Part shown: piece after piece, positions 1-64,000 of the stretch
Position numbering within the stretch: position 1 is the first letter of the stretch
Layout of the letters: every line of letters begins with the position of its first letter
DNA from: Paenisporosarcina cavernae
Lineage (GTDB): Bacteria > Bacillota > Bacilli > Bacillales_A > Planococcaceae
Direction of reading: 5' to 3'
DNA length: 64,000 nucleotides
Assembly: GCF_003595195.1 (NCBI RefSeq)
Contig: NZ_CP032418.1
Span: 1,066,501 to 1,130,500, forward strand
Position numbers and translations under genes: made by a program
The notes under the pieces: generated by a model
Databases searched by the model: none
Seen by the model: only the letters and a program-made list of their open reading frames with translations
Told to the model about the DNA's origin: nothing

Positions 1-1116
1 TTAAATACTTGGGTTGTATTCCCATGGATTGCCGGATCTGGAAAAGTGGCTCGTTTGATTTGCGATATTACAAAAGCGGACGGGACTCCGTTTGAAGGAG
101 ATCCGCGAAATAATTTGAAACGTATTTTAAAAGAAATGGAAGAACTAGGTTTCACTAACTTTAACTTAGGACCTGAACCTGAATTCTTTTTATTTAAATT
201 AGATGAACGTGGCGAACCTACACTTGAACTTAATGATCACGGTGGTTATTTTGATTTAGCTCCGATGGATTTAGGAGAAAACTGCCGTCGTGATATCGTG
301 TTGGAGTTAGAAGAAATGGGATTTGAAATTGAAGCATCCCACCATGAAGTAGCTCCTGGTCAACATGAAATTGACTTTAAGTATGCCGATGCTGTTACAG
401 CATGTGACAATATCCAAACCTTTAAACTAGTGGTAAAGACCATTGCACGAAAGCATGGTTTACACGCGACGTTTATGCCTAAACCGTTGTTTGGGGTGAA
501 TGGATCTGGTATGCACTGTAACGTCTCTTTATTCAAAGGGAAAGAAAATGCGTTTTACAATGAGAAAGCGGATTTACAATTAAGTGAAACTGCATTTCAA
601 TTTATGGCAGGAATTTTAAAACATGTGCAAGGGTTTACCGCAATCACTAACCCTACAGTAAACTCTTACAAACGTTTAGTTCCTGGGTATGAGGCTCCTT
701 GTTATGTAGCATGGTCCGCCCAAAATCGTAGCCCATTAATTCGAATTCCTTCTTCTCGTGGCTTGAGTACACGTGTGGAAGTGCGTTCCGTAGACCCTGC
801 AGCAAATCCTTACTTAGCGATGGCTGTTATTTTAAAAGCAGGCTTAGATGGAATTAAAAACAAAATGTCACCACCAACAGCTGTCAACCGCAACATCTAT
901 GTGATGAACAAAGAAGAGCGTTTAGCAAATGGCGTACAAGATTTACCTGCTACTCTATATGCGGCATTAGAAGAACTTTCTAAAAACAACGTGATTCGCG
1001 ATGCACTTGGTGAACATATTTATGCAAACTTTGTTGAATCGAAAGAAATTGAATGGGATATGTTCCGCACTGCTGTACATCCGTGGGAACGTGAACAGTA
1101 CCTAAAACTATATTAA
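1..1116 (+). CDS. glnA: glutamine synthetase, type I (5'-truncated by window edge)
   Basis: Forms glutamine from glutamate, ammonia and ATP in the cytoplasm. The reading frame is open from base 1, so roughly the first 70 residues of the usual ~444 lie outside the window; the GTG at 46 is internal. Visible are the catalytic-domain blocks [10 protein letters not shown] (metal/glutamate ligands) and [13 protein letters not shown] with SRVEVR-like [16 protein letters not shown] near the C-terminus, and the final LKLY. In Bacillales the gene normally follows glnR and is repressed by GlnR; that upstream region is not in the window. A strong hairpin terminator follows immediately. Confidence 0.97.
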
Positions 1117-1124
1117 TTTGTCTG

Positions 1125-1153
1125 AAAGCCGGAGTGACTTGCTCCGGCTTTTT
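1125..1153 (+). terminator. rho-independent terminator of glnA
   Basis: A perfect 10-bp stem AAAGCCGGAG / CTCCGGCTTT (1125-1134 with 1142-1151) with a 7-nt loop and a T run lies 8 bases after the glnA stop codon. There is no matching T run on the other strand. Confidence 0.92.
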
Positions 1154-1191
1154 ATAATGTTATGGGGAAAGCATGTGACTAGGGGGAAAAT

Positions 1192-1467
1192 TTAAGAATC
1201 AGAACGATAGGAAAGAAGAGAGGTTTTAAGAGAAGCGTAGGAACCGATTGCTGCATATCCATAGAAAGTTCCCATAAAAATTCCAGCTACAAGGTGCCCT
1301 TTATGGCTGATCAAAATAGAGATAAGAAGTCCTATAATTAAGGCGACATAAGGAATAAATTTTTTCTTTGGTTTAAAAAACCCTTTAATCAGTTGAGTTA
1401 AAATAAGCACTACTGGTACTGCGATGACTGCATCCCAGAAATTTGTATGTATTAATGGAAAGTCCAA
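1192..1467 (-). CDS. small multi-pass membrane protein, unknown function
   Basis: A 91-residue protein I do not recognise by family. It starts at a TTG with a strong Shine-Dalgarno (AAAGGAGA about 8 bases upstream on the minus strand). It has three hydrophobic stretches, about residues 11-28, 37-54 and 60-76, separated by a basic loop (KGFFKPKKK). Size and topology resemble small holin-like proteins, but no motif supports that. It faces glnA convergently and lies between glnA and lexA, a place that holds small unrelated genes in other Bacillales. Confidence 0.65.
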   Translation of the reverse strand: MDFPLIHTNFWDAVIAVPVVLILTQLIKGFFKPKKKFIPYVALIIGLLISILISHKGHLVAGIFMGTFYGYAAIGSYASLKTSLLSYRSDS

Positions 1468-1600
1468 TTATATTTCTCCTTTCAATCTGTATACTACATA
1501 AATCATCGGCAATTAAATGCATAAGAAAACATGAAATAAAAAGCATAAACAACAATTTCTTCCTTAGTATGGCAACAGATGAAAAGTTTATGTATAAAAT

Positions 1601-1627
1601 AAAAAAAGCGTCATATCGACACTTTTT
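1601..1627 (-). terminator. probable terminator of lexA
   Basis: Read on the minus strand, AAAAGTGTC / GACGCTTTT form a 9-bp stem (one G-T pair) around a 5-nt loop, followed by a T run. It lies about 50 bases downstream of the lexA stop codon. Confidence 0.65.
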
Positions 1628-1677
1628 ATAGTAAAAATGAAAATTGAATTTTGTCTTTAGAGAATAAGAAGATGAAA

Positions 1678-2298
1678 TTAGTGTATATGGCGATAAACCC
1701 CAACTACTTTTCCTAGTATGGAAACTTGATTGACGATAATTGGTTCCATTGACGAATTTTCAGGTTGAAGACGGAAATGCGTTTTTTCTTTGTAGAAACG
1801 TTTTACTGTCGCTTCGTCATCCTCTGTCATCGCGACTACAATATCTCCATTGTTGGCAGTCTGTTGTTGTTTTACTACGACATAGTCTCCGTTAAGTATT
1901 CCAGCTTCAATCATACTGTTCCCCATTATTTCAAGCATAAAAAGTTGATCTTCTGATGTTCCAAATGTTTCTGGCAATGGAAAAAATTCTTCAATATTTT
2001 CAATGGCTGTAATTGGAAGTCCAGCTGTTACTTTCCCTACCATCGGTACATGTAAAACGTTTGAGGCAGAATAAGAAAGCTCCTCTTCTCCAATAATTTC
2101 AATAGCACGAGGTTTCGTAGGGTCTCTTCTAATAAGTCCTTTGCTTTCTAATCTTGCAAGATGACCATGAACTGTAGAGCTAGAAGCTAAACCGACTGCT
2201 TCTCCAATTTCTCGTACGGATGGTGGATATCCTTTTTTTCGAACTTCTTCTTTAATAAAAGACAAAATATCTTCTTGTCTCTTCGACACTTTTTTCAT
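1678..2298 (-). CDS. lexA: LexA SOS repressor
   Basis: Transcriptional repressor of DNA-damage genes; RecA filaments trigger its self-cleavage. The 206 residues have the usual family length: an N-terminal winged helix-turn-helix (about 1-70, with [15 protein letters not shown]), an Ala-Gly cleavage site at A92-G93 (VTAGLP), and the Ser-Lys catalytic dyad S128 (MGNSMI) and K166 (ATVKRF). ATG is preceded by GAGGTGA. It is divergent from yneA, and the shared intergenic region carries several LexA boxes, so it is almost certainly autoregulated. Confidence 0.97.
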
Positions 2299-2343
2299 CT
2301 CATTTCACCTCGTATTGGAATGCCTGCCTATATTTCTAACTAA

Positions 2344-2372
2344 ATTATACAAAATGTGAATTAAAAATGCAA
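2344..2372 (-). promoter_or_regulatory. sigma-A promoter of lexA
   Basis: On the minus strand TTGCAT (2367-2372) and TATAAT (2344-2349) are separated by exactly 17 bases. The -35 overlaps the LexA box at 2370-2383, which explains autorepression. Confidence 0.75.
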
Positions 2373-2383
2373 ACATAGGTTCG
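2370..2383. promoter_or_regulatory. LexA (SOS) box 1
   Basis: CAAACATAGGTTCG matches the Bacillus consensus CGAAC-N4-GTTCG at 9 of 10 fixed positions and overlaps the lexA -35 element. Confidence 0.8.
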
Positions 2384-2393
2384 AATTTTATTG

Positions 2394-2422
2394 TTGACAA
2401 GGACATATGTTCGCATTATGAT
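2394..2422 (+). promoter_or_regulatory. sigma-A promoter of yneA-yneB
   Basis: TTGACA (2394-2399), a 17-base spacer and TATGAT (2417-2422) form a near-consensus promoter. LexA box 2 fills most of the spacer. Confidence 0.82.
2400..2413. promoter_or_regulatory. LexA (SOS) box 2
   Basis: AGGACATATGTTCG fits CGAAC-N4-GTTCG at 8 of 10 fixed positions. It sits between the -35 and -10 of the yneA promoter, so a bound repressor would block RNA polymerase. Confidence 0.75.
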
Positions 2423-2423
2423 A

Positions 2424-2450
2424 AGAACATATATTCCGAACAAACATTCG
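2424..2450. promoter_or_regulatory. LexA (SOS) boxes 3 and 4, sharing one base
   Basis: AGAACATATATTCC (2424-2437) and CGAACAAACATTCG (2437-2450) lie end to end just downstream of the yneA -10. The second matches the consensus at 9 of 10 fixed positions; the first is weaker (7 of 10). Confidence 0.65.
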
Positions 2451-2467
2451 CATAAAGGAGAATCACG

Positions 2468-2779
2468 ATGAAACGATTAAAATCTTTTTCTTTTTTATTA
2501 CTATTAATTTTCATAACAGTTATTGGCTCCACAATCTTTATTGGAAAGGTTTCAGATTCTAAAACGAGTTCGATTGAGTTAGTGATTCAAGAAGGGGATA
2601 CCCTTTGGACTTTATCCGATACGTTTAAAGGAAATTCATCAAGAGAAGCATGGATTGCAACAGTGATGGATATGAATAGCTTGCGAACGCAACATATTGA
2701 ATCTGGAGCTACACTTGCTATACCTGTAAATTCGATTCCTTATGTGCATGATGAAGGAAGAGAATACGCATCTAAATGA
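2468..2779 (+). CDS. yneA: YneA-like SOS cell-division inhibitor (LysM protein)
   Basis: A 103-residue SOS-induced division suppressor by family and position. It has an N-terminal membrane anchor (about residues 8-27) followed by an extracytoplasmic LysM domain (about 37-90, VIQEGDTLWTLSDTF). In B. subtilis YneA delays septation while DNA is repaired. The start ATG has AAAGGAG upstream. It overlaps yneB by ATGA, so both are expressed together from the LexA-controlled promoter. Confidence 0.9.
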   Translation: MKRLKSFSFLLLLIFITVIGSTIFIGKVSDSKTSSIELVIQEGDTLWTLSDTFKGNSSREAWIATVMDMNSLRTQHIESGATLAIPVNSIPYVHDEGREYASK

Positions 2780-3432
2780 AACAACGTGACACGAATCTAG
2801 CAGTGTGCTATACACGTGTCTCTACTACGAAAGAGACGCAACATACTTCCTTGCTTAGACAAAAAGAAGAGTTAGAAAAATTTGCGGTTAGTCATCAGCT
2901 TCAAATCGTACGTTATTTTGAAGATACACACTCCGGATATGAATCCGATCGTCCAGGTATGTTGGAACTATTAGATTTCATCAGGAAAAAAGACATTCAA
3001 CATGTTCTCGTTCAAGATGATACGCGCTTAGGCCGTGGTCACGCAAAAACAGCAATTCTTCATCTTCTTATGAAGTCTTCAGTTACGGTTCATACACTTC
3101 AAGATCAAGGCATAATGAAATTGAATGATATGGATACGATGATGCTCGATATCTTGTCTATCGTGGAAGAGTATCAACGTAAAATTCATAACGCTAAAAT
3201 TCGTCGTGGTGTACGAAAAGCAATCAATAATGGATACAACCCAGCACAGAACTTATCCAATCAAGGAAATAAAAAAGCGAGCGAGCGAGTCGAAGCACCA
3301 ATTGAAACAATTGTGAAAATGAAAATTGAAGGCAACACATTTGAAGAAATTACGAAACGTTTAAATGACATGGGATACGAAGTAAGTCGTGCAACCGTTC
3401 ATCGAAGATATCAAGCATATAAAAAGAAGTAA
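2776..3432 (+). CDS. yneB: YneB, serine-recombinase/resolvase family protein
   Basis: A 218-residue small serine recombinase. The N-terminal resolvase domain (about 1-140) has YTRVS with the presumed catalytic serine, a DDTRLGR motif, and IVEEYQRK leading into the long helix. A helix-turn-helix lies near the C-terminus (about 180-215). Its place in the LexA-controlled yneA-yneB-ynzC block matches other Bacillales, so it is a resident SOS gene rather than a transposon remnant. Its DNA target is unknown. The stop codon lies inside the terminator stem. Confidence 0.88.
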   Translation: MKQRDTNLAVCYTRVSTTKETQHTSLLRQKEELEKFAVSHQLQIVRYFEDTHSGYESDRPGMLELLDFIRKKDIQHVLVQDDTRLGRGHAKTAILHLLMKSSVTVHTLQDQGIMKLNDMDTMMLDILSIVEEYQRKIHNAKIRRGVRKAINNGYNPAQNLSNQGNKKASERVEAPIETIVKMKIEGNTFEEITKRLNDMGYEVSRATVHRRYQAYKKK

Positions 3433-3467
3433 AAGGCAGATTACTTGCACTTTTGCTTCTTTTTTTC
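3425..3467 (+). terminator. terminator or attenuator after yneB
   Basis: AGAAGTAAAAG (3425-3435) pairs with CTTTTGCTTCT (3450-3460), 11 bp with one G-T, followed by a T run. It overlaps the yneB stop codon, and ynzC follows 30 bases on, so it may only partly stop transcription. Confidence 0.6.
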
Positions 3468-3494
3468 TATTCTTTAAGATTGAGGTGATAGAAA

Positions 3495-3728
3495 ATGTTA
3501 TCAAAAGACAAAATGGATCGAATTAACGAGTTATCGAAGAAATCAAAAACAACCGGTTTATCTATAGAAGAAGCAAAAGAACAGACTACCTTACGAAAAG
3601 AATATTTAGAAACGTTTCGTTCATCTATGAAAGGCATGATTGAAAACGTCACAATTTTAGATCCAAATGGAGAAGACGTTACTCCAGATAAAGTGAAAGA
3701 GTCTCGAAATAAGAACCTTTTGAATTAA
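3495..3728 (+). CDS. ynzC: DUF896 protein YnzC
   Basis: A 77-residue, highly charged, cytoplasmic helical protein of the YnzC/DUF896 family, with the typical start MLSKDKMDRINELSKKSK and RKEYLETFR motif. Its molecular role is not established; in B. subtilis it lies downstream of yneAB and is part of the SOS transcript. ATG is preceded by GAGGTGA. Identification rests on sequence pattern and on its place between yneB and tkt. Confidence 0.88.
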   Translation: MLSKDKMDRINELSKKSKTTGLSIEEAKEQTTLRKEYLETFRSSMKGMIENVTILDPNGEDVTPDKVKESRNKNLLN

Positions 3729-3815
3729 ATGAACTTTCTTCAAATCGTTGTCTTTGCATGCAGAATTGACTAAACTAGTCTAAGAACGTACTTATACATT
3801 GAAAGGAAGTCATTC

Positions 3816-5822
3816 ATGTCTACACAATTAGATCAATTATCCATTAATACTATTCGTACTTTATCAATTGATGCAATTGAAAAAGCGAATTCAGGTCATC
3901 CAGGCTTACCAATGGGAGCAGCACCAATGGCTTACACTCTTTGGACAAAACATATGAACCACAATCCAAAGAATCCAAATTGGTTTAACAGAGACCGTTT
4001 TGTTTTATCTGCAGGCCATGGTTCTATGCTCCTTTACAGCTTACTGCACTTAAGTGGCTATGGCTTGTCGTTAGACGAATTGAAAAACTTCCGTCAATGG
4101 AATTCTAAAACTCCAGGTCATCCGGAGTTTGGTCACACTGTTGGAGTAGAGGCAACAACTGGTCCACTTGGACAAGGTATTGCGATGTCCGTTGGTATGG
4201 CAATGGCTGAAAAACACTTAGCTGCTACGTATAATAAGGAGAAGCACACCATTGTTGATCATTACACGTATGCACTTTGTGGTGATGGAGATTTAATGGA
4301 AGGTGTGGCAGCAGAAGCTATTTCGTTAGCAGGTCATCTTCAGTTAGATAAATTAATTGTATTGTATGATAGCAATGACATTTCATTAGATGGAGATTTA
4401 GAAAAATCATTCTCTGAAAATATTCAAAAACGTTTTGAATCTTATGGATGGAACTATCTGCATGTAGCAGATGGTAATTCTGTGGAAGAAATTTCTTCTG
4501 CAATTGAAAATGCTAAAAAATCAACAGGTAAACCAACACTTATTGAAGTTAAAACTGTTATTGGTTTTGGATCACCAAACAAATCTGGTAAATCAGATGT
4601 TCATGGTGCACCTCTTGGAAAAGATGAAACACTACTAGTAAAAGAAGCATATAAATGGACGTTTGATCAAGATTTCCATGTTCCAACAGAAGTGTACAAA
4701 CACTTTGAATCCTCTATTCATTCATTAGGACAAGTGGTGGAAGATACGTGGAACGAAGAAATGGCTTCCTATGAATCAGCGTATCCAGAATTAGCAAAAC
4801 AGCTTAAAGTAGCTATAAGTGGGGAACTACCAAGTGACTTCGATAGCGAATTTCCTTCCTATGAGGTTGGAAAATCAGTTGCCACACGTTCTTCTTCTGG
4901 AGATGCAATCAATGCAATAGCCAAGACGGTTCCTTCATTCTTTGGAGGTAGTGCAGATCTAGCAGGATCTAACAAAACTTCTATCAAAGGAAGCGCCGAT
5001 TTTTCTGCCGAGTCGTTTGAAGGAAGAAACATATGGTTTGGTGTTCGTGAGTTTGCCATGGGTGCTGCTTTAAATGGTATGGCGTTACATGGAGGATTGC
5101 ATGTATTCGGTGGTACATTCTTTGTATTCAGTGATTATGTTCGCCCTGCAATTCGACTTTCTGCTTTAATGGGATTACCGGTGACGTATGTATTTACACA
5201 TGACAGTATCGCAGTAGGGGAAGATGGTCCGACACATGAACCGGTAGAACAATTAGCTTCTTTACGTGCTATGCCAGGTTTATCTATCATCCGACCTGCT
5301 GATGCAAACGAGTCAAACGAAGCTTGGAAAGTAGCGGTTCAATCGAAAAATGTACCTACAGTTCTTGTATTGTCTCGCCAAAACTTACCAGTATTAGAAC
5401 ACACAGCGTCTTTGGCTAAAGATGGTGTGGAAAAAGGGGCATACATTGTGTCACCTTCTTCGAAAGAACTAGCAGATGCAATGATATTGGCAACAGGTTC
5501 TGAAGTATCGCTTGCAGTAGAGGCGCAGAAAGAATTAGCATCCGAAGGAATTGATGTTTCGGTTGTTTCTATGCCATCATGGGATAGATACGAAAAACAA
5601 GATACAGCCTACAAAGAAAGCGTTTTACCTAAGTCTGTCAAAAAACGTCTTGCGATTGAAATGGGTTCATCATTTGGTTGGGAGCGTTATACTGGAGATG
5701 AAGGTAGCATTCTTGGAATTGATCGCTTTGGAGCTAGTGCGCCAGGGGAACAGGTAATGGAAGAATACGGATTTAGCAAAGCGAATGTTGTCGCACGTGT
5801 TAAATCATTATTAGGAAAATAA
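3816..5822 (+). CDS. tkt: transketolase
   Basis: Transfers two-carbon units between sugar phosphates in the non-oxidative pentose phosphate pathway, using thiamine diphosphate. The 668 residues match the family. The N-terminal TPP domain has SGHPGLPMG, the GDGDLMEG metal/TPP motif (about residues 154-161) and ATTGPLGQG; the pyrimidine domain has [19 protein letters not shown] follows GAAAGGAAG. It is monocistronic: a terminator precedes ynzC and a strong hairpin follows tkt. Confidence 0.97.
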
Positions 5823-5832
5823 GAAATAAGTA

Positions 5833-5870
5833 GACAAGGTAATGGGTTATTCCATTGCCTTGTCTTTTTT
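5833..5870 (+). terminator. terminator of tkt
   Basis: A 13-bp stem, GACAAGGTAATGG (5833-5845) with CCATTGCCTTGTC (5852-5864), one G-T pair, followed by seven T. Confidence 0.92.
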
Positions 5871-6101
5871 TGGAGCGTATACAATCTAAGGTCCATTCTA
5901 ATGCTTTTTTACTCGAAGTTCGCATACCGAATCGAGATAAGTTTCCTCATTTAATTCGAGCAGTAGTAGTTGCGGATGAAAAAATAGAATCACCATTTCG
6001 TTATCACGCCAAATTTCATCAATCATTTTATCATTTCTACATCGCTCTTCGACAACCTTTTCAAGTTCCTTCCGCTATGATGTAAAAAAGGGGTGGGACT
6101 T

Positions 6102-6524
6102 GTGAGAGAATATATAGTGATTCATGTAAAAGAAGAATATGTGCCATTTATTCATGGAAAGGAAAATCATATTCATGAATTATTTACGGATACATATAGC
6201 TTGAAAAAAGAAATTCCACTGGAATTTATGTATGTATGCAAAGAGTTATATTGGGAAGAATTTATGAATGTAGTTGCAAGTCAAACCCAAGAGGACTATG
6301 TGCACTTTTCCATCAACAAACCGACGATTTTTATGCATCATCCTATTAAAGGGGAGGCGAACATTACTATTTTTGATCAGTTCATTCATATTAGCTGTAA
6401 AGGAAATGCAATGCTCGATTTAGATATTTTTTCTTTATTGTCTAAAACGTCTAATACGTACTTTGCTTTTCAGAAAAACTCCAAATCATATGGGTGGTTA
6501 CGACCAATCAAACATTTCGTCTAG
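6102..6524 (+). CDS. sirA: SirA-like inhibitor of DnaA replication initiation
   Basis: A 140-residue protein in the tkt-sirA-yneF position. The C-terminal YGWLRPIK closely matches the end of B. subtilis SirA (YneE), which binds DnaA domain I under Spo0A control to stop new rounds of replication at sporulation. The rest is divergent. I place the start at GTG 6102, about 6 bases after AAGGGGTGG; the in-frame GTG at 6093 lies inside that ribosome-binding site. Assignment rests mainly on the C-terminal motif and synteny. Confidence 0.75.
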   Translation: MREYIVIHVKEEYVPFIHGKENHIHELFTDTYSLKKEIPLEFMYVCKELYWEEFMNVVASQTQEDYVHFSINKPTIFMHHPIKGEANITIFDQFIHISCKGNAMLDLDIFSLLSKTSNTYFAFQKNSKSYGWLRPIKHFV

Positions 6525-6599
6525 AATAGACCAACTATTTCATGTATAATCCATCTTGGAGAGAATTTCTCGTTTAACTGCAAGAAGGAGGGAAACTAC

Positions 6600-6818
6600 A
6601 TGAGTTTAGGCTTAGCAATTACATTAATTGTTGTCGCGCTATTAGCTGGTGCTGCATTAGGGTTTTTCATTGCTCGTCAATATATGATGAAATATTTAAA
6701 AGACAACCCACCAATCAATGAACAAATGCTTCGAATGATGATGACGCAAATGGGTCGTAAGCCATCAGAAAAGCAAGTGAAACAAATGATGGCTCAAATG
6801 AACCGCATGCAAAAATAA
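6600..6818 (+). CDS. yneF: UPF0154 membrane protein YneF
   Basis: A 72-residue protein with one N-terminal transmembrane helix (about 5-27, glycine/alanine rich, ending GFFIARQYM) and a methionine-rich cytoplasmic tail with [21 protein letters not shown], the hallmark of the YneF/UPF0154 family. Its function is not known. ATG is preceded by AAGGAGGG. It forms its own unit, with a terminator downstream. Confidence 0.92.
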
Positions 6819-6829
6819 AAAGATGCTTG

Positions 6830-6870
6830 AACTGTAACTTCTACTTTTTCTGTAGTCGTTGCAGTTTTTT
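6830..6870 (+). terminator. terminator of yneF
   Basis: AACTGTAACTTCTAC (6830-6844) pairs with GTAGTCGTTGCAGTT (6852-6866), 13 pairs with two internal mismatches, then seven T. Confidence 0.8.
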
Positions 6871-6933
6871 TATTTATAAAAAATAGTGATCATTGAACGG
6901 TCGTAGTTAACTAAAAGGTGCATTTTCAAGACG

Positions 6934-6968
6934 TAAAAAAACTTCAACGAAGACATCTCATTGAAGCT
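6934..6968 (-). terminator. terminator of the mvaB-yqkD unit
   Basis: On the minus strand CTTCAA/TTGAAG with an extended imperfect inner stem (6942-6966) is followed by seven T, 21 bases after the yqkD stop codon. Confidence 0.7.
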
Positions 6969-6988
6969 GTGATTACTATTCATCATTT

Positions 6989-7909
6989 CTATAAATGAAA
7001 CTCTTCTAAAAATTCATGGATTGTCTGTTGATATTCCTCTGGGTTCATATTATACGATTGTGCATGAGGTCCGATATCAAATAATTTTAGTTTTTTGTTA
7101 GACGGTTTCGCCTTGTAAAGCTCAATTGTCATTTCCGGTAAGATAAAGTCGTCCGGTAAGCTATGGATAAATAGCATAGGATTTTCTATGTTGACGACTG
7201 CTTCTCTCGGTGAGACAAGGCGCATAGAATACCCATCTCGCACGCGCAAAAAAACATCTGCTAATTTTAAAGCAAGGCTAGATCGAAGTGGAGTCTCTTT
7301 TCTCATTAAGTAGAGAAGTTGATCCGTAAAGTCCGAAAATGGGCAATCGGCGATATAAAAATCTGCGCCATCTTCTAACGTGCCTGCATATAAAATGGTG
7401 GTAGCTGCTCCCATTGATTCTCCGTGAATTCCGATAACTGCCTCTGAACCTGCATGTTCTTTTACAGCTTCTACAACATTTTGTAAATCCATTTTTTCAT
7501 AATGCCCAAAACTAGTCGTTTTACCGCCAGAATCTCCATGACGTCGATGATCATATACGACGGAATTAAATCCTAACCGCTCGAAAAGACGTGCATATTT
7601 CATTGAATTAATTTTATTTTCCGTGACGCCGTGACAGATAATTACATAATTTTTCGTTTCAAGTGGTTCTAAAAATACGGCTTTGATTTGATATCCATTG
7701 TTGGTGTCTATCCATTTTTCTTCTTTTTTGACCGTTTGAAACCATGCCTCGTCGAAGCGCTTTGCATTTAATTCTCGATCAAGAATAAATTGATCTTCCT
7801 TTTTCTTTAAATACATTAAACGGCTTGTAAAGATGAACCCAAATAGAGTAGCAGCTGTTGTTAATAAGGTTGATACAATACTAGTAATCCAGAAAATTCT
7901 TTTTCTCAC
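6989..7909 (-). CDS. yqkD: membrane-anchored alpha/beta hydrolase, YqkD-like
   Basis: A 306-residue serine hydrolase with an N-terminal membrane anchor (about residues 4-28) and an alpha/beta fold. It shows the oxyanion segment CHGVTENK (about 92), nucleophile motif GESMG with S165, the acid-region HSLPDDF and the late histidine GPHAQSY. The substrate is unknown. I set the start at GTG 7909 because AGGGGGGC lies just upstream; the longer frame would overlap the lyase gene. The start lies 16 bases after the lyase stop, so the two are probably co-transcribed. Confidence 0.83.
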   Translation of the reverse strand: MRKRIFWITSIVSTLLTTAATLFGFIFTSRLMYLKKKEDQFILDRELNAKRFDEAWFQTVKKEEKWIDTNNGYQIKAVFLEPLETKNYVIICHGVTENKINSMKYARLFERLGFNSVVYDHRRHGDSGGKTTSFGHYEKMDLQNVVEAVKEHAGSEAVIGIHGESMGAATTILYAGTLEDGADFYIADCPFSDFTDQLLYLMRKETPLRSSLALKLADVFLRVRDGYSMRLVSPREAVVNIENPMLFIHSLPDDFILPEMTIELYKAKPSNKKLKLFDIGPHAQSYNMNPEEYQQTIHEFLEEFHL

Positions 7910-7925
7910 GACTAGCCCCCCTGAT

Positions 7926-8822
7926 TTAAACACTTTTCGATAACGTATACATACCCGTTTCGATAGGTCTTGAGACATACGGCTCAATAATTTTTACTGC
8001 CTCAAGTAATTTGTCAAGTTGGATTCCTGTTTCAATGCCTAGTCGATCGAGCATATTTAAAACATCCTCCGTTGCAACATTACCTGTAGCACCCGGTGCA
8101 AAAGGACAACCTCCTAAACCACCAGCGGAACAGTCATAACGATGAATGCCTGCTTGTAAGGCAGCATAAATATTCGCTAAACCCATTTTTCTCGTGTCAT
8201 GAAAATGAGCAGTTAACAAAACGTTTGGAAGTTTTTCACTTATCATAGAAAAGAGTTCATAACTCTCTGATGGACTAGCCATTCCAATCGTATCTGCTAC
8301 ACTCAATTCATCTACGCCCATATCCACAAATTGCTGGCAAATCTCATAGGTTCTTTCTGGTTCGATTTTCCCTTCAAACGGACAGTAAAATGCGGTAGAA
8401 ATACAAGCACGAACAAAAATATCTTGCTCTTTTAATTGGCGTATTAATGGACGCAGCTCCTCCATACTTTCCGAGGTTGTCTTATTTATATTTTTCTTAT
8501 TAAATGAGTCACTGACACCTACAAATACCGCTATACTTTTCACCCCGAGTTCCATAGCGGAATGAATTCCTTTTTCATTTGGGGTTAACACAAATTGACG
8601 ACCTGATTGCGTTACACTTTGGACGATTTCTTTATGGTCACTCATTTGTGGCACCCATTTAGGAGAGACAAATGACGTGATCTCCATCTCTGTGATACCT
8701 GCACGTTGTAATGCTTTTATAAATTGTAATTTGACTTCTGTAGGAACGATTCTTTTTTCGTTTTGCAATCCGTCTCTTGCTCCTACCTCGATAATTGTCA
8801 CATTCTTTGGTAAACTATTCAT
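7926..8822 (-). CDS. mvaB: hydroxymethylglutaryl-CoA lyase
   Basis: Splits HMG-CoA into acetyl-CoA and acetoacetate, the last step of leucine degradation. The 298-residue TIM-barrel protein shows VGARDGLQNE (R16, D17), the divalent-metal histidines HFHDTRK (H206, H208) and the flexible signature loop GGLGGCPFAPGATGN with catalytic C239. Start ATG 8822 is chosen because GGAGGGG lies 5-6 bases upstream; an ATG five codons earlier lacks this spacing. It is divergent from an acetyl-CoA acetyltransferase gene, consistent with shared acetoacetate/acetyl-CoA metabolism. Confidence 0.92.
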   Translation of the reverse strand: MNSLPKNVTIIEVGARDGLQNEKRIVPTEVKLQFIKALQRAGITEMEITSFVSPKWVPQMSDHKEIVQSVTQSGRQFVLTPNEKGIHSAMELGVKSIAVFVGVSDSFNKKNINKTTSESMEELRPLIRQLKEQDIFVRACISTAFYCPFEGKIEPERTYEICQQFVDMGVDELSVADTIGMASPSESYELFSMISEKLPNVLLTAHFHDTRKMGLANIYAALQAGIHRYDCSAGGLGGCPFAPGATGNVATEDVLNMLDRLGIETGIQLDKLLEAVKIIEPYVSRPIETGMYTLSKSV

Positions 8823-8904
8823 GTAAATCCCCTCCATTTCTATTGTATAGACGTGTGGGGAAATTAAGCAATTTATTTCTGTTAAATTAAAGGGGATAGG
8901 ACGT

Positions 8905-10089
8905 ATGTATTCAAAAGAAGTTGTGATTGTAAGCGCTGTTCGTTCAGCGATCGGATCTTTTCAAGGAGCTTTAAAAGACATATCTGCTACAGAACTTGGT
9001 GGAATTGTCATTAAAGAAGCGATTAACCGTGTGGGATTGAATCCAGAAGAAGTGGACGAAGTAATAATGGGGAATGTACTGCAAGCAGGTTTAGGTCAAA
9101 ATCCTGCTAGACAAGCTTCTATTAAAGCTGGTTTGTCAGAAACAGTACCTGCTATGACGATTAATAAGGTATGTGGTTCAGGATTGAAAGCAGTCCATTT
9201 AGCTACCCAAGCAATTGTTTCAGGAGATGCAGATGTTGTTATTGCTGGTGGAATGGAAAACATGAGTCAAGCTCCTTATTTATTAATGAATGCTCGCGAT
9301 GGTTTCCGCATGGGCGATCAAAAAGTCGTGGATAGCATGATTTCGGACGGTCTATGGTGTGCGTTTAATGATTATCATATGGGTATTACTGCTGAAAATT
9401 TATGCGATCGTTACTCGATTTCGCGGGAAGAACAAGATGAATTTTCCGCGCGATCACAAGCAAGAGCGGCTGCTGCAATTGAAAGTGGTAAATTTAAGGA
9501 TGAAATTGTGCCAATTGAAATTCCCGTTCGAAAAGGGGATCCAATTATTTTTGATACGGATGAATACCCGAAAAAAGGAACAGACGCAGAAAAACTAGCG
9601 AAACTCCGTCCAGCATTTAAAAAAGAAGGTTCCGTTACAGCTGGTAATGCTTCCGGCATTAATGATGGTGCTGCTGCACTAGTCGTCATGTCAAAAGAGA
9701 AGGCAGATCAACTTGGTTTAACCCCACTTGCATCTATCGTTGTAAATGCTTCTGCCGGCGTAGACCCATCTATCATGGGAATTGGTCCTGTTCAAGCGGT
9801 GAAAAACGTTTTAACAAAGTCAAACTTATCGCTAGGTGACATGGATTTAGTCGAGGCAAATGAAGCATTTGCTGCTCAATCGATTGCTGTGGATCGTGAA
9901 TTGTCATTTGATCACGAAAAGTTAAATGTAAATGGCGGAGCCATTGCGCTTGGGCATCCAATCGGTGCAAGTGGAGCGCGCATTTTAGTTACATTGCTTC
10001 ATGAAATGCAAAAACGTGACGTAACATATGGACTTGCTACACTATGTATCGGTGGTGGACAAGGCGTTGCAACAATTGTGAAAAAGTAA
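8905..10089 (+). CDS. acetyl-CoA C-acetyltransferase (thiolase)
   Basis: Condenses two acetyl-CoA to acetoacetyl-CoA, or runs in reverse. The 394-residue protein has the thiolase catalytic set: acyl-enzyme cysteine C90 in [10 protein letters not shown], the [10 protein letters not shown] histidine near residue 350, and the proton-donor cysteine in CIGGGQG near the C-terminus. ATG follows AAAGGGGATAGG. With the divergent HMG-CoA lyase it could process acetoacetate from leucine breakdown. Paralogue names (mmgA, yhfS, atoB) cannot be separated from sequence alone. Confidence 0.93.
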
Positions 10090-10102
10090 GAAGGTGTAAA
10101 CA

Positions 10103-10279
10103 ATGAATGATCAAACTTTAGAACAACTTCAACAATTAAAAATAGACTTAAAAAATGTCGAAAAAGAACAAGAGAAAGCACGACATGAGAGAGAAGCAAA
10201 AGAAAGACGAATGCGAGAAAAAAACAAATCTTTCGAGGAATTGTTTAATGAGCATGGCATGAAAGGTTCAAAGTATTAG
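10103..10279 (+). CDS. yqkE: small coiled-coil protein, YqkE/DUF3886-like
   Basis: A 58-codon reading frame preceded by GAAGGTG, 13 bases after the thiolase stop codon. The protein is almost wholly a charged helix (glutamine, glutamate, lysine and arginine rich, residues 5-45) ending in SFEELFNEHGMKGSKY. By position next to a yqkF-like gene and by composition it corresponds to YqkE, a DUF3886 protein of unknown function. The family link is from memory of the pattern and moderately sure; that it is translated is well supported by the ribosome-binding site. Confidence 0.72.
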   Translation: MNDQTLEQLQQLKIDLKNVEKEQEKARHEREAKERRMREKNKSFEELFNEHGMKGSKY

Positions 10280-10330
10280 AAGAAGTGAGCTCCTTACACA
10301 AAAAGGAAAATTCCTAGGTAATAAAAAAAT

Positions 10331-10381
10331 ATCCGGACGAATTCGACATGTTTTTAAGAGTTGAATTCGTTCGGATTTTTT
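10331..10381. terminator. bidirectional terminator between yqkE and yqkF
   Basis: A 17-bp stem with two G-T pairs: 10331-10347 with 10360-10376 (core CCGGACGAATTC / GAATTCGTTCGG). It is flanked by A-rich and T-rich runs, so it can serve both converging genes. The right arm resembles two other terminators in the window (42076, 43905). Confidence 0.88.
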
Positions 10382-10404
10382 ACATACGTAAATAGTTCTT
10401 AGCA

Positions 10405-11217
10405 TTATTCTCGATGTTCTTCGTAGGTATCTAAAGGATATTGGGCTAAGATTGATTGAAAAACATGATCATTTATTGGAGTAGAGTAAGCTTTTAGCGA
10501 TTCTTCTATCTGTTTGACATGGCTAGCCCCTACTAAAGCCGTACTTACCTCAGGGAAGGATAGAATATAGCGGAATGCACTAGCATAAAGCTCAGGGGAA
10601 GCAGTTAGTTCACCCTTTGATAAAGGACCACGAGCTATTACGTTAACTTCTTCTTTGGCTAATAACGGAAGCCATTCTTCTGGACGTCGATCCTTTAAAC
10701 TCAATTGCATCATCACCGATACAGCTGATGAGTCAGTAATAAACCGCTTAATCACATTAGGACGAATCGACGAGATCCCGTATTCTAGGATAACCCCTTC
10801 TTTTTTCAACGCTTCCATTGTATGAACTACTTCTTCTAAATTATCTTCCATTGTACCGCCATGCAGCTGATACAAATCAATATAATCTGTCTTTAATCGA
10901 GTGAGACTTTTGAATACACCTTCACGAATATGTTGAGGGGAGGAATCAAAATGCCAGGTTTCCCCGTCTTTATTCCAAACATTCCCTACTTTAGTGGAGA
11001 GAATAATCTCTTTTCTTTTACCTTGCAGCCACGAACCGACAATTTCTTCGTTCTTTCCTTTGTCGTATAAATCTGCAGTATCAAAATAACGAATTCCACC
11101 TTCATATGCACTGTCTAAAATTTCATGTGCATCGGTGACGTTTGTTGGGAGTGACATGCAGCCAAAACCTAATTCCGTTACTTGAAGGGAACTTTTTCCT
11201 AATTGACGAGTCTTCAT
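10405..11217 (-). CDS. yqkF: aldo/keto reductase, YqkF-like
   Basis: A 270-residue NAD(P)H-dependent oxidoreductase with the aldo/keto reductase TIM barrel: GFGCMSL at the start, DTADLYDKGKNEEIVG with the catalytic Asp and Tyr, lysine in STKVGN, and QLHGG in place of the usual LHxx histidine block. The physiological carbonyl substrate is unknown. It is shorter than the typical ~300-residue family member, mainly in the C-terminal region. ATG 11217 has AAGGAGG upstream, and the gene is divergent from nudF as in other Bacillales. Confidence 0.88.
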   Translation of the reverse strand: MKTRQLGKSSLQVTELGFGCMSLPTNVTDAHEILDSAYEGGIRYFDTADLYDKGKNEEIVGSWLQGKRKEIILSTKVGNVWNKDGETWHFDSSPQHIREGVFKSLTRLKTDYIDLYQLHGGTMEDNLEEVVHTMEALKKEGVILEYGISSIRPNVIKRFITDSSAVSVMMQLSLKDRRPEEWLPLLAKEEVNVIARGPLSKGELTASPELYASAFRYILSFPEVSTALVGASHVKQIEESLKAYSTPINDHVFQSILAQYPLDTYEEHRE

Positions 11218-11281
11218 AATCGTACCTCCTTTTTTCCATGGTACAATGAGCAGTATCTATTTAGAAAGGAATGTGAATTCC

Positions 11282-11824
11282 ATGAGCAAATTTGAAGAGA
11301 AAACACTTCAATCGACTGAAATTTTTAAAGGAAACGTTATTTCATTACAAGTAGATGAAGTTCAACTACCGAACGGAAGAACTTCTAATCGAGAAATTGT
11401 GAAGCATCCAGGCGCTGTCGCAGTTATTGCGATAACAGATACGAAGAAAGTTGTGATGGTGGAACAATATCGAAAAGCACTTGAGCGAACTATAGTAGAG
11501 ATTCCCGCTGGCAAATTAGAAGCAGGGGAACTTCCGGAAATGACAGCAAAAAGAGAGCTGGAAGAAGAGACAGGTTATCTTGCAAATAAGTGGACATACT
11601 TGCAATCTTTTTCTACTTCTCCAGGATTTGCGGATGAAATAATTCATTTGTTTGTGGCGGAGGAGTTAACCCGTTCCCACTCGAACCTTGCCATGGACGA
11701 AGATGAATTTATCGATGTTCATGAATATTCTGTTGTTGAAATGGAAGATGCTGTCTTAAGTGAACGAATTTTCGATGCAAAAACGGCTTATGCCGTTATA
11801 TGGGCGAAAATGAATGTGAAATAA
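11282..11824 (+). CDS. nudF: ADP-ribose pyrophosphatase, Nudix family
   Basis: Hydrolyses ADP-ribose to AMP and ribose 5-phosphate, limiting protein ADP-ribosylation. The Nudix box is complete within GKLEAGELPEM followed by AKRELEEETGYL, matching GX5EX7REUXEEXGU. The start is ATG 11282 after AAAGGAATG, giving 180 residues, the usual family length; the longer frame upstream has no ribosome-binding site. It is followed by an unknown membrane-protein gene and then fur, the B. subtilis nudF-to-fur neighbourhood. Confidence 0.93.
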   Translation: MSKFEEKTLQSTEIFKGNVISLQVDEVQLPNGRTSNREIVKHPGAVAVIAITDTKKVVMVEQYRKALERTIVEIPAGKLEAGELPEMTAKRELEEETGYLANKWTYLQSFSTSPGFADEIIHLFVAEELTRSHSNLAMDEDEFIDVHEYSVVEMEDAVLSERIFDAKTAYAVIWAKMNVK

Positions 11825-11878
11825 TGTCCTAATGTTGGGTACATCCTTCATATACTTCTTGTAAAGGAGTGGATGAAC

Positions 11879-12340
11879 GTGAAAATTGGACAAGCAATCG
11901 GACTACTTATTTTCGGGTATTTAGCTGGTATTGTGTTATACCAGCAGTTTCCCATTTATGCAACAACAGATACGTTAGCATTATTTGATAACCGTCTCAT
12001 ATCATCCTCAACTACTTCGGTTAAACTTTATAGCTTTCAAACGCTTGTCTTTTTTGCTGTATTTTTACTGTTTAAAACGCACACAAAATTAACCCATTTT
12101 GTATTGCTTTTCCCAATTAGTAAAGCGGTTCTACTCGGAATGGGCTCTATGTATTTAATCGAGCATGTGGAGTCCGTAATGAAATATTCCGTTTGGTGGT
12201 TTCCATTTGGAATTGTTCTTTGTAGCGGTTATTTCTTCCTCGCTTTTGTCAACAAACGAAATGCTTTTATTGCTGGATGTTGTATACTGGGCATTCTTTT
12301 TGTACTTGATTATTTATTGTATAAAATTCTAGGTTCATAG
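11879..12340 (+). CDS. integral membrane protein of unknown function in the spoIIM position
   Basis: A 153-residue protein I do not recognise. Hydrophobic segments lie at about residues 5-22, 48-66, 72-90, 100-124 and 130-148, so four or five membrane passes are likely. There are no catalytic-looking motifs. GTG 11879 lies 9 bases after AAAGGAG and is preferred over ATG 11873. Between nudF and fur B. subtilis carries spoIIM (about 214 residues), but I see no clear SpoIIM motif; it may be a diverged or replacing gene. Confidence 0.7.
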   Translation: MKIGQAIGLLIFGYLAGIVLYQQFPIYATTDTLALFDNRLISSSTTSVKLYSFQTLVFFAVFLLFKTHTKLTHFVLLFPISKAVLLGMGSMYLIEHVESVMKYSVWWFPFGIVLCSGYFFLAFVNKRNAFIAGCCILGILFVLDYLLYKILGS

Positions 12341-12424
12341 CAGTACGAATTCCATCAATCATGCCTCATTTTGTCCGTTTTGTCAGAGCTTCGCCAAAAT
12401 TACATCTATTCACTCGTCTTCATC

Positions 12425-12454
12425 TTGTCTCTCTATGATCCCTTTTGGTATACT
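12425..12454 (+). promoter_or_regulatory. sigma-A promoter of fur
   Basis: TTGTCT (12425-12430), an 18-base spacer and TATACT (12449-12454), ending 24 bases before the fur start codon. Confidence 0.65.
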
Positions 12455-12478
12455 AGTAGAAGTTTAGGGGGGCGTCAT

Positions 12479-12937
12479 ATGGAGACCCGTATTGATCGTA
12501 TTAAAAAACAATTACATAATGCTAGCTATAAACTGACGCCGCAACGGGAAGCAACTGTCCGCGTCCTCTTAGAAAATGAAGAGGATCATTTAAGTGCGGA
12601 AGACGTTTATTTATTAGTGAAAAACAAAGCACCTGATATTGGACTAGCAACTGTGTATCGTACATTAGAGTTATTAACCGAATTAAAAGTAGTGGATAAA
12701 ATCAATTTTGGCGATGGTGTATCTCGGTATGATCTTCGACAAGAAGGAGCAACTCATTTTCATCACCATTTAGTATGTATTGAATGTGGTGCCGTGGATG
12801 AAATTCAAGAAGATTTGCTTGAAGATGTGGAAGCAATAGTTGAGAAAAGATGGAATTTTATGATAAAAGATCATCGTCTAACTTTTCATGGTATATGTCA
12901 TCGTTGCCATGACCGTGAAAACGATTCAACGGATTAA
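12479..12937 (+). CDS. fur: Fur-family metal-responsive repressor (ferric uptake regulator)
   Basis: Represses iron-uptake genes when loaded with metal. The 152-residue protein has an N-terminal winged helix (YKLTPQREATVRVL, DIGLATVYRTLELL) and a C-terminal dimerisation/metal domain with the HHH cluster in THFHHHLVC. It has two CxxC structural zinc sites, CIEC and CHRC. Start ATG 12479 sits after AGGGGGGC; the longer upstream frame is inside the promoter. Fur is favoured over PerR or Zur by position next to xerD, matching B. subtilis. Confidence 0.9.
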   Translation: METRIDRIKKQLHNASYKLTPQREATVRVLLENEEDHLSAEDVYLLVKNKAPDIGLATVYRTLELLTELKVVDKINFGDGVSRYDLRQEGATHFHHHLVCIECGAVDEIQEDLLEDVEAIVEKRWNFMIKDHRLTFHGICHRCHDRENDSTD

Positions 12938-12967
12938 AAAGATAGCAGTTAATGCTGTCTTTTTTTG
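12936..12967 (+). terminator. terminator of fur
   Basis: AAAAAGATAGCA (12936-12947) pairs with TGCTGTCTTTTT (12953-12964) around a 5-nt loop, one G-T pair, and runs into further T. Confidence 0.85.
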
Positions 12968-13004
12968 TTCGTTCTTTTACACATGATAGGAGGAGAATGA
13001 TTGG

Positions 13005-13904
13005 ATGAAATGGAAAGAGAATTTAGAGGACTATCTTCATTTTTTACGTGTAGAAAGACAGTTAGCTACTAACACATTGCTCTCCTATGAACGAGATTTA
13101 GTCAATTATCTGAACTATTTAGAACGAGAAAAAAGAATTAGTTCGTTCGAACAAATCGATCGAACCATCATTTTGCACTACTTAGCGCAATTAAAATCAG
13201 AAGGTAAGACAGCTAAAACCATGGCTAGACATATTTCCTCCATTCGATCGTTTCATCAGTTTTTAGTACGAGAACGCATCATGGATTCTGATCCTAGTAT
13301 GCATGTTGAAATGCCAAAGATGGAGAAAACGTTACCAAAGATATTGTCACTAGACGAAATTGATATGCTTCTAACTATGCCAAATAGAGAAAAGGCTATC
13401 GGAAAAAGAGATCTTGCCATTCTTGAACTCCTTTACGGAACTGGTATGCGAATTAGCGAATGCATTGAATTGTCGATGGAGGACATTCATCTATCGATGG
13501 GTTTTGTAAGAGTATTTGGGAAAGGTGGAAAAGAACGTATAATTCCTCTTGGAAATAAAGCAATTGCTGCTTGCGAAGACTATTTACTTCATGCACGTGG
13601 TGAATTTCAACTAAATGCTACTAAAAGTAACCATTTTTTCTTAAACCATTTAGGTAACTCGCTCACCAGACAAGGAATTGGGAAGATTCTCAAAGAGTAT
13701 GCTAAAAAAGCGGGGATAAAGACAGATATTACGCCACATATTTTTAGACATTCGTTTGCAACTCATTTAATTGAAAACGGAGCAGATTTAAGAGCAGTTC
13801 AAGAAATGCTTGGACATGCCGACATTTCAACGACCCAAATTTATACGCATGTAAGTAAGACCCGCTTAAAAGATGTGTATACGCAATTTCATCCAAGAGC
13901 GTAA
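13005..13904 (+). CDS. xerD: tyrosine recombinase XerD
   Basis: Acts with XerC/CodV at dif to resolve chromosome dimers. The 299 residues have an N-terminal SAM-like DNA-binding domain (1-105) and a C-terminal catalytic domain with R149 (GTGMRISE), K173/K176 (beta-hairpin lysine), H245-xx-R248 (PHIFRHSFATH), H271 (LGHADIS) and nucleophile Y280 (QIYTH). ATG follows AGGAGGA. The position after fur and before deoB is conserved, so this is the housekeeping enzyme and not an integrase of a mobile element. Confidence 0.95.
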   Translation: MKWKENLEDYLHFLRVERQLATNTLLSYERDLVNYLNYLEREKRISSFEQIDRTIILHYLAQLKSEGKTAKTMARHISSIRSFHQFLVRERIMDSDPSMHVEMPKMEKTLPKILSLDEIDMLLTMPNREKAIGKRDLAILELLYGTGMRISECIELSMEDIHLSMGFVRVFGKGGKERIIPLGNKAIAACEDYLLHARGEFQLNATKSNHFFLNHLGNSLTRQGIGKILKEYAKKAGIKTDITPHIFRHSFATHLIENGADLRAVQEMLGHADISTTQIYTHVSKTRLKDVYTQFHPRA

Positions 13905-13911
13905 AGATTAT

Positions 13912-13925
13912 GTCAGAGGTCTGAC
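13912..13925. repeat. perfect inverted repeat upstream of deoB-pdp, candidate operator
   Basis: GTCAGA-GG-TCTGAC is a perfect 6-bp palindrome with a 2-base centre, 7 bases after the xerD stop and about 55 bases before the deoB start. No T run follows, so it is not a terminator; a protein-binding site is possible. Confidence 0.4.
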
Positions 13926-13980
13926 GTGTATTTTTGCAATCATTTTGTTACACTAAATGAAGATAAGGAGTGAGTAAATA

Positions 13981-15177
13981 GTGGGAAAAAAATATAATCG
14001 TATTCATTTAATCGTTATGGACTCTGTGGGCATCGGAGAAGCTCCGGATGCTGCTGCGTTCGGAGATACAGGGTCACATACTTTAGGACATATTGCAAAA
14101 CATATGAAAACGATTCAATTGCCTCAATTAGAAAAAATGGGTTTAGCAAATATTGAATCATTAACTGGCTTAAATCCAGTAGATGCTCCAACAGCTGTTT
14201 ATGGGAAAATGCAGGAAGCTTCCGTAGGGAAAGATACGATGACGGGTCACTGGGAAATCATGGGGTTAAACATTGACACTCCATTTAAAGTGTATCCTGA
14301 TGGGTTTCCAGAAGAATTGATTTCACAATTAGAAGAAAAGACGGGTAGAAAAGTAATTGGAAACAAACCAGCTAGTGGGACGGAGATTCTAGACGAGCTT
14401 GGGGAAGAACACATGAAAACAGGTGCTATTATTGTGTATACTTCAGCAGATCCAGTTCTACAAATAGCAGCACATGAAGAAATTGTTCCTCTAGATGAGT
14501 TATATCGTATTTGTGAAATAGCTCGTGAACTTACATTGCAGCCCGAATTCTTAGTTGGACGTGTGATAGCTCGACCATTTATCGGAAGTCCGGGTAATTT
14601 CGAACGTACAACAAATCGACATGACTACGCTTTAAAACCTTTCGAACGTACAGTCATGAATGAATTAAAAGATGCGAACTTGGATGTTATTGCAATTGGG
14701 AAAATATCGGATATATACAACGGCGAAGGTGTGACGGAGTCCATTCGAACGAAAAGTAATGAAGATGGTATGGATCAACTTATTCATGTATTAGAAAAAG
14801 ATTTTACAGGAATTAGTTTCTTGAATTTAGTTGATTTTGATGCGTTGTTTGGTCATCGTCGTGATCCACAAGGATATGGAGAAGCATTAGAAGCTTTTGA
14901 TGCTAGACTGCATGAAGTTTTTGCTAAATTAAAAGAAGATGATTTACTCATCATCACTGCTGATCATGGGAATGACCCAACGTTTACAGGTTCCGATCAT
15001 ACGAGAGAATATGTTCCGTTATTGATTTTCTCTCCATCTATTCAAAATGGATATGAGCTACCTACGCGTGAGACTTTTGCTGATATTGGAGCTACAATAG
15101 CCGATAATTTCGACGTTAAGTCACCTGCATTTGGCAAAAGCTTTTTATCAGAATTAGAAGAAAAGAAGGCGAATTAA
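13981..15177 (+). CDS. deoB: phosphopentomutase
   Basis: Interconverts (deoxy)ribose 1-phosphate and 5-phosphate, feeding nucleoside sugars into central metabolism. The 398-residue alkaline-phosphatase-fold enzyme shows the metal and phosphothreonine motifs [24 protein letters not shown] (active-site Thr), [20 protein letters not shown] and [13 protein letters not shown] start after AAGGAGTGAG. One base separates it from pdp, so the pair is an operon: phosphorylase releases sugar 1-phosphate, deoB isomerises it. The symbol drm is the B. subtilis synonym. Confidence 0.96.
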
Positions 15178-15178
15178 C

Positions 15179-16483
15179 ATGAGATTTGTCGATATTATCG
15201 AGAAAAAAAGAGATGGAAATGAGTTAACGACGGAAGAAATTCAATTTTTCATCTCGGAGTACACAGCTGAAAAAATTCCAGACTATCAAGTAAGTGCTTT
15301 ACTAATGGCAATTTACTTCCAAGATATGACGGACCGTGAACGTGCTGATTTAACAATGGCAATGGTAAATTCGGGAGATAAAATAGATTTATCTGCGATT
15401 GAAGGCATTAAAGTAGATAAACATTCCACCGGCGGCGTCGGCGATACAACTACCTTAGTTTTAGGTCCACTAGTAGCAGCAGTGGGTGTTCCAGTTGCGA
15501 AAATGAGTGGAAGAGGACTCGGTCATACAGGTGGTACGATCGATAAATTGGAAGCTTTAGAAGGATTTCATGTTGAGTTATCTGTAGAAGACTTTATCCA
15601 ACAAGTGAATGAACTTAAATTAGCTGTTATCGGTCAAAGTGGGAATTTAACACCTGCGGATAAAAAATTGTACGCATTACGAGATGTAACAGCGACAGTA
15701 AATAGTATTCCCTTAATCGCTAGCTCCATTATGAGTAAAAAAATTGCTGCTGGCGCAGACGCAATCGTTCTTGACGTGAAAACAGGCGAAGGTGCCTTCA
15801 TGAAAACTGTTGAGGATGCGAGGGAACTTGCAAAAGCAATGGTGCAAATCGGAAATAGTGTAGGAAGAAAAACGATGGCGATTATATCAGATATGAGTCA
15901 ACCGTTAGGATACGCTATAGGAAATGCCCTTGAAGTGAAAGAAGCAGTGGAAACGTTACAAGGTAAAGGTCCAGCAGATTTAACCGAGCTTTGCTTAGTA
16001 CTTGGCAGCCAAATGGTTGTATTAGGTGGCAAGGCCGGTACACTAGAAGAAGCACGATCCATGCTACAAGAAGTTATCGACAATGGAAAAGCGCTTGAAA
16101 TCTTTAAATTATTTGTTAAAGCACAAGGTGGAGACGAAACAAGTATTGACGATTTAGAAAAATTACCACAAGCAAGTTACAAACATCACGTGAAAGCTCG
16201 TAAAAGTGGCTATATTTCCTTTATTGAAGCAGACGAAATTGGCACAGCAGCGATGCTTTTAGGTGCAGGGCGCGCAACGAAAGAATCTGAAATTGATTTA
16301 GCAGTTGGAATTTTATTAAACAAAAAAGTCGGAGATCGTGTGCAAGAAGGGGACGTATTAGCAACCATTTTTGCCAATAACTCAGATGTAGCGGAAGTGA
16401 GCGATCGTATTCTTGAGTTTATGGAGATTTCGGACAATAAACCAACAGTGCCGCAGTTAATCGAAGAAATTATTACTGCCTAA
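15179..16483 (+). CDS. pdp: pyrimidine-nucleoside phosphorylase
   Basis: Phosphorolyses thymidine, uridine and deoxyuridine. The 434 residues match the family; the signature [17 protein letters not shown] (about residues 107-123) and the phosphate/potassium-binding KHSTGGVGD (about 81-89) are intact, and a C-terminal alpha/beta domain is complete. In B. subtilis the partner after drm is pupG (purine nucleoside phosphorylase) while pdp belongs to the dra-nupC-pdp operon; here pdp has taken the pupG slot. Hairpin terminator downstream. Confidence 0.95.
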
Positions 16484-16516
16484 ATTTGAAGGAAATAAAT
16501 AATGACTTGATCAATG

Positions 16517-16558
16517 AACCGTAAACGTACTTCTAAAGAAGTATGCTTGCGGTTTTTT
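16517..16558 (+). terminator. terminator of deoB-pdp
   Basis: A 17-bp stem with one mismatch and two G-T pairs (16517-16533 with 16538-16554; core CCGTAAACGTACTTC / GAAGTATGCTTGCGG), a 4-nt loop and six T. Confidence 0.85.
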
Positions 16559-16878
16559 CATTTATTAGGATTCAAATGGCTATATCCAATAATCGATCGC
16601 CTGTCTGCGAGAATCGACCGTCCCCTTACAAAAATCGTTCTCTTAATTGTGCGAGTTTATTGCCTTTATCAATGTATCATTTATATGTGTGAATACTACT
16701 AATTTGCTCACCGTCACAAGCTCTTTCCTCCATTACTAAAAGGACTTACCTGACTTTAATTCTTTCTTCCACTATTTCTTTTAACTTGAAAGAATAAATC
16801 TTCTAAATCATGGCGAAACTGAAGGTGTCAGTAGAAATTGTCGAATCATATATCTTTTCTTCTAGTATTGTCGTTGAC
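16559..16878. other. intergenic stretch without a supported gene
   Basis: About 320 bases between the pdp terminator and the spoIIA promoter. No reading frame with a ribosome-binding site or family resemblance is seen. In B. subtilis this place holds dacF; no trace of a carboxypeptidase (SxxK, KTG) is visible here. Confidence 0.5.
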
Positions 16879-16907
16879 AAGGATTTGGTATTTGCAGTCA
16901 CGAATAC
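16879..16907 (+). promoter_or_regulatory. candidate sigma-H promoter of the spoIIA operon
   Basis: AAGGATTT (-35-like, 16879-16886) and a GAAT core (16902-16905) have the spacing expected of sigma-H promoters (RnAGGAwWW, RnnGAATww, 12 bases between elements). The outer purines are not all matched. The spoIIAA start follows 25 bases downstream. In B. subtilis spoIIA is transcribed by sigma-H with Spo0A. Confidence 0.6.
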
Positions 16908-16930
16908 AAGTTGGAAAAGGAGGGAATTTC

Positions 16931-17293
16931 ATGGCATTTACCATTATTCCAGTTACAGAAACAGCATTACTTATTCGAGTTGTGGGTGAGTTAGGAAATC
17001 ATGAAACTCGAGAACTTAAAAAAGCCTTACAAACAGTGATTTATGCGAGAAAATGCGATCTATTAGTATGGGATTTTCATCAAGTCAGTTTTATGGATAG
17101 TTCTGCGATTGGTTTAATTCTTGGAAGAATAAGAGAGTTACAGGTCTACGGTGGAACGACGAAGATTCTCTGCTCTTCACCTACTCTAAAGAAAATATTT
17201 CAGTTTTCAGGATTATCGCCATTTGTTTCAGAAGAAACCGAAGATCAAGTGTTAGAACAAATAGGGGGTGCTACTTTATGGAAAACGAAATGA
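16931..17293 (+). CDS. spoIIAA: anti-sigma-F factor antagonist SpoIIAA
   Basis: When unphosphorylated it binds SpoIIAB and frees sigma-F in the forespore. The 120-residue STAS-domain protein carries the phosphorylation site S58 in FMDSSAIGL. Start ATG 16931 follows AAAGGAGGG; a longer frame would run through the promoter. It overlaps spoIIAB by 16 bases, indicating translational coupling. Unlike B. subtilis there is no dacF directly upstream, so the operon begins here. Confidence 0.95.
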   Translation: MAFTIIPVTETALLIRVVGELGNHETRELKKALQTVIYARKCDLLVWDFHQVSFMDSSAIGLILGRIRELQVYGGTTKILCSSPTLKKIFQFSGLSPFVSEETEDQVLEQIGGATLWKTK

Positions 17294-17730
17294 CATTATC
17301 TTTTATTGCAAAAACGGAAAATGAACGATTAGCTAGAATGGTGATTACAAGTTTTTTGTCGACAATTGATCCAACTGTGGAAGAACTTTCGGAGTGTAAG
17401 ACGATTTTGTCAGAAGCAGTGACGAATGCCATTATTCATGGCTATCAAGAGGACGGAAAAGGAGTCATCACGGTTAGTGCTAAACGAGAAGGGCGAATGA
17501 TCGAAGTCGTTGTTTCTGATCAAGGTAGTGGAATTGAAAACTTGGAATTAGCAAAAGAGCCATTATATACAACGAAAGTATTAGAAGAGCGATCAGGGAT
17601 GGGATTTACAATCATGGAAACGTTCGCTGACGAGTTCCAAGTGGAAACCGCGATTGGGAAAGGAACGGTGGTGCGATTTAAGAAAGTCTTTCAAGCGGTG
17701 AGACCCTTGACAGGAGTAAGTTCCGTATGA
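17278..17730 (+). CDS. spoIIAB: anti-sigma-F factor / serine kinase SpoIIAB
   Basis: Binds sigma-F and phosphorylates SpoIIAA. The 150-residue GHKL ATPase shows the N box EAVTNAIIHGY (about 47-57), G1 DQGSGI and G2 GMGF motifs. AGGGGGTG precedes ATG. It overlaps spoIIAA upstream and shares ATGA with sigF downstream, so the switch components are made in a coupled way. Confidence 0.96.
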   Translation: MENEMTLSFIAKTENERLARMVITSFLSTIDPTVEELSECKTILSEAVTNAIIHGYQEDGKGVITVSAKREGRMIEVVVSDQGSGIENLELAKEPLYTTKVLEERSGMGFTIMETFADEFQVETAIGKGTVVRFKKVFQAVRPLTGVSSV

Positions 17731-18509
17731 CGTTCTTGCAGGAACAATCCTCCATTTTGTTAACACAAGAAGAAATGCGGAAACTCATTTTTGCAGCTCA
17801 ACATGGTGATGTCATTGCTCGAAAGAAAATGATTGAAGGAAATACACGGCTAGTTTGGTCGATTGTTCAACGGTTCACTAATAGAGGGGCAGACTTAGAA
17901 GATCTTTTTCAGATTGGCTGCATTGGGTTGATGAAGTCTGTTGATAAATTCGACTTATCGTATGAAGTGAAATTCTCCACTTATGCAGTACCAATGATTA
18001 TTGGAGAAATACAACGTTTCTTACGTGACGATGGTATGGTAAAAGTTAGTCGTTCGATACGTGAACTCAATTTTCGTATGCGTGCAGCGACGGAAGAATT
18101 TACGAGAGATCATGAAAGACATCCTACACTCGAAGAGCTATCTAAATTAATGGATGTTTCCGTTGATGATTTAGTATTGGCATCAGATGCACTGCGCGAT
18201 CCAGCTTCTTTGCATGAACAATTATTTGAAGGTGAAGGAGATACATTGACGTTAATGGATCAATTAAAAGATGATCGATCTGAAAAACCGTTTGATCATA
18301 TTCCATTAAAAGATTTGCTTTCGAAGCTAGACAAGCGAGAACAAACGATTATTTACATGCGCTATTATATGGACTGTACACAAAGTGATATTGCGAATCG
18401 CTTAGGAATTTCTCAAGTGCAAGTTTCGAGGTTAGAGAAGAAAATATTAATTCAATTAAAAGAATGGTTCACGCCGGTATACGCAGATTCGAAAGGGACT
18501 ATGTTATGA
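17727..18509 (+). CDS. sigF: RNA polymerase sigma-F factor
   Basis: First forespore-specific sigma factor. The 260 residues have regions 2 (DLFQIGCIGLMKSVDKFD, YAVPMIIGEIQRFLRD), 3 (HPTLEELSKLM) and 4 (REQTIIYMRYY, SDIANRLGISQVQVSRLEKK). ATGA overlap with spoIIAB (17727-17730). Its stop codon overlaps the start of the spoVAF-like gene by another ATGA, whereas in B. subtilis the spoVAA-AE genes come next. Confidence 0.96.
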   Translation: MTFLQEQSSILLTQEEMRKLIFAAQHGDVIARKKMIEGNTRLVWSIVQRFTNRGADLEDLFQIGCIGLMKSVDKFDLSYEVKFSTYAVPMIIGEIQRFLRDDGMVKVSRSIRELNFRMRAATEEFTRDHERHPTLEELSKLMDVSVDDLVLASDALRDPASLHEQLFEGEGDTLTLMDQLKDDRSEKPFDHIPLKDLLSKLDKREQTIIYMRYYMDCTQSDIANRLGISQVQVSRLEKKILIQLKEWFTPVYADSKGTML

Positions 18510-19957
18510 CGAATAGGCTATTTGAACAGTTAGATGACGCAGAACAATTTTTTAAAAAGACCTTTCCGTCTGAAAGCTGTTTTGATGTGGGAATGAAAAA
18601 AATTCAACTGTGGAATACACCTGCGCTTATAGTATATGTAACTGGTTTTATTGATTCTGCGGTACTGACACAACTGCTAACGAATATTACGGCTAGCCCA
18701 AATGAGTCTGATACGTTTTCATCGTTAGATGATCGGTTGACAAAAAGTCTTCCCTTTCATTCTCTACAAACGTATACCACTAGAGAAGAGTGGTTGACAG
18801 CGATTTTAAGTGGTCCTTTAGGTATCGTTTTATCTACTGGACAAGCATATACAATTGATGTGCGAAATTATCCAGGCAGACAGCCAGAGGAACCCGACAA
18901 TGAAAAGGTCATTCGTGGATCTCGAGATGGTTTTACAGAGAATATTTTACAAAATGCAACGTTAGTACGACGAAGAATTCGGGATCCTCAGCTGCGTTTG
19001 GAAAAATACCAAGTATCCAAACGTGGAAAAGTGGATGTAGCATTTTGTTATTTAGAGGATATTGCAAATCCCGAAATACTTACTTTTTTACGTGAGAGAA
19101 TTCAACAAGTAGACCATGATGGTTTAACTATGACAGATAAATCTCTAGAAGAATTGCTCTTTAAACAAAGTTATTACCCCATGCCGTTTGCACGATATAC
19201 AGAAAGAGCAGATACATGTGCGGCTCACCTTTTAGAGGGGCATATTGCCATTATAGTGGATACGTCTCCATCTGTTTTACTTGTTCCTACAACACTTATT
19301 CATCACCTTCAACATGCTGAAGAATATAGACAAGCACCATCTGTTGGAACAATTGTTCATTTTCTAAGGTTTACCGGTTTTTTCATGAGTTTTTTACTGA
19401 TCCCTATTTGGTACTTGCTTACGTCGAATGCAGAATCGCTACCGGATGCACTTTCGTTTATCGGACCAAAAGAAAGTTCTAAAATTCCTGTATTTCTGCA
19501 ACTAATACTGGGGGATGTTGGGTTGGAGTATTTACGATTAGCGGCCATTCACACACCAACTCCTTTGTCGACTGCAATGGGCTTAGTAGCTGCGATTATT
19601 ATTGGACAAATAGCGATAGACGTGGGATTATTCCAGCCAGAAGTTATTTTATACTTGGCAGTTAGTGCGATTTTCACTTACTCTATTCCTTCATATGAAT
19701 TGAGTGTTGTTGTCAAAATGATTCGAGTGATTCTACTGCTAGCATGTGTTATTTTTGGTGCTCCTGGACTTTTTCTACTACTAACAATTCTCTATTTGCA
19801 TTTCGTCTATTTAAAACCATTAAACGTTCCTTATTTATGGCCAATTGTTCCATTTTTCCCTAAAGCTTTATTTCGAGTAATTGTGCGACAACCATTAGCA
19901 GTGAATGCCTTACGACCTTATATTGTTCATGCGAAAAACCGCTCGCGTTCTTCTTAA
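18506..19957 (+). CDS. spoVAF: SpoVAF-like spore germination protein (GerA family)
   Basis: A 483-residue GerA/SpoVAF family protein. A soluble N-terminal part (1-270) contains RRIRDPQLRLE and LLFKQSYYPMPFARYTERAD typical of the family, followed by five hydrophobic segments (about 280-440, including VHFLRFTGFFMSFLLIPIWY). It is probably made in the forespore and placed in the spore inner membrane; in B. subtilis SpoVAF is a non-essential germination accessory. Start at ATG 18506 overlaps the sigF stop. The spoVAF-lysA adjacency is as in B. subtilis, but spoVAA to spoVAE are missing in between. Confidence 0.88.
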   Translation: MTNRLFEQLDDAEQFFKKTFPSESCFDVGMKKIQLWNTPALIVYVTGFIDSAVLTQLLTNITASPNESDTFSSLDDRLTKSLPFHSLQTYTTREEWLTAILSGPLGIVLSTGQAYTIDVRNYPGRQPEEPDNEKVIRGSRDGFTENILQNATLVRRRIRDPQLRLEKYQVSKRGKVDVAFCYLEDIANPEILTFLRERIQQVDHDGLTMTDKSLEELLFKQSYYPMPFARYTERADTCAAHLLEGHIAIIVDTSPSVLLVPTTLIHHLQHAEEYRQAPSVGTIVHFLRFTGFFMSFLLIPIWYLLTSNAESLPDALSFIGPKESSKIPVFLQLILGDVGLEYLRLAAIHTPTPLSTAMGLVAAIIIGQIAIDVGLFQPEVILYLAVSAIFTYSIPSYELSVVVKMIRVILLLACVIFGAPGLFLLLTILYLHFVYLKPLNVPYLWPIVPFFPKALFRVIVRQPLAVNALRPYIVHAKNRSRSS

Positions 19958-20048
19958 GGAAATAAATCGGTAGGAATGCTATGGTGCTTTCTTCTCAACA
20001 GTCACTACTGAACGATGTCTTCCTAGAACAAGAGTGATTGCGACTCGA

Positions 20049-20094
20049 CCTTCTCCGTGGTAAAGTTCAGTTATTGAACGTTGAAGGAGAGAAG
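20049..20094 (+). promoter_or_regulatory. lysA leader that may fold over its ribosome-binding site
   Basis: GTTCA (20065-20069) pairs with TGAAC (20075-20079). Outside it CCTTCTCC (20049-20056) is complementary to the Shine-Dalgarno region GAAGGAGA (20083-20090). The fold would sequester the lysA ribosome-binding site. Seen by eye only. Confidence 0.3.
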
Positions 20095-20097
20095 AAC

Positions 20098-21423
20098 ATG
20101 TCTTTTGTAGGTACTAAAACGGTAAATAACGATGGACACTTAATCATCGCTGGAATAAATACACTAGATTTAGCGAAAGAATATGGAACTCCACTATTTG
20201 TCTATGATGTGGCCCTCATTAAAGAACGGGCTAATGCATTTATGCAGACATTTAAAAACTTAGAAACACCAGCACAAGTTGCGTATGCAAGTAAAGCATT
20301 CTCAAGCATTGCAATGTACCAATTAGCAAAGGAACTGGAACTTTCGTTAGATGTTGTTTCTTTGGGAGAACTGTATACAGCTCTTCAATCTGGATTTCCT
20401 AAAGAGAAAATTCATTTTCATGGAAATAATAAAAGTGAACAAGAGTTAAAATACGCGATTGAAGAAAAAATTGGATGCATTGTTGTCGATAACTTTCACG
20501 AAATTAACGTTTTGCGAAGACTCCTACAGGAATACCAATACTCAATGCCGATACTTCTTCGAGTTACGCCTGGTATTGAAGCGCACACGCACGATTATAT
20601 TACAACAGGACAATCTGATTCGAAATTTGGATTTGATTTAGAAAATGGACAATTAGATCAAGCTTTTCAGTTAGTGAAAGAGGAACCGTTCATGAATCTT
20701 CTCGGAATTCATGCTCATATTGGTTCCCAAATATTCGATACGGCTGCGTTTTCATTAGCAGCTGAAAAATTGTTACACAAAATGGTGGAATGGAAAACAC
20801 AGGATGGCTTTACATGCTCTGTCCTGAACCTTGGTGGAGGATTTGGCATACGTTATACAAAAGAAGATCATCCATTGCCAGCTTCGAGGTATGTGGAGGA
20901 TATGATTCAGTCCGTGAAACGGATTTGCGAGAAGGCTTCATTTCCACTTCCCGAAATATGGATCGAACCTGGTAGATCTCTTGTTGGAGATGCAGGAACA
21001 ACTTTATATACGATTGGATCATCAAAAGAAATTCCAGGAAAAGCTTCTTACGTGGCGGTGGATGGAGGTATGTCTGATAATATTCGTCCTGCGCTATACC
21101 AAGCAAAATATGATGCGATAGTTGCCAATAAAGGAAATCACCCAGCAAATACATTGGTCACCATCGCAGGGAAGTGCTGCGAATCAGGCGATAAATTAAT
21201 TGAAAATATTTTCCTTCCGTCCATGGAAGCAGGAGACATATTGGCAGTACATTGCACAGGCGCTTATGGCTACTCCATGGCAAGTAACTACAATCGATTA
21301 CAAAAGCCAGCAGTTGTGTTTGTAGAAGATGGAAAAAGTAAACTGGTGGTAAAGCGCGAATCGTTAGAAGATCTTGTGCGTCAGGAGCTTTTCCTATTAG
21401 ATAGCGAGGTGTCGCGAGGATGA
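20098..21423 (+). CDS. lysA: diaminopimelate decarboxylase
   Basis: Decarboxylates meso-diaminopimelate to L-lysine, the last lysine step, using PLP. The 441-residue fold-type III enzyme has the Schiff-base lysine K66 in AYASKAFSS, the phosphate-binding LGGGFGIRY and the late catalytic CESGD and GAYGYSMASNYN motifs. Start ATG 20098 with GAAGGAGAG is preferred over the longer frame and gives the usual length. It ends in an ATGA overlap with a 28-codon reading frame. No L-box (lysine riboswitch) is seen in front of it. Confidence 0.96.
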   Translation: MSFVGTKTVNNDGHLIIAGINTLDLAKEYGTPLFVYDVALIKERANAFMQTFKNLETPAQVAYASKAFSSIAMYQLAKELELSLDVVSLGELYTALQSGFPKEKIHFHGNNKSEQELKYAIEEKIGCIVVDNFHEINVLRRLLQEYQYSMPILLRVTPGIEAHTHDYITTGQSDSKFGFDLENGQLDQAFQLVKEEPFMNLLGIHAHIGSQIFDTAAFSLAAEKLLHKMVEWKTQDGFTCSVLNLGGGFGIRYTKEDHPLPASRYVEDMIQSVKRICEKASFPLPEIWIEPGRSLVGDAGTTLYTIGSSKEIPGKASYVAVDGGMSDNIRPALYQAKYDAIVANKGNHPANTLVTIAGKCCESGDKLIENIFLPSMEAGDILAVHCTGAYGYSMASNYNRLQKPAVVFVEDGKSKLVVKRESLEDLVRQELFLLDSEVSRG

Positions 21424-21506
21424 AGTCTTCGAATCGCAATCTTCTCATTTTTCTTTTGTTGTTTGTTGTTGTATGGGGTATTATTTACTGGCTATTTATC
21501 GCGTAA
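21420..21506 (+). CDS. 28-residue single-pass membrane peptide coupled to lysA
   Basis: ATG at 21420 overlaps the lysA stop (ATGA), and GAGGTG lies 8 bases upstream of it, a proper Shine-Dalgarno inside the lysA tail. The product has a short basic start (MKSSNRN), one hydrophobic helix of about 19 residues (residues 8-26) and ends WLFIA. I do not recognise it. Translation is plausible from the signals, but so short a frame could be chance. Confidence 0.45.
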   Translation: MKSSNRNLLIFLLLFVVVWGIIYWLFIA

Positions 21507-21608
21507 AGATTCTTTACTAAAATGTGTTCGTTGTCTAAAAGTTGAATAGTCACGGGTAATCATGATAGGATAGTTCATGTTGTATGCGGTAAAAAAAGAG
21601 GGATAATT

Positions 21609-21956
21609 ATGTTATTACGATATAAAAAATCTGGAGAGAAGATTGCAATGGGTTTGTTATCTTTTATGCCAGAGGAAAAAGAATTTAAAAAACTCCAAGA
21701 TACCATTCATACGTATGAAACGGATCCGAACTGGCATCTTTTTCTTTGGAAGAAGGAAGAAGATTTCGTTGGGCTAATTGGCGTAGAATCTGTTGATGGA
21801 ATTTGTACCATTCACCATATAACAGTCAATCCTTCTCATCGAGGAGAAGGAATCGGGAAAACAATGGTAGATAAAGTAAAAACTATCTTATCATGTGAAT
21901 CCTTTACAGCAAGCGCACAAACTAAATCTTTCTTTGAAAAATGCACTGAAGCATAA
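21609..21956 (+). CDS. ribT: GNAT-family protein RibT
   Basis: A 115-residue acetyltransferase-fold protein that closely follows B. subtilis RibT: start MLLRYKKSGEKIAMGLLSFMP, TDPNWHLFLWKKEED, the acetyl-CoA loop NPSHRGEGIGK, and TKSFFEKC near the end. Its substrate is unknown. In B. subtilis ribT closes the riboflavin operon; here no ribDEAH genes precede it, so it stands alone between lysA and ypuF. Confidence 0.92.
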   Translation: MLLRYKKSGEKIAMGLLSFMPEEKEFKKLQDTIHTYETDPNWHLFLWKKEEDFVGLIGVESVDGICTIHHITVNPSHRGEGIGKTMVDKVKTILSCESFTASAQTKSFFEKCTEA

Positions 21957-21960
21957 TAAA

Positions 21961-22010
21961 ACAATGACACAGTAAGAGAAGTTAGTCTTTTATTGTGTCA
22001 TTGTTTTTTT
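21961..22010. terminator. bidirectional terminator between ribT and ypuF
   Basis: A perfect 11-bp inverted repeat ACAATGACACA (21961-21971) / TGTGTCATTGT (21994-22004) with an inner AAGA/TCTT pairing and a T run on the plus strand. The ypuF stop codon lies in the loop. Confidence 0.8.
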
Positions 22011-22530
22011 TATCCGCATTTGATTTTGCCTTCCTGCGTTTCTTCTTATTTTCCTTTAACGCTTTTTCTCGTTGTTGTACTATATCTTTTCGATCCCTTA
22101 ATAAATGCTTGTGTAAAAGGTATTCTTCCTCCTGAGATGGAGGCATAGGATAAGAAATAGCACTTGTTAAAAGGGGTTCTTTTACCGGTAGCGGGGAAAA
22201 TAAAAAATCGTTTTCATTTTCGGTGTGACGGAGTGCAACTAAAATATTTTGTTTTAATGTTACCTGATCCATGTATTCTAGAAATAAATGTTCTTTTGGT
22301 AGACGCGATAACGCTTTTTTAAATGAGCGATTTGCCCCTCGATAATTCTTTCTTCTCCAATGGTACATACCTGTTGCTAGTAAAATATATCCCACAAGAG
22401 GATGGTCACGTTCCTTCGGTGCAACATCTTTCCAGTATTCTTCTAATACCTCATGGCATTCAAAAAAATCTTGATGTAAATTGTAATAATGAATATATTG
22501 TAAAAAAAGTGGATGAAACAACGGATGCAT
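21982..22530 (-). CDS. ypuF: DUF309 protein YpuF
   Basis: A 182-residue cytoplasmic protein with an N-terminal DUF309 domain (about 1-90): HPLF, the FFECHEVLEEYWKD metal-site-like signature and HPLVGYILLATGMYHWRRKNYRGA. A lysine-rich C-terminal tail (about 150-182) is low complexity. No enzymatic role is known. ATG 22530 has AGGAAGGA upstream. It is divergent from scpA and convergent with ribT. Confidence 0.88.
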   Translation of the reverse strand: MHPLFHPLFLQYIHYYNLHQDFFECHEVLEEYWKDVAPKERDHPLVGYILLATGMYHWRRKNYRGANRSFKKALSRLPKEHLFLEYMDQVTLKQNILVALRHTENENDFLFSPLPVKEPLLTSAISYPMPPSQEEEYLLHKHLLRDRKDIVQQREKALKENKKKRRKAKSNADKKNNDTIKD

Positions 22531-22587
22531 CCAACCAATCCTTCCTATATAATTAAGTATTATGTTTACGGGTTAAGGTGGAGAAGT

Positions 22588-23367
22588 ATGTCATATAATG
22601 TACGACTTGATGCATTTGAAGGACCATTGGATTTATTATTGCATTTAATTAATCGCTTGGAAATTGATATCTATGATATTCCAATGGCAGAATTGACCAA
22701 TCAATATATCGAACATATCCATGCTATGCAAGTGCTAGAGTTAAATGAAGCGAGCGAATATTTAGTAATGGCCGCTACACTATTAGCGATCAAAAGTAAG
22801 TTGTTATTACCCATTCATGAAGGTGAATTAGACGAAGCAGAGTTAGACGTAGATCATGAAGACCCGAGGGACGAATTAGTTCAACGCTTAATCGAATATC
22901 GGAAATTCAAAACTGCTGCAATGCAATTAGAAGAAATGGAAAAAGAACGAGGGAAATACTTTACACGTCCACCAATGGATTTGTCTCAATTTCAACCTAC
23001 TACACAATTAGTATTATTTGAAGAGCAGATGAATGTCTATGATATGTTAGGTGCATTCCAAAAAATGATGCGAAGAAAAGTTTTACGAGCACCTCTTTCA
23101 ACTCGCATAGCGCGCCAAGAAATATCTGTAAAAGATCAAATGATATCTGTCGTTGAAAAATTAAAAGAAACGAATGGTCACTGTTTATTCTCCGAGTTAT
23201 TTCCTTATGATGATAAATCACGTATTATCGTGACATTTTTGTCGATATTGGAATTAATGAAACGCGACATTATTCATGTGAAGCAAGAATATAACTTTGA
23301 TGACTTGGCAGTAAAGTTAGTGAATGAGGATTGGATTGGTGAAGAAATTGGAACAATTGATGAGTAA
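22588..23367 (+). CDS. scpA: segregation and condensation protein A (kleisin)
   Basis: Kleisin subunit of the SMC-ScpAB condensin that loads on the chromosome near the origin. The 259-residue protein starts MSYNVRLDAFEGPLDLLLHLI (ScpA signature), has YLVMAATLLAIKSKLLLP near residues 69-86 and a C-terminal winged helix (FLSILELMKRDIIHVKQ). Start ATG 22588 follows GGTGGAGA. It overlaps scpB, the conserved gene pair. Confidence 0.95.
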   Translation: MSYNVRLDAFEGPLDLLLHLINRLEIDIYDIPMAELTNQYIEHIHAMQVLELNEASEYLVMAATLLAIKSKLLLPIHEGELDEAELDVDHEDPRDELVQRLIEYRKFKTAAMQLEEMEKERGKYFTRPPMDLSQFQPTTQLVLFEEQMNVYDMLGAFQKMMRRKVLRAPLSTRIARQEISVKDQMISVVEKLKETNGHCLFSELFPYDDKSRIIVTFLSILELMKRDIIHVKQEYNFDDLAVKLVNEDWIGEEIGTIDE

Positions 23368-23941
23368 AATGGAAAGCCTATTATTTGTTGCTGGAGATGA
23401 TGGTTTAACCGCAAAGCAATTAGCTGTATTAATTGATTGCTCGACAAAAGAAGTAGAAGAAATCCTCCGTAACATGCAAGAAACTTATGTAACGAGAGTG
23501 GAAAGTGGCATTGAGTTAAAAGAACTCGCAGGAACATTTCAATTAATTTCGAAGATTAGCAACTCAGATATCGTTCAAAAGTTAGTAGACAACCCAACAA
23601 ATCAATCACTATCGCAAGCGGCTTTGGAAGTACTTGCGATTGTTGCGTATAAACAGCCCATCACACGAGTAGAAATTGAAAACTTACGTGGAGTAAAATG
23701 TGAGCGTCCTTTACAAACGTTAAGTTCCAAGGGATTGCTTCAAGAAGTAGGTAGAGCTGAAGGGACAGGACGTGCAATATTGTACGGAACGACAAAAGAA
23801 TTTTTACATTTGTTTGGTCTGAATCAGTTAGAAGAACTTCCTCCTTTACTGGAACAAGAAGATGAGACGGATCAATTGGAACAAACGGATCTTTTTTTAA
23901 CGAAATTTCAAGAAGCGTTTCATGATCAAGAAGAAAAGTAA
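23339..23941 (+). CDS. scpB: segregation and condensation protein B
   Basis: Dimeric winged-helix partner that clamps ScpA in the SMC complex. The ~200-residue protein has two winged helices, with GLTAKQLAVL and the family signature LSQAALEVLAIVAYKQPITR, IRG-like NLRGVKCERPLQTL, and RAEGTGRAILYGTT. I choose GTG 23339 because TGAGGA lies 8 bases upstream and the N-terminus then aligns with relatives; ATG 23360 is an alternative. It overlaps the end of scpA by 29 bases. Confidence 0.94.
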   Translation: MKKLEQLMSKMESLLFVAGDDGLTAKQLAVLIDCSTKEVEEILRNMQETYVTRVESGIELKELAGTFQLISKISNSDIVQKLVDNPTNQSLSQAALEVLAIVAYKQPITRVEIENLRGVKCERPLQTLSSKGLLQEVGRAEGTGRAILYGTTKEFLHLFGLNQLEELPPLLEQEDETDQLEQTDLFLTKFQEAFHDQEEK

Positions 23942-23953
23942 AAAGGGGATTTT

Positions 23954-24919
23954 GTGAAAAAATTTTTTCTTGTGCTTGTTATTGCCATACTTTTAAGCCC
24001 TATTGGAACTGCACATGCAGCATCACAAAGTTTCGTCGTGATGGATGGTAAATCGGGTCGAATTCTTCAAGGATTACATGAAAAAGAACTATTACCTATA
24101 GCGAGTTTGACTAAAATCTGGACAGCATTTGTTGTGGTGAATGAAATCGATTTAACGAAAAAAGTAGTGATCTCAAAAGAAAGTGCCATGCAAGAAGGAT
24201 CATCTATCTATTTAAAAGCTGGATCAACTTATACCATTGAAGAATTGGTTTACGGTTTGTTATTACGCTCTGGAAATGACGCCGCTCATGCATTAGCACT
24301 CGCGGTAGGAGGCACGGAAGAAGGATTTGTCGTATTGATGAATCAATACGCACGTGAATATGGTCTTTTAAACACGACATTTACAAACCCTTCCGGACTT
24401 CCGAATGAAGCGCACCTTTCGACAAGTGAAGATACTGCAAAAATGTTGTACTTTGCCATGAAACATCCTTCTCTGCGGAAAATTATTTCGACAAAAAGAT
24501 ACGCGAATGGCAATATGGTTTTTTTAAACAAACATCGTTTATTACACGAAAATAACTATGCTGTAAGCGGAAAGACAGGATTTACAAAAGCCGCAGGAAG
24601 AACGTTGGCAACTTTTTTTGAGAAAGATAATGAATCTGTCATTGTCGTTACGCTTAATTATTCGAATGATTGGAACGTGCATCGAATGTTAGCAAAAGAG
24701 ACATTTGAGAATTATCATAATGAAATAGTAATACCAAAAGGAGAATTTTTTACTGGCGATCTCCCTTTATTTGAAATTAAAAAAGATGTCACCCTATTAG
24801 TATCGAATAATGATCGATTTTCGAATCGAATTGTCTGGAATCAGTCAAAAAATACTGGAACATGGATTGTATCCGATAAACGTAATTGGCACTTTTTGTA
24901 TCCATTACGTACTAATTAA
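23954..24919 (+). CDS. D-alanyl-D-alanine carboxypeptidase (S11 family), short form
   Basis: A secreted penicillin-binding protein that trims pentapeptide stems. Signal peptide 1-22 ends AHA. The S11 motifs are SLTK (S51, K54), SGN in LLRSGNDAA and KTG in VSGKTGFTKA. At 321 residues it is about 60 shorter than B. subtilis DacB or DacF and seems to lack most of the C-terminal beta domain. By position (scpB, dacB, spmA, spmB, rluB) it corresponds to dacB, but spmA and spmB are absent. GTG start after AAAAGGGGA. Confidence 0.88.
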   Translation: MKKFFLVLVIAILLSPIGTAHAASQSFVVMDGKSGRILQGLHEKELLPIASLTKIWTAFVVVNEIDLTKKVVISKESAMQEGSSIYLKAGSTYTIEELVYGLLLRSGNDAAHALALAVGGTEEGFVVLMNQYAREYGLLNTTFTNPSGLPNEAHLSTSEDTAKMLYFAMKHPSLRKIISTKRYANGNMVFLNKHRLLHENNYAVSGKTGFTKAAGRTLATFFEKDNESVIVVTLNYSNDWNVHRMLAKETFENYHNEIVIPKGEFFTGDLPLFEIKKDVTLLVSNNDRFSNRIVWNQSKNTGTWIVSDKRNWHFLYPLRTN

Positions 24920-25026
24920 TAGGGGAGTGGAAACTAGCTATCGTCTGAATTGCTGGTTTCTTTTCATTTCTGAGGAAGTGTGACATAATTTATCGTAAGG
25001 TTTGAAATAGTTAATGAGGTGAAACA

Positions 25027-25761
25027 GTGGAGCGTTTACAGAAAGTTTTGGCTCATGCAGGAATTGCTTCTCGGCGAAAAGCAGAGGAAATGATTTTAGC
25101 TGGTCAAGTGAAAGTGAATGGAAAAGTTATTCGAGAACTTGGAACGAAAGTCTCGGATGCGGACGTAGTAGAAGTTGATGGCGTTAAGCTTGAAAAAGAA
25201 CAAAAAGTATATTTTCTTTTATATAAACCGCGAGGGATTATCTCGGCAGTAACAGATGATAAAGGCAGAAAAACAGTAGCTGATTTGTTCCCTGGACGCT
25301 TAGAACGATTGTACCCTGTAGGCAGATTAGATTACGATACTTCAGGCGTGCTGATCGTTACAAATGATGGCGACTTTTCGTATAAATTGACGCATCCTAA
25401 ATTTAAAGTGGATAAAACCTATGTTGCCCGAGTAAAGGGAATACCGACAAAAGAAAAGTTACGTTCTTTAGAACGCGGCGTAGTATTAGAGGATGGTAAA
25501 ACCGCACCAGCAAAAGTGAAAATGTTATCTGCTGACAAATCATCTGATAAAGCAATCGTGGAAATCACGATTCACGAAGGAAAGAACCGTCAAGTTCGTC
25601 GAATGTTCGATAAGATTGGACATCCAGTTCAAAAATTGAAACGTGAACGATTTGCATTTTTAACTCTTCACGGACTATCACCTGGGGAGTCAAGAGAGTT
25701 AACTGCGCATGAAGTTAAACTTCTTCGAGTGTTATCTGAAACAGGTAAAATTGGTACATGA
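25027..25761 (+). CDS. rluB: 23S rRNA pseudouridine synthase B
   Basis: Modifies a uridine in 23S rRNA (position 2605 in E. coli numbering). The 244-residue protein has an N-terminal S4 domain (RLQKVLAHAGIASRRKAEEMI) and an RsuA-type catalytic domain with the active aspartate in GRLDYDTSG and the NRQVRRMFDKIGHPV motif. GTG start with GAGGTGA upstream. As in B. subtilis (ypuL) it precedes the res operon. Confidence 0.95.
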   Translation: MERLQKVLAHAGIASRRKAEEMILAGQVKVNGKVIRELGTKVSDADVVEVDGVKLEKEQKVYFLLYKPRGIISAVTDDKGRKTVADLFPGRLERLYPVGRLDYDTSGVLIVTNDGDFSYKLTHPKFKVDKTYVARVKGIPTKEKLRSLERGVVLEDGKTAPAKVKMLSADKSSDKAIVEITIHEGKNRQVRRMFDKIGHPVQKLKRERFAFLTLHGLSPGESRELTAHEVKLLRVLSETGKIGT

Positions 25762-25771
25762 ATATGTTCAC

Positions 25772-25800
25772 AAACCCTTCAAATATATGAAGGGTTTCTG
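25772..25800 (+). terminator. hairpin after rluB
   Basis: A perfect 10-bp stem AAACCCTTCA (25772-25781) / TGAAGGGTTT (25788-25797) with a 6-nt loop; the T run after it is interrupted, so termination may be partial. Confidence 0.65.
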
Positions 25801-25850
25801 TTTGTTAATTTGCTATACTTAAAAGGATATATAGGGCGGAGGGATCACCT

Positions 25851-26387
25851 GTGGCACAAACGAAAAATCAGCGTTTTATCATGAGAACAGTTATATTAGG
25901 CATACTCGTTGTCGCAATTGGCTACACGATTTATTCCAATTTGACGAAAGATAAAGTGGCAGTTTTGGAAGTAGGAGATCAAGCTCCTGATTTTACATTA
26001 GTAGATATGAACGGTGAGAAACATCAGCTGTCGGAATATAAGGGGCAAGGCGTCTTTTTAAATTTCTGGGGAACATGGTGTAAGCCTTGTGCAAAAGAAA
26101 TGCCTGCGATGGACAATCAATTTCAGGAATTTAAAGATAAAGGCGTTCAAGTGTTAGCAGTGAATATAGCCCAATCTAATTTGGAAGTAAATCGCTTTGC
26201 AGAACAATACGATTTAACTTTTCCCATTGTGATTGATAAAGAAAAGAGTGTTATGCAAGCGTACAATATTGATCCGCTTCCTACGACATTTTTAATCAAC
26301 CCTGAGGGCAAAATCGAACGGATTATTACGGGAGAAATGTCGGAGCAAAATATTGCGGATTTCATGACGCAAATCATGCCTGAGTAA
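25851..26387 (+). CDS. resA: ResA, membrane-anchored thiol-disulfide oxidoreductase
   Basis: Reduces the haem-binding cysteines of apocytochrome c outside the membrane. The 178-residue protein has an N-terminal signal anchor (about 11-30) and a thioredoxin-like domain with the redox site C77-K-P-C80 in WGTWCKPC, plus the cis-proline segment PLPTTFLI. GTG start follows GGAGGGA. First gene of the resABC-resDE cluster, 14 bases ahead of resB. Confidence 0.95.
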   Translation: MAQTKNQRFIMRTVILGILVVAIGYTIYSNLTKDKVAVLEVGDQAPDFTLVDMNGEKHQLSEYKGQGVFLNFWGTWCKPCAKEMPAMDNQFQEFKDKGVQVLAVNIAQSNLEVNRFAEQYDLTFPIVIDKEKSVMQAYNIDPLPTTFLINPEGKIERIITGEMSEQNIADFMTQIMPE

Positions 26388-26401
26388 GGAGTTCTTGTCA
26401 G

Positions 26402-28063
26402 ATGGCCGAAATAATATGTAAATGTGGACATACGAATCCAGAAGGAACCCAAATTTGTTTAAATTGTGGGCGTCCTTTAACAGAAGAAATGAAAAATCAA
26501 AAGTTAATGGACATGAGATACGAAGGTTCTGCAAGACGTTCTCAAACGTATAACAAGAGTGTGATTGATAAAGTCTGGAACTTCTTCTCAAGCGTGCGTG
26601 TAGGCGTGACAATTATTGTCATTTTACTAGTTGCAGCTGCTATCGGGACCATTCTGCCCCAAGTGATTTATGTACCAGTCACAGGGGAAGCAGAAATTGC
26701 CGCATACTACGAAAGAGTGTATGGAACGTTCGGGAAAATTTATAACATGCTTGGACTATCCGACTTGTATAGCTCGTGGTGGTTCCAAATTTTAGTTGGG
26801 ATGTTAGGGATTTCAATTATTGTGGCATCTATTGACCGAGTTGTGCCTCTTTACAAGTCTCTTAAAAATCAACGAGTCCGTCGTCATAACAGCTTTATGA
26901 AGCGCCAACGAATTTTTGGAGAAGGCGATAGTTTATTTACACCTTCAGAGTCGTTAGAGAAAAGCGCAGAAAAGTTAAAAGAACTACGGTATAATGTTCG
27001 CGTGGAAAACAACGCAGTTTTAGGAGAAAAAGGTAGGTATTCTCGTTGGGGTCCATACATCAATCATGCTGGCCTAATTATTTTCCTAATAGGGGTAATG
27101 ATCCGCTCATTACCTGGATTCTATGTGGATGATCATTTATGGCTTCGTGAAGGAGAAACAAGAGCGATTCCAGGTGCTCCTGGCTATTTTTTAAAAAGTG
27201 ACGATTTTATTTTAGAAACCTACGACCAAGAGAAGTCTAATGAAGTGTTTGGGAAAGCAATTGAGAAAAATGGAACAATCGCGTCAAATTACCAAACAAA
27301 TGTCACACTTTATCAATCCCCTGAAGATGCATTACCGGGACAAACAGATAATTTAAAAGTTGTTAAGAAAGACGATATTCAAGTAAATGAGCCACTAAAA
27401 TTCGATGGATATGCTGTGTATCAAATGGATTTCCGTCTTAACGAGTTTAAAACGATGACATTTGATTTAGAAAACAAAGCAACTAGCGACAGTTTAGGAA
27501 CATTTACAATCGATATCATTAATCCAGAAACCGAATACGATTTGGGCAATGGATCTAAAGTCGAAGTTGTACAAGTTTATCCAGACTTTGGAGGATTTGA
27601 AAATGGCGTACCTCAGTTACGTTCGCCACTTCCAAATAATCCAGCATTTTTAGTAAGAATGTTCACACCTGAAACACCTGAAGGCGAAACAAGTTTTGTA
27701 GCAATTAAACAAAATATTGAACCTCTTGGGGAAAATAAATATAAACTTGCTTTCAAAGGTGTGGAAACGCGTGATGTTTCTGGTCTTGCTATTCGAAAAG
27801 ACAAGACATTGTGGCTACTTGGATTAGGTGGATTAATTTTCATGATAGGAGTCATTCAAGGTGCTTACTTCAATCATCGACGAATTTGGATTCATCAAAC
27901 AGAAAATGGTAAACTTGCTGTAGCAGCCCATACAAACAAAAACTGGTTAGCAATTACAAAAGAATTAGAGCAAGTAAGAGAAGCAGGGGGATTACCCCCA
28001 GTGGAAGATCAACAAGATATTGAAATATTGAAACAAAAAGAGGAGGCGGAGAAAAAGATATGA
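26402..28063 (+). CDS. resB: ResB, cytochrome c biogenesis protein
   Basis: With ResC forms the system II haem export/ligation complex. The 553-residue protein begins with a zinc-ribbon-like CKCG-x13-CLNCG (about 6-23), as B. subtilis ResB does. It has transmembrane helices at about 62-84, 119-140 and 207-225, a long extracytoplasmic domain and a final helix (about 474-492). [14 protein letters not shown] is a family block. It overlaps resC by ATGA. Confidence 0.95.
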
Positions 28064-29247
28064 CAACATTAGTCTCCATAAGTAGCAATTTACTGTTTGC
28101 TGCATTCATCAGTTATCTAATTGGAACATTCTTTTTCGGTGGTGCCATTAAAGGATCTAAAACAGAAGCATCAACTTCTGAAACAAAATGGGGTAAAATC
28201 GGCATAACAGTGACTGTTATCGGTTTCTTATTAAACATTGGGTACTTCATAACTCGCTGGATCGCTGCAGGACATGCACCTGTAAGTAATTTGTTCGAGT
28301 TTACGACATTTTTTGGAATGATGTTAGTTGGATCATTTATTCTAATTTATTTCCTTTATCGAACTCCGTTACTCGGTGTATTTGCTCTTCCAATTGCGAT
28401 TATCGTCATTGGATATGCATCGATGTTTCCACGAGAAGTAAATCCGTTAATCCCAGCACTGAAAAGCTACTGGTTACATATTCATGTAACGACAGCAGCT
28501 CTTGGTGAATCGATTTTAGCGATTAGTGCGGTTGCTGGATTAGTGTACTTGTTAAAAAGCATCGATTTGACGCGCAAATCCAAACAACGTTTTTGGTTAG
28601 AAGCAGTGATGTTTACCATCGTATTAGTGATAGGTTTTGTTGCTTCGTCTAGTCTTTTTCAAGCGATGGGTTATGAATCTAACTTTACGTATGTTGACAA
28701 AGAGGGTGCTCCTCAAGAAATCACATATAACATGCCTGCACTTTTCGGGATGAATGAATACGAACAAGTAACAACGGATGTGATGTCACCACTTGCTGAA
28801 ATGCCAGCGCTAGTGAATGCAAAAAAATTAACAACTGTTACATGGGCGATCATGTTCGGTGTGGTAATTTATCTTTTGATTCGACTAATAGGTCGTCGCA
28901 GCATTTCTTCCATGCTACAACCGATGGCAAGAAAAGCGAATTTAACACTTTTGGATGAAATTGGAAATCGTTCTGTCTTGATCGGCTTCCCAGTATTTAC
29001 TTTAGGAGCCTTAATATTTGCCATGATTTGGGCACAAGAAGCTTGGGGTAGATTCTGGGGTTGGGATCCAAAAGAAGTTTGGGCACTTATTACATGGTTA
29101 TTTTATGCAGCATTTTTACACTTACGTCTTTCAAGAGGATGGCATGGTGAAAAATCTGCGTGGTTAGCAGTTATCGGATTTGTTATTATTATGTTTAATC
29201 TTGTAGCAGTAAATCTTATTATTGCTGGTTTGCATAGTTATGCATAA
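28060..29247 (+). CDS. resC: ResC (CcsA/CcsB-type), haem-handling cytochrome c biogenesis protein
   Basis: Integral membrane partner of ResB that exports and ligates haem. The 395-residue protein has about eight membrane passes, conserved histidines ([10 protein letters not shown] and the final LHSYA) and the tryptophan-rich WWD haem motif [15 protein letters not shown]. The start overlaps the resB stop. A long-loop hairpin follows before resD. Confidence 0.95.
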
Positions 29248-29267
29248 GTAGTTACTAAGAGCTTATG

Positions 29268-29366
29268 AAAAGACTAGTTATTTTCCCAAAAAAAGTTGTT
29301 TTTCTTCTTCGGTTGTTAAAGAGGGATAACAATTTGCTTGTGAGAAAGATAGCTAGTCTTTTTTTA
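29268..29366 (+). terminator. possible long-loop terminator after resC
   Basis: AAAAGACTAG (29268-29277) and CTAGTCTTTT (29353-29362) are perfectly complementary with about 75 bases between them and a T run after. The large loop makes its efficiency uncertain; it would separate resABC from resDE. Confidence 0.5.
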
Positions 29367-29493
29367 GTCAATCTTTTCCATAGAATTGTTGGTTTATCTA
29401 GAAAACAATCGGTATAATTTAAAGTAGTTATAGTTAGGACAAGCTATTAGTATGCATGAAATTTCAGAAGAAGCTGATGAAGGAGCGGTTAAT

Positions 29494-30210
29494 ATGAACG
29501 AAGCAATTCGAATCTTAGTCGTAGATGATGAAGATCGTATCCGGCGATTATTGAAAATGTATTTAGAACGTGAAGGGTATGAAGTAGACGAAGCAGAAAA
29601 TGGAGTAGAAGCATTAGAACTAGCAATTGAACACGATTACCATTGTATCTTACTGGACGTTATGATGCCTGAAAAAGATGGCATGGAAGTATTAACAGAG
29701 TTACGAGAGAAAAAAGCGACTCCAATTCTCTTATTGACAGCAAAAGGGGAAGAAACTAATCGTGTACAAGGATTTGAATCTGGCGCGGATGACTATATTG
29801 TGAAGCCTTTTAGCCCGAGAGAAGTGGTGCTTCGAGTAAAAGCGGTACTTCGTCGAGCTGTTAGTATGACGCCAATGCCATCTTCCACTATGTCTAAGGA
29901 TCTCGTAGTGTTTTCTCACTTAACAATTGATCATGACGCGCATCGAGTGACGGCGGATGGAACAGAGGTGAATTTAACACCAAAAGAATATGAACTTTTA
30001 TATTTCTTAGCAAAATCACCAGATAAAGTTTTTGATCGCGAACAATTATTAAAAGAAGTATGGCATTATGACTTCTTTGGGGATTTACGCACAGTCGATA
30101 CTCACGTAAAACGCTTACGAGAAAAACTGAATCGTGTTTCGGAAAAGGCTGCAAAAATGATTGTGACAGTGTGGGGCGTAGGCTATAAATTTGAGGTTAT
30201 CAATGAATAG
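29494..30210 (+). CDS. resD: ResD response regulator
   Basis: Activates genes for aerobic and anaerobic respiration. The 238-residue OmpR/PhoB-type protein has a receiver domain with D11, D12 and phosphoacceptor D55 (LLDVMMP), and a C-terminal winged helix ending RTVDTHVKRLREKL and VWGVGYKFE. ATG 29494 with AAGGAGCGG is the start; a longer in-frame ATG lacks a ribosome-binding site. Its stop overlaps the resE start. Confidence 0.95.
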   Translation: MNEAIRILVVDDEDRIRRLLKMYLEREGYEVDEAENGVEALELAIEHDYHCILLDVMMPEKDGMEVLTELREKKATPILLLTAKGEETNRVQGFESGADDYIVKPFSPREVVLRVKAVLRRAVSMTPMPSSTMSKDLVVFSHLTIDHDAHRVTADGTEVNLTPKEYELLYFLAKSPDKVFDREQLLKEVWHYDFFGDLRTVDTHVKRLREKLNRVSEKAAKMIVTVWGVGYKFEVINE

Positions 30211-31978
30211 AATATGGAACAGTGTCGTCGGGAAGCTATGGGTAACCATTTTGCTTCTCGTTTCCTTTGTCCTTTTTATTATTACTGTATTGATGCTCGA
30301 ATTTTTTTCTGATTACCACACAAAACAAGCGAAGGAAAATTTGCATAACGAGGCCGAAACAATTGCTAGTATTGTGAATGAACATACGGAAGTAGAACAA
30401 GCTGTAACAATAATCTCCGACATCCTAGGAGAAGACACGAATGCATTGATTTCAAAAAAAGAAGGTCAAGTGTCGTATTCATTACACGATGGTTTAAACA
30501 GGACCGGTGTGCAAAAGCAATTATTAAAAGATCCAGATTTGCAAGAGGCATTTCATTCTAGTAATACGATACAAAAAGAAATGATTCTTCCTTCTTTAAC
30601 ATCGGAAAATCAGATGGAATCGTATATTGTCCTAGGTTTTCCATTAGACGTTCAAGAAGAAAATCATGGTGCTGTATTCATTTATCAAAGTTTAGATGTA
30701 ATTCATCGAACAACTCAGAAGACGACAGAAATTGTCTTTCTTTCTGCCTTTATCGCTTTTCTATTAACGACATTTTTTGCATTTTTCCTCTCCACAAGAA
30801 TTACTTTACCTTTACGAAAAATGCGAGAAGCCGCTTTTGAACTGTCGAAAGGAAAATTTGATACAAAATTGCCTGTCGGTCAGAAAGATGAAATTGGACA
30901 ATTAGCAGTGGCTTTTAACCAAATGGGTCGTCAATTGAAGCATCATTTGGAAGTTATTAACCAAGAGAAAGAACAGTTATCAAGTATTCTTACCTCAATG
31001 GCGGATGCTGTTATTACATTTAATAGAGACCATACGATTATGATTAGTAATCCTCCTGCCGAAAAATTGCTGCAAAAATGGTATTACCGAATGGGTGCTA
31101 ACCCAGACAAATTACTTCCAGTCGAAATGGATCATATGCTCGACCACGTGTTACATCTTGAAGAAGAAGTGCAAGAAGAACTTGAAATGGAAGGAAACTA
31201 TTACGTCATAACGATTAGTCCTTTATATAGCGGAGATTCAGTTCGAGGGGCAGTAGCAGTTCTACGTGACATGACAGAAAATCATCAGTTAGAAAAATTA
31301 CGTTCCGATTTTATTGCTAACGTATCTCATGAACTTCGAACACCTATTTCGATGTTACAAGGATATAGTGAGGCAATCGTTGACGGTGTAGTAGTCGACG
31401 AAGAAGAAAAACAAGAAATGATTAAAATTATTTCAGAAGAATCAAAGCGAATGGCTCGGCTTGTAACGGATTTATTAGATCTTGCAAGAATGGAGTCTGG
31501 GAAAATGAGATTATACAAAGATGAGGTAGAAATACTCCCGTTTTTGGATCGGATTCTTCATAAGTTTGTTCAGAGAGCGAAAGAGGAATCCATTTTACTC
31601 GAAACAGCATCTTCTGTATCACCTTCATTACGAATTTCAATTGATGAAGACCGAATCGAACAAGTACTTACAAATTTGATTGATAATGCAATTCGACATA
31701 CTCCTGCAAATGGAAAAATAACGTTACATGTAAAAATGCATAATCAAATGCTTGCTGTTTCGGTTGAAGATACTGGTACTGGAATTCCAAAAGAAGATTT
31801 GCCGTATGTTTTTGAACGTTTTTATAAAGCGGATAAATCAAGACAACGAGGAAAAGGTGGAACAGGTCTTGGACTTGCCATCGCTAAAAATATGATTGAG
31901 GCGCATGAAGGGATGTTAACGGTGGATAGCGAAGAAGGAAAAGGAACTGTTTTTACTTTTCAATTACCTTTTTCGTAA
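30203..31978 (+). CDS. resE: ResE sensor histidine kinase
   Basis: Cognate kinase/phosphatase of ResD responding to oxygen and redox state. The 591-residue protein has a transmembrane helix at about 12-33, an extracytoplasmic domain, a second helix (about 176-197), HAMP (198-250), PAS (255-360), phosphoacceptor H376 in VSHELRTPIS, and N, G1, F and G2 boxes (DNAIRHT, DTGTGIP, FERFY, GTGLGLAIA). ATG 30203 overlaps resD by 8 bases and has GAGGTT upstream. Confidence 0.95.
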   Translation: MNRIWNSVVGKLWVTILLLVSFVLFIITVLMLEFFSDYHTKQAKENLHNEAETIASIVNEHTEVEQAVTIISDILGEDTNALISKKEGQVSYSLHDGLNRTGVQKQLLKDPDLQEAFHSSNTIQKEMILPSLTSENQMESYIVLGFPLDVQEENHGAVFIYQSLDVIHRTTQKTTEIVFLSAFIAFLLTTFFAFFLSTRITLPLRKMREAAFELSKGKFDTKLPVGQKDEIGQLAVAFNQMGRQLKHHLEVINQEKEQLSSILTSMADAVITFNRDHTIMISNPPAEKLLQKWYYRMGANPDKLLPVEMDHMLDHVLHLEEEVQEELEMEGNYYVITISPLYSGDSVRGAVAVLRDMTENHQLEKLRSDFIANVSHELRTPISMLQGYSEAIVDGVVVDEEEKQEMIKIISEESKRMARLVTDLLDLARMESGKMRLYKDEVEILPFLDRILHKFVQRAKEESILLETASSVSPSLRISIDEDRIEQVLTNLIDNAIRHTPANGKITLHVKMHNQMLAVSVEDTGTGIPKEDLPYVFERFYKADKSRQRGKGGTGLGLAIAKNMIEAHEGMLTVDSEEGKGTVFTFQLPFS

Positions 31979-32030
31979 ACTGAAACTTTTTTTCTTGCCA
32001 GACGACTAATTAGAAGAACGGGGGGAGTAT

Positions 32031-32555
32031 ATGAATGACTCCGTTTTCAACAGGCTTTATGATCAGTATCATCAAGATGTCTTTCAATTTCTTATATATT
32101 TAGTCACTCATCGTGAAACAGCAGAGGATTTGATGCACGAGGTGTATGTAAGAGTCTTGAAAGCCTATGACAAATTTGAAGGAAAAAGCTCGGAGAAAAC
32201 ATGGCTATTTTCCATTGCAAAAAATGTCTCCATCGATCACTTCCGAAAAACAAATGTCCGTAAAAAATATTCATTTGATTTATTTGATTGGGATCAGAAC
32301 CAACTATCTTCCAATGAAATTCTTCCGGATGACAAAGTAATGATGAAGGAAGAGACTGAAAAATTGATAGTTGCATTAGAACAATGCACCGTCGATCAAA
32401 AGATGGTAATCATCCTACGATATTTACAAGACTTATCTATTTCTGAAACTGCTAGTGTACTAGGTTGGACAGAAGGAAAAGTAAAAACAACGCAACATCG
32501 AGGGATTCAAAAACTTAAAAGTATTTTCCAAATGGCAGAAAAGGAGGAGTCTTAA
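32031..32555 (+). CDS. sigX: ECF sigma factor SigX
   Basis: Extracytoplasmic-function sigma factor governing envelope functions in B. subtilis. The 174 residues have region 2 (AEDLMHEVYVRVLKAYDKF, TWLFSIAKNVSIDHFRK) and region 4 (QKMVIILRYLQDLSISETASVLGWTEGKVKTTQHRGIQKLK, spread over about 125-165). It lies directly after resE and before its anti-sigma gene, as in B. subtilis. ATG is preceded by GGGGGAG. Confidence 0.9.
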   Translation: MNDSVFNRLYDQYHQDVFQFLIYLVTHRETAEDLMHEVYVRVLKAYDKFEGKSSEKTWLFSIAKNVSIDHFRKTNVRKKYSFDLFDWDQNQLSSNEILPDDKVMMKEETEKLIVALEQCTVDQKMVIILRYLQDLSISETASVLGWTEGKVKTTQHRGIQKLKSIFQMAEKEES

Positions 32556-33755
32556 TTGGGAAAACAATATAATGATCAAGATATTGACCAGCTCCTTCGG
32601 AAACTGCCGAAATCGACGGATACTCGTAACAAAAGTGACATTTATAATAAATTAATACAAGATAAACGATTGCAACAAAAACCAAGAAAACACATAAAAC
32701 AAAAATATATAGCAGCTATTACTACTATCGCAGCTATTTTCATTATGTCACTTGTTACCTATAAATTAATCGCTACGACACAGCAGGAAGACTCTGTTGG
32801 TGATATGCAACAAGCAACTGAATCGATGGATCAATCGACAAATAAGTACTCAATAGAATCAAATGAACAACTACCAACAGAAGCAGATGAATCGAGCGTA
32901 ACTATGGAAGCTAAAGAGTCGGAATCTACTTCTAGTTTGGTCAGCGCAGAAGAGCTAAGTGGGTATGTACCATTCCCTCTTGGCGTAACAATCAATGCGT
33001 TAGCTATTCCTATAACATGGTTAATTCCAAAAGAGAAAGTAATGGAAGACTTTGGGACAGTAGATGTCACTAATTTTCAATTATATGAAAGATATGCAGC
33101 TGAATTTAATGAAGGTACTTATGGCTTTGATGAATACCAGCCATACGACGGAAAACTAATGGAACAAAATGATTCAATAGTCCATACTCTTCCGGCTGAT
33201 CACAAGTATGATATGGGTACCGCTTCTGAAACTGTCTATTTTCAAACAATGAATTACACGTTCCCCAATTACGACAACTTAGCAACTCAGATGGAAAATG
33301 GAGAAGCTGCGGAGTTTTCACATATTGGAAGTGTTGAGAATACTAAGTTGCTTCACGGTATGTATCAACGGGGTATCTTTTTATACGTCATGGAAGATGG
33401 AACTCGTTTCTTTTTCCCTGAAGGAGAAGTATTTGAATCCGTTGCAGATGCGATTAATTCGCCAAATGGTATGAGACAAAAAATAAATGATTTAGTACAA
33501 TCTGTTCTACCCGCATCCATCGATTTTGATATTACAGAATCGGAATCAACCGTCCAGGTTACGTTTGCTAATCAAGAAGAAGTGAATGCGTTAGATCGAC
33601 AAACTTTAACTACAATGATGGATGGGTTAATTTATACGGCAAGTAATTTTGGAAAATCGATTACATTTAAAAATCTCCCTTTTGAGGAATGGGCAGGATT
33701 TAGAGTAGGAGAGGAGATACCTCCAGTAGCGGGATACAACAAAATTCGCCAATAA
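32556..33755 (+). CDS. rsiX: RsiX-like anti-sigma-X factor
   Basis: Membrane-bound inhibitor of SigX by position and architecture. The 399-residue protein has a short cytoplasmic domain (1-48), one transmembrane helix (about 51-72), a serine/threonine/glutamate-rich linker (about 75-125) and a large extracytoplasmic domain. TTG start directly after the sigX stop with AAGGAGGAG 6-8 bases upstream, so translation is coupled. Sequence similarity to B. subtilis RsiX is judged only by layout. Confidence 0.82.
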   Translation: MGKQYNDQDIDQLLRKLPKSTDTRNKSDIYNKLIQDKRLQQKPRKHIKQKYIAAITTIAAIFIMSLVTYKLIATTQQEDSVGDMQQATESMDQSTNKYSIESNEQLPTEADESSVTMEAKESESTSSLVSAEELSGYVPFPLGVTINALAIPITWLIPKEKVMEDFGTVDVTNFQLYERYAAEFNEGTYGFDEYQPYDGKLMEQNDSIVHTLPADHKYDMGTASETVYFQTMNYTFPNYDNLATQMENGEAAEFSHIGSVENTKLLHGMYQRGIFLYVMEDGTRFFFPEGEVFESVADAINSPNGMRQKINDLVQSVLPASIDFDITESESTVQVTFANQEEVNALDRQTLTTMMDGLIYTASNFGKSITFKNLPFEEWAGFRVGEEIPPVAGYNKIRQ

Positions 33756-33762
33756 AAAGGAA

Positions 33763-33799
33763 TTTGTAAGCGGAAACGTTTACAAACTCTTTTTTTTTT
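33763..33799 (+). terminator. terminator of sigX-rsiX
   Basis: A 10-bp stem TTTGTAAGCG (33763-33772) / CGTTTACAAA (33777-33786) closed by a GAAA tetraloop, one G-T pair, followed by a long T run. Confidence 0.93.
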
Positions 33800-33831
33800 C
33801 ATAAAATGGAGAGGTAAGTTAATATTGATTC

Positions 33832-33957
33832 ATCTTCGGGGCAGGGTGAAATTCCCGATCGGCGGTAATGAAGCAAGTTTTCTGAGCCCGCGAGCCGAAT
33901 AGGCAGGATTTGGTGTGATTCCAAAGCCGACAGTATAGTCTGGATGGGAGAAGGTGA
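33832..33957 (+). ncRNA. FMN riboswitch (RFN element)
   Basis: Contains the conserved FMN aptamer segments in order: ATCTTCGGGGCAGGGTGAAA, TTCCCGATCGGCGGTAAT, GAGCCCGCGAGCC, GGCAGGATTTGGTG, TTCCAAAGCCGACAGTATAG and TGGATGGGAGAAGG. It lies in the leader of ribU. FMN binding is expected to let the downstream terminator form and reduce riboflavin uptake. Confidence 0.97.
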
Positions 33958-34018
33958 AGGTACGGTCGTGTTTTGTCACGTGAAATGACAACACGCTTAT
34001 TTAAGTGTGCCTTTTACT

Positions 34019-34050
34019 CCCTTAAGTGATAAAGACTTAAGGGTTTTTTT
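34019..34050 (+). terminator. expression-platform terminator of the FMN riboswitch
   Basis: CCCTTAAGT (34019-34027) pairs perfectly with ACTTAAGGG (34035-34043), then seven T, 57 bases before the ribU start. A second hairpin (about 33967-33995, TTGTCA/TGACAA) lies between aptamer and terminator and may take part in the switch. Confidence 0.88.
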
Positions 34051-34106
34051 GAGGAAACGAACCGACCTTTCTTCTTGTGGAGTGAATCGCAAAAGGAGAG
34101 AGGAAC

Positions 34107-34685
34107 ATGCGCAACAAAAAGTTAAAGGCGATGATCTTAATCGCAATGCTTAGCAGTATTTCTTTTGTGCTAATGCAGTTAAATTTCCCCATACCGGGAT
34201 TACCACCATTTTTAAAAGTGGACTTCAGTGATGTACCTGCTTTAATAGCAGCTGTCATTATGGGACCTATCCCAGGAATTCTCGTAGCATTCTTAAAAAA
34301 TGTTTTATACTGGATTTCAAACGGTAGCCCAACTGGCGTTCCTGTAGGAGAAATGGCCAACTTTGCAACGAGTATTTTGTTTATGATGCCAGTATATTAC
34401 ATTTATCATAAACTTACGTCAACAAAAGGATTAGTAGTCGGATTAGCAGCGGGTGTTGCCGCAATGGCAATTGGAATGAGTGTGCTAAACTACGCAATTT
34501 TCTTGCCGATGTACACATACTTTTTGCATGCACCTGAGCTAACAGGCAGTGCTTTACGAGAAACAATTGTATTAGGTATTTTACCGTTCAATTTAATTAA
34601 AGGTGTACTTGTTGCAATTGCGATTGTTGTTTTATTTAAATCGATGTCGCCGTGGTTAAAAAAACAAGAAACATCCTTTCAATAG
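34107..34685 (+). CDS. ribU: riboflavin ECF transporter substrate-binding subunit RibU
   Basis: Membrane S-component that binds riboflavin and works with the shared EcfAAT module, which is not in this window. The 192-residue protein has about six helices, and the family segments FPIPGLPPFLKVDFSDVPAL and GMSVLNYAIFLPMY. ATG is preceded by AAAGGAGAG. Control by the FMN riboswitch directly upstream confirms the assignment (B. subtilis ypaA). Confidence 0.96.
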   Translation: MRNKKLKAMILIAMLSSISFVLMQLNFPIPGLPPFLKVDFSDVPALIAAVIMGPIPGILVAFLKNVLYWISNGSPTGVPVGEMANFATSILFMMPVYYIYHKLTSTKGLVVGLAAGVAAMAIGMSVLNYAIFLPMYTYFLHAPELTGSALRETIVLGILPFNLIKGVLVAIAIVVLFKSMSPWLKKQETSFQ

Positions 34686-34696
34686 GATACAATGCG

Positions 34697-34729
34697 AAGC
34701 TCCGGAGATTTTCTCTGGAGCTTTTGCTT
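34697..34729 (+). terminator. terminator of ribU
   Basis: A 12-bp stem AAGCTCCGGAGA (34697-34708) / TCTCTGGAGCTT (34712-34723) with one G-T pair and a short T run. Confidence 0.85.
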
Positions 34730-34805
34730 TTATGTTCGAATCGACTTTACAGTCACTCACAATTTAAGCAAAAGGTTTCTATTAGAGATTTTTAATGGTG
34801 CTTAT

Positions 34806-34863
34806 TTGCAATAAAATAACTCGAACCATTTTTGAATAGAATCAGTCAATAACGGTTCGAGTT
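34806..34863 (-). terminator. terminator of the ferredoxin gene
   Basis: On the minus strand AACTCGAACC pairs with GGTTCGAGTT (34854-34863 with 34818-34827) and is followed by TATTTTATTG, 13 bases after the stop codon. Confidence 0.7.
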
Positions 34864-34875
34864 AATGGTATTAAA

Positions 34876-35154
<279 letters not shown>

Positions 35155-35232
35155 TCACAAGCTTATCTTTTTATTCTAATATTGTTTATGCGAAACTTCA
35201 ACCATCACCTACTACGACGCGGAGGGGACATC

Positions 35233-36282
35233 GTGCTTTTTACTTCTATCCTTTTAGAACTCATCGAAAATTTCAAGGGAGAAAGATCCTTCCGTGCACC
35301 TTACTATATTTTACAAGGAAAACGTTCAGGTCAAACGATACAGGATCTTCATCAACTAAAACTATATCCTTTTTTTCATTTGCTACCAAAATTAAACGTA
35401 AAGGAATATGATGCGTATTTGCAAAAACTAGTGAAAGAGGAATTAATAGTCCGAAAAGGGGAATCGCTCATTCTTACATCTTTGGGGATGGAAATGCGAA
35501 AGAATCACCCTGCTCCTTCACTTTTCGGTTGGAAATTTAAAGGCAATGAGTTGATTTTTGGAAACCGTTTGAATTTAATCATTCAAACATTGTCCCATCT
35601 TTCTAAAAGAGATCGACATTTTGTTCCAATGATTCGAGACGAACGAATTCGCCAATATGTGAAGGTGTGGATACGTAATACATATTATCAGGGAGTAGAG
35701 AGGAATGTCTTACGTGAATTAGAAAATGTATTAACTTCCGCCATTTTTCCTCCGATTGAAAGAGCTATATTCGTCTATCGTTTAAGTGGAAAATCCGTTA
35801 CGTCGTTAACTTGGAGTCAACTAGCGGATAAATTTCACCTCACAAAGTACGATGTGTATATTTACTATGTGATGATTTTGCAGAAATTGATTCATACAAT
35901 TGAAAAGGAACAAACGAAATACCCAATTTTGGTGTCAATTAGTGCTGATTTATACACTAGCAAAGAATTGACAAATTCTGCACAAAAAACGTGGGAATTA
36001 TTTCAACAAGGGTATGTGTTGCATGACATCGCCAATAAAAGAAGGCTGAAAAGTAGTACGATTGAAGATCATTTTGTCGAGATCGCATCAGTATATCCTG
36101 ACGTTATGGCGTTTTTTTTAGAGGATTCGAAACGATTAATGGGAGAAAAGGTTCTGGAAAATGTAGAATCTTTCAAACTATCTGCATTAAAACCATTATT
36201 ACCAACTTTTTCCTACTTTGAATTACGTTTACTATTAACTTGGAAGGAGAATGGAAATGGACAGACTGGATCAAACACTTAA
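35233..36282 (+). CDS. ypbB: YpbB, helix-turn-helix protein encoded with RecS
   Basis: A 349-residue protein with a C-terminal helix-turn-helix of the type found in RecQ-like helicases (about 265-310, TWELFQQGYVLHDIANKRRL then SSTIEDHF). The larger N-terminal part has no motif I recognise. Start GTG 35233 lies after GGAGGGG; the longer frame has no ribosome-binding site. It overlaps recS by 26 bases, so a shared role in DNA unwinding or recombination is likely but unproven. Confidence 0.85.
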   Translation: MLFTSILLELIENFKGERSFRAPYYILQGKRSGQTIQDLHQLKLYPFFHLLPKLNVKEYDAYLQKLVKEELIVRKGESLILTSLGMEMRKNHPAPSLFGWKFKGNELIFGNRLNLIIQTLSHLSKRDRHFVPMIRDERIRQYVKVWIRNTYYQGVERNVLRELENVLTSAIFPPIERAIFVYRLSGKSVTSLTWSQLADKFHLTKYDVYIYYVMILQKLIHTIEKEQTKYPILVSISADLYTSKELTNSAQKTWELFQQGYVLHDIANKRRLKSSTIEDHFVEIASVYPDVMAFFLEDSKRLMGEKVLENVESFKLSALKPLLPTFSYFELRLLLTWKENGNGQTGSNT

Positions 36283-37684
36283 TGCCTATTTTGGATATGA
36301 TTCATTTAAAGGTTCTCAAAAAGAAATTATTACAAGCATTTTAGCTGGTGAAGATGTCATTGCATTTTTACCAACTGGAATGGGAAAATCGCTTACCTAT
36401 CAATTAAGTGGACTTTTGTTACCAGGTTTAGTTTTAATCATTTCTCCGTTACTTTCTTTAATGGAAGATCAAGTTGACCAAATGAAAAAAATGGGATTAA
36501 AAAATAGTGCTTCTCTTAATTCATTAAAATCGAGTGTGCAAAAAAGAGAAATCCTTCGTCAAGTAAATTCGTACAAATATCTTTTTCTCTCGCCAGAGAT
36601 GTTAATGCAGCAAGATGTACGTTCCATACTACGGGAATCCGTCATTTCACTAATAGTCGTGGACGAGGCGCATTGTATTTCACAGTGGGGATCAGATTTC
36701 CGTCCAGATTATTTACGTTTAGAAGAGTGGATTGGAGAGTACTCGAACGTACAAAAGCTTGCTTTAACGGCAACTGCAACGAGGCAGGTTCGTCAAGATA
36801 TTGAAAAGGTACTTCGGTTAGAGAAACCGAGTGTTTTTCAATCATCTGTCAATCGACACAATATCTACTATCAAACAGAGTTTCTGCCAAACGAAACAAG
36901 TAAACTTGAGCGAATAGAAGAATTAATGCATCAAACTTCTACTTCGGGAATTGTATACACGTTATCGCGAAAAAAAGCGGATGATTATGCAGAAATCCTG
37001 CGTCAAAAAGGATATTCTATTGTAGCCTATCATGCCGGTTTAGAGAAGGAAGATCGACTCATCATTCAGCAACAATTCATCAACGGGGAGTTAGATTGGA
37101 TAGTTGCAACAAGTGCATTCGGAATGGGTGTCCATAAAGCAGATGTCCGTTTTGTCATACATGATTATTTACCGGGTTCTATTCATGAATACATGCAGGA
37201 ATCAGGAAGAGCGGGTAGAGACGGAGTTCAATCTGCATCCGTTATTCTTTTACATGAGCGTGACCATGAAAAAACAATTTTCACGAAAACAAATGGAATG
37301 GTAAATGAAAGTGATTTGTCTTTATTTACCCACTATGAAGGGTCTCTCTCAGAGTTAGTTGAAAATGGATTAGTAGAAGAAACAAAGCTTCGAATCTGGT
37401 CGTATTGGAAGGAAAGATTACAGTATGAGGAATTAGAGTCCCATTTTAACCGTTTAAAAGCAGGCAAAATGAAAGATATATTCGCGGTTCAGTCACTTTT
37501 CTATGAGGACAGATGTATACGAAAACAACTAGTAGAATATTATGGGGAAGATTTGACGGATCAGCAGACTCCGTGTTGTTCGGTGTGTGATGCAGAATTT
37601 TCTTCCTTGATTCTTTCGTTTACACGAGAAAAACCACTAATAGAGAACAGCGACTGGTTAAATCGATTGCGAAATTTGTTGTAA
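36257..37684 (+). CDS. recS: RecQ-family ATP-dependent DNA helicase RecS
   Basis: A 475-residue superfamily 2 helicase, with Walker A PTGMGKSLTYQL (about 38), DEAH box DEAHCISQWGSDFRPDY, motif III ALTATAT, and motif VI QESGRAGRDG. A zinc-binding C-terminal part has four cysteines (DRCIRK and CCSVC). There is no HRDC domain, as in B. subtilis RecS. ATG 36257 lies 7 bases after AGGAG, a better spacing than the ATG two codons earlier. It functions in double-strand break processing. Confidence 0.94.
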   Translation: MDRLDQTLNAYFGYDSFKGSQKEIITSILAGEDVIAFLPTGMGKSLTYQLSGLLLPGLVLIISPLLSLMEDQVDQMKKMGLKNSASLNSLKSSVQKREILRQVNSYKYLFLSPEMLMQQDVRSILRESVISLIVVDEAHCISQWGSDFRPDYLRLEEWIGEYSNVQKLALTATATRQVRQDIEKVLRLEKPSVFQSSVNRHNIYYQTEFLPNETSKLERIEELMHQTSTSGIVYTLSRKKADDYAEILRQKGYSIVAYHAGLEKEDRLIIQQQFINGELDWIVATSAFGMGVHKADVRFVIHDYLPGSIHEYMQESGRAGRDGVQSASVILLHERDHEKTIFTKTNGMVNESDLSLFTHYEGSLSELVENGLVEETKLRIWSYWKERLQYEELESHFNRLKAGKMKDIFAVQSLFYEDRCIRKQLVEYYGEDLTDQQTPCCSVCDAEFSSLILSFTREKPLIENSDWLNRLRNLL

Positions 37685-37765
37685 TGAGTGGAAATGCTTA
37701 TTTCCAAATAGGGAATTATTCGTCATAATAATGATAGACTGTTTTAAAAAAGGGAGTTTATTTAC

Positions 37766-38380
37766 ATGAGTAATGAAGAGTATAAAGATAGTATCGAACG
37801 ACATCGAAAAGCTGTGAATTTAGAAGAAGAGTCATCTCCATCACGACGAACGAGAAGGACGTCGAAAAAACAAGCTGTTACGAAACAATCGAATCGTAAA
37901 AATCCATTAATGCCAATATTGTTTTTTATTTTTATCATGATTCCAATTGGTTTTTTAATCTATATTCAATTTTTCTACGATCCATCCGCTACAGAAACAA
38001 CCGTGGATGAAAGTATTACATACGAAGAGAACACGACTACAGATAGCTCAGACACGAATGTCGATGAGAACATAGAAGAGGATGCAATTGATAAGAAGGA
38101 AGATACAGGTACGGAAGATAATGTATCGGAAGATGTTCCATCATCTGACACGCCTATAGTGGAACCTGCTGAAGAACGAACGCAAGCTGGTGACGACGAA
38201 TCGAGCACTGATTCGACACCTAACCAAGGAAGTAAAACGCATACTGTTGCGCCAGGTGAGACACTTTATCGAATTGCTATGAATTATTATAATGATCCGT
38301 CTGCTGTGGACAAAATTAAAGCAGCGAATGGATTATCTTCGGACTCCATTTCTGCTGGGCAAGAATTAATTCTGCCATAA
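37766..38380 (+). CDS. ypbE: LysM-domain membrane protein YpbE
   Basis: A 204-residue single-pass protein. It has a basic cytoplasmic start (1-47), a transmembrane helix (about 49-68), a long acidic serine/threonine/aspartate-rich linker (about 72-152) outside the cell, and a C-terminal LysM domain (about 156-203, THTVAPGETLYRIAMNYYND) expected to bind peptidoglycan. Function is unknown. Position after recS matches B. subtilis ypbE. Confidence 0.87.
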   Translation: MSNEEYKDSIERHRKAVNLEEESSPSRRTRRTSKKQAVTKQSNRKNPLMPILFFIFIMIPIGFLIYIQFFYDPSATETTVDESITYEENTTTDSSDTNVDENIEEDAIDKKEDTGTEDNVSEDVPSSDTPIVEPAEERTQAGDDESSTDSTPNQGSKTHTVAPGETLYRIAMNYYNDPSAVDKIKAANGLSSDSISAGQELILP

Positions 38381-38402
38381 AAAAGGATTTTATCCTTTTC
38401 TG
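38381..38402 (+). terminator. terminator of ypbE
   Basis: AAAAGGAT (38381-38388) / ATCCTTTT (38392-38399) with a 3-nt loop, partly overlapping the end of the stop codon region. Confidence 0.65.
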
Positions 38403-38443
38403 GCGAATATATCTAAAGATATCCAAAAGAAAAGAGGGTTTAT

Positions 38444-39073
38444 ATGTTTGCTAAAAGTGTCATGATCCCAAAAGAAAAATGCCTAACAATTCAAGCTGGT
38501 GAATCCGTTGAAACAGCTTTAGAAATTCTTGAACAAAAACAATTGGATGCTCTTCCGGTTTTAGATGGGAAAGAATATAAAGGATTGTTAAATCGATACA
38601 TCGTCTATAGAGAATACTTTTATAGTGGAAAAGAGAAACAGGATTTTTTAAGTAATATGACGGTTCTCGACTTAGTTACGATGCAAGAGGTTTATCTCAC
38701 ATCGGAAGATGTTTTTGAAAAATCTTTTTACCAACTAAATGATTTTCCAATTATCGCTGTTGTAGAGGAAGGGAAATTTTTAGGTTTAGTAACACGTTAT
38801 GATATGATGAATGAATTCCAAAGTGCTTTTGGTATGAAAAAAGATGGAATTCGAATTTCATTCACTTCTTCTGAAGCAGAAGGAAGAATTGCACGTCTTG
38901 GAGACATTATCGAAAAACATCATGAATCAGTTATTTCACTTGTAACGTTTGACGAAACTGACAAGTTACTTCGTCGAATCGTCTTGAAAGTTGAAAAGCG
39001 AGGGAATTTACCATCGTTTTTACACGACTTAGAAAAATCAGGATTTCGAGTTCTCCATATTGAAGAAGACTAA
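38444..39073 (+). CDS. CBS-domain protein, AcuB-like
   Basis: A 209-residue cytoplasmic protein with two CBS repeats (about 1-60 and 72-130, FPIIAVVEEGKFLGLVTRYDMM), which usually bind adenine nucleotides. A C-terminal ACT-like region (about 137-207) starts RISFTSSEAEGRIARLGDII. The layout resembles AcuB-type regulators, but the ligand and target are unknown. ATG is preceded by AAAGAGGG. It occupies the place of ypbF. Confidence 0.8.
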   Translation: MFAKSVMIPKEKCLTIQAGESVETALEILEQKQLDALPVLDGKEYKGLLNRYIVYREYFYSGKEKQDFLSNMTVLDLVTMQEVYLTSEDVFEKSFYQLNDFPIIAVVEEGKFLGLVTRYDMMNEFQSAFGMKKDGIRISFTSSEAEGRIARLGDIIEKHHESVISLVTFDETDKLLRRIVLKVEKRGNLPSFLHDLEKSGFRVLHIEED

Positions 39074-39097
39074 AGAAGGGGGTATCCCTTCTTTTTT
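39073..39097 (+). terminator. terminator of the CBS-protein gene
   Basis: AAGAAGGG (39073-39080) / CCCTTCTT (39086-39093), 5-nt loop, T run. Confidence 0.85.
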
Positions 39098-39175
39098 CTT
39101 TCTTCGATTCGCTCTATAAGAAATGATGAGACAATCATGCTACAGTGTTAAAGGTAAGTGAAAGAGGAGATCAAG

Positions 39176-39922
39176 TTGCAAATTGTTGGCATTCTATTAT
39201 TCGTCTGTATAGCGTTGGTCGCACTTATGTTCTTTTTGGCACATTTTGCCGTGATTAGACATCATAAAGTTGCTTCGCCAATTCCGATTGAAGAAGATAT
39301 TAAGTTGTTTTTTATTTCTGATATTCATCATCGAAAAATAAGCAAACAACTGTTGAAAAAAATAAAAGACTCTGTAGATTTCATCATTATTGGTGGAGAT
39401 TTAACGGAAGAATCTGTACCGATTAAAAAGACCGAAGAAAATATTCGTTTATTAACAGGAATTGCTCCAACTTATTTTGTTTACGGCAACAATGATCGAG
39501 AAGTTGGAGAACACAAACTTGAGAGCATACTGATGAAATATCATGTAGAAATTTTATCAAACCGGTGCGTAAAGATAGATGGCCATTCCTTACAATTGGT
39601 TGGAATAGATGACACAACTGCTGGATTAAGTAATATCACACAAGCATTTGAAAATTGCCATTCAGATATCCCAATTGTGTTTATCTCTCATACTCCTGCC
39701 ATTATTCGAAAAGTGATGGAAAACTATCATCCTTTTTTATGTTTATCTGGTCATACGCACGGAGGACAGATTCGGTTAGGAAAATGGGGTTTACAGGATT
39801 TAGGCTCTTTTGAAAGGAAAGATGGTTACTTTCAGCTGATTAGTAATGGGTATGGAACAACTTTCTTACCTTTTCGTTTTGGCGCGATTGCGGAATGTCA
39901 CATTATGACGATTACGTCGTGA
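39176..39922 (+). CDS. ypbG: membrane-anchored calcineurin-like metallophosphoesterase, YpbG-like
   Basis: A 248-residue protein with an N-terminal hydrophobic anchor (about 3-25) and the complete dinuclear-metal set: SDIHH, GGDLTEE, YGNNDRE (GNHD variant), ISHTP and SGHTHGGQ. It resembles YkuE/YpbG phosphoesterases; the substrate is unknown. TTG 39176 lies 6 bases after AAGAGGAGA and is preferred over GTG 39158, which overlaps that site. Confidence 0.88.
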   Translation: MQIVGILLFVCIALVALMFFLAHFAVIRHHKVASPIPIEEDIKLFFISDIHHRKISKQLLKKIKDSVDFIIIGGDLTEESVPIKKTEENIRLLTGIAPTYFVYGNNDREVGEHKLESILMKYHVEILSNRCVKIDGHSLQLVGIDDTTAGLSNITQAFENCHSDIPIVFISHTPAIIRKVMENYHPFLCLSGHTHGGQIRLGKWGLQDLGSFERKDGYFQLISNGYGTTFLPFRFGAIAECHIMTITS

Positions 39923-39947
39923 ATGTGTTTCGACTGCATACCAATCA

Positions 39948-39976
39948 TTTACAATGGGGAATAACTTCAGTAAACT
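39948..39976 (+). promoter_or_regulatory. candidate sigma-A promoter of the MerR/B12 regulator gene
   Basis: TTTACA (39948-39953), a 17-base spacer and TAAACT (39971-39976), 40 bases ahead of the start codon. The -10 is embedded in an inverted repeat. Confidence 0.5.
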
Positions 39977-39989
39977 AAGCACTGTTTAC
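39970..39989. promoter_or_regulatory. inverted repeat over the -10, candidate autoregulatory operator
   Basis: GTAAAC and GTTTAC form a perfect 6-bp inverted repeat with an 8-base spacer, overlapping the predicted -10 and start region. CarH/LitR-type repressors bind over their promoters in the dark, so this is a plausible binding site; inferred from position only. Confidence 0.4.
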
Positions 39990-40015
39990 CAAGCGATTTC
40001 TAGGAGATGTTTATA

Positions 40016-40927
40016 GTGGCAGAACAACAAGGAAAATACAATATGAAAGCATTCTCTCAGTTAGTAGGGATATCTCCGGGTACCATTCGCGCTTGGGAGA
40101 GAAGATATCATATACTTTGTCCAATTAGAAATGACATAGGTCATCGACTGTATACAGATGCAGATGTCGATATGATTTTATGGTTGCAAAACAAAATAGA
40201 AACAGGATTTACGATTAGCCAAGCTGTTTCGCTATTTGAACAACGTAATGCGTTTGAGATTGATGATGTTAAAAAAGATCAAACAGATCAAAAAAGAGTG
40301 GAACGGATACAAGAAGAGTTAGTGCATGCATTTCTATCGTTTGATGAAATTTCAGCACAACAGCTTTTAGATCAAACATTTAATCTTTTTACTCTCGAAA
40401 AAGTATTTTTCGACATTCTTTCACCTGTTTTGTTTAAAGTAGGAAATTTATGGGAAGAGGATAAAATTACCACCGCACATGAACATTTTGCTACATCGAT
40501 TATTCGATCTAGAATTAGCGGTATCATGCAAAGTTTCCCTGCCAATCCAATGCTTCCAAAAGTATTAGCTGTGTGTGGTCCTGGAGAATGGCATGAGTTA
40601 GGTCTGCAAATATTCTCGATTTACTTAAAACGTAAAGGATATGACGTGGTGTATCTAGGTAGTACCGTGAAAGACGGAGATATTAAAAGTGTGCTTCCGA
40701 TGATTCGTCCGCAACTATTGATCCTGTCGGTTACATTGGATCGGAACTTACCTAAAACAATTGAACTCTTGCATGAATTGCAGGAATCATTTCCTGAGAT
40801 CCGAATAGGCTTAGGTGGAAAAGCAATTGAAAGATCAAATTATTTACAAGAGAAGCATATAGGTACGACACTATCCGAATGGGATAATTGGATAAAAGGG
40901 AATTCTAAGTCTGAACGTAAGGTGTGA
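40016..40927 (+). CDS. MerR-type regulator with cobalamin-binding domain (CarH/LitR-like)
   Basis: A 303-residue DNA-binding regulator. The N-terminal MerR winged helix (8-80) has GISPGTIRAWERRY. A four-helix B12-cap follows (about 100-175) with W146-x9-E156-H157, the Wx9EH signature of CarH photoreceptors. A Rossmann-like B12 domain (about 182-290) has E191-x-H193-xx-G196 for the lower axial histidine. Such proteins bind adenosylcobalamin, repress in the dark and release DNA in light. GTG 40016 lies 9 bases after AGGAG. Its start is 5 bases' operon spacing from ypdA at the other end. The target genes are not evident. Confidence 0.85.
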   Translation: MAEQQGKYNMKAFSQLVGISPGTIRAWERRYHILCPIRNDIGHRLYTDADVDMILWLQNKIETGFTISQAVSLFEQRNAFEIDDVKKDQTDQKRVERIQEELVHAFLSFDEISAQQLLDQTFNLFTLEKVFFDILSPVLFKVGNLWEEDKITTAHEHFATSIIRSRISGIMQSFPANPMLPKVLAVCGPGEWHELGLQIFSIYLKRKGYDVVYLGSTVKDGDIKSVLPMIRPQLLILSVTLDRNLPKTIELLHELQESFPEIRIGLGGKAIERSNYLQEKHIGTTLSEWDNWIKGNSKSERKV

Positions 40928-40931
40928 TTTT

Positions 40932-41909
40932 TTGAAACAAGAAGAAATTATCGTTATTGGTAGTGGACCGTGCGGTATGTCCGCTGCAATTGAACTGCAA
41001 AAGAAAGGATTTAATCCTTTAATTATAGAAAAAGGGAATATTGTTCAAGCAATTTACAATTACCCAACGCATCAAACATTTTTTAGTACGAGTGAAAAAC
41101 TAGCAATTGGAGATGTTCCTTTCATTGTAGAGCAACGAAAGCCTTCTCGGAATCAAGCGCTAGTTTATTATCGTGAAGTGGCAAAACAGCATAAACTGAG
41201 ATTACACCGATTAGAGGAAGTACTTGACGTCACAAAAATTGAAAATGAGTTCAAAGTAATGACGAACAAATCTACTTACTTAACAAAACGAGTCGTAATC
41301 GCAACAGGCTACTATGAACAACCAAATATGTTAGGTATTGATGGAGAAAAATTGCCGCACGTTTATCATTACTTTAAAGAGGGACACCCATTTTTTGATA
41401 TGGATGTTGTCGTAATTGGAGGAAAGAACTCGGCTATCGATGCTGCGTTAGAATTAAACAAGGCCGGCGCAAGAGTAACAGTGGTTTACCGAGGCACGGA
41501 GTATTCGAAAAGTATTAAACCATGGATTTTACCTGAGTTTGATGGATTAGTACGTAACGGGGAAATCACCATGCATTTTAATTCCCAAGTTTCCTCTATC
41601 AAAGAAAGTTCGGTCATTGCAAATGTAGATGGCGAAACGAAGGAATTAAAAGCAGATGCTGTTTTTGCAATGATCGGTTATCATCCAGATCATAAATTCC
41701 TCAAAAGTTGTGGAGTGGAGCTGGATGATCTTACCGGAAGACCAATTGTGAAAGAAGAAACAATGGAAACATCCGTTCCGAATTTATATATAGCGGGAGT
41801 CATTGCAGCCGGTAACAATGCAAACGAAATATTTATTGAAAATGGACGATTTCATGGGCATGCAATTGCAGCAGATATCGATTCAAAATCATTGGAAACA
41901 AACGAATAA
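40932..41909 (+). CDS. ypdA: YpdA, bacillithiol disulfide reductase family flavoprotein
   Basis: A 325-residue NADPH-dependent FAD oxidoreductase with the N-terminal dinucleotide motif GSGPCGMSAA. Its YpdA-specific stretch is EKGNIVQAIYNYPTHQTFF followed by STSEKLAIGD; the second nucleotide motif is GGKNSAIDAA and the C-terminal FAD motif ends YIAGVIAAGN. It is thought to reduce oxidised bacillithiol. TTG start with AAGGTG 7 bases upstream, 4 bases after the regulator's stop, so the two genes share a transcript. Confidence 0.92.
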   Translation: MKQEEIIVIGSGPCGMSAAIELQKKGFNPLIIEKGNIVQAIYNYPTHQTFFSTSEKLAIGDVPFIVEQRKPSRNQALVYYREVAKQHKLRLHRLEEVLDVTKIENEFKVMTNKSTYLTKRVVIATGYYEQPNMLGIDGEKLPHVYHYFKEGHPFFDMDVVVIGGKNSAIDAALELNKAGARVTVVYRGTEYSKSIKPWILPEFDGLVRNGEITMHFNSQVSSIKESSVIANVDGETKELKADAVFAMIGYHPDHKFLKSCGVELDDLTGRPIVKEETMETSVPNLYIAGVIAAGNNANEIFIENGRFHGHAIAADIDSKSLETNE

Positions 41910-42075
41910 TTGAAATATACTTTGTTTCATAAATGGTTAAATTTTTACAATGAACAGCATTCGTTGACAACTTTAAAAACTTCATCATTTTCAAATGAGA
42001 ACCTACATCTAGTTAAGATTCCTATTTTGATTAGGCAGCGTTTTAGTCAATGAAAAGCGAAAAGGCATTTTAAAA

Positions 42076-42135
42076 AAATCCGAACGATTTCGACACTCTG
42101 AATGGAATGTTGAACAATCGTTCGGATTTCCTTTT
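42076..42135. terminator. bidirectional terminator between ypdA and asparaginase gene
   Basis: A perfect 14-bp inverted repeat AAATCCGAACGATT (42076-42089) / AATCGTTCGGATTT (42116-42129), with A- and T-rich flanks on both sides. It shares the CCGAACGA core with the hairpins at 10331 and 43905. Confidence 0.88.
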
Positions 42136-42179
42136 TATGAGAAAAGTAGAGAGTATTATGGTGCCAAAGAAGGTATGAA

Positions 42180-43133
42180 TTATTTTTTAAAACCTGTGTG
42201 TTGCTCAGAAATCTCTAATAACAATTTTATCCGGGCTTTAGGCCCACTTAATCCATGTTCAAATCGAACGCCATATTGTTCTAACATTTTTCCACCACCT
42301 AAGTATCCGTAAACAGGTTGTGCAATGCCGTTGTAGCATCTTGAGACCATAATAACAGGAACATGACGCTCACGTAATGCTATGATTCCAGGAACTAAAC
42401 TAGGAGGTACATTACCCTGTCCTAATCCTTCTATCACTATCCCTTTAACAGGTAACTGAATCACGGCATCAAGAAGTGCAGATTCCATTCCCGCATATGT
42501 TTTCAATAAAAATACATTTCCATGTAGTGATTCCACCTCATAGCGTTGGTGCTGAAAAGCCATGTGATGAAAATGGATGTCTTCTTTTGTAATTAACCCG
42601 ATTGGGCCATATTGAGGACTTTGGAATGTGCTGACATTACTAGTCGATGTTTTCGTAACATTTTGTGCGGAATGTATTTCATCATTCATTACGACTAAAA
42701 CGCCTTTTCCTTTCGAATCAGGGTGGATAGCCACTCGGATGGAAGAAATTAAATTATAAATACCATCTGCACCTATTTCATTTGAAGAGCGCATGGCACC
42801 TGTCAAAATAATAGGGATATCTAGATGGAGTGCCAAATCTAAAAAGTATGCTGTTTCTTCGAGCGTGTCTGTTCCGTGTGTAATGATCACACCATCCAAA
42901 TTCTCTGAAATGGCGATCTCTTTTATTAATAAGGAAAGATGAAGCATTTCGTTTGGTGTTACATGAGGTGATGGTAAATGAAATGGTTCAAACTCCACAA
43001 TATGAGCATACGATTTTAAAAGATGATTCTCTTGTTTTAGAGGATGTTGATCACTTGGAACAACTGCTCCTATGGAAGAATCCATGTGCATCGAGATTGT
43101 CCCACCTGTATGTATTACGCCAATTTTTTTCAC
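42180..43133 (-). CDS. ansA: L-asparaginase
   Basis: Hydrolyses asparagine to aspartate and ammonia. The 317-residue enzyme has the first catalytic threonine in HTGGTIS (T12), the second in HGTDTLEETA, and IEGLGQGNVPP in the C-terminal domain. There is no signal peptide, so it is cytoplasmic (type I-like). Start GTG 43133 follows AAAGGAG with 8-base spacing; the longer frame lacks a ribosome-binding site. It is divergent from prsW; in B. subtilis ansA lies elsewhere (ansAB). Confidence 0.9.
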   Translation of the reverse strand: MKKIGVIHTGGTISMHMDSSIGAVVPSDQHPLKQENHLLKSYAHIVEFEPFHLPSPHVTPNEMLHLSLLIKEIAISENLDGVIITHGTDTLEETAYFLDLALHLDIPIILTGAMRSSNEIGADGIYNLISSIRVAIHPDSKGKGVLVVMNDEIHSAQNVTKTSTSNVSTFQSPQYGPIGLITKEDIHFHHMAFQHQRYEVESLHGNVFLLKTYAGMESALLDAVIQLPVKGIVIEGLGQGNVPPSLVPGIIALRERHVPVIMVSRCYNGIAQPVYGYLGGGKMLEQYGVRFEHGLSGPKARIKLLLEISEQHTGFKK

Positions 43134-43197
43134 ATCGTAGTCTCCTTTATTTCCCTTTACATATCTCGTGCTATACTTATTTTGAAGGAGGGAAAAC

Positions 43198-43869
43198 ATG
43201 TTATTTCTTTTGTCTGTTGCGATAGCACCTGGACTTGCGCTATTAAGTTTTTTTTACTTACGAAATGATATAGCAAGTGAACCGTCCAAAACATTATTTC
43301 AAACATTTCTCTATGGTGCTATTTTAACGTTTCCTCTCCTGTTTTTACAATTTGTATTCGAAGAAGAAAATTTTTTAGGGCATTCCTATCTTCGGGACGT
43401 CCTAATATCAAGCTCTTTAGAAGAATTTTTTAAATGGTTTATTTTACTCATCGCTATATATCAGCACGTGGAATTCGATGATCCATATGATGGGATATTA
43501 TATGGAGCTAGTATTTCGCTTGGTTTTGCAACAGTTGAGAATATACTGTATGTATTTACATATGGGGTGGAAACAGCATTTTTTCGTGCATTATTACCAG
43601 TTTCAAGCCATGCATTATTCGGTGTCGTTATGGGATACTACATAGGAAAATCTAAATTTGCTATGCATGAATCAAAAAAGCCTCTTCTATTCCTAGCGAT
43701 CTTTGTACCGTTGGCTTTACATGTTCTGTATAACAGTATCCTCTCTCTAAAAGAGGGATGGTTAATTTTCATGATCCCTTTTATGCTTTTTTTGTGGCTG
43801 CTTGGTCTATCAAAAGTGAAATCGGCTCACAGCCATGCTTTAAAATATAAAAACGACATTCTTTCCTAG
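43198..43869 (+). CDS. prsW: PrsW intramembrane protease
   Basis: Site-1 protease of anti-sigma RsiW in B. subtilis, so it gates the sigma-W envelope stress response. The 223-residue protein has about seven membrane passes and the PrsW motifs SLEEFFKW (EExxK), DGILYGASISLGFATVENILY (E near the end) and HALFGVVMGYY. AAGGAGGG precedes ATG. Position before sleB-ypeB matches ypdC of B. subtilis. Confidence 0.93.
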   Translation: MLFLLSVAIAPGLALLSFFYLRNDIASEPSKTLFQTFLYGAILTFPLLFLQFVFEEENFLGHSYLRDVLISSSLEEFFKWFILLIAIYQHVEFDDPYDGILYGASISLGFATVENILYVFTYGVETAFFRALLPVSSHALFGVVMGYYIGKSKFAMHESKKPLLFLAIFVPLALHVLYNSILSLKEGWLIFMIPFMLFLWLLGLSKVKSAHSHALKYKNDILS

Positions 43870-43904
43870 CGTAACATTATAGAAATGACAACTAAAAAAA
43901 CCGA

Positions 43905-43957
43905 AACCGAACGAACATTCATCATTTTTTCTGACGAATGGAATCGTTCGGTTTTTT
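43905..43957. terminator. terminator after prsW
   Basis: AACCGAACGA (43905-43914) pairs with TCGTTCGGTT (43944-43953) with an inner CATTC/GAATG pairing; T run on one side and A run on the other. Confidence 0.85.
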
Positions 43958-44238
43958 CATTTTAAGAGTAAATAACTACCGTCACTGAAGAATAAACCAG
44001 GAATATAATTCAAAAATGATGGAAAAGTAAGAGAAAAGAGAGGGTCTTGCAAAACGATGAACTTACATTCTTTCATGGATACTTACAATGGTTGAACAAC
44101 TAAATTGCTTGTTTATGAAAATATTTTTACAAGCACAACGCTAATTATAAAGGATAAAAATAGGATGTTTTGCAAGTGATTAATGGGAGACTTAAGTTAA
44201 CTAAATGGATTGAAACGCTTCGACTTTTAAAACTAGAT
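43958..44238. other. intergenic stretch with nested inverted repeats
   Basis: No gene is supported here. CTTGCAAAAC (44046-44055) and GTTTTGCAAG (44167-44176) are perfect complements about 110 bases apart. Between them TGCTTGT and ACAAGCA form an inner hairpin around 44108-44137. No T run follows, so this is not an obvious terminator. Confidence 0.4.
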
Positions 44239-44268
44239 TGCATAAAATTCCCGAAATTATCCACACTA
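44239..44268 (+). promoter_or_regulatory. candidate sigma-G promoter of sleB-ypeB
   Basis: TGCATA (44239-44244), 17 bases, then CACACTA (44262-44268) resembles the forespore consensus (GYATR and CATnnTA). The start codon follows 22 bases on. In B. subtilis sleB is transcribed by sigma-G. Confidence 0.55.
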
Positions 44269-44290
44269 GTTGGAAAAAGGAGCGAATGAA

Positions 44291-45022
44291 ATGAAAAAAA
44301 GAGGATTAGCATTATTGCTACTATTTTTTCTTGTTGGTGCAACAACGCCACATGCTTTTACAGATCAAGTGCTCGAACGAGGTGCTTATGGGGATGATGT
44401 AGTAGAACTTCAATCACGGCTACAATATATCGGGTACTATACCTCTCCTATTGATGGCAAATTTGGTTATAACACCTATTGGGCAGTACGTAAATTCCAA
44501 GAACAGTTTGGACTGCCAATTGATGGTATAGCAGGTAAAAAAACAAAACAAAAATTAGTAAGTGTGACAAAATACGATCAAAAGTTTGTTCAAACACAAA
44601 TAAAAAAAGGCAAGAAATTCACGCATTATGGTCAACAAAAAAAGACAGAGCAACTTCCTCCTACTTTCTCGGAAAAAGATTTGCAATTAGTTGCTAACGC
44701 AGTTTATGGAGAAGCGAGAGGTGAACCTTTTGAAGGTCAAGTTGCAGTAGCAGCCGTGATTTTAAATAGAGTAGAACATGCTGAATTTCCTAATTCTATT
44801 TCCGGAGTTATTTTTCAACCTGGAGCATTTACTGCTGTCGATGATGGGCAAATATGGTTAGAACCAAATGAACAAGCGAAAGAGGCTGTGTTAGATGCTT
44901 TAAACGGATGGGATCCTACTGAAAATGCCATTTATTATTTTAATCCGGAGACTGCTACAAGCAAATGGATATGGTCTCGTCCTCAGATTAAAAAAATCGG
45001 ACAGCATATTTTTTGCATGTAA
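44291..45022 (+). CDS. sleB: spore cortex-lytic enzyme SleB
   Basis: Lytic transglycosylase that degrades the muramic-lactam cortex during germination. The 243-residue preprotein has a signal peptide (1-23), a peptidoglycan-binding domain (about 27-90, GAYGDDVVELQSRL) and a C-terminal SleB/hydrolase-2 domain with YGEARGEPFEGQVAVAAVILNR (catalytic glutamate in EARGE). It is about 60 residues shorter than B. subtilis SleB, in the linker. ATG 44291 lies 8 bases after AGGAG. Followed by ypeB after 12 bases. Confidence 0.94.
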   Translation: MKKRGLALLLLFFLVGATTPHAFTDQVLERGAYGDDVVELQSRLQYIGYYTSPIDGKFGYNTYWAVRKFQEQFGLPIDGIAGKKTKQKLVSVTKYDQKFVQTQIKKGKKFTHYGQQKKTEQLPPTFSEKDLQLVANAVYGEARGEPFEGQVAVAAVILNRVEHAEFPNSISGVIFQPGAFTAVDDGQIWLEPNEQAKEAVLDALNGWDPTENAIYYFNPETATSKWIWSRPQIKKIGQHIFCM

Positions 45023-45034
45023 GGAGTGAGAAGG

Positions 45035-46324
45035 ATGAAAATTGTTCGTTTGTTAGTAGTTATTGCAGCAATTGCATTTTTTGTTTTATGGATTCAAGCT
45101 TACTCCGCAAAAAAAGATGTGGAACAAGCACTTCAAGCACAATATACGCAACGAATTAGTGATACCTCTGAAAAGATGGTGCATTTAAGGGATGCTGTCG
45201 ATCAGTCAAGAATGTTCGAAGATCCAATAGCTCGACAAAAACCGCTAGAGGATGTCTGGAGATTAAGTTCTGAATTAAAAAATGATATCGGGATGTTACC
45301 AATCCACACAGAATTTCGAAATCAATGGATGAATTATTTGGGTCGGTTAGGAAATAGTGCACAACTCACTGCGCAATCGAAAATACCTGCAGAGAAGTGG
45401 GATCAAGTCGCAGCTGGTGTTGTTGTCAATATGAAGTCTTTTGAACAAGATTGGAACAAAGCATCAAGTATTCAATTAAGTCAACCTACATCTATTAAGC
45501 AAACAAAAAAAATACTCGATGAACCGATCGCAAAAACGAATTTTAATGGCTTGTACACACAAGTGAAAAAGTATTCTGAAAGCGATTTCCCATTGACGAC
45601 AAGTGAAGAAGATGTCCAAAAGAAAATTGAATTAAAGCATTTAAAAGAGAAAAAATGGACGCAAGGTCAAGTGGAAGAAAAATTTAAACAATTATTTCCC
45701 GAATTAGCAAAAGCAAAATTAACGACAAGTAAAAGTAAAAAAGACGCACCATATCCTTTTTTCGAGGTTTCATTTAAATTAGGAGATGCATCTGGATATG
45801 CGGACTTCACAGAAAAAGGGGGAAATCTCCTATCTTTTATAAATAATCGTCCAATTGGCCAAGCTGCGATGAGTCAAAAGGAACTTCGTGAAAAAGGGAA
45901 GAAATATCTTCAACAATTAGGTATTCAAGATGTGCAAAATACACAAGAACTGGAAAATAACCTCGTTTGGCACTTTGCTTATGCTCGTGTTGTAGGGGAC
46001 AAGCAAGTCAAAGTGTATGATGATAGTGTTCAGCTTAAACTCGCTAAAGATAATGGGCAGCTATTAGGGGTAAATACAATGGAATATATACAAAAGGAAA
46101 AAATCTCCGAGCAAGAAATTTTGCCTATTGATACGAAAACGTTTTTCACACCAGATGTTATTGTGCAGTCACATGATTATGCATATACCGAAAATGATTA
46201 TCTTGTTCAACGGTTAGTACACGATTTTGTCGTCACGCAAACAACTAAAAAGACCAGTGAAACGTTCCGCGTATTAGTGGATACCGAAACATTTGAAGTA
46301 TTAAAGGTTCAACCCCTCACTTAG
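45035..46324 (+). CDS. ypeB: YpeB germination protein
   Basis: Needed in B. subtilis for SleB stability in the dormant spore. The 429-residue protein has an N-terminal membrane anchor (about 3-24), a helical N-terminal domain, and PepSY-like repeats in the C-terminal half (for example TFFTPDVIVQSHDYAYTEND and AMSQKELREKGKKYL regions). ATG 45035 lies 8 bases after AAGGAG. Co-transcribed with sleB. Confidence 0.92.
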   Translation: MKIVRLLVVIAAIAFFVLWIQAYSAKKDVEQALQAQYTQRISDTSEKMVHLRDAVDQSRMFEDPIARQKPLEDVWRLSSELKNDIGMLPIHTEFRNQWMNYLGRLGNSAQLTAQSKIPAEKWDQVAAGVVVNMKSFEQDWNKASSIQLSQPTSIKQTKKILDEPIAKTNFNGLYTQVKKYSESDFPLTTSEEDVQKKIELKHLKEKKWTQGQVEEKFKQLFPELAKAKLTTSKSKKDAPYPFFEVSFKLGDASGYADFTEKGGNLLSFINNRPIGQAAMSQKELREKGKKYLQQLGIQDVQNTQELENNLVWHFAYARVVGDKQVKVYDDSVQLKLAKDNGQLLGVNTMEYIQKEKISEQEILPIDTKTFFTPDVIVQSHDYAYTENDYLVQRLVHDFVVTQTTKKTSETFRVLVDTETFEVLKVQPLT

Positions 46325-46411
46325 TAGTACTTTTCAACTAAAAAGAGGTAGAAATTTTTTTGAACACATGTCATAATACGGGTAAACGTATTGTGAAAAG
46401 AGGCATGAAGT

Positions 46412-47059
46412 ATGAAGCCGAAAGTTGGAACCATTTTAACATTAGAACCTAGCTATTCGGACTCAATGGAAAAGTACCGCTGCAAAGTAGTGGAGGAAAA
46501 GGAAAATCTACTTTACATTGATTATCCGACTGATTCTATTACAAAAAGAACTGTCTTTTTAATGGAGGGAGCACAATTACGTGCCTCTTTTGTGGAAGAT
46601 GAAAAAGCGGCATATGCTTTTCAAACAGAAGTACTGGGTCGAACAAAGCGTCAAATTCCGATGATCATGCTTTCCTTTCCGAAAATGGAAGAAGTCCTTA
46701 AAATTCAGCGTAGAGAATTTGTTCGAGTAGAAACACCTGTCGATATTGCCGTCGAATATCAAGGCGATTTTAGTCAATTTGTCGCTGAAGATATTAGTGC
46801 TGGAGGTACAGCGATCATTCTTAACAACCCTGTTAACTTTAAAGAAGGGGATGAAATCGATTTAACCGTATCTCTACCATTTGCGAACGGAGATGTGAAA
46901 TACATTCAAACAAAAGCGATGGTAACAAGATTTTGGGAAAAAGATTTTATCCAAATAGCATCCGTGAATTTTATGGAAACAGATGATGTGGATAAGCAAT
47001 ATATTGTTCGATTTTGTTTTGAACGACAATTATTAAAGCGAAAAAAAGAAGTAGAGTAA
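46412..47059 (+). CDS. ypfA: PilZ-domain cyclic-di-GMP receptor (YpfA/MotI-like)
   Basis: A 215-residue protein with a YcgR-type N-terminal domain (1-95) and a C-terminal PilZ domain. The c-di-GMP motifs are intact: RREFVR (RxxxR, about 99-104) and DISAGG (D/NxSxxG, about 127-132). In B. subtilis YpfA (MotI/DgrA) slows the flagellum by binding MotA when c-di-GMP is high. It sits between ypeB and cmk as in B. subtilis, and cheR in the window shows that chemotaxis genes exist. Confidence 0.9.
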   Translation: MKPKVGTILTLEPSYSDSMEKYRCKVVEEKENLLYIDYPTDSITKRTVFLMEGAQLRASFVEDEKAAYAFQTEVLGRTKRQIPMIMLSFPKMEEVLKIQRREFVRVETPVDIAVEYQGDFSQFVAEDISAGGTAIILNNPVNFKEGDEIDLTVSLPFANGDVKYIQTKAMVTRFWEKDFIQIASVNFMETDDVDKQYIVRFCFERQLLKRKKEVE

Positions 47060-47062
47060 TGT

Positions 47063-47089
47063 AGAAGCCTAATTTTTAGGCTTCTTTTT
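47063..47089 (+). terminator. terminator of ypfA
   Basis: A perfect 10-bp stem AGAAGCCTAA (47063-47072) / TTAGGCTTCT (47076-47085), 3-nt loop, T run. Confidence 0.9.
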
Positions 47090-47136
47090 CTGCCTTTATG
47101 GTACAATAATTTGAAGTTAAATGGAGGTATTTTACG

Positions 47137-47814
47137 ATGAAAAACTATATTCAAATTGCAATCGATGGACCTGCAGGCGCTGGAAAAAGCACGATTGCAA
47201 AAATGGTTGCCGAAAAGCTTGGTTATACATATATCGATACTGGAGCGATGTATCGCGCTATTACGTATAAAGCAATGAATGAAAACATAAACTTATCTGA
47301 CGGGAATGCCATTGGTTACTTGTTGGAGCAAACAGATATTGCTTTAATCCCCTCTCCTAGTGGACAACGCGTCGTGATGGATGGCAACGATATTTCTCAA
47401 GAAATCCGGTCAAATGATGTCACATCTAATGTTTCAGAAGTCGCAGCTCATGCGAATGTTCGAGCAGAAATGGTGAAACGACAATTAAAAATGGCCGCAA
47501 GTTCAGGAGTTGTCATGGACGGCAGAGATATCGGAACACACGTTTTAGTAAATGCGGAATTGAAAATATTTATGTCAGCTACCGTTCAAGAGCGTGCTAA
47601 ACGACGACTATTAGACAATGAAGCAAGAGGAATACAATCAGACATTGCAAGCTTAGAAGAAGAAATTGCTACTAGAGATAAAATGGATAGCGAACGCGAA
47701 GCTTCCCCTCTTGTTCAAGCGCAAGATGCAATTTTTCTGGATACAACTTCTATGACAATTGTAGAAGTTCGAGATGAAATTATTCGACTTGCAGAAGAGA
47801 GGTTGGCATCATGA
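47137..47814 (+). CDS. cmk: cytidylate kinase
   Basis: Phosphorylates CMP and dCMP. The 225-residue P-loop kinase has Walker A DGPAGAGKST (about 9-18), the CMP-binding DTGAMYRA, DGRDIGT and the lid region ERAKRRLLDNEARG. ATG after TGGAGG. It shares ATGA with plsC, forming the cmk-plsC pair seen in Bacillales. Confidence 0.96.
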   Translation: MKNYIQIAIDGPAGAGKSTIAKMVAEKLGYTYIDTGAMYRAITYKAMNENINLSDGNAIGYLLEQTDIALIPSPSGQRVVMDGNDISQEIRSNDVTSNVSEVAAHANVRAEMVKRQLKMAASSGVVMDGRDIGTHVLVNAELKIFMSATVQERAKRRLLDNEARGIQSDIASLEEEIATRDKMDSEREASPLVQAQDAIFLDTTSMTIVEVRDEIIRLAEERLAS

Positions 47815-48386
47815 CATTTTATCAAGTAATTAAAGGCACTGTTTGGCAATTATTGAACCCAATGTATCGATTTGATATAGAGGGATTAGAGCATTTCCCA
47901 AAAGAAGGCGGAGTGCTTATTTGTGCAAATCATATTTCGGCACTTGATCCGCCAGTGGTTGGAATCACTTCACCAAGACCTGTGCATTTTATGGCGAAAG
48001 AGGAATTGTTTCATATGCCCGTCCTAAAATGGGCAATCCCAAAATTAAATGCCTTTCCTGTTAAACGTGGAATGAGTGATCGAGATGCGCTTCGTAAAGC
48101 AATTTCTCTCTTAAAATCAGGGGAAGTGATGGGTTTATTCCCAGAGGGGACAAGAAGTATAGATGGCAAATTAGGAAAGGGATTTTCAGGTGCAGGTTTT
48201 TTTGCAATGAAAGGCGATGCCCATGTGATTCCGTGTGCCATTATTGGACCATACAAACCATTTAAACGTTTAAAGGTTCGTTATGGAAAACCAATTGACT
48301 TAACTGAGTTAAAAGAACGAAAAGCGAATGCAGAAGAAGTTACTGCAGTCATCATGGAACATATCCAAACATTATTAGATAAATAA
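47811..48386 (+). CDS. plsC: 1-acyl-sn-glycerol-3-phosphate acyltransferase
   Basis: Adds the second acyl chain in phosphatidic acid synthesis at the membrane. The 191 residues carry NHISALDP (Hx4D catalytic motif), a PVKRG block and FPEGTRS (glycerol-phosphate binding). Translation is coupled to cmk. Short relatives of this length are common in Firmicutes. Confidence 0.93.
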   Translation: MTFYQVIKGTVWQLLNPMYRFDIEGLEHFPKEGGVLICANHISALDPPVVGITSPRPVHFMAKEELFHMPVLKWAIPKLNAFPVKRGMSDRDALRKAISLLKSGEVMGLFPEGTRSIDGKLGKGFSGAGFFAMKGDAHVIPCAIIGPYKPFKRLKVRYGKPIDLTELKERKANAEEVTAVIMEHIQTLLDK

Positions 48387-48470
48387 GCTGGTCATTTAAA
48401 GTGTAAATTTTTGTATTTCTTGAAATATTGGCATAAAATGAATAGATGAACGTTTGAAGGAGGATGCTAT

Positions 48471-49610
48471 ATGTCAGAGGAAATGAACTTGAACGAACAA
48501 CAAGATTTCCAAGAAGGAAGTCTCGTAAAAGGGAAGGTTGCACAAGTTGACGAAAAAGCCGTCATTGTTTCTATTGAAGGTGCTCCTTTCGATGGCGTCA
48601 TCCCTATTAGCGAATTATCGAGCCTACATATCGAAAAAGCATCAGATGTTGTGAATGTAGGAGACGAACTTCAACTGATCATTACTAAGGTAGAAGATGA
48701 TAATTATGTCCTATCTAAACGTAAAGTGGATGCGGAAGATGCTTGGAAAGAATTAGAAGAAAAATTCCATTCTGGTGAAGTATTCGATGCTGAAGTAAAG
48801 GATGTCGTGAAAGGCGGGTTAGTCGTTGACTTAGGAGTTAGAGGATTTGTTCCTGCATCTCTTGTCGAGGACCATTTCGTTGAATCATTCGATGATTATA
48901 AAGGGAAAACATTGGCATTTAAAATTGTCGAAATGGAAAAAGATAAGAACCGACTTATTCTATCCCATCGAGCAGTTGTCGAAACAGAGAAGGCTTCTCA
49001 CAAACAAACAGTTCTGCAAACTATTCAAGCCGGAGATGTGCTTAAAGGGAAAGTCCAACGTATTGCAACATTTGGAGCTTTCGTTGATTTAGGTGGAGTT
49101 GATGGATTAGTCCATATTTCTCAGCTTTCTCACAATCATGTAGAATCGGTCTCAGAGGTTGTGAAAGAAGGGCAAGAAGTTTCTGTAAAAGTGTTATCAA
49201 TTGATCGAGACAATGAACGAATCTCTCTGTCCATTAAAGAAACGCAACCTGGACCATGGGATACAATCGAAGAAAAAGCACCAATAGGCTCTACGTTAAC
49301 TGGAAAAGTGAAGCGATTAGTAACGTATGGTGCCTTTGTAGAAGTATTTCCAGGAGTGGAAGGATTGGTCCACATCTCCCAAATTTCCCATTCTCATATT
49401 GGAACACCTCACGAAGTGTTGAAAGAGAATGAGGAAGTCACTGTAAAAGTGCTTGATGTGAATAAAGCGGAAAAACGTCTCTCTTTAAGTATTAAAGAAC
49501 TACAAGAAGACACTGAACGTAAAGCAATTGAGAAGTACGAATTGCCAGAAGAAAATTCTGGTTTCTCCATTAGTGATGTAATTGGGGATAAATTAAAAGG
49601 GTTTAAATAA
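48471..49610 (+). CDS. ypfD: S1 RNA-binding repeat protein (30S protein S1 homologue, YpfD)
   Basis: A 379-residue protein with four S1 domains in tandem (about 15-88, 105-172, 190-258 and 275-343), for example VDLGVRGFVPASLVE, FVDLGGVDGLVHISQLS and EGLVHISQISHSHIG. This is the four-repeat Firmicute form; it is not clearly a permanent ribosomal protein. ATG after AAGGAGGA; terminator follows. Confidence 0.93.
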   Translation: MSEEMNLNEQQDFQEGSLVKGKVAQVDEKAVIVSIEGAPFDGVIPISELSSLHIEKASDVVNVGDELQLIITKVEDDNYVLSKRKVDAEDAWKELEEKFHSGEVFDAEVKDVVKGGLVVDLGVRGFVPASLVEDHFVESFDDYKGKTLAFKIVEMEKDKNRLILSHRAVVETEKASHKQTVLQTIQAGDVLKGKVQRIATFGAFVDLGGVDGLVHISQLSHNHVESVSEVVKEGQEVSVKVLSIDRDNERISLSIKETQPGPWDTIEEKAPIGSTLTGKVKRLVTYGAFVEVFPGVEGLVHISQISHSHIGTPHEVLKENEEVTVKVLDVNKAEKRLSLSIKELQEDTERKAIEKYELPEENSGFSISDVIGDKLKGFK

Positions 49611-49616
49611 TACATG

Positions 49617-49650
49617 ACGGACTAGATTATTTCTAGTTCGTTTTCTTTTT
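49617..49650 (+). terminator. terminator of ypfD
   Basis: ACGGACTAGA (49617-49626) / TCTAGTTCGT (49632-49641) with one G-T pair, 5-nt loop, then TTTTCTTTTT. Confidence 0.8.
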
Positions 49651-49859
49651 GTGGAACGAGTTCAATAAATTTTATCCAAAATTCTCCTCAAATTCTTATC
49701 CCTTTTGATTTCTACGGAAAAAATCCACGTCTAATGGCAATAAATAATAAAAAGATATGTCAAATCAATGAATGATTTTTCATTTCCTATGTTTTTATCT
49801 ACGTTGAAAGCCCAATTCATGTATAATACGTTAAAGAAGAAGTTGGAAGGATGTTTAGT

Positions 49860-51170
49860 ATGTCAAAACCAGTAGTAGCAATCGTAGGAAGGCCAAATGT
49901 TGGTAAATCGACGATTTTTAATCGAATAGTTGGAGAAAGAATCTCCATCGTGGAAGATATTCCAGGAGTAACGCGTGACCGCATTTATAGCTCAGCAGAT
50001 TGGTTAACACACGAATTTAATATCATTGATACTGGAGGTATTGAAATTGGTGATGAGCCATTTCTTGAGCAAATTCGTTCTCAAGCCGAGATTGCGATTG
50101 AAGAAGCGGACGTTATTATTTTCCTTGTGAATGGTCGAGAAAGTGTCACGACTGCAGATGAACAAGTGGCAAAGATACTCTATAAAACAAAAAAGCCAAT
50201 TGTACTAGCCGTTAATAAAATTGATAATCCAGATATGCGAGAAATGATTTATGATTTCTATTCTCTTGGATTTGGCGAACCATTTCCCATCTCAGGGTCG
50301 CATGGTCTAGGATTAGGGGACTTGTTGGATGAAGTGGCAAAGAATTTCCCACAAGAAGATGAAGAAGTTTATCCAGATGATGTCATCAAGTTCTCCTTAA
50401 TTGGCCGCCCTAATGCTGGGAAATCCTCCTTAGTAAACAGTTTCTTAGGAAATGATCGAGTCATTGTAAGTGAAGTCGCGGGTACAACTCGTGATGCGAT
50501 TGACTCTCCTTATGAATACGATGGGCAGCCCTACGTCATTATCGATACAGCAGGGATGCGTAAGCGCGGAAAAATATATGAGTCGACTGAGAAATACAGT
50601 GTCCTTCGAGCATTGAGAGCGATTGAGCGATCTGATGTGGTTCTTGTCGTTTTAAATGGGGAAGAAGGAATTCAAGAACAAGATAAAAAAATTGCTGGTT
50701 ATGCTCATGAAGCAGGTAAAGCAGTTATTATTGTTGTAAATAAATGGGATGCTGTAGAAAAAGATGAGAAAACAATGAACGAATATACAAAACGGATTCG
50801 GGAACACTTCTTATTTTTGGACTATGCGCCTATTCTATTTGTTAGTGCTAAAACAAAGCAGCGTGTCCACCAAATCTTGCCTGTTATCAACCGTGTAAGT
50901 GAAAACCACTCGATGCGTGTACAATCTAGCTTGTTGAATGAAGTGATCGAGGATGCGGTAGCTAGAAATCCTGCACCATCCGATAAAGGCAGAAGACTGC
51001 GCATTTACTATGCAACTCAAGTTGCGATTAAACCGCCCACTTTTGTTGTCTTCGTTAATGATCCAGAGCTCATGCACTTTTCTTACGAACGTTTCTTAGA
51101 AAATCGAATTCGTGAGTCATTCGATTTCGAAGGAACACCAATCCGTATCATTACACGTGCTAGAACGTAG
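49860..51170 (+). CDS. der: ribosome-biogenesis GTPase Der (EngA)
   Basis: Double GTPase required for 50S assembly. Of 436 residues, G domain 1 (about 4-165) has [13 protein letters not shown] and NKID; G domain 2 (about 177-345) has [14 protein letters not shown] and NKWD; the C-terminal KH-like domain (350-436) ends [15 protein letters not shown]. Start ATG 49860 gives the B. subtilis length; the ATG three codons earlier lies against the ribosome-binding site. Confidence 0.96.
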
Positions 51171-51191
51171 TAAGTGGAAAGGAATGTGACG

Positions 51192-52217
51192 ATGGAAAAG
51201 ATTACTGTTTTAGGAGCAGGGAGCTGGGGAACGGCATTAGCAATCGTATTAGCAGAAAATAATCATGATTGTTTGTTATGGTCCCATCGAGCTGACCAGG
51301 CTATAGAAATAACCCAGAACCATACCAATAAAAAATATCTACCTGAAACTACCCTGCCAACAAACTTGAGAGCAACTTCTGATTTAAAAGAAGCGATAGA
51401 ACATTCTCAAACGATCGTGTTGGCTGTTCCGACTAAAGGGATTCGAGAAGTTTGTGCAACGATCAATGACTATTTATCGAATCCAGCGCTAATCATCCAT
51501 GTTTCAAAAGGGATTGAGCCCGATACATTTAAACGAATTTCGGAAATGATTGAAGAAGAAATAAGCCCTAGTAACTTACAAGAAATAGTTGTGCTTAGTG
51601 GCCCGAGTCATGCCGAAGAAGTTGTTTTACAGCATCCAACTACTGTAACCGCTGCATGCAGAGATTTGACCTATGCAGAAAAAGTGCAAGATTTATTCAT
51701 GAGATCTTATTTCCGTGTGTATTCAAGTAGCGATGTAATTGGTGTCGAGATAGGTGGCGCATTAAAAAATGTGATCGGCTTAGCAGCGGGAGTATTAGCA
51801 GGTTTAGGTTATGGAGATAATGCGAAAGCCGCGTTAATTACCCGTGGCTTAACAGAGATTACGCGATTAGGAGATAAAATGGGAGCGAATCCGAGAACAT
51901 TTTCGGGACTTTCAGGTATAGGAGATTTAATAGCAACATGTACAAGCGTGCATTCCCGTAACTGGCGGGCGGGAAATTTACTTGGTAAAGGATACAAATT
52001 AGAGCAAGTACTTGAAGAAATCGGAATGGTCGTGGAAGGCGTGCGTACGACAAAAGCGGCTTATCAACTTTCCAATCACTATCATGTGCCGATGCCTATT
52101 TCGACTGCCCTTTATCATGTTTTATTTGAAAATGAAGATCCAAAGACTGCCGTAGATTCTCTCATGGAACGTTCGAAAAAACATGAAATGGAAGATTTAT
52201 ACGAAGGTCATGAATAG
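51192..52217 (+). CDS. gpsA: NAD(P)-dependent glycerol-3-phosphate dehydrogenase
   Basis: Makes sn-glycerol 3-phosphate for phospholipids from dihydroxyacetone phosphate. The 341-residue enzyme has GAGSWGTALA (Rossmann motif), the VSKGIE and GPSHAEEV blocks, catalytic lysine region GGALKNVIGLAAG and SRNWRAG. ATG 51192 follows AAAGGAA. It lies 21 bases after der, so co-transcription is likely. Confidence 0.95.
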   Translation: MEKITVLGAGSWGTALAIVLAENNHDCLLWSHRADQAIEITQNHTNKKYLPETTLPTNLRATSDLKEAIEHSQTIVLAVPTKGIREVCATINDYLSNPALIIHVSKGIEPDTFKRISEMIEEEISPSNLQEIVVLSGPSHAEEVVLQHPTTVTAACRDLTYAEKVQDLFMRSYFRVYSSSDVIGVEIGGALKNVIGLAAGVLAGLGYGDNAKAALITRGLTEITRLGDKMGANPRTFSGLSGIGDLIATCTSVHSRNWRAGNLLGKGYKLEQVLEEIGMVVEGVRTTKAAYQLSNHYHVPMPISTALYHVLFENEDPKTAVDSLMERSKKHEMEDLYEGHE

Positions 52218-52241
52218 AGAGAAAAATGGGAGTGAGACATC

Positions 52242-52442
52242 ATGACATCGCTTGGGAAAATGTGGGTATCTTTTGCCTCTATGGGGTTTATGTTAATTTC
52301 CATGGGGTTAATATATTTTAGTCGCTACAAAATATCCAACAAATTTGTGAAATTTGTTTTTGCAATCATTGCATACATCTTATTGATAAGTGGGTTTTTG
52401 ACGATGGTGTATGTCGTTTTTAGCGGTCCGACTGGAAGGTGA
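52242..52442 (+). CDS. yphE: small membrane protein YphE (DUF2768)
   Basis: A 66-residue protein with two transmembrane helices (about 7-26 and 36-59) joined by a basic loop. The opening MTSLGKMWVSFASMGFMLIS and the gpsA-yphE-yphF order match YphE of B. subtilis, whose role is unknown. ATG after TGGGAGTGAG. The stop overlaps the upstream GTG of the next gene. Confidence 0.8.
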   Translation: MTSLGKMWVSFASMGFMLISMGLIYFSRYKISNKFVKFVFAIIAYILLISGFLTMVYVVFSGPTGR

Positions 52443-52447
52443 CAGAA

Positions 52448-53158
52448 GTGAAATTATCAAAAATTGCAGGAATTATTCTTCCACTCCTGCTTCTCTTAAG
52501 CGGTTGCATGTATCCTAGTTCTGAAAGAGCGGAAAACCAAATTCCATATGATGCGCAACTTAAATTAGTACAAGAAGCAGTCGACTCATTTCAAACAGAT
52601 TCTAGTGGTTTATTGCCAATCAAAACGAGGGATCAAGATGTCGATCAATACATTAAATATCCGATAGATTTTGAAAAACTCGTTCCGAGATATCTTCCAG
52701 AGTTACCTGGTAACGCGTTTGAAACAGGTGGAATCTATCAATACGTATTAATGGACGTCGAAGAAAATCCAACTGTGAAATTAGTAGATCTTCGAATGGC
52801 AGAAAAACTTCGAGAATTGAATATTAAACTTGGCGTAAATGGATACGGTCCGATCAAAGATGAAATCGCACCAAATGTCTATACGCTTGATTTTTCTGTG
52901 ATGGGATACAAGGAAGAACAGACAGTGAAAAGTCCATACTCAGACGTTCATTTGCCAATCATTGCAACAGGTGACGGTAAACTATATGTGGACTACTCGA
53001 TTGAATTAAATAAATTGATCCAAGAAGAAAATTTAACTCCTAAGCAAGGCGAGGATATTCGTGCTCTTTTAGTAGAGAAATATCCTATTTTACCAGCGTA
53101 TTCTCTACCTTATACAGTGAATGAAAAAAATGAACCGATTTTTAATCTAAACCCTTAA
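52448..53158 (+). CDS. yphF: lipoprotein YphF
   Basis: A 236-residue lipoprotein of unknown function, probably anchored outside the membrane. The signal peptide ends in the lipobox LLSGC with the modified cysteine at about residue 20. The remaining sequence has no motif I recognise. GTG 52448 lies 8 bases after AAGG and is preferred over GTG 52439. Position between yphE and spoIVA matches B. subtilis. Confidence 0.82.
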   Translation: MKLSKIAGIILPLLLLLSGCMYPSSERAENQIPYDAQLKLVQEAVDSFQTDSSGLLPIKTRDQDVDQYIKYPIDFEKLVPRYLPELPGNAFETGGIYQYVLMDVEENPTVKLVDLRMAEKLRELNIKLGVNGYGPIKDEIAPNVYTLDFSVMGYKEEQTVKSPYSDVHLPIIATGDGKLYVDYSIELNKLIQEENLTPKQGEDIRALLVEKYPILPAYSLPYTVNEKNEPIFNLNP

Positions 53159-53192
53159 CACTTCATGTCTTTTGCATGAAGTGTTTTTTTTT
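53157..53192 (+). terminator. terminator of gpsA-yphE-yphF
   Basis: A perfect 11-bp stem AACACTTCATG (53157-53167) / CATGAAGTGTT (53175-53185), 7-nt loop, eight T. The left arm overlaps the stop codon of yphF. Confidence 0.92.
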
Positions 53193-53194
53193 CG

Positions 53195-53202
53195 CATATA
53201 GT
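53195..53202 (+). promoter_or_regulatory. possible sigma-E -10 element of spoIVA
   Basis: CATATAGT resembles the sigma-E -10 (CATAnnnT-like) and lies 28 bases before the spoIVA start. The -35 would fall in the terminator stem (GCATGAA) and is poor. Confidence 0.3.
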
Positions 53203-53230
53203 GAAGTGCGATGAAAAGGGGGAATTTTGG

Positions 53231-54706
53231 ATGGATTCAGTTTATTCTCAGTTAGCTGAAAGAACAAATGGAGATATGTATATTGGAGTAGTAGGGCCAG
53301 TACGTGTAGGGAAATCAACGTTTGTAAAACAATTGATGGAAAAGGTCGTGATTCCAAACCTTCAAACGGAGGATGATCGTCGACGGGCAATTGATGAATT
53401 GCCTCAAAGTTCGGCAGGGCCAGCAATTATGACAGCCGAACCCAAATTTGTACCTGCGCAAGGTACACGAGTGCATTTAGCAGAAAGCTCTATATCGTTT
53501 CAAGTTCGCTTTGTTGATTGCGTCGGGTATTTAATTGAAGGCGTGAAAGGGCACGAAGATGAGAACGGTCCACGATATGTACAAACTCCTTGGGATTCTC
53601 AGCCAATTCCATTTGAGAAAGCAGCTAGAATTGGCACGGACAAAGTTATTCGAGATCATTCCACATTAGGAATATTCGTGACAACTGATGGCACGGTTAA
53701 CGGGATCACAAGACACCAATTACAACCAGTTGAAGATGAAATGATAGCGACCCTTCAATCTATAGGAAAACCGTTTGTTGTCGTATTAAATAGTGAAAAT
53801 CCATACCACGCAGATACGTTAGCTTTAGCGGAAGAAATGCGAGCAAGCTATAATGTCCCTGTCATTCCTACAAGCGTCAAAGATATGTCGGAAGGAATGC
53901 TCCAAGACATTTTAAAAGAATGTTTGTTTGAATTTCCGGTTTTCGATGTGGAAATGAATACACCTGATTGGATCGATATTTTAGATGATAGCCATCCGAT
54001 GAAGCATTCTTTAAGTGATGCTATTCAAGAAAGTATTAATCAAGTGCAAAAAATCCGTGACGTACAGCGGATAGCGGAAGCGTTAATGCACTATGACTTC
54101 ATTGAACAGGCCGAATTAATGGAAATATTACCTGGTAAGGGAATAGCAAGCTTACAGTTAACCATTGAAGAAAGCTATTATCAACACGTATGTGATTCCT
54201 ATTTAGATCATTCGATTGAAACAAAAAAAGATTGGTTGCTCTTCTTACAGGAATCATCTAAACGGAAAAGACAGTTCGACTCCTTTTCGCAAGCATTAGA
54301 AGATGCTAAAACAAAAGGGTACGGAGTCACCATACCGAAGAAAGAGGATTTTGATCCTAGCATGCCTGAATTGGTCAAGCAAAACCAATTTTTCGGAGTG
54401 AAAATGAAGGCTAAAGCTGCAACTTATCATGTCATACGGATCGATCTCGATGCAGAATTTTCCCCATTAATAGGATCAGAATTTCATAGTAAACAGCTTC
54501 TAACCGAATTACAAAATGCCTATCAAAATGATCGGGAAGAACTTTGGGAAACATCCCTTTTTGGAACACCATTACACAAAATGCTAACAGAAAGTATGAA
54601 ATTCAAAGTGGACTCCATTTCTTCTTTGTCTAAACGCAGAATGCGAGAAACAATTGAGCGAATGACAAATGACGGAGAACGCGGTATGATTGCATTTATA
54701 CTTTAA
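53231..54706 (+). CDS. spoIVA: stage IV sporulation protein A (coat morphogenetic ATPase)
   Basis: Polymerises on the forespore surface to form the coat basement layer, hydrolysing ATP. The 491-residue protein has Walker A GPVRVGKST (about 25-33), the VDCVGY segment, PRYVQTPW, and the conserved C-terminus IERMTNDGERGMIAFIL. ATG 53231 after AAAAGGGGGAA gives the usual length. Single-gene unit between two terminators. Confidence 0.96.
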   Translation: MDSVYSQLAERTNGDMYIGVVGPVRVGKSTFVKQLMEKVVIPNLQTEDDRRRAIDELPQSSAGPAIMTAEPKFVPAQGTRVHLAESSISFQVRFVDCVGYLIEGVKGHEDENGPRYVQTPWDSQPIPFEKAARIGTDKVIRDHSTLGIFVTTDGTVNGITRHQLQPVEDEMIATLQSIGKPFVVVLNSENPYHADTLALAEEMRASYNVPVIPTSVKDMSEGMLQDILKECLFEFPVFDVEMNTPDWIDILDDSHPMKHSLSDAIQESINQVQKIRDVQRIAEALMHYDFIEQAELMEILPGKGIASLQLTIEESYYQHVCDSYLDHSIETKKDWLLFLQESSKRKRQFDSFSQALEDAKTKGYGVTIPKKEDFDPSMPELVKQNQFFGVKMKAKAATYHVIRIDLDAEFSPLIGSEFHSKQLLTELQNAYQNDREELWETSLFGTPLHKMLTESMKFKVDSISSLSKRRMRETIERMTNDGERGMIAFIL

Positions 54707-54712
54707 ACAATG

Positions 54713-54755
54713 AACAGGACCTCCGTTTTATGAGCGGAAAGTCCTGTTATTTTAT
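54713..54755 (+). terminator. terminator of spoIVA
   Basis: AACAGGAC-CTCCG (54713-54725) pairs with CGGAAAGTCCTGTT (54735-54748) with a small internal loop, followed by ATTTTATT. Confidence 0.7.
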
Positions 54756-54879
54756 TGAAAATGAAATTATTTCCAAGATTCTTGAAATAGTCTGATAAAT
54801 ACTGTTGCATAGGCTTTTTCGTTGTGATACTCTTTTTACATGATTGAAGTTCCATCCCCTTTGAGAGGAGGTGAATGGT

Positions 54880-55152
54880 GTGAATAAAACAGAATTAGTG
54901 AACTCTGTAGCTGAAGCTGCAGGTCTTTCTAAAAAAGACGCTTCTAAAGCAGTTGATGCTGTATTTGATACAATTCAAGGTGCTCTTTCAAAGGGTGACA
55001 AAATTCAGCTAATTGGTTTTGGTAACTTTGAAGTTCGTGAACGTGCTGCTCGTAAAGGTCGCAACCCACAAACAGGTAAAGAAATCGAAATCGCTGCAAG
55101 CAAGGTACCTGCTTTCAAACCAGGTAAAGCACTTAAAGACGCAGTAAAATAA
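54880..55152 (+). CDS. hbs: nucleoid protein HU
   Basis: A 90-residue DNA-bending dimer. It follows HBsu of B. subtilis nearly residue for residue: start [20 protein letters not shown], then [20 protein letters not shown], the beta-arm [10 protein letters not shown] and [18 protein letters not shown] 54880 lies 6 bases after AGGAGGTGA; the GTG at 54871 is inside that site. Confidence 0.97.
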
Positions 55153-55170
55153 TTCGCGTCCAACGTACAT

Positions 55171-55213
55171 AGAACGACTTTTGCTATTATGGCAAAAGTC
55201 GTTCTTTTTTTTT
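55171..55213 (+). terminator. terminator of hbs
   Basis: A perfect 14-bp stem AGAACGACTTTTGC (55171-55184) / GCAAAAGTCGTTCT (55192-55205), 7-nt loop, nine T. Confidence 0.96.
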
Positions 55214-55493
55214 TGAGATTGTTGATACAGAAGAAAACTATAAAATATACAAATTGTCGAATTGATTGTTTCTGCTAACCTCATCAAAGAGAAATGAATC
55301 ACTTACATATTATTTACTAAATGAACAATTGAAAAGTGGGGCAGAACGGAACGAATTATACTTCCAACATTCCCATAAATACTTTCAACGTTAGGATGAA
55401 TTGTTTCTGGATATCGGGTACTTTAACTAGCGAGGGGGGCTTCTGTGTGCTACTATTTTGTTAGTTTGGAAAAGGTACTGTAGGGGGCAAATA
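55214..55493. other. intergenic stretch upstream of folE
   Basis: About 280 bases that should contain the promoter of the folE-mtrB operon. I see no gene, no repeat and no promoter good enough to list. AGGGGGC just before 55494 is the folE ribosome-binding site. Confidence 0.4.
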
Positions 55494-56063
55494 ATGTCGA
55501 ATGTAGATAAAGCAAAAATAGAAGAAGCAATTAAAATGATTTTGGAAGCGATTGGTGAAGATCCTAAGCGGGAGGGTTTACTTGAGACGCCGAAACGAGC
55601 GGCGAAAATGTATGAAGAAGTAATCGGAGGAGTAGAGGAAGACCCAAGAGAATATTTCACGACAGTTTTTCATGAAGATCATGAAGAAGTTGTGTTAGTA
55701 AAGGATATTCCTTTCCACTCTATGTGCGAGCATCATTTAGTTCCTTTTTTTGGAAAAGCTCATGTAGCATACATTCCACAAAATGGTGTGGTAGCAGGTT
55801 TAAGTAAGCTAGCGCGAGCTGTTGCTTCTACTGCGAGACGCCCTCAACTTCAAGAGCGAATTACTTCCACCATCGCTGATGTGATGACAGAAATGTTATC
55901 GCCTAAAGGTGTGTATGTCATTGTAGAAGCGGAACATATGTGTATGACGATGAGAGGTATTAAAAAGCCTGGAGCAAAAACTGTAACTGCTGTTTCAAGA
56001 GGGATTTATGAAACAGATGCTGTCAAACGAAATGAAATTATGCAATTTATTCAAATGAAGTGA
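55494..56063 (+). CDS. folE: GTP cyclohydrolase I
   Basis: First step of folate synthesis: GTP to dihydroneopterin triphosphate. The 189-residue protein has the zinc site [32 protein letters not shown] and [14 protein letters not shown] 55494 after AGGGGGC; the longer frame lacks support. It is followed by mtrB after 10 bases, the B. subtilis mtrAB operon. Confidence 0.97.
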
Positions 56064-56073
56064 GGGGAATTCT

Positions 56074-56295
56074 ATGACGGAGAAAGAATTTATTATGATT
56101 AAAGCAGAAGAAGATGGTGTACATGTCATTGGATTGACTAGAGGAACGGATACGAAATTTCACCATTCCGAGAAACTAGACAAAGGTGAAGTGATGATTG
56201 CTCAATTTACAGAGCATACTTCTGCGATGAAAATTAGAGGAAAAGCGGAGATCGTTTCGGCACACGGTACGGTTTTAAGTGACTCGAAAAAATAG
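56074..56295 (+). CDS. mtrB: TRAP, trp RNA-binding attenuation protein
   Basis: An 11-subunit ring that, with tryptophan bound, wraps (G/U)AG repeats in trp leader RNAs and causes termination. The 73 residues keep the tryptophan pocket and RNA-contact blocks [39 protein letters not shown] after AGGGGAA, 10 bases behind folE. No trp operon is present at the usual place downstream (see findings). Confidence 0.96.
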
Positions 56296-56378
56296 GCACA
56301 TTTTCGTGATGATTGATACGTGCTATGCTATAATGACACATGACAAGTCGGTATAACCTGCGAAATGGAGCACGTATT

Positions 56379-57152
56379 ATGAGTGATCAATTTATTATAG
56401 ATTCGATTAAAACATTTAAAGAGCGGTGTTTGCGATTAGTTCATCATAAAACACTTTTAACATATACAGGCCAACCGAAGCTTGATGACGTTCGCCTGTT
56501 TTTTTTGCTTTTACCTTTTTTTGTGAATGGGAAATGGAAAGAAGGGCAAGAAGAGGCAGCACAAGCTGTTGCGCTTATCCAAAGTGCATTAACGGCACAC
56601 GATGATATATATGAGCAAGAGGAAATTTCAAAAGATCAGCAGCTGACCGTTTTAGCCGGTGATTTTTATAGCGGGATGTATTATCAATTGTTAGCTAAGA
56701 CTGGTGATATTGAACTTATTCAACTTCTATCTACTGGTATTGTTTCGATTAGTGAAAAGAAGGCAGACTTCTATGATCGAAAAATGTTGTCTTTCGATCA
56801 TTGGATGCGCAATTTGACGATAATCGAGACGTTGTCCTTTCGTCAGTACTATGAATATTATGGGGAAGAAAACCTGATCTCTCTAATGGAAAACGGACTC
56901 ATTTTGCATGTTGGACAGAAAACGTTAAACCATTGGAACGAAAGCAGTTTATCGAACTGGAGTGAAATCTTTTTACATAAAGTACACACACCAGCGTCTA
57001 GTATTTCAAGTAAAGATCTTTTCTTTCAAGCATTAGACAAAGTAGAGAAGGATGTACAAGACTTAATATCTAATTTAAATTCCGCTCCAGTAGGTGCGAT
57101 GAACTTTGTAAGAAACAATCTGTTACACCATTATTCGGCTGATATACGGTAG
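56379..57152 (+). CDS. hepS: heptaprenyl diphosphate synthase component I
   Basis: Small non-catalytic subunit of the isoprenoid chain-length enzyme for menaquinone-7. The 257-residue helical protein has TAHDDIYE and LAGDFYSGMYYQLLA, echoing prenyl synthase folds without DDxxD. ATG 56379 is chosen for its ribosome-binding site and length. The hepS-menG-hepT order is as in B. subtilis. Confidence 0.9.
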   Translation: MSDQFIIDSIKTFKERCLRLVHHKTLLTYTGQPKLDDVRLFFLLLPFFVNGKWKEGQEEAAQAVALIQSALTAHDDIYEQEEISKDQQLTVLAGDFYSGMYYQLLAKTGDIELIQLLSTGIVSISEKKADFYDRKMLSFDHWMRNLTIIETLSFRQYYEYYGEENLISLMENGLILHVGQKTLNHWNESSLSNWSEIFLHKVHTPASSISSKDLFFQALDKVEKDVQDLISNLNSAPVGAMNFVRNNLLHHYSADIR

Positions 57153-57167
57153 TAGGGAGGACTTTTT

Positions 57168-57875
57168 ATGTCCAAATCAAAAGAAGAGAAAGTGCACGAA
57201 GTCTTTGAGAAAATTTCAACAGACTACGATAAGATGAACTCAGTGATTAGCTTCCAACAACATAAAAAATGGCGAGAAGATACAATGGAAAGAATGAACG
57301 TTCAAAAAGGTAGCCACGCGATTGATGTTTGTTGTGGTACGGCTGATTGGACAGTAGCTCTTGCGAAAGATACTGGTTCAACAGGCAAAGTAATTGGGTT
57401 AGATTTTAGTCAAAATATGTTAGCTGTCGGTCAAGAAAAAGTGAAAGAGTTTGAACAGGTCACCCTTGTGCATGGCAATGCAATGGCATTACCGTATGAA
57501 GACAACTCATTCGACTTTGCCACGATCGGTTTTGGCTTACGGAATGTTCCGGACTATTTACAAGTATTGAAGGAAATGCATCGTGTGTTAAAACCCGGCG
57601 GTATGTTTGTGTGTTTGGAGACATCTCAATCGGAGATTCCGGTTTACAAACAGCTATTTCGATTTTACTTCCGTTTTATCATGCCGATGTTTGGAAAACT
57701 TTTTGCAAAAAGTTATCAAGAATATTCCTGGTTACAAGAATCTGCAAAAAACTTTCCTGGCCCTAAAGAGCTTGCAAAGTTAATGGAGACAGCAGGATAT
57801 GAAAAAATAGAAGTAAAAAAATATAGTGGTGGTGCTGCAGCGCGTCACATTGGGTATAAACAAAGCGAAATTTAG
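57168..57875 (+). CDS. menG: demethylmenaquinone methyltransferase
   Basis: SAM-dependent final step of menaquinone synthesis. The 235-residue enzyme shows [17 protein letters not shown], the SAM motif [18 protein letters not shown] and [16 protein letters not shown] after AGGGAGGA. Also called ubiE or menH in older annotation. It lies between the two heptaprenyl synthase genes, tying side chain and head group synthesis in one operon. Confidence 0.95.
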
Positions 57876-57892
57876 GTTAGGATGGGCTAGGT

Positions 57893-58867
57893 TTGGAAAA
57901 GTTGAAGTTTAAAATGCTCTACTCAGATCTCAAAAGTGATCTAGTGGCTATTGAAAAAGAACTTAAATATGCACTTGACTCCCGCTCTCCTTTATTAGAG
58001 GAGGCCTCTTTACACTTACTTTTAGCAGGTGGAAAGCGGATCCGACCAGTCTTTGTTTTGCTTGCGGCTAAGTTCGGTCATTATTCTTTAGAACAAATGA
58101 AAAATATAGCGGTGCCGCTTGAACTGATACATATGGCTTCACTAGTACATGATGATGTGATCGATGATGCGAATGTCCGTAGAGGGCGAGAAACCGTTAA
58201 GGCACAATGGAATAATCGTGTAGCTATGTATACCGGAGATTTTATGTTTGCAAGGGCATTAGAATATATGACTAAAATATCGAATCAAAAAGCACATGAA
58301 GTGTTGGCGAAGTGTATGTTAGATATTTGTGTCGGTGAGATTATTCAAATTGAAGACAAAAAACGAATTGATCAAAATTTCCGTGATTATTTACGTCGGA
58401 TAAAGCGTAAAACTGCACTATTGATTTCGACTAGTTGTCAAATTGGCGCTGTGGTAGCTGGGGCAGATTCGAAAACAGTACATCATTTAAAAAAGTTTGG
58501 TTATTTCGTTGGAATGTCTTTTCAAATTACAGATGATTTGTTGGATTTTACAGCTACCGAAAAACAATTAGGAAAGCCTGCTGGTAGTGATTTGTTGCAA
58601 GGAAACATTACACTACCTATATTATGTTTGAAGGAAGATCCAAGTTACCTTCGGGATATTATCAACGTAATGGAAGGTGAAATGAATCCGAAGGAAGTAA
58701 AAAATTTAATCGATCGCATTCGACAGTCAGAAGCGATCACGCATGCCAAGCAAATAAGTAATTTATACTTGGAAAAGGCATTACAAGAATTAGAATATTT
58801 GCCAGATGTACCAGCTAAAGCCTCTTTAACGGAAATTGCGTTGTATATAGGTAAGAGAAAGTTTTGA
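57893..58867 (+). CDS. hepT: heptaprenyl diphosphate synthase component II (catalytic)
   Basis: Elongates farnesyl diphosphate to heptaprenyl diphosphate. The 324 residues hold GGKRIRP, the first aspartate-rich motif HDDVIDDANVRRG and the second ITDDLLDF, plus GKPAGSDLLQGN and the C-terminal IGKRKF. A TTG start with TAGG close upstream is assumed. It is some 24 residues shorter at the N-terminus than the B. subtilis protein. Confidence 0.94.
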   Translation: MEKLKFKMLYSDLKSDLVAIEKELKYALDSRSPLLEEASLHLLLAGGKRIRPVFVLLAAKFGHYSLEQMKNIAVPLELIHMASLVHDDVIDDANVRRGRETVKAQWNNRVAMYTGDFMFARALEYMTKISNQKAHEVLAKCMLDICVGEIIQIEDKKRIDQNFRDYLRRIKRKTALLISTSCQIGAVVAGADSKTVHHLKKFGYFVGMSFQITDDLLDFTATEKQLGKPAGSDLLQGNITLPILCLKEDPSYLRDIINVMEGEMNPKEVKNLIDRIRQSEAITHAKQISNLYLEKALQELEYLPDVPAKASLTEIALYIGKRKF

Positions 58868-58950
58868 TTTTTCTTGTACTCTCCTATGGAGAGTGGTAGT
58901 ATTTTTTTGGCGGATAAAATCCGAAGAATGTATGGGAAGGAATGATATCG

Positions 58951-59397
58951 ATGGAAAGAACTTTTTTAATGGTTAAACCTGACGGTGTTCAACGTAATAT
59001 GATTGGAGAAATCGTGGCACGTTTTGAGAAAAAGGGGTTTCATTTAGTTGGAGCAAAATTAATGCAAATTTCTCCTGAATTAGCTGGAGAGCATTATGGT
59101 GAGCATAAAGAGCGTCCGTTCTTTGGTGAACTAGTAGATTTCATTACTTCTGGTCCTGTTTTTGCGATGGTTTGGGAAGGCGAAAATGTAATCTCAACTG
59201 CTCGTTTAATGATGGGTGCAACTAATCCAAAAGAATCTGCTCCAGGAACAATTCGTGGAGACTTTGCTGTAACGGTTGGAAAAAATATCATTCACGGTTC
59301 TGACTCTCCTGAAAGTGCAGTACGAGAAATCGGATTATTCTTCAAAGAAGAAGAACTTATTTCTTACGCAAAAGATTCAAACAACTGGGTTAACTAA
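58951..59397 (+). CDS. ndk: nucleoside diphosphate kinase
   Basis: Equilibrates nucleoside triphosphate pools. The 148-residue protein has [12 protein letters not shown], the nucleotide site and the phosphorylated histidine in [12 protein letters not shown] (about H115). ATG 58951 gives the standard family length. Terminator downstream. Confidence 0.96.
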
Positions 59398-59412
59398 TTA
59401 GTAAAATAGACG

Positions 59413-59462
59413 CTGCAGCACAACTGATTTTCTTTAAGAGAATCGTGTGTTGCAGTTTTTTT
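59413..59462 (+). terminator. terminator of ndk
   Basis: CTGCAGCACA (59413-59422) pairs with TGTGTTGCAG (59446-59455), with further inner pairing GATTTTC/GAGAATC, then seven T. Confidence 0.85.
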
Positions 59463-59535
59463 GTTTTACGTGGAATGTTTGTTCCAGTAATTTAAAACAT
59501 ACGGTATACTTAACCTATTGATGCCAAGGGGTTGA

Positions 59536-60315
<780 letters not shown>

Positions 60316-60330
60316 CTCGCCATACTGTAG

Positions 60331-60359
60331 AACTGTCCTTTTCGAAGGACAGTTTTTGT
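60331..60359 (+). terminator. terminator of cheR
   Basis: A perfect 10-bp stem AACTGTCCTT (60331-60340) / AAGGACAGTT (60345-60354) closed by a TTCG tetraloop and followed by T. Confidence 0.9.
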
Positions 60360-60438
60360 ACATTCAATTGACTTTGGCTTTTTTTGCAGTTTATGATATA
60401 GTAACAAAATACTTTAGCGCGTTGAAGGGGAAAAGTGT

Positions 60439-61617
60439 ATGAGATATTTAACAGCTGGAGAGTCCCATGGACCAGAACTGACTACGATTATTGAAGGATT
60501 ACCCGCCGGTCTAAATGTCGATGTCTCTAGAATTAATGACGATTTACGCAGAAGACAAGGTGGACATGGACGTGGCAGAAGGATGCAAATCGAAACGGAT
60601 ACGGTTGAAGTGACTGCTGGAATTCGACACGGCAAGACATTAGGCTCACCAGTGTGTTTGCGTGTGGTAAATGATGATTGGAAGCATTGGACAAAAATTA
60701 TGGGAATAGAATCCCTGGAACCATTTGATGAATCAGAAGTTAAACGACAAATTTCACGTCCTAGACCAGGTCATGCGGATTTAGTTGGTGGAATCAAGTA
60801 TGGACATCGAGACTTACGGAATGTATTAGAACGTTCTTCCGCAAGAGAAACGACCGTTCGCGTTGCGGCAGGGGCAGTAGCGAAAATTTTGTTAAAGGAG
60901 TTAGGTATTGAAGTCATTGGACATGTGAAAGAAATTGGAGGAATTCAAGCGAACGCAGTTGACGTTAGCAACATGCAACCGGACGAAGTGAAGAAAGCAA
61001 TAAAGGAAAATCCTGTATATTGCTTGGATGAAGAAGCAAGTAAAGAAATGGTCGAATTGATTGATGAGACGAAAAAAAATGGAGATTCCATTGGCGGTAT
61101 AGTGGAAGTAGTGGTAACAGGTTGTCCTCCAGGTGTTGGTAGTTATGTTCATTACGATCGCAAAATTGATGGAAAGCTCGCAATGGCAATGATGAGTATT
61201 AATGCCTTTAAAGGTGTGGAATTTGGTATAGGTTTTGACATGGCACATCTTCCTGGAAGTCAAGTTCATGACGAAATCAAATGGGACCAAGAGAAGGGTT
61301 ACACGAGAAGTACTAACCGATTAGGTGGAATCGAAGGCGGGATGACAACAGGAATGCCAATCGTGATCAAAGGTGTCATGAAGCCGATTCCCACACTCTA
61401 CAAGCCCCTACAAAGTGTTGACATCGAGACGAAAGAAAATTTTAAAGCAAGTATCGAACGTTCTGATAGTTGTGCTGTTCCTGCTGCTTCTGTCGTTGCA
61501 GAACATGTAATTGCTTGGGAAATTGCTTCTGCCATACTTGCCGAATTTCCAGCTAGTCGTATTGATCAACTGAGACAACATGTGCAGGGTCAACGAGATT
61601 TTGCAAAGGAGTTTTAA
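60439..61617 (+). CDS. aroC: chorismate synthase
   Basis: Last step of the shikimate pathway, reduced-FMN dependent. The 392 residues hold [37 protein letters not shown] (spread over about 113-140), [10 protein letters not shown] and [18 protein letters not shown] after GAAGGGGAA. It is followed directly by aroB and aroH; B. subtilis calls it aroF. Confidence 0.97.
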
Positions 61618-61618
61618 G

Positions 61619-62728
61619 ATGCAGAAGATTCATGTTTCCTTACAAAGTAGTTCGTATGACATTTTACTAGCACATAATGAACTTGCCGAGATGCTAAAAG
61701 GATATCGAGAATCTTGGCGACAATATGATCAAATCGTTGTTATACCTGATGAACATGTATGGCAATTGCATGAGCATTATTTTCGAGAGGCGATGACAAT
61801 GAATGGTCTCGAAAATTATTTGGTTAAACCAATACCAGCAGGAGAATCTTCCAAGTCAATAGATGTATGGGAAGAAGTCCAAACGTTTTTACTGCAGCAA
61901 AATTGCAACCGAAATACGTTGTTAGTAGCTTTCGGCGGTGGAGCTTGCGGTGATGTTGTAGGGTTTATTGCCGCAACGTTTTTACGAGGAGTAGATTATT
62001 GCCAGATGCCTACAACCGTTCTAGCACATGACAGTTCTGTTGGTGGAAAAACAGCAATTAATCATTCACTTGGAAAAAATTTGCTTGGTGCTTTTCATCA
62101 ACCTATAGCTGTGTTGTATGATAGTTCTTTCTTTGACACGTTGAGCGAAAAAGAATTTCGATCAGGCTTTGCCGAGTTATGGAAGCATGCTTGGTTAAGT
62201 GATGCAAATTGGCTGCAAGAACTTGAAATTTCCGTTCTCCAGAATAGTTGGAGATCTATTCCTTGGGTGGCAGAGCTAACAAAAGGAATACAAGTAAAAG
62301 TCTCTATTGTAGAACGAGATGTTTTTGAACGACATGAACGAAAGTATTTAAATTTTGGTCATACCTTTTCGCATGCATTAGAAAAGGGTATCGGATATTC
62401 TGAGATTTCGCATGGTGAAGCGGTAGCTATTGGTATCCTGTTCGACCTTCTTATAAGTGCAGAAAAAGGATTCATACCCCATCAACTTGTTAAAGAAAAA
62501 ATAACTTTTATACATTCATTAGGATATCCTTTGAACAAAGTCTCCTCTGTGCCATTTGAAAACTATTACGAACTAATGGTGCGTGATAAGAAAGCGACGA
62601 AAACAGGAATTCAATTCGTTTTACTTCACACAATTGGAAATCCTGTCGTTGAAACAATTGAAAAAAAACTATTGCTCCATGCATATCATCTATTCCAACA
62701 ATTAATAGAGGAGGTTGCTAATGATTAG
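61619..62728 (+). CDS. aroB: 3-dehydroquinate synthase
   Basis: Second shikimate-pathway step, NAD and metal dependent. The 369-residue protein has FGGGACGDVVGFIAA, PTTVLAHDSSVGGKTAIN and the metal histidines in FGHTFSHALE and SHGEAVAIG. ATG 61619 follows AAAGGAG at the end of aroC. It overlaps aroH by 8 bases. Confidence 0.96.
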   Translation: MQKIHVSLQSSSYDILLAHNELAEMLKGYRESWRQYDQIVVIPDEHVWQLHEHYFREAMTMNGLENYLVKPIPAGESSKSIDVWEEVQTFLLQQNCNRNTLLVAFGGGACGDVVGFIAATFLRGVDYCQMPTTVLAHDSSVGGKTAINHSLGKNLLGAFHQPIAVLYDSSFFDTLSEKEFRSGFAELWKHAWLSDANWLQELEISVLQNSWRSIPWVAELTKGIQVKVSIVERDVFERHERKYLNFGHTFSHALEKGIGYSEISHGEAVAIGILFDLLISAEKGFIPHQLVKEKITFIHSLGYPLNKVSSVPFENYYELMVRDKKATKTGIQFVLLHTIGNPVVETIEKKLLLHAYHLFQQLIEEVAND

Positions 62729-63083
62729 AGGAATTCGCGGAGCAACTACTATTACCGGTGATCATCTGGAGGAACTATTAATTGAAACGGAAAAACTTGT
62801 GCTCGAAATGGTCCGAGTAAACCACGTGGATCCTGATGAAGTTGCCTCTGTTATTATTTCGACGACAACCGATATTTGTAGTGGGTTTCCAGCAAAAGCT
62901 GTCCGATCGATTGAAGGGTGGAAATATGTACCTGTTATGTGTACACATGAAATGGTCGTTTCGGGATCTTTGCCACACTGTATTCGTGTGTTAATGCATG
63001 TAAATACATCCGTATCACAAGAACACATACACCATATTTATTTAAATGAGGCAATTGGGTTAAGACCAGATCTATCTAGTTAG
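62721..63083 (+). CDS. aroH: chorismate mutase, AroH type
   Basis: Converts chorismate to prephenate for phenylalanine and tyrosine. The 120-residue trimeric-type protein shows the active arginines R7 (GIRGATT) and R90-like (HCIRVLMHVNT), and the family segment DICSGFPAKAVR. ATG 62721 lies 6 bases after GAGGAGG. In B. subtilis trpE follows; here hisC starts 13 bases later. Confidence 0.95.
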   Translation: MIRGIRGATTITGDHLEELLIETEKLVLEMVRVNHVDPDEVASVIISTTTDICSGFPAKAVRSIEGWKYVPVMCTHEMVVSGSLPHCIRVLMHVNTSVSQEHIHHIYLNEAIGLRPDLSS

Positions 63084-63096
63084 GAGTGAGGAATTA

Positions 63097-64000
63097 ATGA
63101 AATGGAAGCAACAGCTTTTAGGAATGAAAGCATACCAACCTGGGAAATCAGCAGAAGATGTTAAAAAAATATGGGATTTAAAGACTGTCGTAAAATTAGC
63201 GTCAAATGAAAATCCATATGGATGTTCTACACGCGTAAACGAGGCGATGGATCAATATCCACTTTCTGCAGCTATATATCCAGATGGGTATGCTTACTCA
63301 CTAAAAAAGGCCTTAAGCGAGCATTTGCATGTTAACATGGATCAATTAATGATAGGTAATGGATCGGATGAAATAATACGAATTGTTTCACGTGCACTTT
63401 TACATTCTAATGCTTCCACTATTATGCCCACTCCATCTTTTCCTCAATATAGACATAATGCATTGATTGAAGGTGCAGAGATAATAGAGATCCCGCTACT
63501 TAATGGGATGCATGACCTAGAAAAAATGCTTCATTCGATTAAAGAGAATACATCGGTTATTTGGTTATGCTCTCCTAATAATCCTACAGGTACGCTAATT
63601 TCATCTTTAGATCTCCGTCATTTTTTGATGCAAGTACCTAAGGATGTCCTTGTGGTTCTTGACGAGGCGTATTTTGATTATATCCACGATGATGCCTATG
63701 AAAATTCAATTGAATTACTTAAGACATTCTCCAACTTACTTGTATTGAGAACATTTTCAAAAGCATATGGATTAGCAAGTTTCAGGGTAGGTTACGGAAT
63801 TGCGCATAAAGAGTTAATCGAAAAGCTGGATCCAGTGCGAGAACCATTTAACAGTCCTACGATCAGTCAATATGTCGCACAGCATGCGTTACAAGATCAA
63901 CATTTTATACAAGTTACTCGAAATGAAACGAAAAAGGGAATTCAATTGTTTGAAGCATTTGCAGAGAAAAATAACCTTCATATATACCCAAGTGAAGCAA
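63097..64000 (+). CDS. hisC: histidinol-phosphate aminotransferase (3' end outside window)
   Basis: PLP enzyme for histidine synthesis that in Bacillus also transaminates aromatic amino acids. The first 301 codons are present and in frame to the window end. Motifs are KLASNENPYG, IGNGSDEIIR, SPNNPTGT, DEAYFDY and the Schiff-base lysine K222 in TFSKAYGLASFRVGYG. ATG after AGGAGTGAGG. It continues the aroC-aroB-aroH operon, consistent with a role in phenylalanine and tyrosine synthesis. Confidence 0.95.
   Translation, partial: MKWKQQLLGMKAYQPGKSAEDVKKIWDLKTVVKLASNENPYGCSTRVNEAMDQYPLSAAIYPDGYAYSLKKALSEHLHVNMDQLMIGNGSDEIIRIVSRALLHSNASTIMPTPSFPQYRHNALIEGAEIIEIPLLNGMHDLEKMLHSIKENTSVIWLCSPNNPTGTLISSLDLRHFLMQVPKDVLVVLDEAYFDYIHDDAYENSIELLKTFSNLLVLRTFSKAYGLASFRVGYGIAHKELIEKLDPVREPFNSPTISQYVAQHALQDQHFIQVTRNETKKGIQLFEAFAEKNNLHIYPSEA

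Follow-up and report, generated by a model that had tools for sequence, protein, structure and literature searches.

A CarH-type cobalamin regulator next to ypdA in Paenisporosarcina cavernae and its candidate operator at mgsR

In the window, which is the whole 64,000-nucleotide stretch of Paenisporosarcina cavernae DNA that was analysed, a gene for a MerR-type regulator with a cobalamin-binding domain stands immediately before ypdA, and a first-pass annotation had read the two genes as a co-transcribed thiol-redox unit controlled by light or B12. This arrangement leads to the question whether ypdA is indeed what this regulator controls and, if not, which gene is. The reading that we favor, with a probability of roughly two in three, is drawn from sequence comparisons and is that the regulator is a photoreceptor repressor of the CarH type, syntenic among Bacillaceae and their kin, that its best-conserved target is mgsR, on which it would act as an adenosylcobalamin (AdoCbl) light switch, and that ypdA is an incidental neighbor. 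The coordinates of the features are given in Table 1.

Table 1. Features at the regulator locus of the window and mgsR of the same genome (G000)
Feature	Position	Strand	Remarks
Metallophosphoesterase gene, upstream neighbor of the regulator gene	39158..39922	+	Pfam Metallophos
Upstream degenerate repeat, CATACC, which matches 2 of the 4 fixed letters and may be left over from a tandem 11-bp operator	39937..39942	+	Repeat scoring
TTTACA, -35-like hexamer in the promoter of the regulator and the only complete CarH half-repeat (TnnACA) still present there	39948..39953	+	Promoter scan
-10-like hexamer TAAACT, 17-bp spacer	39971..39976	+	Promoter scan
CarH-type MerR and cobalamin-binding regulator	40016..40927	+	303 aa from GTG 40016; 306 aa from ATG 40007
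ypdA, YpdA-family bacillithiol disulfide reductase	40932..41909	+	TTG start; TIGR04018 457.6 bits, cut-off 339.9
mgsR of G000	C1:1312096-1312452	minus	56% identity to the query; TIGR01617 135.7 bits, cut-off 75.05

Domains, motifs, and fold of the regulator

The open reading frame of the regulator spans 40007-40927 on the plus strand and the GTG at 40016, which is 9 nt past AGGAG, is the likelier start; counted from this GTG, the residue numbers of the first-pass annotation were reproduced exactly. The Pfam models MerR_1 (50.1 bits compared to a cut-off of 21.6), B12-binding_2, and B12-binding all matched above cut-off. In an alignment of 32 sequences, which takes in more distant paralogues, R25, W27, E28, R30, and Y31 of the RxWERRY recognition helix were invariant and so were W146, E156, H157, E191, H193, G196, S238, and G267-G268. 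Both signature motifs of CarH, Wx9EH and ExHxxG, were kept in 46 of 46 sequences with the window protein counted in. The domain matches and this conservation confirm that the gene codes for a MerR and B12 protein with both motifs, as had been annotated. The B12 motif of CarH is given as D/ExHx2G/Px41SxT/Vx22-27GG (PMC9304148) and in the window protein it is E191xH193x2G196-x41-S238xT240-x26-G267G268, where T240 is the sole named residue that was not invariant among the 32 aligned sequences.

Structure prediction against CarH had been suggested as a check of the CarH assignment. When the AlphaFold2 model of the regulator (mean pLDDT 83.0, pTM 0.67) was searched with Foldseek, the light and dark structures of Thermus thermophilus CarH ranked first (5c8f, E 1.4e-15, and 5c8d; about 27% identity), and in the phmmer search the regulator matched the T. 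thermophilus CarH entries 3whp (E 6e-26) and 5c8d (E 7.6e-26). The whole-chain TM score of the model to the CarH structures was about 0.5, a value that probably reflects flexible placement of the DNA-binding domain. With the NCBIfam CarH equivalog model, NF052513, the regulator scored 131.7 bits, which is far below the cut-off of 400, and therefore it is called CarH-type here by motif and fold and is no equivalog by that model. In the order of its domains, in Wx9EH, in the B12 motif, and in its fold it is like CarHTt, the CarH or LitR of T. thermophilus (PDB 5c8d, 5c8e, 5c8f). The class II LitR PmlR2 of Pseudomonas mendocina is in the LitR/CarH family too but it is described as a LOV photoreceptor effector and is set apart by that description. 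The CarH-type identity is thus supported by both motifs, by the fold, and by the CarH-type operators in the relatives and in its own genome that are described below, and the window gene looks like one for a CarH-type repressor that senses light through B12, with AdoCbl binding and a response to light as predicted properties. A PduO-type adenosyltransferase is encoded in G000, which makes it probable that this organism can convert cobalamin to AdoCbl.

G000 also encodes a second B12-domain protein on the minus strand at C1:2453727-2454239 (L146), a 222 aa open frame that has W-x9-EH and ExHxxG, with ORFs for a STAS-domain protein and a GGDEF protein nearby. No DNA-binding domain was found in this protein and its best PDB match was 8jbs. 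It is possibly a stand-alone cobalamin light sensor that feeds a stress or c-di-GMP pathway.

The junction with ypdA in the window and in relatives

In the window the two genes are on the same strand, only 4 nt separate the stop of the regulator from the start of ypdA, the AAGGTG before that start overlaps the regulator stop, and a sequence scan of the gap detected no terminator-like site between them. It is confirmed that ypdA, 4 bases past the regulator, is a bacillithiol disulfide reductase gene, the TIGR04018 match being above cut-off. From the 4-nt gap, co-transcription of the regulator and ypdA in the window is likely. These features favor the view that the two genes are a light- or B12-controlled operon selected as a thiol-redox unit, and so does the adjacency of the two genes without any intervening gene in G082 and G030, two genomes of the window's genus, and in two Domibacillus loci.

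The survey of gene neighborhoods that had been suggested along with this view speaks against it. A single scan of named genomes identified regulator relatives at 46-54% identity in 42 loci, the genera including Rossellomorea and Domibacillus (both Bacillaceae), and 39 of the 42 loci reach ypdA. In 36 of these 39 Bacillaceae loci two ORFs, of 193-213 and 421-441 aa, are between the regulator and ypdA, some with extra small ORFs; in L054 only the shorter of the two is present and in the two Domibacillus loci there is none. At L058 the intervening ORFs were checked with HMMs and are a glutamate dehydrogenase (PF00208, PF02812) and a member of NF002781 above cut-off, of the MecA kind, which we take to be gudB and ypbH, respectively, whereas at the other loci this identity is by size. 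To this extent the relatives agree with the earlier statement that ypbH and gudB occupy this slot in B. subtilis. The regulator and ypdA are not a conserved pair and as a conserved pair they were rejected on synteny.

The gaps in G082 and G030 are 67 and 64 nt and both have a hairpin followed by a T-run, which is terminator-like, and the contig of a third genome of the genus, G100, ends inside the regulator. Both Domibacillus gaps have, as read by eye, a promoter-like TTGAAT-17-TACAAT before ypdA. Among the genomes seen with the regulator and ypdA adjacent, the 4-nt gap was found only in the window. No tandem-repeat operator was detected before ypdA in the five gaps scanned, the best triple scoring 9/12 in the window and 7 in the others. 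As ORFs of the size of ypbH and gudB intervene in most loci and other adjacent gaps have a terminator-like hairpin or a promoter-like site, the regulator-ypdA pair is taken to be a deletion product. The best read of the junction is that it arose by the loss of ypbH and gudB, that the pair may be co-transcribed in the window, and that in the window species there may be read-through into ypdA from the regulator promoter. In the window the CarH operator at that promoter scores no better than chance, as shown in the next section, and light control of ypdA through it is therefore doubtful. Altogether, an operon selected as a thiol-redox unit is quite improbable. What is kept of the co-transcribed light or B12 unit is the likely co-transcription and what is lost is the conserved pairing; a link of the regulator to thiol redox may take another route, namely the conserved operator at mgsR, the gene of a CxxC redox-switched Spx relative.

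On the other side of the regulator is the metallophosphoesterase gene, presumably ypbG, and of the 39 Bacillaceae loci holding both the regulator and ypdA, 37 include an ORF that matches it. A CBS protein at 38444-39073 of the window resembles the c-di-AMP binding protein CbpA but below cut-off (83.5 versus 150 bits), and an ORF matching this CBS protein is near the regulator in many relatives.

Tandem repeats at the regulator promoter and at mgsR

CarHTt and CarHBm are described to bind tandem 11-bp direct repeats, nnnnTnnACAn (PMC9304148), which are alternatively written nAnnTnnACAn (PMC8156234). Repeats of this kind were seen upstream of the regulator in many of the 42 loci, where they overlap the -35 of TTTACA-17-TATAAT-type promoters; those at L055, for instance, are TGAACA-n5-TATTCA-n5-TATACA-n5-TACACA. 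The triple score at the regulator's own promoter was at least 11/12 in 33 of 42 loci compared to 0 of 42 when reversed, two perfect tandem repeats were present in 32 of 42 compared to 5 reversed, and four repeats scoring at least 14/16 were present in 22 of 42 compared to 4 reversed. The CarHTt operator design, tandem 11-bp repeats over the -35, is matched by these repeats in the window's relatives, and the four-repeat operators reported for CarHBm, the CarH/LitR of Bacillus megaterium (PMC9304148), resemble the DR-dr-DR-DR arrangement at Rossellomorea regulator promoters. In the Domibacillus genome of L063 a one-mismatch repeat block in the opposite orientation is directly upstream of the regulator (G206:C78:117829-117856).

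At the regulator promoter of the window, the -35 hexamer TTTACA is where the region singled out by the first-pass annotation starts (39948), and many orthologues have TTTACA in the same place. There were 11 promoter-like sites in the stretch compared to a shuffle mean of 8.1 and so the match to a promoter is weak on its own. The best triple score here was 8/12, which is equal to that of the reversed control and thus at chance level. Judged by these scores, the regulator promoter of the window has lost its CarH operator. An inverted repeat, GTAAAC/GTTTAC, noticed by eye near 39970-39990, was dropped because the CarH design is one of direct repeats.

When 13 genomes were searched with the exact triple-repeat pattern there were 48 matches, compared to 6 with the pattern written backwards. 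Thirty loci were viewed, by eye and in part with HMMs. Five were at an Spx/MgsR-family gene (L098, L110, L113, L124, and L122), three were at crtI (L096, L100, and L106), and 16 of the 30 were elsewhere, beside or inside other genes. L104 and L117, which are one place in G207, have the repeat at an Spx/MgsR-family gene on the opposite strand with a forward score of 9/12. Four had triple CarH-type repeats next to or in front of a DUF4397 gene, behind which is a sortase-like gene (L101:1501-3017 and L114, which are one place, L123:41-1528, and L120), this assignment being HMM-checked at L101 only. The regulator was the only full-length MerR and B12 match in 14 of 14 genomes (those 13 and G100) and from this we infer that the operator sites belong to it. 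In G082 two crtI genes were above cut-off with a perfect triple repeat between them, and in G000 no crtI match above cut-off was found. A stricter pattern with up to 2 mismatches gave 8 sites in G000 compared to 6 in the control, and with at most 1 mismatch the mgsR site was the only one.

The mgsR product of G000 is in the Spx/MgsR family above cut-off, has a CxxC (YPSCTSCRK), and is likened to MgsR of B. subtilis by this family match (TIGR01617). The gene is named from its identity to the query and not from a direct comparison with B. subtilis MgsR, and in part from the neighboring gene, on what we take to be the B. subtilis gene order. Upstream of it, at C1:1312495-1312522, is GTGACA-n5-TATACA-n5-TGTACA followed by TATAAC, that is, two full repeats and one degenerate repeat. 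This operator scored 11/12 and the reversed stretch 10/12, so that the site alone is modest and it is conservation that carries the case. No sigmaB-type site was found within 400 bases of G000 mgsR, and an 11/12 operator without a sigmaB-type site was also found at mgsR in G030, G082, and G100. By sequence, then, the tandem 11-bp TnnACA repeats over a promoter that characterize a CarH operator are present at mgsR and not at the regulator promoter of the window.

Conservation was examined in 199 genomes from the order of G200 (Rossellomorea) with thresholds of at least 221 bits for the regulator and E<=1e-36 for mgsR. The regulator was found in 115 genomes and mgsR in 80; both were in 71, the regulator only in 44, mgsR only in 9, and neither in 75 (Fisher p 6e-14, uncorrected for relatedness). 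The 9 are 8 genomes without the regulator and G312, in which the regulator match is split in two frames; 6 of the 71 regulator matches have in-match stop codons (open frames 304-356 aa) and were kept in the counts. As 44 genomes have the regulator without mgsR at the threshold used, mgsR is not the only role of the regulator. The upstream DNA of all 80 mgsR genes was examined. A perfect triple repeat (12/12) was present in 56 of the 71 genomes with the regulator and in 1 of the 8 without it, namely G250 (Fisher p 3.8e-4, uncorrected for relatedness), and also in G312; in the reversed control of the 71 only 1 reached 12 and 7 reached at least 11. A sigmaB-type site, scored as GTTT-N13-17-GGG[T/A]A, was present in 8 of 8 genomes without the regulator compared to 7 of 71 with it (p 2.5e-7, uncorrected for relatedness), and 6 of these 7 are without a perfect operator. 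There were 15 of the 71 without a perfect mgsR operator, of which 9 are also without a sigmaB-type site, 5 scoring just 7-8 of 12. The mgsR gene of B. subtilis is described to depend on sigmaB exclusively (PMC7235348), whereas in G000 the sigmaB-type site is absent and a CarH-type operator is present instead. This contrast between operator and sigmaB-type site at mgsR reads as an exchange of the promoter input. At mgsR of G271, G334, G305, G361, and G228, which have the regulator, and of G386, which does not, a sigmaB-type GTTT...GGGTA shares one stretch with a TATAAT-like element and partial repeats scoring 9/12, the three overlapping one another, and these hybrid promoters are perhaps intermediates of such an exchange.

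In the window's genus the regulator was found in 4 of nine genomes and mgsR was unbroken in all 4, whereas in the five genomes without the regulator mgsR was absent or damaged in 5 of 5 (p 0.008, uncorrected for relatedness). No close mgsR was found in G061 and G091, frame and stop damage was seen in G047 (L282) and G072 (L283), and in G011 (L174) both CxxC cysteines were lost, as read by eye. L282, L283, and L174 are mgsR remnants at differing stages of decay, and the operator scores were 10/12 in G047, 9/12 in G011, and 8/12 in G072.

Could the mgsR operators be owned by another DNA-binding protein of similar site preference, the co-occurrence of the regulator and mgsR being shared ancestry only? 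The above p-values ignore relatedness, and the mgsR upstream regions fall into only 15 (at 70%) or 46 (at 80%) similarity clusters, which would leave room for such an owner. At least 5 of the 71 genomes have a second full-length MerR and B12 match (G292, G322, G350, G366, and G401) and operator ownership is therefore ambiguous in those, and in G250 the perfect repeat stands without the regulator. However, the same 11-bp direct-repeat design recurs at the regulator's own promoter, no second full-length MerR and B12 protein competes in the 14 genomes mentioned, and inside one genus the absence of the regulator coincides with the loss or damage of mgsR. Another owner is, on this balance, very unlikely, and we continue with the regulator as the putative owner of the mgsR operator.

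The light-state residue and the proposed switch at mgsR

The residue after the motif Trp is Glu147 in the window regulator, whereas in CarHTt it is His132, the upper ligand of the light state. Glu was found at this position in 45 of 46 sequences, with Gly in 1, and it also occupies the position in 90% or more of the 32 aligned sequences. The His after the motif Trp, which is one of the features of CarH membership, is thus absent from the window regulator; many, not all, myxobacterial CarH proteins are described to have it (PMC9304148). His132 of T. thermophilus CarH is described to matter for light-driven disassembly, and in one study H132A CarHTt was mostly tetrameric in light, but the same paper also cites an earlier report in which H132A disassembled in light (PMC10442372). 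With Glu in place of His132 and these H132A data, a photoresponse of the regulator is therefore plausible but not safe. The near-invariance of Glu and the tetrameric H132A protein would also suit a regulator that is a cobalamin-binding repressor at the same operators but responds to the B12 level, that is AdoCbl present or absent, rather than to light. This is unlikely in our judgment: the earlier H132A report speaks against it, the light state of B. megaterium CarH is a dimer and disassembly therefore varies (PMC9304148), and Wx9EH and the lower-ligand motif are both kept in the regulator.

For the favored light switch we propose the following mechanism. In the dark and with AdoCbl, a tetramer of the regulator would bind the three tandem 11-bp repeats, which overlap the -35 and the spacer of the sigmaA-type mgsR promoter, and would thereby block mgsR. 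Light would cleave the Co-C bond, the regulator would leave the mgsR promoter, and once it is off the DNA, MgsR, an Spx-family redox-switched regulator of a stress sub-regulon, would be made and be ready for redox activation. In the relatives the regulator would also occupy the promoter of its own gene, and in some of them a site beside crtI. In G000, where the own operator appears to be gone and crtI was not found above cut-off, mgsR would be left as the one clear site, and the loss of ypbH and gudB would have put ypdA directly behind the regulator.

CarH, including CarHTt, is described through carotenoid genes in the sources cited here, whereas the conserved site of the window regulator is at mgsR. 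Among the matches listed in a literature search there was no paper linking MgsR or Spx with CarH; an earlier report is possible, especially for B. megaterium CarH. The regulator would thus belong to a familiar type of receptor but have a conserved target that was not expected and, in its light switch, an unusual residue. We think it somewhat more probable than its opposite that in many Bacillaceae and their kin a CarH-type B12 light receptor, with Glu for the light-state His, provides the input to MgsR in place of sigmaB, in which case this redox-switched regulator would be gated by light, together with B12 status, and not by the general stress sigma factor. The near-invariant Glu at the His132 position would be a natural test of the need for a bis-His light state. 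If the proposal is true, mgsR would be a clean case of promoter rewiring, in which a sigmaB site was swapped for a photoreceptor operator, and through the conserved CarH operator of a redox stress regulator, light would serve bacilli as an advance signal of oxidative stress.
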